Source: Candidatus Scatousia excrementigallinarum (GTDB lineage: Bacteria; Cyanobacteriota; Vampirovibrionia; Gastranaerophilales; Gastranaerophilaceae). From it: a stretch of DNA of 38,598 nucleotides. Of this stretch, positions 1-38,598 are shown one piece after another; position 1 is the stretch's first letter, and each line of letters begins with the position of its first letter. The stretch covers positions 1-38,598 of the forward strand of contig DVIU01000117.1 in assembly GCA_018711035.1 (NCBI GenBank). Reading direction: 5' to 3'. A program made the translations under genes and the position numbers. The notes below the pieces were generated by a model. It was not told where the DNA came from, did no database searches, and was given only the letters and a program-made list of their open reading frames with translations.

Positions 1-1
1 A

Positions 2-751
2 TTTGAATCAGAAAATAGCATTAGTGATTATGATATTCTTGCACAAGAGTGTTCAAAAATATTAGAATCGCAAAATTCGGATAATTTGGATGAACTTTTT
101 ATCTTAGGAGGCTCATCCGGTGGTGCAAGACCAAAGATTTTAACATCAATTGACAACGAGGATTGGATTATTAAGTTTCCTTCCTCATCTGATCCTAAAA
201 ATATTGGGGAAAAAGAATATCAATATTCCTTATGTGCAAAAAATTGCGGAATAAATATGACGGAAACAAGGCTTTTTCCCTCAAAAATTTGTTCAGGATA
301 TTTTGGGATAAAAAGGTTTGACCGCAAAAATGGTAAAAAAGTTCATATGGTATCCGCAAGCGGGCTGTTAGAAACAAGTCACAGGTTTCCTAATCTTGAT
401 TACAATACATTGATGAAATTAACACTTGAATTAACAAGAAATTATCAGGATATTGAACAGTTAATCAGGTTAATGTGCTTTAATGTGTTTGCACATAACA
501 GAGATGACCATTCAAAGAATTTTTCTTTTCTTTTTGATGATACAAAAAAAGAATGGCATTTATCTCCTGCGTATGATTTGACTTATAGTTTTTCATTTAA
601 TGGCGAACACGCAACAACAATCAACGGAGAAGGCAAAAATCCGACTTTAGATGATATTCTAGCTGTAGCAAAAAATATAGGACTCAAGGAAAAACTAGCA
701 CAAGATATTACATTAGATATTCAGGAAAAATGTTCAAAATTATTCAATTAA
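2..751 (+). CDS. hipA: HipA-family serine/threonine kinase, 5'-truncated by the window edge
   Basis: Frame 2 is open from the first base, and the ORF-track start at 86 is a TTG inside the gene, so the N-terminus lies outside the window. The protein has the HipA glycine-rich loop (GGSSGGARPK), the catalytic segment AHNRDDHSKNFSF with its Asp and Asn, and the metal-binding LSPAYDLTYS block near the C-terminus. HipA kinases phosphorylate targets such as glutamyl-tRNA synthetase and usually pair with a HipB DNA-binding antitoxin, whose gene would lie upstream and is not visible. All kinase motifs present look intact. The family call is strong. Whether this is a toxin-antitoxin unit or a stand-alone kinase cannot be decided here. 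Confidence 0.85.
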   Translation, partial: FESENSISDYDILAQECSKILESQNSDNLDELFILGGSSGGARPKILTSIDNEDWIIKFPSSSDPKNIGEKEYQYSLCAKNCGINMTETRLFPSKICSGYFGIKRFDRKNGKKVHMVSASGLLETSHRFPNLDYNTLMKLTLELTRNYQDIEQLIRLMCFNVFAHNRDDHSKNFSFLFDDTKKEWHLSPAYDLTYSFSFNGEHATTINGEGKNPTLDDILAVAKNIGLKEKLAQDITLDIQEKCSKLFN

Positions 752-820
752 TCTCATCTTTTTGTGTATTTAATCTTTGAACAAAAGTTTCTTTATAATG
801 ATGTTTAGGGTTTATGAAAA

Positions 821-1738
821 ATGATTGATTACGATGGTTTACTGAAAAAAATTCCAAGGGTAAAGAAAATTCTCGATGATGGCTCCAACAGCACCCTTTA
901 CCACTATACAAAGCCTGAAAAGCTCCTTAGTATTTTGGAATCCGGCACCGTACGATTTTCCAATGCACTTTATCTTAATGATAAGGAAGAAGTTACTTAC
1001 TCCTACAGGCTTATTGTAAATCTTATAGACGAAATTCCGCAGCTTAATCCTGAATTATTCTCCAGGATTAAGGAACACTTCTACAAAAAGTACAAAAATA
1101 TAATAGACGGCGACGACAGCTTTTTAAATAAATACGAGTATTATACAATATCATTTTCCACGGACAGCGATAATCTTACATTATGGAACAACTATTCCAA
1201 AGGTCAGACTTATACGGGTTACAACATAGGTTTTTGCAAGAAAGATTTAATTGCAGATATGGAGCGTCAGGGATTTCATTCTGTTTACGGAAACATTATA
1301 TATAAGCAGGAAACTCAGATAACTGTTTTGAAACTCATTTTTGAGAAATGGAACAGACAATTCGAAAAGCAGCTCAGCACTAAGAAAACTCAGAAAAATC
1401 TCGAAAAATGTCAGGATATATTATTTGAATTAATTGATATTTTAAGCATAATTAGTTTATTTTTCAAAAACCCGCATTTTAAAGACGAAAAAGAATACAG
1501 GATAATATTCATAAGCAATTTCAGCCCAACTTCTTACAAGCAAACGAAAATATTTGAAAAGAACGGTTTATTTATACCGTATATAGAATACAAGTTTTTA
1601 AAACGAACGGTGAGTTCAATAAACATCGGGCCGACGCTTGATGAAAATATATTCTACACAAGCACTTGCCGGATGCTTGCTAACTTCGGATATGAAAAGA
1701 AAACAATTAACCGTTCAAAAATACCTTTAAGATATTAA
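821..1738 (+). CDS. DUF2971-type protein of unknown function
   Basis: A 305-residue soluble protein with no signal peptide or membrane segment. Its N-terminal block (YHYTKPEKLLSILESGTVRF followed by SNALYLNDKEEV) matches the DUF2971 pattern of a Tyr-His-Tyr motif, a short helix and an Asn-Asp-x-Glu motif. Later FKDEKEYRIIF resembles the conserved K-x-E-x-E-W/Y-R block of that family. DUF2971 proteins often sit in accessory or defence-like neighbourhoods, and their activity is not established to my knowledge. A TATAAT lies about 20 nt upstream of the ATG and an AGGG is a weak ribosome-binding site. The gene may be independent of hipA, 69 nt upstream. The family call is from memory of the motif. 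Confidence 0.7.
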   Translation: MIDYDGLLKKIPRVKKILDDGSNSTLYHYTKPEKLLSILESGTVRFSNALYLNDKEEVTYSYRLIVNLIDEIPQLNPELFSRIKEHFYKKYKNIIDGDDSFLNKYEYYTISFSTDSDNLTLWNNYSKGQTYTGYNIGFCKKDLIADMERQGFHSVYGNIIYKQETQITVLKLIFEKWNRQFEKQLSTKKTQKNLEKCQDILFELIDILSIISLFFKNPHFKDEKEYRIIFISNFSPTSYKQTKIFEKNGLFIPYIEYKFLKRTVSSINIGPTLDENIFYTSTCRMLANFGYEKKTINRSKIPLRY

Positions 1739-1744
1739 ATATAT

Positions 1745-1772
1745 AAAGAGCAGACACAACAGCCTGCTCTTT
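1745..1772. terminator. Bidirectional hairpin terminator between DUF2971 gene and hsp20
   Basis: AAAGAGCAG and CTGCTCTTT form a 9-bp stem with a 10-nt loop. The A and T runs at its base make it usable from both strands. It sits between two convergent genes. Confidence 0.6.
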
Positions 1773-1795
1773 ATCTTAGATTGGAGGAAGATTTT

Positions 1796-2251
1796 TTATT
1801 TAATTGCGAGTTTTTTTACGGATTCTTTTTCAGCATAACGTTTAGGTGCATGTATTTTTAAAACGCCGTGTTCAAGTTTTGCTTCTGCCCTGTCAATATC
1901 AATTTCCTGAGGGAAATATACCGTTCTTGAAAATTCACCGTATCTGAACTCTGATTTTTTATAACCTTTTGTATCTTCTTTTGATTCTTCTTCTTTTTTT
2001 GCATTAATAGTAATTGAGTTTTTCTCAATATCAATGTCCAAATCCTCTTTTTTAACTCCCGGTACTTCCGCCCGGACTTCATAATCCTTTTCTTTTTCAG
2101 TAATTTCAACAGGCATAGACATCTTATCAGCTTCTTGTTCAAATCCGTAATCAGGATAATAATTGTCAAAATGCCTGCTTAAAATGGAATTAATTTCATC
2201 ATTAACGGATTTGATAAAATTATCCGGTGCTTTCTTAACTAAAAATCTCAT
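1796..2251 (-). CDS. Hsp20 / alpha-crystallin small heat-shock protein
   Basis: About 151 residues. The alpha-crystallin domain runs from roughly residue 45 to the end, with the usual landmarks: MPVEITEKEKDYEVRAEVPG at the domain start, a RYGEFSRTVYFP strand, and the family A-x-L-x-x-G-V-L motif as AKLEHGVLKI. It is an ATP-independent holdase that binds unfolding proteins in the cytoplasm as an oligomer. I chose the ATG at 2249-2251 because AAAGGAG lies just upstream at good spacing. The ORF-track start three codons earlier is a GTG inside that spacing. The length is ordinary for the family. A 5' leader with potential hairpins precedes it. Confidence 0.93.
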   Translation of the reverse strand: MRFLVKKAPDNFIKSVNDEINSILSRHFDNYYPDYGFEQEADKMSMPVEITEKEKDYEVRAEVPGVKKEDLDIDIEKNSITINAKKEEESKEDTKGYKKSEFRYGEFSRTVYFPQEIDIDRAEAKLEHGVLKIHAPKRYAEKESVKKLAIK

Positions 2252-2266
2252 ACTCAACACTCCTTT

Positions 2267-2330
2267 CAGTTTATATCTAATCGGCTTGCCGGGTCAGCTA
2301 ATCTTTAGCGGCTCTCATCAACCACACTTA
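2267..2330 (-). promoter_or_regulatory. Possible structured 5' leader of hsp20
   Basis: Read on the minus strand, the region between a weak -10-like AATATA and the hsp20 ribosome-binding site contains GCTAA-AGA-TTAGC (2297-2309) and CGG-CAAG-CCG hairpins in an otherwise AT-rich setting. This could be a temperature-responsive leader or simply a structured UTR. I do not recognise a known riboswitch or a CIRCE operator. Confidence 0.25.
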
Positions 2331-2407
2331 TATTATTTATCCGTTTTAAAAAAAACCTTCATTTTTTAACCAAAATTTAACAATCCGACGAATTCTGCAA
2401 ATTATGA

Positions 2408-2413
2408 TAAAAT
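2408..2413 (+). promoter_or_regulatory. -10 element of acyl-ACP thioesterase gene, leaderless type
   Basis: TAAAAT ends 6 nt before the ATG at 2420, and no purine-rich ribosome-binding site lies between them. Transcription would start at or next to the start codon. Confidence 0.45.
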
Positions 2414-2419
2414 AACCCT

Positions 2420-3160
2420 ATGATTATTAACGGTTATGTGGAAAATATTAATGTAAAATATTCCGAAATGGATTACAATAAGGCTTTAAAACCATTTTCG
2501 CTTCTGAATTATCTTCAGGATATCGCAAGCAAAAATGCAGAAGATTTAGGCTTCGGTTATTCATTTATTACGCCTAAAAACATCGCCTGGTTTCTTTTAA
2601 AATATCATATGGAATTTAATAACTATCCGGTTGACGTGAAAAATTTAACTCTGAAAACTCAGCCGCGCGGATATAACAAACTTTTTGCATACAGAGATTT
2701 TGAATTTTTTGAAGGCGGCAGACTGCTCGGTCGTGCAGCAAGTGTATGGTCGCTTGTAGATATTTCAACACGCGCTCTTATACCGATAAACACAGGACTT
2801 GAAAATAACCCTAAAATGCCGGTTTATGAAAAACAGGAAGGGGATTTGAACTTTGAAAAAATCAGACCGCTGTCAAAAATCGACATTGAAAAAGAGTTTG
2901 AAGTCCGCTACAACGACATCGATGTAAACAAACATGCAAACAACGGAAACTATATTATCTGGGCTTTTGAGCCGCTGAGTTTCGACTTTAAATCATCACA
3001 TAAAATTAAAACTCTTGATATGGTTTTCAAAAAAGAAATCAAATTCGGCGAAAAACTGATTTCTCAAGTAGAAGTAAAAGACGATTTTACAACTGTACAT
3101 GTGCTTAAAAATGCAGAAAGTAAAGAAGAATTATGTCTAATTCAGTGCAGGTGGGTATGA
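2420..3160 (+). CDS. Acyl-ACP thioesterase (FatA/FatB-like double hot-dog)
   Basis: A 246-residue cytoplasmic protein resembling bacterial acyl-ACP thioesterases (PF01643), which hydrolyse acyl-ACP to free fatty acid. The first hot-dog domain begins with VKYSEMDYNKALKPFSLLNY and includes the helix QDIASKNAEDLGFGY. The second begins near residue 155 with VRYNDIDVNKHANNGNYIIW, the family's catalytic Asn/His block. Length is normal. The gene overlaps the following acetyltransferase by ATGA (3157-3160), so the two are probably translated together. It could tune chain length or release in fatty-acid synthesis. A role in the polyene cluster 10 kb away is possible but unsupported. Confidence 0.85.
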   Translation: MIINGYVENINVKYSEMDYNKALKPFSLLNYLQDIASKNAEDLGFGYSFITPKNIAWFLLKYHMEFNNYPVDVKNLTLKTQPRGYNKLFAYRDFEFFEGGRLLGRAASVWSLVDISTRALIPINTGLENNPKMPVYEKQEGDLNFEKIRPLSKIDIEKEFEVRYNDIDVNKHANNGNYIIWAFEPLSFDFKSSHKIKTLDMVFKKEIKFGEKLISQVEVKDDFTTVHVLKNAESKEELCLIQCRWV

Positions 3161-3633
3161 TTGAATTTATAAAAGCAGAAGATATAAAAGAACTCGCGGC
3201 TCTCGCGTCAAAAATCTGGCACGAATACTGGCCTGTTATTCTTTCATCCGAACAGATTAATTATATGGTTGAAAAATTTCAGTCCGAACGAGCAATTAAA
3301 AACCAGATTGAAAATGAAAATTATACTTATTACTTTATAAACGAAAACGGAGAAAACATAGGATATTTCGGAATTTCCGATAAAAAAGATTATATCTTTC
3401 TTTCAAAATTGTATATTTATGGTTCCAATCGCCACAAAGGTATAGGAACAAAGGCTTTTGAAAAAATTAAGGAGCTGGCTGAAGGGAAAAAAATTACTCT
3501 AACTGTAAACAAATACAACTTAAATACTATCAATGCCTACAAAAAATGGGGATTTAAAATACTTGATTCGGTAGTAACCGACATAGGCAATAATTTTGTT
3601 ATGGATGATTACATAATGGAGTATTGTAATTAA
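3157..3633 (+). CDS. GNAT-family N-acetyltransferase
   Basis: A 158-residue single GNAT domain. The acetyl-CoA loop appears as LYIYGSNRHKGIGTKAFE, an R/K-x-x-G-x-G/A motif after the beta-4 strand, followed by ITLTVNKYNLNTINAYKKWGF, the typical beta-5/alpha-4 segment. The start at 3157 (ATG overlapping the thioesterase stop as ATGA, with AGGTGG upstream) is preferred over the ORF-track start at 3133, because it gives MIEFIKAEDIKELAAL, a normal GNAT N-terminus. The substrate is unknown. Translational coupling to the thioesterase suggests co-expression, not a shared pathway. Confidence 0.85.
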   Translation: MIEFIKAEDIKELAALASKIWHEYWPVILSSEQINYMVEKFQSERAIKNQIENENYTYYFINENGENIGYFGISDKKDYIFLSKLYIYGSNRHKGIGTKAFEKIKELAEGKKITLTVNKYNLNTINAYKKWGFKILDSVVTDIGNNFVMDDYIMEYCN

Positions 3634-3675
3634 TGTTTTTATGTTTTAATTATAAATTGAAAGGTCTCTTGAATT

Positions 3676-4809
3676 ATGAAAATACAAAACATTTCTATGC
3701 GTACAAATAACGCCGGCCGCGTGGTTTTCAGCGGCAAAATTATTGACGCCCACGCTCATGTGGGAATATTTGCAGACGGATTAAACAATACCTGTGACAA
3801 ATTCGAAGCAAGCCACTTTAACAGGATTACCGCAAATCCTGTAAATGACGGCCATGATACAGTAGAAAAAATACTTGTTTCAAACCTCAATTGTATTGAT
3901 AACGTAAGCCATGATATGGAAGGCAAGTTAAAAGAAAAAGGTCTTCAGAAAACTTTTTTAAATGAAATTGACGGCAACAGAGAAATTTTAAATATCACAA
4001 AATCAAATCCTGTCCTGAAACCTCTTGCGGTTTGCCAGCCTGACAAAACCCAAAATGCCGATAATATAAGAACAATTTTAAAAGAAGGGCAATTCTACGG
4101 ACTAAAATTCCACCCGCTTCATATGAAGCTTGCCGCCAATGACGCAAAATATGATGACTACATGAAAGTTGCAGAGCAAAATAATCTGCCATGTCTGTTC
4201 CATTGTGACGCAGCAGGATGTAAATACTCCTCACCGGAACAGATTTACGAACTTGCCAAACGCCACCCGAAAGTTCCGGTAATCCTTGCCCATCTCGGTG
4301 CCGGTGAAGATTCGCATTCAAGAGCAGTAAAAGTTCTGCTGGATTCTATCAACAAAGGCGATGCTACGATTTATGCAGACATTTCCTGGGTAGATTGCAA
4401 TTCATCTGACAAAAAAGTCATAACCGATACCCTTAAAAAACTCCAACATACAGAAAAAGGGGATATGACATCCCGTCTGTTATTCGGTACAGATGCACCT
4501 ATAGGAAGATTTGGCGCAGAAGGATTATACGACCAAAATTATTATAGTGAAAATATTAAACAGATTAAAAATTCCATTAAAAATGAATTCGGGCAAGATG
4601 GGGAAAAAATTTCCAATAAACTATTTTATGATAACGCTCAGGAACTTTTCTTCACACAAAAATTCTCACAAAAAACAAAAAAAGAATTGAAAACAAAACA
4701 CGGAATCATAATTGCTGCTGTTCTTCTTGCTGCCGCAGTGCTCGCTAATGCCCTATACAAAGGCCTTAAGAAAAAACCCGAAGAAAAAAATGCCTCACTT
4801 GTAAAATAG
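3676..4809 (+). CDS. Metal-dependent amidohydrolase with C-terminal membrane tail
   Basis: A 377-residue protein of the amidohydrolase-2/TIM-barrel type (PF04909-like). The metal-binding motifs are in order: IIDAHAHVG (HxH) at residues ~23-31, GLKFHPLHMKL near 150, LFHCDAAG near 173, ILAHLGAG near 203 and LFGTDAPIG near 270. The last 45 residues are unusual: a basic stretch, one hydrophobic helix (GIIIAAVLLAAAVLANAL) and a Lys-rich end, so the enzyme is probably tail-anchored in a membrane. The N-terminal 20 residues before the barrel end in VVFSG, like the F-x-G tails of other unknown proteins here. AAAGG precedes the ATG. Substrate unknown. Confidence 0.8.
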   Translation: MKIQNISMRTNNAGRVVFSGKIIDAHAHVGIFADGLNNTCDKFEASHFNRITANPVNDGHDTVEKILVSNLNCIDNVSHDMEGKLKEKGLQKTFLNEIDGNREILNITKSNPVLKPLAVCQPDKTQNADNIRTILKEGQFYGLKFHPLHMKLAANDAKYDDYMKVAEQNNLPCLFHCDAAGCKYSSPEQIYELAKRHPKVPVILAHLGAGEDSHSRAVKVLLDSINKGDATIYADISWVDCNSSDKKVITDTLKKLQHTEKGDMTSRLLFGTDAPIGRFGAEGLYDQNYYSENIKQIKNSIKNEFGQDGEKISNKLFYDNAQELFFTQKFSQKTKKELKTKHGIIIAAVLLAAAVLANALYKGLKKKPEEKNASLVK

Positions 4810-4812
4810 GGG

Positions 4813-4841
4813 TTGACAAATTGTTAGGCTTGCCTTACAAT
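4813..4841 (+). promoter_or_regulatory. Promoter with overlapping DtxR/MntR-type operator
   Basis: TTGACA (4813-4818), a 17-nt spacer and TACAAT (4836-4841) form a near-consensus promoter. The spacer and -10 are covered by the imperfect palindrome TTGTTAGGCTTGCCTTACAA (4821-4840), which resembles the TTAGGTTAGCCTAA core of DtxR/IdeR boxes. The placement predicts repression of the regulator gene by itself when metal is bound. A nearly identical module lies at 6815-6843 on the minus strand. Confidence 0.75.
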
Positions 4842-4869
4842 AATTTTGTAAGTAATTTCGGAGATAAAT

Positions 4870-5298
4870 GTGACAAAGGAAAAACTAAGTTCAAGCCTAG
4901 AAGATTATCTTGAAGTTATATATAATATAATAGATAAGAGCGAAAAAGTACGCGCAATAGATATTTCACGTGAACTTAACGTAAGCCGTGCATCCGTTAC
5001 AGAAGCATTGAAAAAACTTGCCGACAAACAGTTAATCAATTACGGAAGATACGATATGATTTCAATGACCGAAGAAGGTAAAAAGCAGGCTCTAGGTGTC
5101 ATAGAAAAACATAATACTCTGCAATATTTCTTTGAAGAAATTATGGGACTTGAACATGCTGAAGCTGCCACAACAGCTTGTAAAATAGAACATATAATTT
5201 CACAAAATGTTTTGGACAGATTCACTGCCTTGAAAAATTTTCACAAAACCAACCCCGAATATATAGAAGCATTCCAAAAATACTATAGAGACAAATAA
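4870..5298 (+). CDS. DtxR/MntR-family metal-dependent repressor
   Basis: 142 residues, the short MntR-type layout without an SH3-like domain. An N-terminal winged helix (DISRELNVSRASVTEALKKL) is followed by the metal-binding dimerisation domain (EKHNTLQYFFEE, then ACKIEHIIS). Apparent metal ligands by alignment from memory: D12, E15, H81, C104, E107 and H108. D12 is as in manganese-sensing MntR, whereas C104 matches the Cys of iron-sensing DtxR/IdeR, where B. subtilis MntR has Glu. The start codon is GTG with GGAG 7 nt upstream. The promoter carries a matching operator, so it is probably autoregulated. It is followed after 2 nt by a membrane-protein gene in the same operon. Iron versus manganese is undecided. 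Confidence 0.9.
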   Translation: MTKEKLSSSLEDYLEVIYNIIDKSEKVRAIDISRELNVSRASVTEALKKLADKQLINYGRYDMISMTEEGKKQALGVIEKHNTLQYFFEEIMGLEHAEAATTACKIEHIISQNVLDRFTALKNFHKTNPEYIEAFQKYYRDK

Positions 5299-5300
5299 TC

Positions 5301-6323
5301 ATGAATACACTAAAAGTAGCAGGTAAATTTCTCGACCAGCCTATGTTGGTCGCAAAATTTCATAATGCAGTTCCGGCAATTTTAACAACAGCAGCAACAG
5401 CTTATACAGTAAAAGAGGTGTCAAACGAACCGCAGCATAAAAGAAAAAAAGCAGCCGTAAGAATAGGGGCAACAATGGCCTTAACCGTAGCTTCAGCACT
5501 TGCCGCCCCTAAAATTACAAACAAAATTTTTAAAGAGGCTGACGAAATTCCTAAAACAATGAAAGAATTAAAAATTCAGGCCTCCGGACTTGTCGAAGAT
5601 TTCCTCAAAAAAAATCACGTTGATGATAAAACAAAAGAACTTCTGGAAAAAGCCAAAACTAATGTTCTAAAATTTAAAGAAGTAAAAACTCTTTTTAAAA
5701 AATTTGAAAAAAATACCGAAGGCAAAAAACTGTTAAATAATCTGATTCCTGACCCGGAAAATATTGATTCTAAAGAAATCTTCTCTGAAATAGGCCGGCT
5801 TTCGGTATTTGGTCTGATTCCGGTGCTTGGGGGAATTACCGGCGGCATAATAGGAGATAAACTGACTACAAAAAATTGGAAAAAACGAATACCGGATAAG
5901 ATAAAAGAAGGTTCCTACCAGTACCTTGCAAATATCTTCTTATGTAACATAGGGGCAGGCGGAGCCTTAGCGATTATGGAAAAATTTAACATAAAATCAA
6001 AAGCTGCACGCGCCGGAGGAATGGTAGCCGGTATAATTACAACAGGAGTAATCGGCGGTAGTGCTATTGCAAACCTTATCGGAAATAAAATTATTAACCC
6101 TATGTTTGAACACGGTCACAAAGATAAACACAAAAAAGAACACCTTTTTGACGAACGTAAACCTGAACCTCTGGATATCGGACTCCATACGGATGATATC
6201 GCGACCGTTGCGGTAATGTCAGGCTTAAAATGGATTGAACCCGCACTGCCTTTAATGTATTCTGTATCGGGCTACAGAGCAGGAATCGGTTACAGAAACG
6301 GAAATAAAACACATAATAATTAA
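5301..6323 (+). CDS. Unknown multi-span membrane protein co-transcribed with the metalloregulator
   Basis: 340 residues, no family recognised. Hydrophobic Gly/Ala-rich segments lie near residues 50-75, 165-190 (LIPVLGGITGGIIGDKL), 203-225, 235-262 (MVAGIITTGVIGGSAIANLI) and 300-330. They are separated by Lys-rich polar stretches, including a helical region around 80-150. Between segments four and five is a His-rich loop (HGHKDKHKKEHLF) that could bind metal. The gene starts 2 nt after the regulator stop codon and must share its metal-controlled promoter, so a role in metal uptake, efflux or storage is a reasonable inference. It does not look like NRAMP, ZIP, FeoB or a P-type ATPase. The general style resembles the 512-aa and 197-aa proteins elsewhere in the window. 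Confidence 0.75.
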   Translation: MNTLKVAGKFLDQPMLVAKFHNAVPAILTTAATAYTVKEVSNEPQHKRKKAAVRIGATMALTVASALAAPKITNKIFKEADEIPKTMKELKIQASGLVEDFLKKNHVDDKTKELLEKAKTNVLKFKEVKTLFKKFEKNTEGKKLLNNLIPDPENIDSKEIFSEIGRLSVFGLIPVLGGITGGIIGDKLTTKNWKKRIPDKIKEGSYQYLANIFLCNIGAGGALAIMEKFNIKSKAARAGGMVAGIITTGVIGGSAIANLIGNKIINPMFEHGHKDKHKKEHLFDERKPEPLDIGLHTDDIATVAVMSGLKWIEPALPLMYSVSGYRAGIGYRNGNKTHNN

Positions 6324-6634
6324 CACACGATTGGAGCTTTTCCAGTGTCCGCTTTTTTGGCTTACTCCATAAGTTTGACATTCTTCTTAACTTTTGTAAT
6401 GTTAAGTGAATATTCAGAGTTTACAAAAGTATCCTGTTTCATTTGTATTTAAAATAAAGCTTGTCTGAAAATTCAGACAAGCGCAATCAATAGTGTTAAT
6501 AATATGATAAACAATAAGTTAGGATTTTTATTAGTTCAAATTCTATATTAGTTCTTTTTAAAGATTTCTCGCACTGGTGAATTTTATTGTAACCAAAGAT
6601 AATTCCGGGTACAAAATCCTCTTTAACAGCTTAT
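6324..6634. other. 311-nt non-coding stretch downstream of the metal-regulated operons
   Basis: No convincing gene. CTTTTGTAA (6391-6399) and TTACAAAAG (6421-6429) can form a 9-bp stem that may mark the 3' end of the plus operon. The perfect hairpin at 6459-6482 is better suited to the minus strand. The part from 6490 to 6634 would be the 3' untranslated region of the 46-codon minus gene. Confidence 0.4.
6459..6482 (-). terminator. Hairpin terminator for the minus-strand small gene
   Basis: GCTTGTCTGAA and TTCAGACAAGC form a perfect 11-bp inverted repeat. On the minus strand it is followed by TTTATTTTAAAT, as expected for intrinsic termination. On the plus strand there is no T-run. Confidence 0.6.
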
Positions 6635-6775
6635 TTATTTAGCAAAATACTCGTAAGTCTGCATTTTCAGCTTATACATCCCTGAATTTGCGGCATTGAA
6701 AGTACCAAAAGGGAGCGTGATGGCTGCGCCGCCGCAATACAAACTTCTATACAGACTTACGGTATTTACTCTCAT
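6635..6775 (-). CDS. 46-residue small protein under a metal-regulator promoter (not in ORF track)
   Basis: The reading frame gives MRVNTVSLYRSLYCGGAAIT followed by LPFGTFNAANSGMYKLKMQT and YEYFAK, then TAA. A ribosome-binding site (AAGGA) lies 6 nt before the ATG. A TTGACA-17-TACAAT promoter overlapped by DtxR/MntR-type boxes lies 40-68 nt upstream, and a perfect hairpin terminator lies about 150 nt downstream. The product has one Cys, many Tyr and no charged cluster or clear signal peptide. I do not recognise it. Because its promoter almost copies that of the metalloregulator, it is probably induced on metal starvation. The long 3' region leaves room for a dual-function RNA. Confidence 0.6.
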   Translation of the reverse strand: MRVNTVSLYRSLYCGGAAITLPFGTFNAANSGMYKLKMQTYEYFAK

Positions 6776-6791
6776 AATTTCATCCTTAATA

Positions 6792-6843
6792 TGTTAGGTT
6801 TGACTAACAAAACTATTGTAAGGCATGACTAACAATTTGTCAA
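6792..6843 (-). promoter_or_regulatory. Promoter with tandem DtxR/MntR-type operators
   Basis: On the minus strand, TTGACA (6838-6843), 17 nt and TACAAT (6815-6820) form a promoter. The box TTGTTAGTCATGCCTTACAA (6816-6835) covers its spacer and -10. A second box, TTGTTAGTCAAACCTAACA (6792-6810), lies over the expected start of transcription. The first 29 bases differ from the regulator's own promoter at only two positions. Confidence 0.75.
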
Positions 6844-6852
6844 GTATTTTTA

Positions 6853-6861
6853 TGCTATGAT
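6853..6861 (+). promoter_or_regulatory. Extended -10 promoter for the ABC-F gene
   Basis: TGCTATGAT fits an extended -10 element about 60 nt upstream of the ABC-F start. No good -35 is seen. It lies just beyond the minus-strand operators, so the metalloregulator may have little effect on it. Confidence 0.35.
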
Positions 6862-6923
6862 GTTAACAAAGTTGAAATATTTAACCCCGTCACGGCTTGT
6901 GACAAAATAATAAAGGAAAGAAA

Positions 6924-8558
6924 ATGATAACAACAAATAAATTAACCGTTAGATTCGGATCACAAACCCTGTTTGAAAATGTTTCGATAAAATTTGTACC
7001 GGGAAACTGCTATGGTGTGATAGGAGCAAACGGAGCTGGAAAGAGTACACTTTTGAGGGTTATATCAGGCGAGCTTGAACCTACATCCGGAGAGGTAAGC
7101 ATTTCAAAAGGGCAGCGAATTGCAGTCTTGAAACAGAACCATTTTGAATTTGATGAATACAGCGTAATTGATACGGTAATTATGGGTCATAAGAAGCTTT
7201 ATGACATAATGAAAGAGCGTGACGCATTATATGCAAAACCTGATTTTAGCGATGAAGATGGGATTAAGGCGGCGCATCTGGAAGAAGAATTTGCAGAACT
7301 TGACGGGTGGCAGGCAGAATCAATGGCTGCTTCTTTGTTATCGGAATTGGGAATTTCAGATGAATTGCACTATTCGCAAATGAAAGACCTTGCAGGAAGC
7401 GAAAAGGTGCGGGTATTGCTTGCGCAGGCACTTTTCGGGAACCCTGATATTCTGCTTCTGGACGAGCCGACAAACCACCTCGACATAAATACTATTACGT
7501 GGCTTGAAGAATTTTTAATTGATTTTCCTAACCTTGTCATTGTTGTATCGCATGACAGAAAATTTTTGGACAGAGTCTGCACGCATATGGCAGATATTGA
7601 TTACAAAAATATTCAGTTATACACAGGTAATTACTCATTCTGGTCTGAGGCAAGCCAGTTGATTAAAAAACAAAAAGAAGAACAGAATAAGAAAACCGAA
7701 GAAAAAATGGAAGAATTAAAGGCGTTTATTGCACGTTTCAGCGCAAATGCCTCTAAGGCAAAACAAGCGACTTCAAGAAAGAATATGCTGGACAAACTTT
7801 CTCTGGAAGAAATTAAGCCATCATCAAGACAGTATCCGAGAATAAGATTTAACTACCAAAAAATTCCCGGAAAAGACGTGCTGACCGTTGATAAACTTAC
7901 AAAATCCGTTGACGGGGAGCTTTTGTTTAAGAATTTCAGTTTTGAAGTTTATCAGGGAGAAAAAATTGCGTTTATTGCAAAAGACCCGTTAATTATTTCA
8001 ACCCTGTTTGATATTCTTGCAGGAAAAGTACAGCCTGATTCGGGAGAAGTAAAATGGGGAGTTACGGCGACTGTTTCTTATTTTCCTAAAGACAACAACT
8101 TCTATTTTGAATCAGATAAGACTATTATGCAATGGCTTGCACAGTATTCGCCTGACCAGCATGTAAACTTTTTACGCGGCTATCTTGGCAGAATGCTATT
8201 CTCCGGTGACGATGCCGATAAGAAAGTCAATGTGCTTTCAGGTGGTGAAAAAGTCCGTTGTATTCTGGCAAAAATGATGATTGAAGAATCCAACGTAATG
8301 ATTTTCGACGAGCCGACAAACCACCTTGACCTGGAATCAATTACCGCCCTGAATAACTCTATAATTGATTATACAGGAACAGTACTGTTTACATCTCAGG
8401 ATTACCAGTTTATCCAGACTGTTGCTGATAGAATTATCGAGATTTCACCGAACGGATATATAAACAGCAGAAGCAAATACGAGGATTACCTCGCAAATCC
8501 TGATATTATTAAGCGTCGAAACGACTTATACAGGATGGCTGTGAAAAAGCAGGGTTAA
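6924..8558 (+). CDS. ABC-F family ATPase (YbiT-like), second Walker A degenerate
   Basis: 544 residues with two ATP-binding cassettes and no membrane segments, so an ABC-F translation factor acting on the ribosome. Cassette 1 is complete: Walker A GANGAGKSTL (K40), signature LAGSEKVRVLLAQAL and Walker B ILLLDEPTNHLD. The linker from about 245 to 300 is Lys/Glu-rich. Cassette 2 has signature LSGGEKVRCILAK and Walker B VMIFDEPTNHLD. However, its Walker A reads AKDPLIISTL, so the ATP-binding lysine is replaced by Ile358. AAAGGAAAG precedes the ATG. It ends convergently with, and overlaps by 50 nt, the phosphopantetheinyl transferase. Resistance-type ABC-F proteins look similar, and a ribosome-protection role cannot be read from sequence alone. 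Confidence 0.9.
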   Translation: MITTNKLTVRFGSQTLFENVSIKFVPGNCYGVIGANGAGKSTLLRVISGELEPTSGEVSISKGQRIAVLKQNHFEFDEYSVIDTVIMGHKKLYDIMKERDALYAKPDFSDEDGIKAAHLEEEFAELDGWQAESMAASLLSELGISDELHYSQMKDLAGSEKVRVLLAQALFGNPDILLLDEPTNHLDINTITWLEEFLIDFPNLVIVVSHDRKFLDRVCTHMADIDYKNIQLYTGNYSFWSEASQLIKKQKEEQNKKTEEKMEELKAFIARFSANASKAKQATSRKNMLDKLSLEEIKPSSRQYPRIRFNYQKIPGKDVLTVDKLTKSVDGELLFKNFSFEVYQGEKIAFIAKDPLIISTLFDILAGKVQPDSGEVKWGVTATVSYFPKDNNFYFESDKTIMQWLAQYSPDQHVNFLRGYLGRMLFSGDDADKKVNVLSGGEKVRCILAKMMIEESNVMIFDEPTNHLDLESITALNNSIIDYTGTVLFTSQDYQFIQTVADRIIEISPNGYINSRSKYEDYLANPDIIKRRNDLYRMAVKKQG

Positions 8559-9033
8559 CCGAAACGGCTGTGAGCATAAAATTATCTTGAAAAACACAGG
8601 AATAAGAAGCCTGTGTTTTTTGCTGGAGCTTAATTTCGGCCTCATATTCAGTCCAGAATTTATAAAAGTCTTCCGTGTTTCGAAAATCTTTGTTATATCT
8701 TGCAGAAAGTGCCTCTAAATCACGCGGCTTCATTTCCTCAATATCAAGTCCGCACGCAACATTATCAAACGCAGCGGCAACATATTTTCCGCTGTGCGAG
8801 ATACTAAAAAACATTCCGCCGTTTTTGAATTTCGGTTTATCGTTTTCAACAATAATTTCAGTATCAGCCATAATGTAGAATTTTTTTGCAACAGATTTAA
8901 CAAGATAACGGCCGAGGGAATATTGTACAAAACGCTTAACAGATTTAAATTCACGTCCGTCAGTGAAGCGGCGTAAAAAATCCGTGTCATGCGATTTTAA
9001 AAATTCTTCGGAGTTAATATAATATATTTCCAT
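8509..9033 (-). CDS. Sfp-type 4'-phosphopantetheinyl transferase
   Basis: 174 residues, short for Sfp-type enzymes (about 200-240). It carries the core: MFFSISHSGKYVAAAF (the F-S-x-S-H-S-x-x-x block), CGLDIEEMKPRD with the Mg-binding G-x-D-I-E, and FYKFWTEYEAEIKL, a variant of the W-x-x-K-E-A-x-x-K motif. It transfers phosphopantetheine from CoA to the serine of carrier proteins. The two ACPs of the polyene cluster 11 kb away are plausible clients. No Shine-Dalgarno precedes the ATG, and TATGAT ends 6 nt upstream, suggesting a leaderless transcript. The 512-aa gene lies only 19 nt upstream. A strong hairpin terminator (8590-8620) lies inside the coding region near the 3' end. Confidence 0.85.
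   Translation of the reverse strand: MEIYYINSEEFLKSHDTDFLRRFTDGREFKSVKRFVQYSLGRYLVKSVAKKFYIMADTEIIVENDKPKFKNGGMFFSISHSGKYVAAAFDNVACGLDIEEMKPRDLEALSARYNKDFRNTEDFYKFWTEYEAEIKLQQKTQASYSCVFQDNFMLTAVSVNPAFSQPSCISRFDA
8590..8620 (+). terminator. Perfect hairpin terminator inside the 3' end of the PPTase gene
   Basis: AAAAACACAGG and CCTGTGTTTTT form an 11-bp perfect stem with a 9-nt loop, followed by T on the plus strand. It suits the ABC-F transcript, 31 nt past its stop codon. On the minus strand the same stem is also followed by a T-run, so it may attenuate the PPTase mRNA before its stop codon. Confidence 0.75.
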
Positions 9034-9052
9034 AAGAACATCATACTACAAA

Positions 9053-10591
9053 CTAAACTTTTGCAGCTTCTTTTCGGGCTTTGTATTTTGTCATTTTGTC
9101 ATTAATCATAGGGAGCAAAACTCCGAGCGTAATCGCTGAATATGCAAGTCCGGCAATATGTGCGGCATTAAGTTTCCAGATATTTTTCTTTGCAAAATCT
9201 TTGCCTTTCGCAGCGATTTCGGCGTGGGTTTTAAGGTTTAAATCGTTAAGCCAGTGTTTAAGGCCTTTGCCTTCTTTTTTGATATTGAAAAGGTTTTTGC
9301 GGTCTTTATCAAGAAGATTTGCGACACCTTTTGCCGCAAAGCCCCCGAACACAAGCCAGTTCAGAAAACCGAAATAATCTCGTGTAACAGATTCGCGAAG
9401 TTCTGTTGTGTTGTCTGCGGCGAGGAACCTTCCGACAATTGTTGAGGCGTAAACTATTTTAATAGCATTACCGCTTGTGACAGGGCCTGTGAATTCGAGT
9501 TTTTTAACGAAATCTTTCAGGTTTTTAACTTTCATAACCCCGATAACCATGGCAATCATTCCGGCGCTTGCTGCAATCTTTTTGAGCCAGAGATTTTTAT
9601 CTTCTTCTGGTTTGGTTATTTTTGAGGCGGCCGTTTTTTGTGCATAATCAACATCGCCTACAAATCCTTTTTTACCGGTGCGTTTTTCGGTAATTTTACG
9701 ATTAATATACTGGTTTGTGAGCCCGAGAGCAGAAGCACCTGCTAGTGCGCCGAATATTTTAATATTATTTACTTTTGCAATTTTTTTCAGGGCTGTGTCA
9801 ATGTTAATTTCTTTATTTGCAAAAACTTTTCTGCCCATATCGTATGTGTCGCGCAAAACATTTTCCAGAGTTGCACCGAGAGTGTGGTTTCCTATTTTCA
9901 CCTGAATATCACGTTCGGCACCGAGCGCATTTGCAATCCGCGCGTGCATAATTTTTAAAGCATTGTCTTTGTCTCGTTTGGTTATTGTTTTATCCTCAAT
10001 AAGCTGTGTCATTGTAGTGATAATGCCGTTTTTAGTTTTAAGTTTTTCGTCAATATCAACAAAGCCCGCGTTATTCCAGAAAATATGTTTCCAGTTATTG
10101 TTATTGTGCCATTGAACTTTATCCCATTCAATATCTTTGAAATGCTGCATATTCTTGTAATCGCGTCCGCCAAGATTGTCGAAAACATTTTGTACATATT
10201 TATCAATTCTGTTATCAGCATTATCCCATGCGGTTTTTAGAACATTCACGGAATCTTTAGAGAACCACGTATTTGCATCAATTTTTACTTCAGGCATAAC
10301 ACGATTGTTCGCAATCTTTGCAATTCCTATCCCGAGAAGTCCTGCCGACAGACAGTTGATAAATGTTCCGCTGAGTTCACGGAAAAAAGTTTCGGCACCT
10401 GCATCCTTGTTTCTGGCCTTTGTATCGTAATATGTACGAGGGACAACCATAGCACCCACATCAATAAGCACGGCATTTGCCATTTCATTTGTATCAAGAA
10501 GCTTTAAACCGCTTGTCACGGCACCGTCCAATAGTCCGTTAAAATTCTGCTGTCTGTGTCTTATGTAGTAATTGTTTACCGTTAAATTCAT
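9053..10591 (-). CDS. Unknown 512-residue membrane protein
   Basis: No family recognised. The N-terminal 16 residues end in QQNFNG, an F-x-G tail. Hydrophobic Gly/Ala-rich segments follow near residues 92-115 (CLSAGLLGIGIAKIA), 285-305 (GALAGASALGLT), 345-365 (AASAGMIAMVIGVMKV), 410-435 and 475-500 (IAGLAYSAITLGVLLPMI). Between them is a soluble, mainly helical part of about 170 residues rich in Lys, Asn and Trp (QWHNNNNWKHIFWNNAGF). The tail is Lys/Arg-rich. Its general design resembles the 340-aa and 197-aa proteins here. GGGAAT is a weak ribosome-binding site. A hairpin terminator lies only about 27 nt before its start codon, so a transcript from further upstream would be attenuated or the gene has its own start. 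Confidence 0.7.
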   Translation of the reverse strand: MNLTVNNYYIRHRQQNFNGLLDGAVTSGLKLLDTNEMANAVLIDVGAMVVPRTYYDTKARNKDAGAETFFRELSGTFINCLSAGLLGIGIAKIANNRVMPEVKIDANTWFSKDSVNVLKTAWDNADNRIDKYVQNVFDNLGGRDYKNMQHFKDIEWDKVQWHNNNNWKHIFWNNAGFVDIDEKLKTKNGIITTMTQLIEDKTITKRDKDNALKIMHARIANALGAERDIQVKIGNHTLGATLENVLRDTYDMGRKVFANKEINIDTALKKIAKVNNIKIFGALAGASALGLTNQYINRKITEKRTGKKGFVGDVDYAQKTAASKITKPEEDKNLWLKKIAASAGMIAMVIGVMKVKNLKDFVKKLEFTGPVTSGNAIKIVYASTIVGRFLAADNTTELRESVTRDYFGFLNWLVFGGFAAKGVANLLDKDRKNLFNIKKEGKGLKHWLNDLNLKTHAEIAAKGKDFAKKNIWKLNAAHIAGLAYSAITLGVLLPMINDKMTKYKARKEAAKV

Positions 10592-10617
10592 CTGATTCCC
10601 TTATCTGTTACACACTG

Positions 10618-10646
10618 AAAAATCCCGCCTTTTAAAAAATGCGGGA
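10618..10646 (-). terminator. Intrinsic terminator or attenuator upstream of the 512-aa gene
   Basis: On the minus strand, TCCCGC and GCGGGA form a 6-bp stem that is extended past one mismatch by T/A pairs. It is followed by TTTTT. It ends about 27 nt before the 10591 start codon. Confidence 0.65.
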
Positions 10647-10806
10647 CTTAAATATTTTTATAAATTTTACTGCCTAAAAAATCTACACACCAAAATTCAT
10701 ACAAGTCCCGGAGTACTTGCAGGAGGAGGAGGATGTGTTAGATTTTACAGTAAATAAATTCATCATATCTGCATACAGTATAACTCTAAAGAAAAATTTT
10801 TGTCAA
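10647..10806 (-). ncRNA. Candidate structured leader RNA or small RNA
   Basis: Promoter TTGACA (10801-10806), 18 nt and TATACT (10777-10782) predict a transcript starting near 10770 that ends at the 10618-10646 terminator, about 150 nt long. Within it, AAAATCTAACACATCC (10731-10746) pairs with GGTGTGTAGATTTT (10678-10691) as a long outer stem with one or two bulges. It encloses a CCUCCUCCUCC stretch and the hairpin CAAGT-ACTCCGGG-ACTTG (10702-10719). CGGGACTT of that hairpin can instead pair with AAGTCCCG of the terminator, so two exclusive folds exist. A 27-codon frame starting ATGATG inside is probably not the point, though it cannot be excluded. No known RNA family recognised. Confidence 0.45.
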
Positions 10807-10811
10807 TAGTT

Positions 10812-10901
10812 TCTTGCGACTCCCCCAAGCGAGCAACCAAGCAGGTAGCCTTGTACGGCGGCGTTGAACCGGCGGAGAAGGCGATACCGGGCTAGTTCAA
10901 C
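10812..10901. other. GC-rich intergenic block with inverted repeat
   Basis: About 90 nt of clearly higher GC than its surroundings, with GTTGAAC (10863-10869) and GTTCAAC (10895-10901) as a 7-bp inverted repeat around a GC-rich core. It overlaps the last codons of the minus-strand small gene. It is not a tRNA that I can fold. It may be a small repeat element or a structured 3' end. I saw no second copy in the window. Confidence 0.35.
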
Positions 10902-11116
10902 AGTGGAAAAACATGTTTCATATAATACTCATGTTCCGCACATTCGTAATTCGTAACAAATTTACCCAACCGTTTGCAGATGTAACCGCTTAAAACAATA
11001 ATGTGGTCTGTATTCAAACCTTTTTCCATACAGTATATAAGCGCATTATCAAGTGCCATTTGCAGATTATATATATTTAGTAATTCTTCTCCAAGATCTT
11101 CTAATAAACATTGCAT
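10892..11116 (-). CDS. Small unknown protein (74 residues) divergent from an XRE regulator
   Basis: I place the start at ATG 11116 (MQCLLEDLGEELLNIYNLQM), because the ORF-track start at 11137 is a TTG and AAAGGAA lies at suitable distance before the ATG. A near-consensus promoter (TTGACA-17-TAAAAT) lies directly upstream. The product is acidic at its N-terminus and probably helical, with three Cys and a C-terminal YYMKHVFPLLN. It shows no signal peptide and no family I recognise. It diverges from a small XRE regulator, and the shared 75-nt intergenic region holds a palindrome, so that regulator may control it. A toxin-like or modulator role would be a guess. Confidence 0.6.
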   Translation of the reverse strand: MQCLLEDLGEELLNIYNLQMALDNALIYCMEKGLNTDHIIVLSGYICKRLGKFVTNYECAEHEYYMKHVFPLLN

Positions 11117-11133
11117 GATAATTATAGTTCCTT

Positions 11134-11191
11134 TCAAGTGAATTTTAGCACGTGGAAATCAAACTGTCAATAGTGTACTATAGTTTACATA
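11134..11191. promoter_or_regulatory. Divergent promoter region with ATAGT-GT-ACTAT palindrome
   Basis: The minus promoter for the 74-aa gene has -35 TTGACA (TGTCAA at 11165-11170) and -10 TAAAAT 17 nt away. On the plus strand TATAGT (11179-11184) ends 7 nt before the XRE start codon. The palindrome ATAGTGTACTAT (11170-11181) overlaps both the minus -35 edge and the plus -10, a natural operator for the XRE protein. Confidence 0.5.
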
Positions 11192-11416
11192 ATGACGGTT
11201 AAAAACAACTTATACACAAAACTGGTAGGAATGAATGTTAAACTTGCAAGAACAAAAGCAGGTTTAAAACAGGAAGAACTGGCTGAAAAAGCCGACCTCA
11301 GCCGCGAAACAATAGGTTCAATCGAACGCGGCGAAAAGTCTCCTACTGTCGCAACCCTCGGTGCAATTGCAGACGCACTCGGAATTGAAATGTACAAGCT
11401 TTTTATTTTTGATTAA
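11192..11416 (+). CDS. XRE/Cro-type helix-turn-helix regulator
   Basis: 74 residues, almost only a DNA-binding domain. VKLARTKAGLKQEELAEKADLSRETIGSIERGEKSP is a textbook HTH-XRE, and it ends TLGAIADALGIEMYKLFIF. There is no effector domain. No ribosome-binding site precedes the ATG at 11192, and a -10 hexamer ends 7 nt before it, suggesting a leaderless mRNA. An alternative start is the ATG at Met-14 (MNVKL), which has GGTAGGA upstream. It is probably autoregulatory through the intergenic palindrome and may control the divergent 74-aa gene. Confidence 0.9.
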   Translation: MTVKNNLYTKLVGMNVKLARTKAGLKQEELAEKADLSRETIGSIERGEKSPTVATLGAIADALGIEMYKLFIFD

Positions 11417-11474
11417 CCCCACTTGAAAAATATTTTTGTTTGATTAAAAATAATCTCCGGAAAGAAGGAAAATT

Positions 11475-12278
11475 ATGCATATACCCCGTATCAGCCGTCC
11501 GCAGGTAAGCGGAGCATTTAACAGGCTAAAAAATGCCTGCCTCAATAAAGAAAAAGCCGCAAGAAAAACATTGCCGGGAATGTTACTGGTTGCCCAATCA
11601 CTGGCTATGCCTGTTCAGGCTCCCGGCGTTGCAAAATTGTTTACTAAAACTAAAACTTCTATCGCTGCTGATATTTTTGAACACCCTAACGCAAAATTTA
11701 TTGTTATAAAAAATATGATTCAGAATGTTGTTCCGGATGTTTCTGATGAATTCGTTACACAGGTTCTTGAAACAGCCGAAAGAGTAAAATGCTCGCCTGA
11801 AGATTTGACCGCACTTTTATATAAAGAATCACAATTTAAACCTGATGTCAAAAACGGCAATTTCGGCGGAATCGGACAAATGAACAAAAAATCTCTGAAA
11901 CTGAGCATTAGCCACGCTGAAAAAGATGAAAATGCCAGACCCGGAATTACAGAAATAGTTATTGAGAAATTTCTTTCCCTCCCACGAGAAAAACAAATGC
12001 CTTACGTAAGGAATTATATTCTTGCCATGAAAAGCTTTTATATGAAAAATCCTCAACGAGAATTGAACGGCGGAGAACTATACAGCCTTTTCTACACTCC
12101 GGGAAGAATTAACAAAAAGTTTCTCACAAGTGCAAGCGACCCGTCTACTTCCGATTATTATTTCAAAAACAAAGAACTTGATTTTGACAAGGACTCCGTA
12201 ATTACGAAAGAAGATTTGCAGCACGTATTAGATAGAGTAAAAACCCGCGACCTGAATATTACTCTCGCCAAAAAATAA
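11475..12278 (+). CDS. Lytic-transglycosylase-like (SLT/lysozyme fold) protein with EF-hand-like tail
   Basis: 267 residues. The segment CSPEDLTALLYKESQFKPDV then GNFGGIGQMN matches the soluble-lytic-transglycosylase core: a catalytic Glu in K-E-S-x-F, and G-x-x-Q-M in place of G-L-M-Q. These enzymes cleave peptidoglycan glycan strands. A hydrophobic stretch after a basic region (KTLPGMLLVAQSLAMPVQA, residues ~35-53) could be a signal peptide with a long n-region. Near the C-terminus DFDKDSVITKED fits a 12-residue EF-hand or dockerin-like calcium loop. AAGAAGGAAA precedes the ATG. It stands alone and ends 1 nt from the convergent GT61 gene. Substrate cleavage is inferred from the motif only. 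Confidence 0.65.
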   Translation: MHIPRISRPQVSGAFNRLKNACLNKEKAARKTLPGMLLVAQSLAMPVQAPGVAKLFTKTKTSIAADIFEHPNAKFIVIKNMIQNVVPDVSDEFVTQVLETAERVKCSPEDLTALLYKESQFKPDVKNGNFGGIGQMNKKSLKLSISHAEKDENARPGITEIVIEKFLSLPREKQMPYVRNYILAMKSFYMKNPQRELNGGELYSLFYTPGRINKKFLTSASDPSTSDYYFKNKELDFDKDSVITKEDLQHVLDRVKTRDLNITLAKK

Positions 12279-12287
12279 ACTATTTTT
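12268..12287. terminator. AT-rich bidirectional hairpin
   Basis: AAAAAATA and TATTTTTT flank a short loop exactly across the convergent stop codons of the SLT-like and GT61 genes. The A/T-only stem makes it a weak candidate. Confidence 0.35.
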
Positions 12288-13440
12288 TAACAGTATTCTT
12301 CATATTCCAGTATTCAAAAATTCGCGCCATTCGGTTTTTGAATATAGTTATATCTACAATATAATTGGAATTCTTGCCAGATTGAGGCAAATTATGCATA
12401 AATCTCTCACAAATCATATGATAGTCTAATTCCAGTAAATCAACCGTATTTACCATACAAGGATTTACCCAGGAATGGCCGAAACATTCAACAAATGTTG
12501 TTCCCTTTTTTGAATATAGAACATTTGTGGCGTTGGCACCGTGAGGTGTTACTATTATATCTGCATTTGCAAAGAGTTTTATTTGTTCAAGTAATGATAA
12601 TTTTTCCGGCACAATTATCGCAAAACCATAGGGTCTCAGATAATCAATAAGTTCATTCTCATTTATAATCCGCCTAGAGCCTATACGTGAAACATATAAT
12701 TTTTTCGGAGAACTTTCATCAATAAGACTCCCGAATCTTTCCTCAATTCTTTTTACTACAAAATTACGCGTATCTTCAAGCCACCTGCCGCCCAATTCTA
12801 TACCGTAGGACTCATCAAACATTAATAATTTCTTTGCATGAATAACCTTATTGCGCTCGCAAAATATAATACGTTCAGCGGCAAAGCCAAGAAGTTCTAA
12901 TACTTCTTTCGGGCTGCCGCTTGCATTTACAAGGTATTTTCCCTTGTAGCCGGTTTCTTCCATTATCATTATTTTAGGCATAATATCAAATATAAAATGC
13001 CAGTAATTAAATCCGTTCGGAAAACAGGCAAGACATATCTCATCTTCATTAATCACATCTCTATGAAGATTCAAAGGCTTACCGAATATAATATCATTTT
13101 TATCAACTCTTTTATTAATGCCTGAGGATTCTTTAAGTGTATAAAATTCTTTTCCGTTAAACTTATGGACAAATGCACAATCTCCGAAACACGAAATCCC
13201 GGCATCTTCAAACCTGAATAAATCAATTCCGTAATCTAAAATATTTTCAGTTATTTCACCTGTATGAAACTTTTTTATATAATCACGTGTCAGAATAAAA
13301 TTAAACTTACTTTTGTAGAATTCATTTCTTTTCTTTTTTACATATTCACGTAAAAAACGGGGGTACATTGAATTTTTAAAAAAGTACTTAATCTCAAATT
13401 TTACGGATCTATAAACTTTTGCTAATTTATTCTGATACAT
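12280..13440 (-). CDS. GT61-family glycosyltransferase (DUF563), end of the aryl-polyene operon
   Basis: 386 residues. The C-terminal half carries GT61 hallmarks: YWHFIFDIMPKI, KKLYVSRIGSRRIINENEL, and LFANADIIVTPHGANATNVL followed by TTFVECFG. Family members transfer sugars in capsule, LPS and glycan synthesis. There is no signal peptide or membrane segment, so it would act in the cytoplasm. It lies 48 nt downstream of the LpxL-like acyltransferase in the same direction and is plausibly the last gene of the pigment operon. That would suggest glycosylation of the polyene or its lipid carrier. GT61 is not a standard member of the APE clusters I know, so it could also be an unrelated neighbour. 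Confidence 0.8.
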   Translation of the reverse strand: MYQNKLAKVYRSVKFEIKYFFKNSMYPRFLREYVKKKRNEFYKSKFNFILTRDYIKKFHTGEITENILDYGIDLFRFEDAGISCFGDCAFVHKFNGKEFYTLKESSGINKRVDKNDIIFGKPLNLHRDVINEDEICLACFPNGFNYWHFIFDIMPKIMIMEETGYKGKYLVNASGSPKEVLELLGFAAERIIFCERNKVIHAKKLLMFDESYGIELGGRWLEDTRNFVVKRIEERFGSLIDESSPKKLYVSRIGSRRIINENELIDYLRPYGFAIIVPEKLSLLEQIKLFANADIIVTPHGANATNVLYSKKGTTFVECFGHSWVNPCMVNTVDLLELDYHMICERFMHNLPQSGKNSNYIVDITIFKNRMARIFEYWNMKNTVKK

Positions 13441-13488
13441 ATATTTTTTTTACCATAAATCACAATTCAAAAACATCAACTGATTAAA

Positions 13489-14367
13489 TTATTCTTCCTC
13501 AAAAAGGTCGTAAAAATGAAAAAATTGCAATGGTGCTTTGTATGTCAGATTTTCGATAAACAAAGAAAAATCTTTTTGCATTTGCAAAGCCCTTTGTGAT
13601 TTTGGAACATCAGAGTGAAATTTTTGTAAATAAACGCGGTACTTTTCGCCCTCACGCAGTGCACAGACAAAATAAACAGGACTCTCCATAAGCTGCGCGA
13701 ATTTGAATGTTCCGAGCGGAAACAGAACCCTCTTTCCGAACAATTCAACCTCTGAATTGCTGCTGTTTTTCGAGGTTCTATCGCCTGCCATAATCACTAT
13801 TTCTCCCGCCGAAAGCTTCTCTTTAATCTCTATGGATGTTTCTATATTTATATCTTCAACAGGATAGGCCACGGCAGGAGTTTCAATTTCAATACTTTTT
13901 ATAAAATTATTAAAAATTTTGCACTGCTCCGCAGATAAAAATACATTCACACGACGCTCAGGATATTTATCCATAAACGAACGCATTATGTCTATATTCC
14001 CCAGGTGTGAACAGATAAAAAATACGCCTTTTTCAAAATCATTTATCAGAGAATTTTTAACTTCTTCACTGTCAAAAATAATTCTCTGATAATCGTAATT
14101 CCCCGAAAAAACCTCCATTCTGTCTATGAGGGAATAAGAGTACTCGAGAAAATGTTTGAATTGATTCTTTAAAGATGGTTTAAGCCCGATAATTTTTAAA
14201 AATTTGGCAGAATTTCTGCGCGGCCCCCGTCCGCCCAAAAACGCGAAAACAGTAACAAAAAACGCCACCAAACGCACAGCTCTTTTACCAAAAATTTTAT
14301 AAATATACCATGTAAGAAAAAGCCTTTTCTCTCCCGCGGCCTGTTCTTTTAACTGATACCATCTCAT
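13489..14367 (-). CDS. LpxL/HtrB-like acyltransferase of the aryl-polyene cluster
   Basis: 292 residues with one N-terminal hydrophobic segment (VRLVAFFVTVFAFLGG). The catalytic H-x4-D appears in FICSHLGNIDIMRSF, followed by VIMAGDRTS and FPLGTFKFAQLMESPVYFVC, typical of the lipid-A late-acyltransferase family. In known APE clusters an LpxL-like domain, often fused to a glycosyltransferase 2 domain (ApeJ), is thought to attach the acyl polyene to a lipid. Here only the acyltransferase part is present. It overlaps the exporter stop codon by ATGA, so the two are translationally coupled. Confidence 0.85.
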   Translation of the reverse strand: MRWYQLKEQAAGEKRLFLTWYIYKIFGKRAVRLVAFFVTVFAFLGGRGPRRNSAKFLKIIGLKPSLKNQFKHFLEYSYSLIDRMEVFSGNYDYQRIIFDSEEVKNSLINDFEKGVFFICSHLGNIDIMRSFMDKYPERRVNVFLSAEQCKIFNNFIKSIEIETPAVAYPVEDINIETSIEIKEKLSAGEIVIMAGDRTSKNSSNSEVELFGKRVLFPLGTFKFAQLMESPVYFVCALREGEKYRVYLQKFHSDVPKSQRALQMQKDFSLFIENLTYKAPLQFFHFYDLFEEE

Positions 14368-16469
14368 TTTTCCTGCTCCGGATAATTAAACAACAAACTC
14401 GACAGGTATGAAACACTAAGTCCTACTGAAAGAATGAATCCCAGAGAACTTATGAGTTTAAAACTCGTAAATGCAAGAAGTAAAAAAGAAAATACACTCG
14501 TTGCACAACTTAAAAGCACAGCGTCAGAAGAATTTTTAACTCCACCCGCTCTGAATACCGAATAATCCAAACCGAAGCCTATTATCAAAAATATTGCAAG
14601 CACATGGAACAAATTTATCGGCTGCGCGGTAAGGCTTAATACCCCTATTGAAAATGCTCCCGCGAGAATAGAAGGAGTTAAAATCTTTAAGGCCGTACTC
14701 GGCTTATATATAAAAGACAGAAGAAACAGAAGCAGTATAAACACCGGCACCAGCATTTTTAAACAAGACGTCCGGCATTCTTTAATTCTTTCTGTTATAT
14801 CACATTGAACATCCACATATTTACCGCCGTTTTGTGTAATGATTTCAGGACGGTCGAAGTCGTACAAAATCATTACCGAAGTATTTTCTCCTATAAGAAA
14901 ATCTTTGAACGGAGAATTTTTATCAAATTTAACATAATCCGACGGAGCTTTTTCACTCAAAAGTTTTTTAATATCTTCTTCCGGTAAAAATGCTGCATAA
15001 CTTTTAAGAGAATTTTTATACAAAGCTTTTCTGAGTTCAAAATTTCTTTTCTGCTGCTTCTCAGACGGAATAAATTTGCTTAGTGCCTGAAAATTCACGT
15101 CCTGCAAATTTCTTGAAACCCACTCTTCCCTGTGCAGCATATCCTGAAAGTCACGTCCTTCAATAACGGCAAAAGAAATCTTTTTGTCTCCGCCCGTTAC
15201 AGCAGCAAAAAGCTTTTCCGAAGCAAGAAGCTTCTTTGAAGGAACATACATATTACGAATATCATCGTTAAACTTTATAAAAAACATTCCGCCTAAAGAT
15301 ACCGCCAGAATAATAAGCGCAAAAATCTTCTTAACACGCTCACTCATCATAAAATCTATATTCCGCGGGTGTGAATTGAATTTTAATAAAGGATAAAACA
15401 ACACTACAATAGAATATACACTGAAAAGGCCCGTCATTGTAAAAACAGAAATCTGTCTTAAAAGTTCCACCCCCGAAAACAAAAGCACCGCAAATGCACT
15501 GACAGTTGTAACCATACTGACAGTCAGGCTTTTCATTATTTTTGACAAATCTTTCTCGATAAAATAATGCAGTGAATAATCAATACAAATCCCTATTAGC
15601 GTCGTTGAAAAAACAAACGTCAAGACATGTATCGACGGAAAAACAATTGACGCTGCCAGAAATCCCGACAACATCCCGAGTCCCAAACTTATGCCTGTAG
15701 GAATCAAAAGTTTTATATTCCTGAAATAAAAATAACAAAGCCCGATTACAAATAAAGATGACAGAATACATATTATATTAATTTCTCTCATTGATTTTGA
15801 GCTTGCATAATATGAATGCACAGGCGCACCCGTAAGATAAACCTCTGTACCGTCTTTAGAAAGTTGTGACTGCAAACGGGTAAGAGTTTTGATTTCTCCG
15901 TTTAAAAGTTCAGGTGAAAGTGCTGTATCATTTTTGACTTCCAGAGAAAGTATTTTATAGTATTTGTCATTATAAATAACCGAATCCGGCTCACCCTCCC
16001 CGAAAGATTTTACATAGTCAGTAAACAGCATAAAAGGGTCTTGATTTAACGGCATAAGCATAAAGCCAAAGGGGTCATACAGTCTTACGAATGATTCTGC
16101 AATAACCTCATTGTACTTCCTGTTCTCAAGCAAGAGTGCTGTATGCTGCGACAAAAGACTTTTATAATAGAGTTTATAAGTTTCAAGAATTTTGCCTGCA
16201 TTAAAATCCTCAATGTAAAACGTATCTTTATCAACAGAATTTAAAAATTCCAATGCTGTACGCGACGCATTTTCAGAACTTTCGGCTTCGACAAGAACAT
16301 TTATTCTTGAAGAATATCTGCCGCTCAGTTTCACTACAGTTTCATCTGCGGAATTATCGGAAAAAACAGCGCGCAGAATATTGGTTTCTGTTTTCACGGG
16401 ATGAGTAAAGACAAATACCGCTGCTGCTGCAAATATTAATATAAATATAATTCTTAAAAATCTTTTCAT
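14364..16469 (-). CDS. MMPL/RND-family exporter (ApeM-like)
   Basis: 701 residues with the RND half-transporter pattern twice: one N-terminal transmembrane helix, a periplasmic loop, then a five- to six-helix block, repeated. The TM4 motifs GICIDYSLHYFIEKD (about residue 290) and GFGLDYSVFRAGG (about residue 635) hold the conserved G-x-x-x-D-Y. Proteins of this type accompany a LolA-like protein in APE clusters and are believed to move the aryl-polyene lipid from the inner membrane towards the outer membrane. Length fits. It is preceded by the LolA-like gene after 32 nt and overlaps the acyltransferase. I infer the substrate from context alone. Confidence 0.88.
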   Translation of the reverse strand: MKRFLRIIFILIFAAAAVFVFTHPVKTETNILRAVFSDNSADETVVKLSGRYSSRINVLVEAESSENASRTALEFLNSVDKDTFYIEDFNAGKILETYKLYYKSLLSQHTALLLENRKYNEVIAESFVRLYDPFGFMLMPLNQDPFMLFTDYVKSFGEGEPDSVIYNDKYYKILSLEVKNDTALSPELLNGEIKTLTRLQSQLSKDGTEVYLTGAPVHSYYASSKSMREINIICILSSLFVIGLCYFYFRNIKLLIPTGISLGLGMLSGFLAASIVFPSIHVLTFVFSTTLIGICIDYSLHYFIEKDLSKIMKSLTVSMVTTVSAFAVLLFSGVELLRQISVFTMTGLFSVYSIVVLFYPLLKFNSHPRNIDFMMSERVKKIFALIILAVSLGGMFFIKFNDDIRNMYVPSKKLLASEKLFAAVTGGDKKISFAVIEGRDFQDMLHREEWVSRNLQDVNFQALSKFIPSEKQQKRNFELRKALYKNSLKSYAAFLPEEDIKKLLSEKAPSDYVKFDKNSPFKDFLIGENTSVMILYDFDRPEIITQNGGKYVDVQCDITERIKECRTSCLKMLVPVFILLLFLLSFIYKPSTALKILTPSILAGAFSIGVLSLTAQPINLFHVLAIFLIIGFGLDYSVFRAGGVKNSSDAVLLSCATSVFSFLLLAFTSFKLISSLGFILSVGLSVSYLSSLLFNYPEQEK

Positions 16470-16501
16470 TTGCCTCTCTTAATTACGCCTGACCCGTAGG
16501 A

Positions 16502-17026
16502 TTAATAAGCGGAGCATTCTGTAAAGTTTATTTTCATATTACCGCTCTTAGGGGTTCTTATATCAATCTGGTCGATATATTTTCCTCCTGCTATAATAAT
16601 AGACTCCATAATTCCGCTGGCCTTGGACGCGACCTTGGGTTTTAAAGCCAATCTCCAGGAAACACCGTTTCTAATATAAAACAGTTCAAAATTATTATTC
16701 AGATACGTGTAATCTTTTCTTGCTATTGCAGCAATCAAAGCACCGAGTTTTTTGTCCTTGTCGGTTGCATAAACCGTAGTATTGACAACAGGATAGAGAG
16801 TTTCAAACACAACGCCGCTGGAAGCATTAAACCTGAAACGTCCTCCGGATTCGATTACTGTATCTGTATTAGGAATGGTCTTATTCTGCGTAAACTTACA
16901 GGCAACAGCCTTATATTGCGGTATAAAAACACTGTCAGGCCTTGCCAGATGCTGAAAAATCAAATCCTGCGCCATGGCACTTCCGCTAATCAAAATTCCC
17001 GCAGCTAAGAATAAAAATTTCTTCAT
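16502..17026 (-). CDS. LolA-like periplasmic carrier (ApeL-like)
   Basis: 174 residues with a signal peptide (MKKFLFLAAGILISGSAMAQ). After it comes the LolA-like core: FTQNKTIPNTDTVIESGGRF then VVFETLYPVVNTTVYATDKD, the beta-sheet half-barrel that shields a lipid. In APE clusters this protein is placed with the MMPL exporter and is inferred to carry the polyene lipid across the periplasm. Whether it can also carry lipoproteins cannot be told. It lies 2 nt from the thioesterase stop and start pair, so it is translated with its neighbours. Confidence 0.82.
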   Translation of the reverse strand: MKKFLFLAAGILISGSAMAQDLIFQHLARPDSVFIPQYKAVACKFTQNKTIPNTDTVIESGGRFRFNASSGVVFETLYPVVNTTVYATDKDKKLGALIAAIARKDYTYLNNNFELFYIRNGVSWRLALKPKVASKASGIMESIIIAGGKYIDQIDIRTPKSGNMKINFTECSAY

Positions 17027-17028
17027 AA

Positions 17029-17442
17029 TTAAAGATTACAACAAGCAAGCTTTTCTTTCAAACGTTCTGGAGCCGAGTACAAACTTTCTTTTGAATGTAT
17101 ATCAATACAAATCTGCATTGTTTTAGCCCTGAAAAGCTTTTCGCCTGTTAAAGCGTCATAAATCATATATTTTATAATAAGACAAGGTTCGATTTCCTCT
17201 ACAGAAGAAACTACTTTTAACTTTTGGTTAAATGTGCAAGGTTTCATAAACTTTAAATCCATAGTGGCAACAGGGTAGGCAATCCCGTCCTCGCGCATAT
17301 TATCGTAATCGTAGCCTATTTTTGAGAGTAAATCACAGCGCGCGGTTTCAAGATATTTAATATAATTTCCGTGCCAGACCACGTTCATAGGGTCTAAATC
17401 GTAAAACTGCACAGTTATAAAAGTCTCAGCCTCAAATTTCAT
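17029..17442 (-). CDS. Acyl-ACP/CoA thioesterase of the 4HBT/YbgC family (ApeK-like)
   Basis: 137 residues, a single hot-dog domain. VQFYDLDPMNVVWHGNYIKYLETARCDLL holds the family's catalytic Asp (D-x-D/M) and the N-Y motif of 4HBT thioesterases. It probably hydrolyses stalled or finished acyl-ACP in polyene synthesis. Its position between the ligase and the LolA-like gene matches ApeK in other APE clusters. Confidence 0.87.
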   Translation of the reverse strand: MKFEAETFITVQFYDLDPMNVVWHGNYIKYLETARCDLLSKIGYDYDNMREDGIAYPVATMDLKFMKPCTFNQKLKVVSSVEEIEPCLIIKYMIYDALTGEKLFRAKTMQICIDIHSKESLYSAPERLKEKLACCNL

Positions 17443-17465
17443 ATCTCACCTCTATGTCTACTTGC

Positions 17466-19007
17466 TTACTTTACAAATATACCTGAAGAAAATATACTGT
17501 CATCAGCCAGATAGGTAAATTCTACAGATTTTTCTTTATTGATGAGTTTTAAAGTAATTTTAATTTCAGGTTTCATTATATTTGAAAATTTAACTTTTTT
17601 AACCTCATCATATGGTAATTCAATACCGAAAACATCTTCTGCAAAAAATCTTGCATAATAAAGCTGCACCACCCCGGGCAAAACCGGTGTTATGTCAAAA
17701 TGTCCGCGTAAAAAATTCGAATTGCGTCTGAATAAAAGTTCAATTTCCGCGCCGGAGGAATCGGCACGGCGAGAGAAAACAAACGGCATAGATAAATTTG
17801 ACCCGAAAATTTTTCGAAGTTTTGCAGAATCAATTTTACCGCTCGCTGTTTTCGGGATTTCATCTAAAATCCGCCATTTTTTTGGGAGAATTTCGCTGTA
17901 TCTGCCAAGAAATTTTTTAAAATCCTGCGGCTCTTTTGCAACATCATGACAGACTACAGCGCAGCATAGTTTTTCGTCATACATAAAACAATGACAATCT
18001 CCAACAGCTTCATGTTTGCAGAGATTATTTTCCAGTTCATCCAGCGAAATTCTTTTTTCCTGAATTTTTACCAGTCTGTCCGTACGTTTTTTCAATACAA
18101 ATTCTCTATCGGAAACTTTTTCAATAATATCATTCAAAATCATTTCACCGGCAGGAAAGAAATCCGACATTACAACAATTCGTCCGTCTACAGCCGGTTC
18201 AACACAAACGCCGTTTATCAATGTAAACTTCTCACCGCCGCGTTTACAGGCAATATTTCCCGTCTCTGTGCTTCCGTAAATGTCAATTACATCGGAAAAT
18301 TTTGCAAAATACGAATAAGTTTCGTCTTTAAGTTTTGCGCCCGCAAGAAAAATCTTTTCAGGAGCATTTTCAAATACAAAATCATACTTTGCAAGCTTCT
18401 CCATAAAAGAAGGCGTTGAAATTAAAATATACTCCCCATTAATATCAAATTGCTCCGGAAATTCAATTTTCTTTTGATTTATTTTGTAATTTCCGTAAAA
18501 AGGCAAAATAAAATTAAACGCAACTCCGTAACTGTGCGCAGATGAAGTAGTAGACGCAATTACAGTTTTGTCGGAAAGTGCAAATTCATCAATTGTAGCC
18601 TGCGCTTCAACTTCAAGATTATAAAGAGTTTTACCGATATTTTTTGGAGTTCCGGTAGACCCTGATGTAAAAAGATTTATCATAATCCCATGCGGGTCAT
18701 ATTCGCCCTCAAAAACCCCCTCACCGGCTATTGGTTCATCAGGAAGAATATATTCAAACACGAGCTGGTTAAGACGCGTTTTGTCGGTTAAAAGATAAAT
18801 ATTCTTACGCGCAAACACTGCCGCAAAAAAATTCACCGCAAAATCAAAGTAACTTTCACATAGCAAAACTACATTTTCAATATCAGAATTTTCAAACTCT
18901 TTTTTCTGACCGAGTACAAATTTTTTGAATTCTCCGAAAGTAACATCGGGATTGATAAATAGAGTCTGTGTATCGTATTTTTGCGTAAAGAATTTTTCCA
19001 GAATCAT
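17466..19007 (-). CDS. apeH: Aryl-ACP ligase fused to a hot-dog dehydratase (ApeH-ApeI fusion)
   Basis: 513 residues. Residues ~1-400 are an ANL adenylating enzyme: TSGSTGTPK (114-122), YGSTE (244-248), KRTDRLVKIQEKRISLDEL (A8) and TASGK with K391. It should load an aromatic acid starter, 4-hydroxybenzoate in E. coli and Xenorhabdus APEs, onto a cluster ACP. Residues ~410-513 are a FabA/FabZ-like hot-dog: FLRGHFDITPVLPGVVQLYY. This has the catalytic-type His436, but the Glu/Asp position 14 residues later is Tyr450. In the APE systems I know, ligase and ApeI are separate proteins. The ORF has no frameshift or internal stop. It overlaps the small membrane protein by ATGA. Confidence 0.85.
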   Translation of the reverse strand: MILEKFFTQKYDTQTLFINPDVTFGEFKKFVLGQKKEFENSDIENVVLLCESYFDFAVNFFAAVFARKNIYLLTDKTRLNQLVFEYILPDEPIAGEGVFEGEYDPHGIMINLFTSGSTGTPKNIGKTLYNLEVEAQATIDEFALSDKTVIASTTSSAHSYGVAFNFILPFYGNYKINQKKIEFPEQFDINGEYILISTPSFMEKLAKYDFVFENAPEKIFLAGAKLKDETYSYFAKFSDVIDIYGSTETGNIACKRGGEKFTLINGVCVEPAVDGRIVVMSDFFPAGEMILNDIIEKVSDREFVLKKRTDRLVKIQEKRISLDELENNLCKHEAVGDCHCFMYDEKLCCAVVCHDVAKEPQDFKKFLGRYSEILPKKWRILDEIPKTASGKIDSAKLRKIFGSNLSMPFVFSRRADSSGAEIELLFRRNSNFLRGHFDITPVLPGVVQLYYARFFAEDVFGIELPYDEVKKVKFSNIMKPEIKITLKLINKEKSVEFTYLADDSIFSSGIFVK

Positions 19008-19405
19008 TTTTGATATTTTTTCCTTAAAACTACTCTTACTATATATTCAACCGCAAACATAACCCCGATTGCAACATAAGAGATAAATCCGTTATATAAT
19101 GCCCACCATTTCTCAGCCATAAATACCGTTGCAATTGAGATTAAAAGGTTACAAAACATAAACATGCACCACACGTAAGTTAATCTGCGGGTGTAAATTC
19201 TCGTAAAATCATCCAGTCCGCCTTCGATAGCTTTAGCAATTTTTTGAATAACGGTTTCTTTTGCAAAAAGCGATGTGAAAAACAGCATAAACACAGTCAG
19301 ATTTGCCGCAACAGGATAAAATTTCACCGCAAAAAACTTAGTATAATGAAATACCACAATGACAAAAAGAGTTACAAACAGTGGAATCAAAAACTTAAAT
19401 TTCAT
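19004..19405 (-). CDS. Small membrane protein of aryl-polyene clusters (ApeG/COG4648-like)
   Basis: 133 residues with four hydrophobic segments: FLIPLFVTLFVIVVF, LTVFMLFFTSLFA, VWCMFMFCNLLISIATVFMA and FISYVAIGVMFAVEYIVRVVL. The charged loop between the second and third (ALEGG-type, IAKAIEGGLDDFTRIYTRRLTYVW) is typical of COG4648. Its role in APE biosynthesis is not known to me. Overlaps on both sides (ACP stop, ligase start) show tight co-expression. Confidence 0.75.
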   Translation of the reverse strand: MKFKFLIPLFVTLFVIVVFHYTKFFAVKFYPVAANLTVFMLFFTSLFAKETVIQKIAKAIEGGLDDFTRIYTRRLTYVWCMFMFCNLLISIATVFMAEKWWALYNGFISYVAIGVMFAVEYIVRVVLRKKYQK

Positions 19406-19656
19406 TTCAAAAGTTCTTCGATTGCATTCACCACATCATCAATTGTGCGGATTTTTTTGAAATTTTCCGGCGCAATCTTTTTATCTGTAAAATACTGAAG
19501 TTTTACTGCTAAATCAACCGCATCAATGCTGTCGAGTTCCAAATCCTCAAAAAGGTTTGCCTCAGGTTTAATTAAATCTTCGCTGATTTCAAAATCTTCA
19601 ACGAGGATTTCGGTTAATTTATTCAAAATTTCTTCGCGTGTAAATTCTTTAGCCAA
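19402..19656 (-). CDS. apeF: Acyl carrier protein (polyene ACP, second)
   Basis: 84 residues with the carrier motif DLELDSIDAVDLAVKL. Ser43 should receive phosphopantetheine. Its DSID sequence, as opposed to the DSLD of fatty-acid ACP, is usual for APE carriers. It overlaps the other ACP gene by 8 nt. Which of the two carries starter and which extender is not decidable here, and the ApeE/ApeF names follow gene order only. Confidence 0.9.
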   Translation of the reverse strand: MAKEFTREEILNKLTEILVEDFEISEDLIKPEANLFEDLELDSIDAVDLAVKLQYFTDKKIAPENFKKIRTIDDVVNAIEELLK

Positions 19657-19906
19657 CAGTGTTACTCCTGATAAAATCCGCCAGTGTTTTTACGGAATAG
19701 AAATGCTTTGCGTTTTCTTTTTTGTCTGATGATAAAGTAAGATTATACTTTTTCTTCAAAGCCATACCGAGTTCAAGCGCGTCAATTGAATCCAATCCCA
19801 GCCCGTCTACAAAAAGTGCTTCTTCATCTTTTATATCAGAAGCTTTTATGTCTTCAAGCTCCAGAACTTTTATTATTAATTCTTTTATTTCATTTTCCAA
19901 AGTCAT
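19649..19906 (-). CDS. apeE: Acyl carrier protein (polyene ACP, first)
   Basis: 85 residues from ATG 19906 (MTLENEIKELIIKVL). I prefer this start because TAGGA lies upstream at workable distance and the ORF-track start at 19945 is a TTG. DGLGLDSIDALELGMALKKKY has the phosphopantetheine Ser40. Two ACPs in tandem is the usual APE arrangement. The nearby Sfp-type PPTase is a candidate activator. Confidence 0.9.
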   Translation of the reverse strand: MTLENEIKELIIKVLELEDIKASDIKDEEALFVDGLGLDSIDALELGMALKKKYNLTLSSDKKENAKHFYSVKTLADFIRSNTVG

Positions 19907-19952
19907 TTGCTTAATTCCTATAATAAATTTATAACTTAATTGCAAAATAAAG

Positions 19953-20681
19953 TCAATTTATTGCTTCTTTAATACTTTCCGTAATATGGTTACGGAGTTT
20001 TATTTCAGAGAGTTCAGGGGCAAAGTCGGAAATCTTAATTTCCGGCATAACCGTTAATTTGTAATTTACGGTTTTATTGCCTGCGTCGAGCGGAAAATGA
20101 TTTTTTATCAAAAAAGGATAATCCGTTTCTATTTTCACCGGAACAATATCAACGCCCGCTGCAATGGCAATCTGTGCGGCACCTTTGTGAATTTTAACTT
20201 CTTCACCCGGGAGCGTTCTTGTACCTGTCGGAAATATTATAATATTATATCCGTCTTTCAAAGCTTCCACGGCAGATTGTTTAAATATTTCAGGGTCTAT
20301 ATCGTTAATAATATAAAGCGATTTGACAATATTTCTCATAACAGGATTTTTTAAAAGACTTTTTTTGGCAAGACAGAGCGATAACGGCATATTTCCTATA
20401 AGAAGAATTATATCAATAAAACTCGGGTGCGACGCCACAACAACTTTCCCCTTTATATCTGAAAGGTTTCCGTTAATATGCACCTTAATTTCCTTAGAAT
20501 TTTCCATTACTGAAATAAAAAACTTCCACGAATTTTTAATTATCTGTGCAAACTTTTCGCGGCGTTCTTTGCCTTTGTATTTTAACGACAGCACAGGAAA
20601 AAGCACGCAGCCGATATACAATGCACCGAGTGCAAATAAAATCATTTCCAGTAAAACAAGAAGTCCCCTATAAATCCTCAT
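19953..20681 (-). CDS. PlsC-type lysophospholipid acyltransferase (ApeD-like)
   Basis: 242 residues with an N-terminal membrane helix (LLVLLEMILFALGALYIGCVLF). Motif I is VVASHPSFIDIILL (H-x4-D) and motif III is IIIFPTGTRTLPGE. It transfers an acyl group from ACP or CoA to a glycerol or sugar lipid. In APE clusters this gene is conserved between the chain-length factor and the ACPs, as here, and it may anchor the pigment in the membrane. It overlaps the chain-length-factor gene by 14 nt. Confidence 0.87.
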   Translation of the reverse strand: MRIYRGLLVLLEMILFALGALYIGCVLFPVLSLKYKGKERREKFAQIIKNSWKFFISVMENSKEIKVHINGNLSDIKGKVVVASHPSFIDIILLIGNMPLSLCLAKKSLLKNPVMRNIVKSLYIINDIDPEIFKQSAVEALKDGYNIIIFPTGTRTLPGEEVKIHKGAAQIAIAAGVDIVPVKIETDYPFLIKNHFPLDAGNKTVNYKLTVMPEIKISDFAPELSEIKLRNHITESIKEAIN

Positions 20682-21261
20682 TTTTCTTTACCACATACAA
20701 ATCGCTTACAAATGTGTCGTTTTTCCCTTCCAGAAATGCTGTCAAATCTTCAAACCCATCATTCACAGGCAAATTTTCAGAGTTTTCGCACAACAAAAAT
20801 TTACCCTTATTATTCACAGAAGTCAACACCGAAACACTTTTTATCCCGCCAAAGCTTTCTGCATAACAGAAAAGAGATTCTCCTGCTAAAATACTTTCCA
20901 GAAAGCCTGCCGCAACAGACTTTTCACCGGCAGAAATTGAATTGTAACCTGTTTTAACCCCTTCAAGCAGTGAAAAAAGTCCGACCGTAGCATTATGAAC
21001 AGATGAACTGAACCCCGCAGGCGAAACCTCTCCGTCTTCTTTGCGCTGGTTTATAAGCTTCACAACCCGCTCGAAATCTCCGTAACACGACGAAAAAACA
21101 AGGTTAGGACTGCCGCCGTCATACGCTCCGTAGAGAGTATAAAGCCCCGCACGCCCGAATGTGTTGAGTTTTCGCCGCAACATCATTGGAATAAATGAAA
21201 CATCAATTTCATCACCCGTTACATAAGAAAACTTTTTTATATCAAAAACTACTTCCTTCAT
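20668..21261 (-). CDS. apeC: Ketosynthase-like chain-length factor (ApeC-like)
   Basis: 197 residues matching the short beta-ketoacyl-synthase-like family (PF13723). LNTFGRAGLYTLYGAYDGGS, VFSSCYGDFERVVKLI, and SSSVHNATVGLFSLLEGVKT mark the half-sized thiolase fold. The active-site Cys environment of true ketosynthases (T-A-C-S) is replaced by SSSVHNA, so it should be non-catalytic and pair with the ApeO-type synthase to set chain length. It is the first gene of the minus operon. A TATAAT lies only a few nt before the ATG (21265-21270) and there is no ribosome-binding site, so the exact start is uncertain. The plus operon encoding its partner begins 73 nt away on the other strand. Confidence 0.85.
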   Translation of the reverse strand: MKEVVFDIKKFSYVTGDEIDVSFIPMMLRRKLNTFGRAGLYTLYGAYDGGSPNLVFSSCYGDFERVVKLINQRKEDGEVSPAGFSSSVHNATVGLFSLLEGVKTGYNSISAGEKSVAAGFLESILAGESLFCYAESFGGIKSVSVLTSVNNKGKFLLCENSENLPVNDGFEDLTAFLEGKNDTFVSDLYVVKKNEDL

Positions 21262-21334
21262 GATATTATATTAACACAGATGTCTGGAAAAATTATTCAA
21301 TTTTAAACACGCAGCGTGACATCGGTTTTGAGGA
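21262..21334. promoter_or_regulatory. Divergent promoter region of the two aryl-polyene operons
   Basis: A 73-nt spacer separates the chain-length-factor gene (minus) and ketosynthase gene (plus). Minus -10 candidates are TATAAT or TTAATA next to the ATG. CAGA-TG-TCTG (21277-21286) is a small palindrome between them. No regulator gene lies in the cluster. Shared control of both operons is likely from the short distance. Confidence 0.45.
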
Positions 21335-22861
21335 ATGATGATTATTACAATAACTAAAACAAGCGCGATTTGCTCGGCAGGAGAAAATTTAGACGAAATT
21401 TTCTCTAATCTTGCTGCGGGAAAATTGACGGATTTAAAAATTACCGCAGAACTGCCGGAGATTAGTAATGAAAAATACAATCTCAGGTGTAATCAAATTC
21501 TTCTCCACTGCGTAAATCAAATCAGTTCGGAAATCGAAACACTTATAAAAAAATACGGCAGGAAAAATGTCGGCGTGGTTATCGCAACAACAAACACAGG
21601 AATTGATAAGTTTGAAGAAAACGGCGACGCTGAATTTTTAAAAATGAGCAACCCCGCCGAATTTCTCAAAGATTATCTCGGGCTTGAAGGTTTTTTCTGC
21701 GGTGTATCAACTGCTTGTTCATCAGGTATTAAAGTTTTTTCAACTGCCAAAAGGCTTATGGAAAGCGGTGTCTGTGACGCTGTAATCGCAGGCGGAACAG
21801 ATGAAATTTCAAAGTTTCCGACAGCAGGATTTGCCGCACTTGAAGTTCTCTCAAACGAGCGTTCCATACCTTTTTCAAAAAACCGAAAAGGTATGAACAT
21901 AGGAGAAGCCGGCGCAATATTTTTGCTTGAAAAAGACTCCTGCGGTATACAAATTCTCGGCATAGGCGAAACCTCAGATGCCTACCATGCAGCAACTCCT
22001 GACCCAGAAGGCTCGCAGGCAGCAAATGCAATGAAACTTGCACTGGATGAAGCCGGCCTCAAGCCTCAGGATATAGATTACATTAATCTTCACGGTACCG
22101 GAACCGTTTCCAACGATATTATGGAAGCAAATGCGGTTTACAAAATTTTCGGCTGCGGAACCCAGGTAAGTTCGACAAAACCGCTCACGGGGCATTGTCT
22201 CGGGGCTTCTGCGAGTATTGAAGCTGCCATTTGCTGTGCAGCTCTGGAGAAAAATATTCTTCTGCCGCATATTTACGACGGAGAATATGACAACACGCTT
22301 CCACCGCTTAATCTTGTACATAAAGGTCAAAAAGCCCCGCGTCTGGAAAATGTTATGTGCAATGCTTTCGGTTTCGGCGGCACAAACGCTGTTCTTATTC
22401 TCGGCAAGCAAAAACCACATAAACATTACGATTTGGAAAATATTCTCCCGCACAATCACCCGATGATTTTGATTGATGATATTGATGAAGTTAATCTCGG
22501 CGAAGGCTATGTATGCGCAAGAGTAACCATACGTGAAGACAGCCTTTTCTTTGACAGGGAACTTGACGGAATTTCATACATTACGGGAATTGAGTTTATG
22601 GCACAAACTATCGGCTGCTACGCTTATTTTAAACGCGGCGGTGGCAACCCGAAAATAGGTTTTCTTCTCGGAACACGTTCTTACAAATGCGACATTGACA
22701 GGTTTAAAATTGGTGAAACATACATAATTAAGGCAAAAGAAATTTTCGGCGATAATCAGCTTGTCTCGTTTGAGTGTTTTATTTATAATAATAATATAGA
22801 GTGCGCAAGTGCAATGGTAAATGTTTACCAGCCCGAAAACGCCTCTGAATTTCTGGAATAA
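21335..22861 (+). CDS. apeO: Ketosynthase fused to a hot-dog dehydratase (ApeO-ApeP fusion)
   Basis: 508 residues. Residues 1-360 are a complete KAS-II-type ketosynthase with Cys128 (GVSTACSSG), His253 (NLHGTGTVSND), His287 (TGHCLGAS) and the GFGGTNA end. Residues ~366-508 are a FabZ-like hot-dog domain: LPHNHPMILIDDIDEV, then ISYITGIEFMAQTIGCYAYF with Glu420 at the position of the FabZ catalytic Glu. The FabZ G-H-F block reads DREL, so the catalytic His is missing. ApeO elongates ACP-bound chains with malonyl-ACP. ApeP dehydrates the hydroxy intermediate with ApeI. A single unbroken ORF joins both. GAGGA precedes the ATG pair. The second ATG at 21338 is equally possible. Confidence 0.88.
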   Translation: MMIITITKTSAICSAGENLDEIFSNLAAGKLTDLKITAELPEISNEKYNLRCNQILLHCVNQISSEIETLIKKYGRKNVGVVIATTNTGIDKFEENGDAEFLKMSNPAEFLKDYLGLEGFFCGVSTACSSGIKVFSTAKRLMESGVCDAVIAGGTDEISKFPTAGFAALEVLSNERSIPFSKNRKGMNIGEAGAIFLLEKDSCGIQILGIGETSDAYHAATPDPEGSQAANAMKLALDEAGLKPQDIDYINLHGTGTVSNDIMEANAVYKIFGCGTQVSSTKPLTGHCLGASASIEAAICCAALEKNILLPHIYDGEYDNTLPPLNLVHKGQKAPRLENVMCNAFGFGGTNAVLILGKQKPHKHYDLENILPHNHPMILIDDIDEVNLGEGYVCARVTIREDSLFFDRELDGISYITGIEFMAQTIGCYAYFKRGGGNPKIGFLLGTRSYKCDIDRFKIGETYIIKAKEIFGDNQLVSFECFIYNNNIECASAMVNVYQPENASEFLE

Positions 22862-22873
22862 ACGGAGAGTGTG

Positions 22874-23605
22874 ATGGAAGAAAAACAGGTCTTGATTACC
22901 GGTTCAAGCCGCGGTATCGGCAGAGAAACAGCCTTGTATCTCGCAAAAAACGGATATTACATAGTACTTCATTGTAATAAAAATACAAAAATGGCAGAAG
23001 CAGTTTTAGCCGAAATCAAAGCAGCAGGCGCAAAGGGAAGAATTTTGCAGTTCAACGTCAAAGACCGTGAAGAATGCAGAAAAGTTCTTGAAAAAGATAT
23101 TGAAGCAAACGGCGTTTATTACGGTGTAGTTCTGAATGCCGGAATTGCACGCGACAATGTTTTTCCTGTTATGGAAGACAGTGAATGGGATGATGTTATA
23201 GGCACCAATCTCGGCGGGTTTTATAATGTTTTAAAACCGATTGTAATGCCGATGATTGAAGCAAGAATTAAGGGAAGGATTATTGCAATGTCTTCTGTTT
23301 CGGGACTTTGCGGAAACCGCGGACAGGTAAATTACAGTGCTTCCAAGGCAGGAATTATCGGTGCAGTAAAAGCATTGAGTCTTGAACTTGCAAAACGCGG
23401 AATTACGGTCAACGCAATCGCTCCTGGGGTTATCGAGACTGATATGACGCAGGATTTGCCTGTAGATGAGGTTAGGAAAATGATTCCTATGAAACGCTTC
23501 GGCAAACCGAAGGAAGTTGCCAGCCTTGTTAATTATCTAATGAGTGAGGACGCCTCTTATATCACGGGTCAGGTTATTTCTGTAAACGGAGGATTGTATC
23601 TGTGA
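22874..23605 (+). CDS. apeQ: 3-ketoacyl-ACP reductase (FabG-like, ApeQ)
   Basis: 243 residues, a short-chain dehydrogenase/reductase: TGSSRGIGRETA (NADPH loop), LNAGIARDN, MSSVSGLCGNRGQVNYSASKAG with the Ser-Tyr-Lys catalytic set, and the C-terminal YITGQVISVNGG of FabG. It reduces the 3-keto group after each elongation. I use ATG 22874 because GGAG lies 6 nt before it, whereas the ORF-track start at 22871 is a GTG. It sits 12 nt after the ketosynthase fusion and overlaps the next ketosynthase by 4 nt. Confidence 0.92.
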   Translation: MEEKQVLITGSSRGIGRETALYLAKNGYYIVLHCNKNTKMAEAVLAEIKAAGAKGRILQFNVKDREECRKVLEKDIEANGVYYGVVLNAGIARDNVFPVMEDSEWDDVIGTNLGGFYNVLKPIVMPMIEARIKGRIIAMSSVSGLCGNRGQVNYSASKAGIIGAVKALSLELAKRGITVNAIAPGVIETDMTQDLPVDEVRKMIPMKRFGKPKEVASLVNYLMSEDASYITGQVISVNGGLYL

Positions 23606-24828
23606 AAAGAGTTGTAGTTACAGGAATGTCGCAAATAAGCCCGCTCGGAGCCAATCGTGAGGACGCTTTTAAACGTCTTCTCGAAATGAAAAACCGCGTA
23701 AAATACCTGCCTGAACTTGAACAGTACACAAGGCTCAATACAAAACTTGCTGCACCGGCAGATGAATTTGTAATCCCTTCGCATTACAACAGAAAAGTTC
23801 TTCGCACAATGGGGCGTGTTGGAGTTCTAAGCGTTGCAAGCGCGGAAGATGCATTGAAAGACGCCGGACTTCTCGGAAATGATATTATTACAAACGGTCA
23901 GACAGGTGTAAGCTACGGGTCTTCGTCAGGGTCACTGGACAGTATTATAGAATTTTATTCAATGATGGTTGACAAAGAAGTTAAAGGGGTTACGTCGGGA
24001 AGTTATGTAAAAATGATGGCTCAGACCTGCTGTGTTAATATATCGCTTTATTTCAAAACAACCGGACGCCTTATACCGACATCAACCGCCTGTACTTCGG
24101 GTTCTATGGGAATAGGATACGCTTATGAAGCGATTAAAAACGGCTACCAGACAGTTATGATTGCGGGCGGAGCAGATGAACTTCATCCGACGCAAATTGC
24201 AATTTTCGATACGCTTTATGCCACCAGTCAGAAAAATTCCGCGCCCGAACTTACTCCGTCCCCTTTTGATAAAGACAGAGACGGTCTGGTAATCGGCGAA
24301 GGTGCCGGAACTATGATTCTTGAAGAATACGAACACGCTAAAAAACGCGGCGCAAAAATTTACGCGGAAGTCATTGGCTTTGGCACAAGCACCGACGGCA
24401 CTCATATCACCAGCCCTAACCGCGATAAAATGAAATCCGCGCTTGAGCTTGCCCTGAAAGACGCCAACATTTCTCCCGATGAGATAGGTTATGTTAATGC
24501 TCACGGCACAGCAACAATTCAAGGCGATTTAGCAGAATCAAATGCGACTTACGATATTTTTAAACGACCTGTTCCGACAAGTTCCATAAAAAGCTATACA
24601 GGCCACACTCTAGGCGCCTGCGGAGCAGTAGAAGCAATCTTAACTCTTGATATGACTCACAAAAACTGGTTCTGCCCGACAATCAATCTCGCCACCGTTG
24701 ATGAAGAATGCGGGAAACTCGATTATATCAAAAGCGAAGGCCGTGAAATTAATACAAACATTGTTATGTCAAATAACTTTGCTTTCGGCGGCATTAATAC
24801 TTCACTGATATTTAAGGTACATATTTAA
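23602..24828 (+). CDS. apeR: Beta-ketoacyl-ACP synthase (FabF-like, ApeR)
   Basis: 408 residues, full KAS-II layout: TSTACTSGSMG (Cys), NAHGTATIQGD (His), KSYTGHTLGACGAVEA (His) and NNFAFGGINTSL. In APE systems this second, homodimeric ketosynthase makes the first condensation or short intermediates, and the ApeO:ApeC pair continues. The start overlaps the reductase stop (GTGA). Its 3' end overlaps the convergent periplasmic-protein gene by 17 nt. No terminator is visible there. Confidence 0.9.
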   Translation: MKRVVVTGMSQISPLGANREDAFKRLLEMKNRVKYLPELEQYTRLNTKLAAPADEFVIPSHYNRKVLRTMGRVGVLSVASAEDALKDAGLLGNDIITNGQTGVSYGSSSGSLDSIIEFYSMMVDKEVKGVTSGSYVKMMAQTCCVNISLYFKTTGRLIPTSTACTSGSMGIGYAYEAIKNGYQTVMIAGGADELHPTQIAIFDTLYATSQKNSAPELTPSPFDKDRDGLVIGEGAGTMILEEYEHAKKRGAKIYAEVIGFGTSTDGTHITSPNRDKMKSALELALKDANISPDEIGYVNAHGTATIQGDLAESNATYDIFKRPVPTSSIKSYTGHTLGACGAVEAILTLDMTHKNWFCPTINLATVDEECGKLDYIKSEGREINTNIVMSNNFAFGGINTSLIFKVHI

Positions 24829-25519
24829 CCTCAAAAATATCAGACGGGTCAATTTTTGCCTGACCGCCTTTAATTAGCATAAACAAATACCCCGTGCCGG
24901 GAATGAAAGTTCCGATTGAGTATTTGAGCGCACCTGCAAGCCCCATAAGATTGTATCCGGATTTGACAACATCACCTTCAATTTTTCTTTTGTCAAGGCC
25001 TTCAACTTCAAAATGCGAGATAATCAAATCCGCAGGAACTCCCATAAACCCCCTCGGTGAAATAGTTTCAACTCTTGCAGTACCGATTGTGCCATGAGAA
25101 ACAAGCTTCTTTTTACCGTCATATATATCGTGTACCACAACAAACTTAACAATCTGGCCTTCTGTGTTGTTAACTCCCTTTGTTGAAATTCTTTCTAAAA
25201 ATTTTATTCTCAAAGGAAAATACTTTATTTTTGTGTAATCATAATTCAAATTCGCTTCCGGATACTTGCTGCTAACTTTTTGCAAATAAAGCTTTACAAT
25301 TCCATCCTGTATATGCAAAGGCTTGTAATATACTTTTGCAGGTATTTCTTTTCTTACAACTAAATCATTATAATGAATCTCAACCGGCAACGGATAAACA
25401 TTGCTGACATCTTGCATTGTTGTTTCAACAAGTTCATCATTTATAATTTCAGGCCTGTATTCCGCTGCAAAACAAGGTATTGCAGCAAGGCTCATTAGCG
25501 CAAGCAAATATTTAATCAT
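24812..25519 (-). CDS. Secreted/periplasmic protein of unknown function
   Basis: 235 residues with a signal peptide (MIKYLLALMSLAAIPCFAAE). The mature part is a beta-rich stretch of roughly 150 residues (VEIHYNDLVVRKEIPAKVYY, IKYFPLRIKFLERISTKGVN) followed by a Gly-rich hydrophobic patch (YNLMGLAGALKYSIGTFIPG). No catalytic motif is visible and I do not recognise the family. It is translationally coupled to the M48 protease (8-nt overlap), so it may be the protease's partner or substrate at the cell envelope. Confidence 0.7.
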   Translation of the reverse strand: MIKYLLALMSLAAIPCFAAEYRPEIINDELVETTMQDVSNVYPLPVEIHYNDLVVRKEIPAKVYYKPLHIQDGIVKLYLQKVSSKYPEANLNYDYTKIKYFPLRIKFLERISTKGVNNTEGQIVKFVVVHDIYDGKKKLVSHGTIGTARVETISPRGFMGVPADLIISHFEVEGLDKRKIEGDVVKSGYNLMGLAGALKYSIGTFIPGTGYLFMLIKGGQAKIDPSDIFEVKYVP

Positions 25520-26204
25520 AATTTATATTTTCCCTTGAATGGCTTTCAATCTTACGCTGTAATTTTCGTCTGTTATCCTGAGAATTTAATAGGAAGTTCT
25601 GGTAATAAATATCTTCAATATACTTGTTATTCTTTAAAAATTCAGGATACTTATAGTAAATATACTCATAAATATAGGCCATTCTCCTTGAAGTCAAAGG
25701 ATGTGTTGCGAAAAATTCATACCTGTCCTGAGCAAAAGTTTTATTCATCATAACAATCATTGCCACAGGATTATAACCGGCATTGACCATGAAATCTATT
25801 GCTCTTTTATCAGCCTTTCTTTCAAATTTTCTCGGTGTGAATAAAGTCGGCAGACAGGAGAATGTTCCACGAAAAATACCGTTGTAATAATCAATTCCGT
25901 GAGAAATTTCATGTGCAAGAATTGCGGCAACCATATCTTCATCAGTTGTATAATTCATTATTCCGTCATAAATTACAATGTGTCTTCCATGGTAGTGTGT
26001 AACTGCGTTAACAATATTTTTACTGTCATACTGGAACACCATTCGCTCTTTAATTCTGTTTGAATTCAGTAATCTGAATCCGACCTTGCTGACAAATTCC
26101 TGCTTTTCCTGACGTGATTTTAATTCGGCAGGGTTCTGCGAAGCACTCACAGGCAAAATCCCTAACATAATTATGCATATAACACTTATCAAAATTTTTC
26201 TCAT
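25512..26204 (-). CDS. M48-family metalloprotease, periplasmic
   Basis: About 230 residues with a signal peptide (MRKILISVICIIMLGILPVS). MVAAILAHEISHGIDYYNG carries the zinc-binding HExxH, and FERKADKRAIDFMVNAGYNP supplies the third ligand Glu/Asp region. FFATHPLTSRRMAYIYEY is the conserved H-P-x-x-x-x-R segment of M48 (Oma1/BepA/LoiP-like) proteases. It has no TPR tail, so it is closer to LoiP/YcaL than BepA. Such enzymes degrade misassembled outer-membrane proteins. I use ATG 26204 (GAGG 7 nt upstream) over ATG 26210. The following gene overlaps its end. Confidence 0.87.
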   Translation of the reverse strand: MRKILISVICIIMLGILPVSASQNPAELKSRQEKQEFVSKVGFRLLNSNRIKERMVFQYDSKNIVNAVTHYHGRHIVIYDGIMNYTTDEDMVAAILAHEISHGIDYYNGIFRGTFSCLPTLFTPRKFERKADKRAIDFMVNAGYNPVAMIVMMNKTFAQDRYEFFATHPLTSRRMAYIYEYIYYKYPEFLKNNKYIEDIYYQNFLLNSQDNRRKLQRKIESHSRENINYD

Positions 26205-26265
26205 AATCATACCTCTTAATTCCTAATAAGGATATTATCAGAAATTATATCAAAGAGGCAATTTA

Positions 26266-26859
26266 TTAAGCAAAATGTTTATTAAGCACTTTTTTAACAG
26301 CATCGTCAATCGGCTTAACACATGCAAGCAACACGCCTATGCTCATTCCGGAAACAGCTATATTTTTATAACCGCTCTGATTATTTTTATCAAATCTTCT
26401 GATAAACTTATCTACCTCAGGCATTTTGGCTGTCTGCTTTGCAAATGCTGTTTTCATGGCTTTCGGCAATTTTTCTATTGCTTTTGAAGCACCTGCACGT
26501 GCAGTTTTAAGCATTAAAAACGGTATTAAAAAACTTGCAATTCCCTGAAAAGCCAGTTCCTTAGCAAGATTATCCTTTTTATTTCCGTTATTTAAAGCAA
26601 GCAACGTATAAGAAACTGCCGGAATCCATGATAAACGGGCCATAACATTACCTATTACGGGACGCATAGCTTCACCGACATCATTACTGTAGACCATTAG
26701 TTTCAAAGGATACTTATGCCATATATTTGCTTTTTCTACTGACTTGTACAGCACTCTTGGCACATGTGATGTAAAATTCTCTGTAGTATAAGGATTATGT
26801 ATTAATTTATGGTTATATATAGTGTTCTTATTGTTATTTATGTTTACTTCATTAATCAT
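26266..26859 (-). CDS. Unknown 197-residue membrane protein with F-x-S/G N-terminal tail
   Basis: No family recognised. An Asn-rich N-terminal tail of about 35 residues (INEVNINNNKNTIYNHKLIH, then ENFTS) is followed by a polar segment. Three hydrophobic Gly/Ala-rich stretches come next: IGNVMARLSWIPAVSYTLLA, FQGIASFLIPFLMLKTARAG and ISGM-type IAVSGMSIGVLLACVKPIDD, with Lys-rich loops. The design resembles the 340-aa and 512-aa proteins. The promoter region holds a 7-bp-arm palindrome between a TTGACT -35 and a weak -10. Confidence 0.65.
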   Translation of the reverse strand: MINEVNINNNKNTIYNHKLIHNPYTTENFTSHVPRVLYKSVEKANIWHKYPLKLMVYSNDVGEAMRPVIGNVMARLSWIPAVSYTLLALNNGNKKDNLAKELAFQGIASFLIPFLMLKTARAGASKAIEKLPKAMKTAFAKQTAKMPEVDKFIRRFDKNNQSGYKNIAVSGMSIGVLLACVKPIDDAVKKVLNKHFA

Positions 26860-26921
26860 ATCTCAACACCTGAATAAAAAGTGTATATTGAACATTTATT
26901 AATTCATTCATACATTTAAAC

Positions 26922-26938
26922 ACTAAATCTAATTTAGT
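26922..26938. promoter_or_regulatory. Palindromic operator-like site
   Basis: ACTAAAT-CTA-ATTTAGT is a perfect 7-bp inverted repeat. On the minus strand it lies within the spacer after a TTGACT (26936-26941) upstream of the 197-aa membrane-protein gene. The binding protein is unknown. Confidence 0.4.
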
Positions 26939-26980
26939 CAACCCTCGGACTTAACAAAACTTCACATATACCCCGGACAC

Positions 26981-27027
26981 TTGACAGAGAGATTGTACTA
27001 TTATATATTGGTTGTACATACAACCAA
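26981..27027 (+). promoter_or_regulatory. MarR-operon promoter with perfect palindromic operator
   Basis: TTGACA (26981-26986), 17 nt and TATATT (27004-27009). The 20-bp site TTGGTTGTA-CA-TACAACCAA (27008-27027) has perfect 9-bp arms and covers the end of the -10 and the start site, where a MarR-type repressor would block polymerase. This is the expected autoregulatory arrangement for the gene 27 nt downstream. Confidence 0.8.
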
Positions 27028-27053
27028 TACGCACAACAACATAGGTTTTAAAT

Positions 27054-27536
27054 ATGGAAATCGATCTTAATAAATTAGATAAAAAAGAATTTTTAAACAG
27101 AATGATTATTCCGCATATAGCATTAACAACTTTCAAGTACCGTGCCCGCGCTGCATCTATATTAAAAAAGATACATGCAGATATAACCATTGACCAGGCA
27201 ATCATTCTGAAACTTCTGACGGTATACGGCGATATGAACCAGCAGGAGATAGCCGGGTGTTTATACAAAGATAAATCTAATCTCAGCCGAATGTGTGAAC
27301 TTCTGGAATCAAGAGGTTATGTAACAAGACGTCCTGATATGAAAAACAACAGGGTAGTAAAAATTTTAACTATAACTGATAAAGGAAAGCTTTATATGAA
27401 CAAAATGCAGAAAGTGGCAGAACATCTCCACTCAATGGCAACCGATGGACTTACTCAAGATGAAATAGAAACGCTCAGACGGGTTACATTAAAAATAAGA
27501 GAAAATCTTAATAAAGATATTGAGGGTATACTATGA
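27054..27536 (+). CDS. MarR-family transcriptional regulator
   Basis: 160 residues, winged helix: ITIDQAIILKLLTVYGDMNQQEIAGCLYKDKSNLSRMCELLESRGY, then RRPDMKNNRVVKILTITDKG as the wing with the D-x-R/N-x-x-x-V/L-x-L-T motif. It is the first gene of the exporter operon and its ATGA overlap couples it to the outer-membrane factor gene. It probably represses the operon at the palindrome and is released by a substrate of the pump. No conserved Cys for redox sensing stands out in the dimer region. Confidence 0.93.
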   Translation: MEIDLNKLDKKEFLNRMIIPHIALTTFKYRARAASILKKIHADITIDQAIILKLLTVYGDMNQQEIAGCLYKDKSNLSRMCELLESRGYVTRRPDMKNNRVVKILTITDKGKLYMNKMQKVAEHLHSMATDGLTQDEIETLRRVTLKIRENLNKDIEGIL

Positions 27537-28894
27537 GAAAATTAATTATAGCACTCATCACATTTATTTTTATTATAAACAGTTCTGCTTATGCCTTCTC
27601 TTTTAAAAAGAACAATCATAATCCGCTGAATGTTCAGGAAAAGACTGAATACGTAAATATGTGCTTCTGGGATAAATTTCAGGATGAATATTTAAATTAT
27701 TACATTACCGAAGCAATAAGAAACAATCCTGACGCCAGAAAAGCAAGCTGGCAGGTCGAAGAATACCGTCAGAATGTAAAGTATTCTTTCGGGCAGGAGC
27801 TACCGTCTTTAAGTGTTTCAGCGAATTATGCAGGAATCCATGTACCGCGGTTTGATAATTTTGAACTTGACCAGAACGCATTTATCCTTCCTTTCATTGC
27901 AAGTTATGAACCGGACTTTCTTTTGAAAAACCGTGACAGAACAAAATCCGTTAAAAAAGCTTACGAAACTGAAAAATATCTGGAAAAATCCGTCTATATA
28001 TCACTCGCAAGCGATGTTGCCACGGCTTATGTTAATGTAATACTGTACGATAAACTTATATCATATCAAAATGAAATCATAAAAATAAAACAGGCTGAAA
28101 CTGAAAGAGTAATAAAAAAATTTCAGCATGGAATAATAGACCGCAGAGAATACAACGCAATTTTAAAAGAATATGAAACTGCAAAAAATAATCTTGAAAC
28201 TTATGAAAAAAACAGAATTACGGCACTAACGCAGCTTGCAGTTCTTGCAGGAATTTCTGCTGACTGTGCAAAAGATTTAAAAAGAAGCGACTTTGACTCG
28301 TTTGACTACCACGGCAAAATCCCGGCACAAATATTGTCCGATGTAATCTTTTCACGTCCGGATGTAATGGCTGCCGAAAAAAATCTCGAAAAAGCTAAAA
28401 TAGATATCAGAGTTGCAAGAAAAGAATTTCTGCCAGGCTTCAGAATAACAGGGATTTACGCATTCAACACAATTGCCCCCGGAAACTTTTTTAGCTGGGA
28501 ATCAACTCTGGCAGCAGTTCTAGCCGGTGCAACACAGGACATATTTAAAGGCGGACAAAAACTTGCTAACCTTAGAATCCAAAAAGCAAAATATGAACAG
28601 CTTTTTGAAGATTACAGAAAAACTGACTTGAACGCTGTTAAAGAAATTAACGATGCACTTTGCATTATCAAAACCGATACTGAAATTGACAAAAATACAA
28701 TAAATTATCTTAATATTCAAAAAAATGATTTTATACTTATGCAAAAGAAATTCTCACGCGGAATTTCAGCTTATACGGATATTTTGAACGAACAGGAAAA
28801 ACTTTTTCTCGCCGCACAAAATCAAACTCAAACCAAAGCCGCAAGACTTGTAAACTATTTCACATTATATAAAGCCGTCGGAGGACAATTATGA
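27533..28894 (+). CDS. TolC/OprM-like outer-membrane efflux channel
   Basis: 453 residues with a signal peptide (MRKLIIALITFIFIINSSAYA) and no lipobox Cys. Two long helical repeats are visible: NNPDARKASWQVEEYRQNVK with SLSVSANYAG, and later RPDVMAAEKNLEKAKIDIRVARKEFLPGFRITG, the hallmark of OMF proteins (the R-P-D-V/I-x-x-A-E motif). It would form a trimeric channel in the outer membrane. It overlaps both the MarR gene and the adaptor gene by 4 nt, giving a complete tripartite pump. Confidence 0.9.
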   Translation: MRKLIIALITFIFIINSSAYAFSFKKNNHNPLNVQEKTEYVNMCFWDKFQDEYLNYYITEAIRNNPDARKASWQVEEYRQNVKYSFGQELPSLSVSANYAGIHVPRFDNFELDQNAFILPFIASYEPDFLLKNRDRTKSVKKAYETEKYLEKSVYISLASDVATAYVNVILYDKLISYQNEIIKIKQAETERVIKKFQHGIIDRREYNAILKEYETAKNNLETYEKNRITALTQLAVLAGISADCAKDLKRSDFDSFDYHGKIPAQILSDVIFSRPDVMAAEKNLEKAKIDIRVARKEFLPGFRITGIYAFNTIAPGNFFSWESTLAAVLAGATQDIFKGGQKLANLRIQKAKYEQLFEDYRKTDLNAVKEINDALCIIKTDTEIDKNTINYLNIQKNDFILMQKKFSRGISAYTDILNEQEKLFLAAQNQTQTKAARLVNYFTLYKAVGGQL

Positions 28895-29754
28895 AAAAAA
28901 TAAAAGTCTTAACAATTTTAATAATAATACTGGCAATTATATGCGCAGGAATTTATTATTACAAAATTTACAATAAAAAAACAAATGAATTGACCCTTTA
29001 CGGAAATGTAGAAATCCGTCAGGTAGATTTGAGTTTTCAGGTTGCCGGAAGGATATTGAAAATGCTTAAAGAAGAAGGAGACAGCGTTAAAGGCGGTGAA
29101 CTCGTCGCAATAATGGATGATAGAGATTATAAAGCCGATTTTGATAAAAATTCGGCAGAGGTCGAAAGAACAAAAGCAATCAGCGAGAATGCCGCTTCAC
29201 AATATGAAAGACAGGCTCCGCTGTGCACTGATGACACTGTTTCAAAACAGGATTGTGATACTTTGCTTAATAACAAAAAAGAAACTCTCGCAGCATACAA
29301 CTCAGCAGTTGCCTCAAAACAGGATTCAAAAAACAAACTTGATTATACAAAAGTCTACGCACCGGAAGAAGGAATAATAACCACCCGTATTCAGGAACCC
29401 GGTGCAAACGTAACTGTGGGACAGCCTGTTTATACTCTGTCAAAAAGCAAACCGGTATGGATACGCGCCTATATTCCTGAAACACAACTCGGGAATATTA
29501 AGTACGGCATGCAGGCAAAAGTTCTGACAGATAGTATTAATCCTGCTACCGGCAAAAACAGAGAATATAACGGCTGGGTGGGGTATATATCACCGGTCGC
29601 GGAATTTACGCCCAAAACAGTTCAGACAGAAGATTTAAGAACAGATCTGGTCTACAGAATCAGAGTTTATGTCAATGATATTGACCCTTATTTAAGACAG
29701 GGCATGCCTACAACTATAAAAATTAATCTTGACGGAAATAATAAGAATGAATAA
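28891..29754 (+). CDS. HlyD-family periplasmic adaptor (YbhG/YhiI-like)
   Basis: 287 residues with one N-terminal membrane anchor (VLTILIIILAIICAGIYYY). The lipoyl half-motifs are GNVEIRQVDLSFQVAGRILK and KVYAPEEGIITTRIQEPGANVTVG, around a short coiled-coil hairpin (residues ~75-150). The beta-barrel segment follows. It links the ABC-2 permeases to the outer-membrane factor. The organisation fits the E. coli YbhG-YbhFSR exporter. Confidence 0.9.
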   Translation: MKKIKVLTILIIILAIICAGIYYYKIYNKKTNELTLYGNVEIRQVDLSFQVAGRILKMLKEEGDSVKGGELVAIMDDRDYKADFDKNSAEVERTKAISENAASQYERQAPLCTDDTVSKQDCDTLLNNKKETLAAYNSAVASKQDSKNKLDYTKVYAPEEGIITTRIQEPGANVTVGQPVYTLSKSKPVWIRAYIPETQLGNIKYGMQAKVLTDSINPATGKNREYNGWVGYISPVAEFTPKTVQTEDLRTDLVYRIRVYVNDIDPYLRQGMPTTIKINLDGNNKNE

Positions 29755-31246
29755 CATAGTTGAAATAAAAAATCTGACAAAAACTTTTAATAAAATAAAA
29801 GCTATTGATGATTTAACGCTGAATCTTGAAAAGGGAAAAATTACAGGCTTAATCGGCGCGGATGCATCAGGTAAAACTACTCTCATCAGACTTATTATCG
29901 GTCTTCTTGTGGCCGAACGCGGAGATATAACCACGCTTGGATTAAATCCGGTTACACAAAAACAGGAATTGAATACAAAAATCGGATATATGCCGCAAAA
30001 ATTTGGCCTTTATGAAGATTTAAGCGTCATAGAAAATTTAAACCTTTATGCTGATTTAAAAAATGTAGAGCATGATTTTACAAAACTTCTGCAATTTACG
30101 GATTTGGAAAGATTTCAGGATAGGCTTGCAGGAGCTTTGTCAGGCGGAATGAAGCAAAAGCTGGGGCTTGCCTGTGCACTTCTGGGGGAGCCTGAGTTTC
30201 TTGTTCTTGATGAACCCTCCGTAGGCGTTGACCCGATTTCACGACGGGAATTGATGAAAATGGTGAGAGAATCCACACGTAATAAAACTTCCGTCCTCTG
30301 GTCAACATCATATTTAGACGAAGCACACAGTTTTGATACAGCGGTTGTTCTGCATGAAGGCAAAGTTATCTTTAACGGCAAACCTGATGATTTAAGCCCT
30401 ACTGCTCAGGGGTTTGAAGAAAAAGTAATAGAACTTATGGGCGGATATAAGCATGAAGAATCATTGATTGCCAGAAATTTTGAACCTGTAAGTTCTGATT
30501 TGGAATGCACTGTTCTTGCAGATAATCTTGTAAAAAAATATGGCAATTTTTATGCAGTAAAAAATAACTCTTTTTGCATAAACAGAGGAGAAATTTTCGG
30601 GCTTCTCGGCCCTAACGGAGCAGGAAAATCAACTTCATTCAAGATGATGTGCGGGCTGGCAAAACCTACAGGAGGCACCGCTAAAATAATGGGAATTGAT
30701 ATTCTGGAAAACCCTTCTAAGGCACGCTCGCATTTAGGATATATGGCTCAAAAATTTTCATTGTACGGGAACTTAACAGTAGAACAAAACCTGAAATTTT
30801 TTGCGGGAGTTTACGGTGCGGGATTTAAAGAACGTGCGGAAAAAATTCCGGAAATTGTGAAGATATTCGGGTTTGAAGCGTATCTTAAACAAAATGCTTC
30901 CGAATTACCTCTCGGATTCAAACAGAGACTCTCACTCGCATGTGCCGTAATCCATAATCCGCCTGTTCTTTTCCTTGACGAACCCACATCAGGGGTTGAC
31001 ATCATAACTAGAAAAGAGTTCTGGAATCATATAACTTCTCTTGCCAAAAAAGGGGTAACTGTACTTGTCACAACGCACTTTATGGATGAGGCGGAATATT
31101 GCGACAGGATAAGCCTGTTTTATAAAGGAGAAGCAATTGCAATAGGGACACCTCAGGAATTGAAAGAAAAAGCCGGTGCAGATAATATGGAGGATGCTTT
31201 TATTAAACTGATTGAGGAAAACGATACACAGGAGAAAAAGGAATGA
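29747..31246 (+). CDS. ybhF: Double-cassette ABC exporter ATPase (YbhF-like)
   Basis: About 499 residues from ATG 29747. The ORF-track start at 29729 is a TTG. Cassette 1: Walker A GADASGKTTL, signature LSGGMKQKLGLA, Walker B FLVLDEPSVGVDP. Cassette 2: Walker A GPNGAGKSTS, signature LPLGFKQRLSLA, Walker B VLFLDEPTSGVDI. The two ATPase domains fused in one chain, with the unusual LPLG-x-KQR second signature, are the usual YbhF form. It energises the two permeases that follow. The start overlaps the adaptor stop by 8 nt. Confidence 0.92.
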   Translation: MNNIVEIKNLTKTFNKIKAIDDLTLNLEKGKITGLIGADASGKTTLIRLIIGLLVAERGDITTLGLNPVTQKQELNTKIGYMPQKFGLYEDLSVIENLNLYADLKNVEHDFTKLLQFTDLERFQDRLAGALSGGMKQKLGLACALLGEPEFLVLDEPSVGVDPISRRELMKMVRESTRNKTSVLWSTSYLDEAHSFDTAVVLHEGKVIFNGKPDDLSPTAQGFEEKVIELMGGYKHEESLIARNFEPVSSDLECTVLADNLVKKYGNFYAVKNNSFCINRGEIFGLLGPNGAGKSTSFKMMCGLAKPTGGTAKIMGIDILENPSKARSHLGYMAQKFSLYGNLTVEQNLKFFAGVYGAGFKERAEKIPEIVKIFGFEAYLKQNASELPLGFKQRLSLACAVIHNPPVLFLDEPTSGVDIITRKEFWNHITSLAKKGVTVLVTTHFMDEAEYCDRISLFYKGEAIAIGTPQELKEKAGADNMEDAFIKLIEENDTQEKKE

Positions 31247-32373
31247 GTATTTTAGGAGCATTAATTAAAAAGGAATTTTTCCAGATAGTAAGAGATCCCT
31301 CGAGTATTCTTATCGCAATTGTTTTACCGCTAATGCTTCTGCTTCTCTATATGTACGGAGTAAATATGGATACGGTAAAAGTATCTCTGGGAATTAAAAA
31401 TGATGATGGAAACCCTGAAATCTCAACACTGGTAAAATCTTTTAACCAGAGTAAATTTGTGGACGCGTATGTTTATGAAAATAAAGACTTAATGTATAAA
31501 GATTTAGCCCGCTCAAAGCTTAGAGGAGCAGTAATAATTCCCAATGATTTTTCAAAAAAATTATCAGCCCGACGGCCCGCAGACATGTTGATAATAACAG
31601 ATGGCAGCGAAGTAAATCTTGCTAACTATGTTCAGGTTTATCCCGTTGCTATAGTAAACCGCTGGCTTACGACAAGCAAATATAAATATGACAGTAAACC
31701 TCCTCTCATAACATCGGATACAAGATTCTGGTATAATCAGGATATAAACAGCCATTATTTTATACTTCCGGGATCGCTTGCAATAACAATGACTTTAATA
31801 GGTCTGCTCCTCACTGCATTAGTAGTAGCCAGAGAATGGGAACGCGGCACAATGGAAGCCTTATTAAGCACGAATGCCACAAAAATGGATATAGTCCTCG
31901 GAAAATATATTCCGTATTTTACGCTTGGCATGATTTCAATGGCATTCAGTGTATTTATGTGTATTGTAGTTTTTAAAATACCGTTTCGGGGTAATCTGCT
32001 GGTTCTTTTCGGATTTAGTGCTATATTTCTTTTTTCATGTCTTGGGATTGGTTTGATAATATCTACAAAACTCCGCGACCAGTTTCTGGCAAGTCAGGCG
32101 GCTATTGCAATAGGATTCTTGCCGGCACTTCTTCTTTCCGGATTAATTTTTCCGATAAATTCAATGCCTTTCGTGTTTCAGTTATTAACTAAAGTTTTTC
32201 CTCCGACATATTTTGTATCGTGCATTCAGAGTGAGTTTATGGCAGGTACTGTCTGGGAAATTGTTATACTGAATTCACTCTATCTCTTAATACTGGGGCT
32301 TGTTCTGTTCAATGTAGTATATCAAAACACATCAACCAGACTTGAAGATGTAAGGAGAAAGAAAAATGCTTAG
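31243..32373 (+). CDS. ABC-2 type permease (YbhS/YbhR-like), first
   Basis: 376 residues. One N-terminal helix (ILIAIVLPLMLLLLYMYGV) is followed by a large extracytoplasmic domain of about 140 residues, then five helices with the ABC-2 signature REWERGTMEALLSTNATKMDIVLGK between the second and third. It pairs with the next gene product to form the membrane channel. It overlaps the ATPase stop by ATGA. Confidence 0.92.
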   Translation: MSILGALIKKEFFQIVRDPSSILIAIVLPLMLLLLYMYGVNMDTVKVSLGIKNDDGNPEISTLVKSFNQSKFVDAYVYENKDLMYKDLARSKLRGAVIIPNDFSKKLSARRPADMLIITDGSEVNLANYVQVYPVAIVNRWLTTSKYKYDSKPPLITSDTRFWYNQDINSHYFILPGSLAITMTLIGLLLTALVVAREWERGTMEALLSTNATKMDIVLGKYIPYFTLGMISMAFSVFMCIVVFKIPFRGNLLVLFGFSAIFLFSCLGIGLIISTKLRDQFLASQAAIAIGFLPALLLSGLIFPINSMPFVFQLLTKVFPPTYFVSCIQSEFMAGTVWEIVILNSLYLLILGLVLFNVVYQNTSTRLEDVRRKKNA

Positions 32374-33469
32374 AAGAATCTGGTCGCTTATAAAAAAAGA
32401 ATTTCTTACAATATGGAAAGATCCTAAAAGCCGCTCATTAATAATCATTCCTCCTTTACTTCAATTATTTGTCTTTGCAAATGCAATAACAATGGAGATT
32501 AAGAATATTGATTTTGCTGTACTTGACAGAAGCCAATCAGTTGAATCAAGGGAATTAATATCACGGTTTGAAAATTCGGTCTGGTTCAGAAAAATAATAT
32601 ATTTAAATAACGAAAAAGACGTAAAACATTATATAGAAACCCAAAAAGTTCAGGGAGCAATAGAAATAAGTAATGATTTTGCTTCTGCCATACATGCCCA
32701 AAAGCCGGTTACAGTGCAGATTATAGTAGACGGACGTCAAACAAACACAGCTTCTATTATAAATAATTACGCTTCCCAAATTATATCTGATTACAGCAAT
32801 GAACTATCACCTCCCGAACGAGGTGCTATTGTGAATACTTCTATAAGAAATTGGTTTAATCCTAATTTGGAGTACCTCTGGTTTTTACTGGTATCCTTAA
32901 TAACCATGCTGGCATTAATGATTTCCGTGCTGCTAACGGCAATGTCTATTGCAAGAGAAAGAGAATTGGGAACTTTTGACCAGCTTATTGTAAGTCCTCT
33001 CACGTCCTTTGAAATTCTTGTCGGAAAGACAGTACCTCCGTTGTGTATAGCACTTATACTGACACTTTTTATGACTTTTATATCAGTAACCGTCTTCAAA
33101 ATTCCGTTTGTAGGTTCATTATTCTGGTTTTTGGTATCAACATTTACGGCACTTTTGTCAATAGTAGGTGTAGGTTTATTCATATCATCACTTTGTAAAA
33201 CCCAGCAGCAGGCAATTCTTGGCGTATTTACGTTTCAAATGCCTGCTGTTCTTTTATCCGGATTTGTATCACCTGTCGAGGACATGCCTGCATTTTTCCA
33301 GTTTATTGATATATTTAATCCCGTTAAATATTTTATGATTTTAAGCAAGGGTATATTTTTAAAAGGCATGGCTGTTCCTGATATTATTTCAAATTTAATC
33401 CCACTTATATTGATTGCATTGTTTACCTTAACACTTGCAGGAAGAACATTCAAGCGAAAGTTGGATTGA
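32366..33469 (+). CDS. ABC-2 type permease (YbhS/YbhR-like), second
   Basis: 367 residues, the same layout as the preceding permease: helix LIIIPPLLQLFVFANAITME, extracytoplasmic domain, then ARERELGTFDQLIVSPLTSFEILVGK and further helices. It is related to its neighbour and overlaps it by 8 nt. It is the last gene of the operon. No terminator hairpin is evident behind it. Substrates of such exporters include drugs, cationic compounds and lipids, and the substrate here is unknown. Confidence 0.92.
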   Translation: MLRRIWSLIKKEFLTIWKDPKSRSLIIIPPLLQLFVFANAITMEIKNIDFAVLDRSQSVESRELISRFENSVWFRKIIYLNNEKDVKHYIETQKVQGAIEISNDFASAIHAQKPVTVQIIVDGRQTNTASIINNYASQIISDYSNELSPPERGAIVNTSIRNWFNPNLEYLWFLLVSLITMLALMISVLLTAMSIARERELGTFDQLIVSPLTSFEILVGKTVPPLCIALILTLFMTFISVTVFKIPFVGSLFWFLVSTFTALLSIVGVGLFISSLCKTQQQAILGVFTFQMPAVLLSGFVSPVEDMPAFFQFIDIFNPVKYFMILSKGIFLKGMAVPDIISNLIPLILIALFTLTLAGRTFKRKLD

Positions 33470-33505
33470 CAAATTTTCAGATTTATTCAAATATAATTAA
33501 TGTAA

Positions 33506-33544
33506 ATTGTCCGTAAGGTTTTTACTACGCCGCAGAAGGACAAT
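33506..33544 (+). promoter_or_regulatory. Hairpin in the 5' leader of the small secreted protein gene
   Basis: ATTGTCC (33506-33512) and GGACAAT (33538-33544) enclose GTAAGGTTTTTACTACGCCGCAGAA. A TATAAT (33491-33496) lies just before it, so the RNA would start near the stem. AGGAG and the ATG follow about 15-27 nt later. Probably a structured leader. I do not recognise a riboswitch. Confidence 0.4.
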
Positions 33545-33570
33545 GTTAACTTATTTTAGGAGAATAAAAA

Positions 33571-33981
33571 ATGAAAAAGAATTTATTTATTATCTGTACC
33601 GGCTTAATATTTGCATCGGCATTCGGTTGTGCTCAGGCAGCTATGCAAAATATTCCGCCTGAGGTTCAGGCTATGCTTCTTGACAGAGCATCTGCTCAGG
33701 CAAAACTCTATAAGCCGACGTGGCAGAAACTATATACCTGCACACCTTCTAAAACGGATGACGGGTCACTCATTATATATGGACGTTCTCAGGATAAGCA
33801 ATGCCATTTTAAATATTCAAAATTCGATTGTCATCTTCCTTCCAATATTGTGAAACAATATGCATCGGCAGGTATTAAAAATCTGGATGAAATTTCAAAT
33901 GGAAACTTTGCAGCAAACACAGAGGAAAATGACTTTATGGACAAAATTCATAACACGCCTGAATATTGTACAATTAAATAA
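33571..33981 (+). CDS. Small secreted protein with conserved-looking cysteines
   Basis: 136 residues. The signal peptide MKKNLFIICTGLIFASAFGCAQAA has a Cys at the end of the hydrophobic core, but the sequence around it is a poor lipobox. The mature part begins MQNIPPEVQAMLLDRASAQA and has four Cys (YTCTP, QCHFK, DCHLP, YCTIK) that could form two disulfides in the periplasm. No family recognised. It has its own promoter, leader hairpin and AGGAG, and is followed by a strong terminator, so it is a single-gene unit. Confidence 0.75.
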   Translation: MKKNLFIICTGLIFASAFGCAQAAMQNIPPEVQAMLLDRASAQAKLYKPTWQKLYTCTPSKTDDGSLIIYGRSQDKQCHFKYSKFDCHLPSNIVKQYASAGIKNLDEISNGNFAANTEENDFMDKIHNTPEYCTIK

Positions 33982-33990
33982 TTAAACTAA

Positions 33991-34012
33991 AAAGCCGGAA
34001 ACTTCCGGCTTT
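33991..34012. terminator. Bidirectional hairpin terminator
   Basis: AAGCCGGAA and TTCCGGCTT form a 9-bp stem followed by TTTTT on the plus strand and by T-rich sequence on the minus strand. It separates two convergent genes. Confidence 0.85.
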
Positions 34013-34017
34013 TTTAA

Positions 34018-34908
34018 TTATCTAGCAGAATTCCAGAAATATCTTTTTAACTTATCAATTAAAGACATCTTTTGCGGAGAGAATTTTTCAGTAACAGAAA
34101 TTTCAAACGGTTCAGGCTGTGTAGTTCTTGCATATTTTACATCAGCAGGCCCGAACATCATTACATAAGAAGCTTTATAGCCGTCAGGTATTTTGAGTTC
34201 CCTGCAAAGTTCCGGAAAAATTTGCAGACAAGCCTGTGCAAAACCGCACCATAACGTAGAAATACCCATACTTTGTGCATAAAGTTCAAAATAACTGAGC
34301 GCAATAATAGGATCAACATTCACACATGGAGCACTTAAAGGAGCCGAAACGACAACCATATGAGGAGCATTTCTAAACACAACGTCATTTCCGTTAATAA
34401 GTGCATCTTTATATCGTGAAAATTTGCCGGCGAGTCCTTTTACGGGAGATTTTTGCAGAATTTTTACGAGTTTTTTATTTGTATAATCTCTAAAATCATT
34501 CATAACATTAATATCTTCGATAAACGAAAAATGCAGTCCGTGATTGTTACATCCTGTAGGAACCCAGTTAAGCATATTTTTCAACTTTTCAATTGTCTCA
34601 GGAGAAACATTTTCAGATTTAAAATGTCTGAAACTTCTACGGCTTTTAATCAGATTTAAAAGTTCGTCAGCATTATATTGAGGGAGAACCCTGTCTGAAT
34701 TTTCGGGATTTTTTTCAAGAATAGAGAGTGCACCTGTAGGACAAATCGCAAGACAATGCTGGCATTTTATACATCTGTCTTCGCCGCCTTCAGCAAACTC
34801 CGGATTTTTATTCCCGTCAAATTCAAGCGCAAATGTAATACAGTCATTTATACATAGGCCGCAATGAATACATTTTTCCTTATCAATTACTAAATTTTTA
34901 CCTGTCAT
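34018..34908 (-). CDS. Nitroreductase with N-terminal 2x[4Fe-4S] ferredoxin domain
   Basis: 296 residues. Residues ~1-60 hold two clusters: CIHCGLCINDC and CIKCQHCLAICP, each C-x2-C-x2-C-x3-C(P). From about residue 85 comes a nitroreductase-like FMN domain: SRRSFRHF (phosphate-binding Arg), VPTGCNNHGLHF and YFELYAQSMGISTLWCGFAQ. Ferredoxin-nitroreductase fusions are common in anaerobes and may transfer electrons from ferredoxin to quinones, nitro compounds or flavins. The physiological substrate is unknown. It stands alone, with the promoter upstream shared divergently with the photolyase. Confidence 0.9.
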   Translation of the reverse strand: MTGKNLVIDKEKCIHCGLCINDCITFALEFDGNKNPEFAEGGEDRCIKCQHCLAICPTGALSILEKNPENSDRVLPQYNADELLNLIKSRRSFRHFKSENVSPETIEKLKNMLNWVPTGCNNHGLHFSFIEDINVMNDFRDYTNKKLVKILQKSPVKGLAGKFSRYKDALINGNDVVFRNAPHMVVVSAPLSAPCVNVDPIIALSYFELYAQSMGISTLWCGFAQACLQIFPELCRELKIPDGYKASYVMMFGPADVKYARTTQPEPFEISVTEKFSPQKMSLIDKLKRYFWNSAR

Positions 34909-34971
34909 GTCGTTCTCCTAACTTATACTTTAATATAGCCGATTTGATATTAAATTATTTTGTTTATCTTT

Positions 34972-34977
34972 TATAAA
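34972..34977 (+). promoter_or_regulatory. -10 element of photolyase gene, leaderless type
   Basis: TATAAA ends 7 nt before the ATG at 34985 with no ribosome-binding site between. No good -35 found. Confidence 0.35.
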
Positions 34978-34984
34978 TAATTAT

Positions 34985-36220
34985 ATGCTAAACAGAATTG
35001 TAAAATACACAATGTCTGAATATCTTCCGGATAAGATTGTGACCGAACATATAATAAACCCGAACAGGATTTATAAATACGGTAAAATAAAAAATCCTGA
35101 AGGTAAAACTTTTTATCTAATTACACGTGCATTCAGACAAGAAGACAATTTCGCAATGAATTTTGCAAAAGAAAATGACGCACGGCTGCTTCTTTATGCT
35201 CCAAATTATGAGCTTAAAAACAAAAATGACTTTTTTCAAAGAAATTTGGAACAGTTTTTAGAAAATGTTACGTCTGAATACCATGTTTTTTCTGATAAAA
35301 GCGCACTGGAAAAATTTTTACTCGACGAAAGTATAAAAATGCTTATAAAAGATTTTGACCCTATAGAAAAAATAAAAATGCCGGATTGCGAAATTATTGA
35401 AATTGACGCCCATAATATATGCCCGATACGTTACATCAGCGATAAGCAGGAGTATAATGCAGCCTCATACAGAAGAAAGATTTATCATAATATAGCTGAT
35501 TTTTTCACGGAATTTCCGCATACAAAATTTACACCCACAGAAAGCCATGGTGTCTTAAAAGACTTCATTGAAAACAAAATCAACAACTTTAATCTAAAAC
35601 GTAATGACCCGAATGCAAATGTAAATTCTAATCTTTCACCTTACCTTAACCATGGATTTATATCAGCGCAGAGAGCCGCACTTGAAGTGTTTAAAACAGA
35701 TACAGCAAAAGAAAATAAAGAAGCTTTCTGGGAAGAAATTATTATAAGAAATGAATTGTCAGATAATTTCTGTTTTTACAATAAAAAGTTTAAAACCTTT
35801 GACGGTATTCCTGATTGGGCAAAGAAAACATTAAAGGAACACGAAACTGATATTCGCCTGGAAAATTATTCAAAAGAACAGCTTGAAAAAGCACAAACAT
35901 ATGACGAGTTATGGAATGCTTCACAAAAACAGCTTATGAAAGAAGGCAAAATTCACGGATACATGAGAATGTACTGGGCAAAACAAATTTTGTTATGGAC
36001 GCCTACCCCTGAAAAAGCTTTAGAATATGCAATTTATTTAAATGATAAATATGCATATGACGCACCTTCAGCTAACGGTTATGTAGGAATTTTATGGGCA
36101 TTAGGAGGCCTGCACGACAGAGCATTTCAAGACAGGCCAATCTCGGGTGAGATTCGCTCAATGACATACAACGGTGCAAAATCCAAATTTAACATTAAAG
36201 AATACATCGAAAAATACTAA
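34985..36220 (+). CDS. Class II CPD photolyase-like protein
   Basis: 411 residues, somewhat short for class II (about 450). Class II landmarks are present in order: LSPYLNHGFISAQRAALEVF, EEIIIRNELSDNFCFYN, YDELWNASQKQLMKEGKIHG YMRMYWAKQILLW region, and LNDKYAYDAPSANGYVGILW with GLHDRAF. The FAD-binding Arg/Asn block and the Trp-rich electron path near YMRMYWAK look intact. The enzyme uses blue light and FADH to split cyclobutane pyrimidine dimers. The N-terminal antenna-binding half is shorter and less alike. It is convergent with, and overlaps by 4 nt, the CoA-disulfide reductase gene. A photolyase in a presumed gut lineage is unexpected. Confidence 0.88.
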   Translation: MLNRIVKYTMSEYLPDKIVTEHIINPNRIYKYGKIKNPEGKTFYLITRAFRQEDNFAMNFAKENDARLLLYAPNYELKNKNDFFQRNLEQFLENVTSEYHVFSDKSALEKFLLDESIKMLIKDFDPIEKIKMPDCEIIEIDAHNICPIRYISDKQEYNAASYRRKIYHNIADFFTEFPHTKFTPTESHGVLKDFIENKINNFNLKRNDPNANVNSNLSPYLNHGFISAQRAALEVFKTDTAKENKEAFWEEIIIRNELSDNFCFYNKKFKTFDGIPDWAKKTLKEHETDIRLENYSKEQLEKAQTYDELWNASQKQLMKEGKIHGYMRMYWAKQILLWTPTPEKALEYAIYLNDKYAYDAPSANGYVGILWALGGLHDRAFQDRPISGEIRSMTYNGAKSKFNIKEYIEKY

Positions 36221-37851
36221 ACGATTACTGCAATTTTTTCAGATTCTTCATTTTTTTTCAGAATTTTATAAAGTTCAATTCCTGCACAGAGACTGTAAAC
36301 ATTTTCAAAGCCGCGTTGGATAAGTATTCTTGAGGCAACATAGCTTTGAAAACCGGTATTACAGAAAAGAATAATTTTCTTATTCCGTGGCAGCCCATTA
36401 TATTTTTCACGCAAATCTGGTGTATAAATATGTTTTGCCCCGTCTATTGTTTCACGGTTAAATGTTTCAAAATTCCTTACGTCAACAAGCATTGCTCCCT
36501 CAATATCCTCATAAAATGCTGGTTTAAAAAATCCTTTGAGAATGTTATCAGCATTCATACCAAGAATATTAACAGGGTCTTTTGCAGAAGAATAAGGCGG
36601 AGCATAACACAGTTCAAGGTCAATTAAATCCCAGACCTTATTACGATTACGCATAGCGGCAGCCATGACGTCAACACGCTTGTCAACACCTTCGCGGCCG
36701 ACAGCCTGCATTCCGAGAATATCACCCTCTCTATTGAACAGCATTTTAAAAAGTGTTCTGGTTGCATTTGGATAATAACTTGCATGAGAAAATCCGAAAG
36801 TAATTGTCTTTAAATATTCAATTCCGGATTTTTTAAGAGAAGCTTCCGACATCCCGACGCTAGCAACTGTCAAATCAAAAACTTTAATAACAGAAGCACC
36901 AATTGTCTTCTTATAAGTTGATTTGTATCCTTTTATATTATCAGCAATAATTCTTCCCTGACGGTTAGCAGGGCCTGCCATAGGAATAATAGCTTCATTT
37001 CCCGAAACAAAATCATTTACTTCCACACTGTCTCCGCCGGCGTAAATATTTTCATCAGATGTCTGCATAAATTCATTTACCATTACAGCACCGCTTTTGC
37101 CGATTTTCAAACCGCATGATGCGGCAAGAGTTGTCTCAGGCTTGACACCGATTCCCATAATTGCGATATCATAAGGAATTTTTCTACCTGACTCAAGAGT
37201 TAGTTCATTATCACCAAAATTTTTTACTCCGTCAGACAAAATCAATTTAACACCATGTTTTCTGATTTCATTTTGAGCAGCAGCCGCAATCTCATAATCT
37301 ATATGCGGTAAAACATGTTCTCTCAGTTCTATAAGAGTTACAGAGGTTATCCCGCTGAGACTTTCCGCCATCTCAATTCCTATAAAGCCTCCGCCTATAA
37401 TAACAGCATTTTTTGCTTTTGTGTTTTTTATAAATTCTTTAATTTTTTCAATGTCTTTAAGCATTCTGACTGTAAAAATTTTCGGATTATTACAAACCCC
37501 TTCTATATCAGGTACAAAAGGATTTGCCCCCGGAGCAAGAACAAGTTTATCATATGGCAACTCGTCACCATTTTGCAAAACAACTTTCTTCTCATCACGT
37601 TTAATTTTCACAACTTCCGCATCTAGTTTTACATCAACGTTTAAAAGTTCCTTAAACTTCTTTGGAGAAGAAACATGCATAACATTCTCATCTGCAATAT
37701 ATCCGGAACAATAATAAGGCAGACCGCAATTTGCAATTGAAATTTCAAAGGTTTTTTCCAGAATAATTATTTCCGCACTGTCATCGAGTCTTCTTAACCT
37801 TGCCGCAGCACTTGCACCGCAAGCTCCGCCGCCTATAATTAATACTTTCAT
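36217..37851 (-). CDS. CoA-disulfide reductase/rhodanese fusion (NADH-dependent)
   Basis: 544 residues from ATG 37851 (MKVLIIGGGACG). GGAG lies 7 nt upstream, so the longer ORF-track start at 37932 is not used. Domains: FAD fold (IIGGGACGASAAARL), redox Cys42 in ANCGLPYY, the NAD(P)H fold (VIIGGGFIGIEMAESL), GVKPETTLA and the YAGGDSVEV FAD segment. From about residue 445 comes a rhodanese domain with FCNTGFQS (Cys). Similar fusions (CoADR-Rhd, Npsr) reduce CoA-disulfide, polysulfide or CoA-persulfide. A role in thiol homeostasis or sulfur reduction is expected. Both catalytic Cys are present. Confidence 0.9.
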   Translation of the reverse strand: MKVLIIGGGACGASAAARLRRLDDSAEIIILEKTFEISIANCGLPYYCSGYIADENVMHVSSPKKFKELLNVDVKLDAEVVKIKRDEKKVVLQNGDELPYDKLVLAPGANPFVPDIEGVCNNPKIFTVRMLKDIEKIKEFIKNTKAKNAVIIGGGFIGIEMAESLSGITSVTLIELREHVLPHIDYEIAAAAQNEIRKHGVKLILSDGVKNFGDNELTLESGRKIPYDIAIMGIGVKPETTLAASCGLKIGKSGAVMVNEFMQTSDENIYAGGDSVEVNDFVSGNEAIIPMAGPANRQGRIIADNIKGYKSTYKKTIGASVIKVFDLTVASVGMSEASLKKSGIEYLKTITFGFSHASYYPNATRTLFKMLFNREGDILGMQAVGREGVDKRVDVMAAAMRNRNKVWDLIDLELCYAPPYSSAKDPVNILGMNADNILKGFFKPAFYEDIEGAMLVDVRNFETFNRETIDGAKHIYTPDLREKYNGLPRNKKIILFCNTGFQSYVASRILIQRGFENVYSLCAGIELYKILKKNEESEKIAVIV

Positions 37852-37922
37852 ATAATATCTCCATTTATACTTAAAATATATCATAAATAGTATCAGAGCT
37901 TTATTTCTTAATAAATTACTTA

Positions 37923-37928
37923 TATAAT
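37923..37928 (+). promoter_or_regulatory. -10 element of the putative outer-membrane protein gene, leaderless type
   Basis: TATAAT (37923-37928) ends 6 nt before the ATG at 37935, with no ribosome-binding site. No good -35 was found at the usual distance. Confidence 0.5.
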
Positions 37929-37934
37929 ACAATT

Positions 37935-38585
37935 ATGAAAAAGATTATTTTAATAACATTATTATCACTTATTTTTACAATGCCGGTTATAGCGGAAGAA
38001 CATTATAATGATGAAATTTATCTTGACTTAAACACGCCTGCCGGAAGTATTAATCTGAAAACACCGCAAAAACTTGAATCAATGAAGCTTGATTTAATAC
38101 CTGCAAAAGATTTCAGAGTCTCTCCGCAGAATATTTACGACTACAACAACAAAAACCCTTACAGCAAGCAATCAGCATCCTATAAAAGAGAAAAAAAGCA
38201 CGGAAATTTTGCCTTCGGAACAAAAACCGACACTACATTTGCTCCTGAATCTTACTCACAAACAAATACAATGTTTGCCAAATATAATAAAAACAGATTC
38301 ACACTCAATACTTCATATAAAAACAATTCTTTCGCCTCACTTGATAAAACAGGAAAAGGAACCTTCGCATTTACACCTGAATACAAATTAAACAACCATG
38401 TAACTTTACAAAATGTATATTCTGCAAATTTTATGGACAGAAACAGAAAAAATGAACTTATATTCAGCCTCAAACCTTTTAAAGATGACCGGATGAATTT
38501 TGATGTCGGAGCAGGACAAATATATTCTGACAACACCTCTCCAATCCGCTCGCAATTAAACTTTTCGACAAAAATTAAATTTTAA
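37935..38585 (+). CDS. Putative small outer-membrane beta-barrel protein
   Basis: 216 residues. Signal peptide MKKIILITLLSLIFTMPVIAEE. The N-terminal mature half is polar (YKREKKHGNFAFGTKTDTTF). The C-terminal half has alternating polar/hydrophobic short strands with aromatic girdle residues (FTLNTSYKNNSF, GTFAFTPEYKLNNHVTLQNV, MNFDVGAGQIY) and ends in FSTKIKF. A terminal Phe with hydrophobic residues at alternate positions fits the BAM signal of outer-membrane barrels. No family recognised. A TGTATAAT just past its stop (about 38585-38593) may start a further gene beyond the window. Confidence 0.7.
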   Translation: MKKIILITLLSLIFTMPVIAEEHYNDEIYLDLNTPAGSINLKTPQKLESMKLDLIPAKDFRVSPQNIYDYNNKNPYSKQSASYKREKKHGNFAFGTKTDTTFAPESYSQTNTMFAKYNKNRFTLNTSYKNNSFASLDKTGKGTFAFTPEYKLNNHVTLQNVYSANFMDRNRKNELIFSLKPFKDDRMNFDVGAGQIYSDNTSPIRSQLNFSTKIKF

Positions 38586-38598
38586 TGTATAATCAAAG

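Follow-up and report, generated by a model that had tools for sequence, protein, structure and literature searches.

A probable split dehydratase of the ApeI/ApeP type, with both halves fused to larger enzymes, in an aryl-polyene-type gene cluster of a Gastranaerophilales genome

The window analyzed here, a stretch of 38,598 nucleotides from the Gastranaerophilales genome of the uncultured gut bacterium Candidatus Scatousia excrementigallinarum, encodes two dehydratase-like hot-dog domains, each at the C terminus of a larger enzyme. Neither domain has the catalytic histidine and the catalytic acid on the same chain, as the FabZ/FabA homodimers do. FabZ and FabA resemble ApeI and ApeP in their hot-dog fold and in taking the histidine from one subunit and the glutamate or aspartate from the other; however, they carry both residues on each chain and have two active sites, whereas the chains of ApeI and ApeP supply one residue each. 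The FabZ of the window's own genome, encoded on another contig, likewise has both residues on one chain (GHFPGNPIMPGVLQLEAMAQ).

Aryl-polyene-type gene cluster

Both genes lie within a cluster spanning ~14.4 to 24.8 kb of the window, in which genes for KS:CLF, a ketoreductase (KR), a second ketosynthase (KS), two acyl carrier proteins (ACPs), a ligase, a thioesterase, and an exporter are grouped together. By gene content this cluster is of the aryl-polyene (APE) type, with an aryl polyene, a pigment, as its predicted product. No description of an aryl-polyene cluster in Gastranaerophilales was found in the literature searched.

The minus strand encodes an ApeM-like RND/MMPL exporter (14364..16469), with HpnN/HAE3 matches below cut-off and assigned by its position in the cluster, and an ApeL-like LolA-type protein (16502..17026), assigned from a weak match below cut-off (NF053544; E value, 0.0013) and likewise from its position. 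These are followed on the same strand by an ApeK-like thioesterase (17029..17442; PF13279), the ligase discussed below, two acyl carrier proteins (19402..19656 and 19649..19945; both PF00550), an ApeD-like lysophospholipid acyltransferase (19953..20681; PF01553), and an ApeC-like chain-length factor (CLF) (20668..21261; PF13723) that matches 7f28_A and 6qsp_B. On the plus strand, the ketosynthase discussed below is followed by an ApeQ-like ketoreductase of the FabG family (22871..23605; PF13561 and NCBIfam FabG) and an ApeR-like ketosynthase (23602..24828; PF00109/PF02801), which scores 642.6 bits against NF006587 (cut-off, 470). A 4'-phosphopantetheinyl transferase-like gene with weak AusB/AcpT matches lies over 3 kb away from the cluster (8509-9033, minus strand) and may encode the loader of the cluster's acyl carrier proteins.

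Complementary halves of a predicted catalytic pair

The ligase, a protein of 513 amino acids encoded at 17466-19007 (minus strand), comprises an ApeH-like acyl-ACP ligase (AMP-binding) domain (17781..19007), with PF00501 and PF13193 above cut-off, fused upstream of an ApeI-like hot-dog domain that occupies residues ~410 to 513 (17466..17780). The latter belongs to the ApeI-like family PF22818 (32.9 bits; curated Pfam cut-off, 28.5). Its sole histidine is His436 (codon 17700..17702, minus strand), which lies within the GHF motif and is the predicted catalytic histidine of a shared site. At the position of the FabZ glutamate, 14 residues past His436, there is Tyr450 (codon 17658..17660, minus strand), and thus the aspartate usually found there in proteobacterial ApeI is absent.

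The second domain ends a ketosynthase of 508 amino acids (21335-22861, plus strand). The ApeO-like ketosynthase portion (21335..22414) contains the Cys-His-His motifs TACSSG, HGTGT, and GHCLGA, and its closest solved match is 6qsp_A, which is ApeO (E value, 7.5e-68). The fused ApeP-like hot-dog domain, residues 367 to 508 (22433..22861, plus strand), scores 51.5 bits against the ApeP-like family PF22817 (curated Pfam cut-off, 27). Its Glu420 (codon 22592..22594, plus strand), in the motif GIEFMAQ, is predicted to supply the catalytic acid to the shared site, and both a residue check and alignment with FabZ found no histidine at or near its GHF position. The histidines of this domain are at 362, 364, 373, and 375. 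His373 is part of an LPHxxPM motif; since FabZ has LPHxxPM in addition to its GHF histidine, His373 is no substitute for the catalytic one.

The first-pass annotation had described exactly this arrangement, with histidine but tyrosine for glutamate on the ligase and glutamate without the GHF histidine on the ketosynthase, and its residue numbering proved exact when the codons were checked. A second histidine or acid at the right place in either domain, which would have given that domain a full pair, was also looked for, and neither was found.

Fold and probable pairing of the two domains

AlphaFold2 models of each single domain were built from alignments of natural relatives and searched against the PDB by fold. 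The models reached pLDDT values of 90.2 (ApeI domain) and 88.1 (ApeP domain), and their top matches were 6qsr_A (TM, 0.87) and 6qsr_B (TM, 0.84), respectively. The same two chains are the best hot-dog matches by sequence, with an identity of only ~25% for each half. Chains A and B belong to one PDB entry, 6QSR, titled "The Dehydratase Heterocomplex ApeI:P from Xenorhabdus doucetiae," and ApeI/ApeP has been described as heterodimeric with a single active site (PMC8041823). The earlier suggestion that ApeI and ApeP act as a heterodimer agrees with both sources.

The X. doucetiae pair consists of the same two hot-dog domains as found in the window, with histidine on ApeI and glutamate on an ApeP that is also without the GHF histidine. 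It differs in that X. doucetiae ApeI combines GHF with an acid-position aspartate, in contrast to the tyrosine of the window ApeI, and in that the crystallized chains are unfused (A, 119 amino acids; B, 180 amino acids), whereas both window halves are fused to larger enzymes. In Acinetobacter baumannii, as in the window, ApeI is fused to the ligase (ApeH-ApeI), in a heterodimer with a single site (PMC8041823), but ApeP is a separate protein (open frame of 149 amino acids) rather than part of the ketosynthase. A further possible parallel to ApeI:ApeP is the YcsD-FabZ complex (PDB 9a6k), for which we did not find a paper.

The window domains are thus very probably the unequal ApeI and ApeP halves of a hot-dog heterodimer of the FabZ kind, in which His436 and Glu420 form the only working site. 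The residues, family membership, fold of the individual domains, conservation, and co-occurrence come from the present analysis; we infer the pairing, geometry, and activity of this pair from 6QSR, FabZ, and the published work. By analogy with these homologous structures, the ligase-borne His436 would meet Glu420 of the ketosynthase-borne ApeP. Together they would remove water from the 3-hydroxyacyl-ACP that the ketosynthase (ApeO:ApeC) and the ketoreductase (ApeQ) would deliver in every round of extension. The mirror-image site would be dead, since Tyr450 would face an ApeP without histidine, leaving neither catalytic residue in place. Since each half is part of a larger enzyme, the heterodimer would presumably also link the starter ligase to KS:CLF.

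Alternatively, the hot-dog domains could self-associate and serve only in structure or substrate binding, with dehydration left to the housekeeping FabZ. The genome does encode a complete FabZ on another contig, and the ApeI relative 3ESI was solved and deposited alone. Nevertheless, 6QSR is a heterocomplex, and it would be odd for noncatalytic domains to keep the histidine and the glutamate in all relatives while losing the partner residues. Escherichia coli has FabZ and FabA as well. Despite these, the finished product in E. coli needs nearly all of the cluster genes (PMC8253772), and we consider dehydration by the housekeeping enzyme unlikely.

Conservation of the split

Alignment with the ApeI and ApeP families revealed the same division of histidine and glutamate in all relatives examined, and the split is therefore not a matter of chance. 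The His436 column is invariant, the GHF histidine being retained in all Gastranaerophilales ApeI domains counted. At the acid position, the 66 distinct Gastranaerophilales ApeI domains have tyrosine (38), phenylalanine (27), or asparagine (1), and 20 further loci have tyrosine (8), phenylalanine (7), or leucine (5), so that none of ~86 domains has aspartate or glutamate there. The ApeP glutamate is present in 92 of 92 distinct domains, and there is no histidine among the residues that fill the GHF segment. With this split in every relative and a published description of the single site, the earlier proposal that only an ApeI:ApeP pair would be active, with one site per dimer, is supported.

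The proteobacterial comparison comprised ten loci taken from a plasmid collection. In all ten, ApeP keeps the glutamate and lacks the GHF histidine. The acid position of ApeI is aspartate in eight and glycine in the other two, Acinetobacter junii (L161) and A. baumannii (L165), in which the acid is absent as in the window. Aspartate is therefore not a defining feature of ApeI. Conversely, X. doucetiae and most other proteobacterial ApeI proteins keep it, so the heterodimer scheme does not depend on loss of the acid. The possibility that joining ApeI to the ligase led to this loss was rejected because large fused frames of Cupriavidus, Caballeronia, and Burkholderia (565 to 679 amino acids) keep the aspartate.

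These counts bear on two further explanations. An ApeI homodimer might be active alone, with Tyr450 or another residue as the acid and ApeP as an accessory, and tyrosine is indeed the commonest residue at this position in the order. However, phenylalanine, leucine, asparagine, and, in Acinetobacter, glycine occur there too and cannot all act as an acid, while the ApeP glutamate is invariant; we give this possibility very little weight. The absence of one catalytic residue from each domain might instead indicate a decaying cluster in which both halves are drifting toward loss of function. This is equally improbable, given that the frames are open and the motifs conserved across dozens of species, with the glutamate in all 92 distinct ApeP domains and the histidine in every ApeI counted, and that the ketosynthase, ketoreductase, acyl carrier protein, ligase, and chain-length factor frames are intact.

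An ApeI without its own acid probably works. An aryl polyene has been made in vitro with a purified set that includes the A. baumannii ApeH(I)/ApeP (PMC8041823), and glycine occupies the acid position in the ApeI of a different A. baumannii strain.

Co-occurrence of ApeI and ApeP

ApeI was found within the fetched stretch at 58 of 80 ApeP loci. In the remaining 22 genomes, an ApeI domain was found on another stretch or contig in 20, nearly all in fused frames of ligase size, and none was seen in the other 2, which are drafts with possible gaps. Comparison of the ApeI and ApeP sets across 59 relatives showed agreement with two exceptions: in G004 the contig stops before the expected place of ApeP, and in G033 ApeI fell under the threshold of the first search yet is present in L102.

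In four loci (L096, L105, L106, and L109), the ApeI-ligase gene is downstream of and on the same strand as ApeP, not upstream on the other strand, and the halves of the cluster have therefore been rearranged. A large open reading frame directly adjoining the ApeC/ApeD genes of L098 (4376-7423, minus strand; 1,016 amino acids) was considered as a bigger ApeI fusion and rejected, as it encodes a Cas9-like protein with HNH_4 and a weak RuvC_III match. L107 has a frame of similar size in the same place; in both of these genomes the ApeI-ligase part is located elsewhere.

Fusion of the halves to neighboring enzymes

While the ApeI-ligase fusion occurs throughout the order, the ApeP-ketosynthase fusion is found at 15 of 80 loci (about a fifth of relatives). 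The window, too, has it, with a short linker (FGFGGTNAVLILGK-QKPHKHYDLEN-ILPH). Where the two are separate genes, the ketosynthase frequently terminates only a few bases from the ApeP start, and therefore loss of the stop codon could yield the fusion. On the ApeP tree, the fused state corresponds to six changes, at least five of them forced by well-supported branches, the alignment being short and the number approximate. The tree thus suggests that the fusion was gained or lost about five or six times.

The ketosynthase-ApeP junctions of three loci (L060, L071, and L119) have a longer Ser/Arg-rich linker of similar sequence (e.g., SPSSGFTAFSRNRREESRLFPS), which may derive from an inserted repeat. 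In Klebsiella aerogenes (L160:9974-11179), ApeP and the ketoreductase appear as a single open frame, annotated fabG_8. As ApeP there continues into the ketoreductase, it can fuse on either side.

Implications

That ApeI and ApeP form a heterodimer with one site is supported here but has already been published. What is new is the complete loss of the partner's residue in each half and the fusion of both halves to larger enzymes. In the literature searched, we found neither loss of the ApeI acid across the lineage, nor its different loss in Acinetobacter, nor the repeated fusion of ApeP to the ketosynthase; these details sharpen the known mechanism without changing it.

The one-site heterodimeric dehydratase is now extended to a gut lineage distant from the Proteobacteria in which it has been studied. 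The "spare" acid of ApeI can be lost: it is absent throughout the order and has been replaced by another residue in Acinetobacter. These losses are evidence from nature that the His(ApeI)-Glu(ApeP) site is the only one that matters. The natural double fusion is also useful for structural work on the full KS-CLF-DH-ligase assembly.

With ApeI on the starter ligase, ApeP on the ketosynthase, and neither expected to work alone, the split dehydratase might, as a tentative and rather doubtful reading, also be an obligatory clamp that holds the ligase and the ketosynthase together with the chain-length factor as a fixed complex. If so, this would be a type II system moving toward a type I-like assembly, and the repeated fusion of ApeP to its neighbor would reflect selection for a fixed complex.
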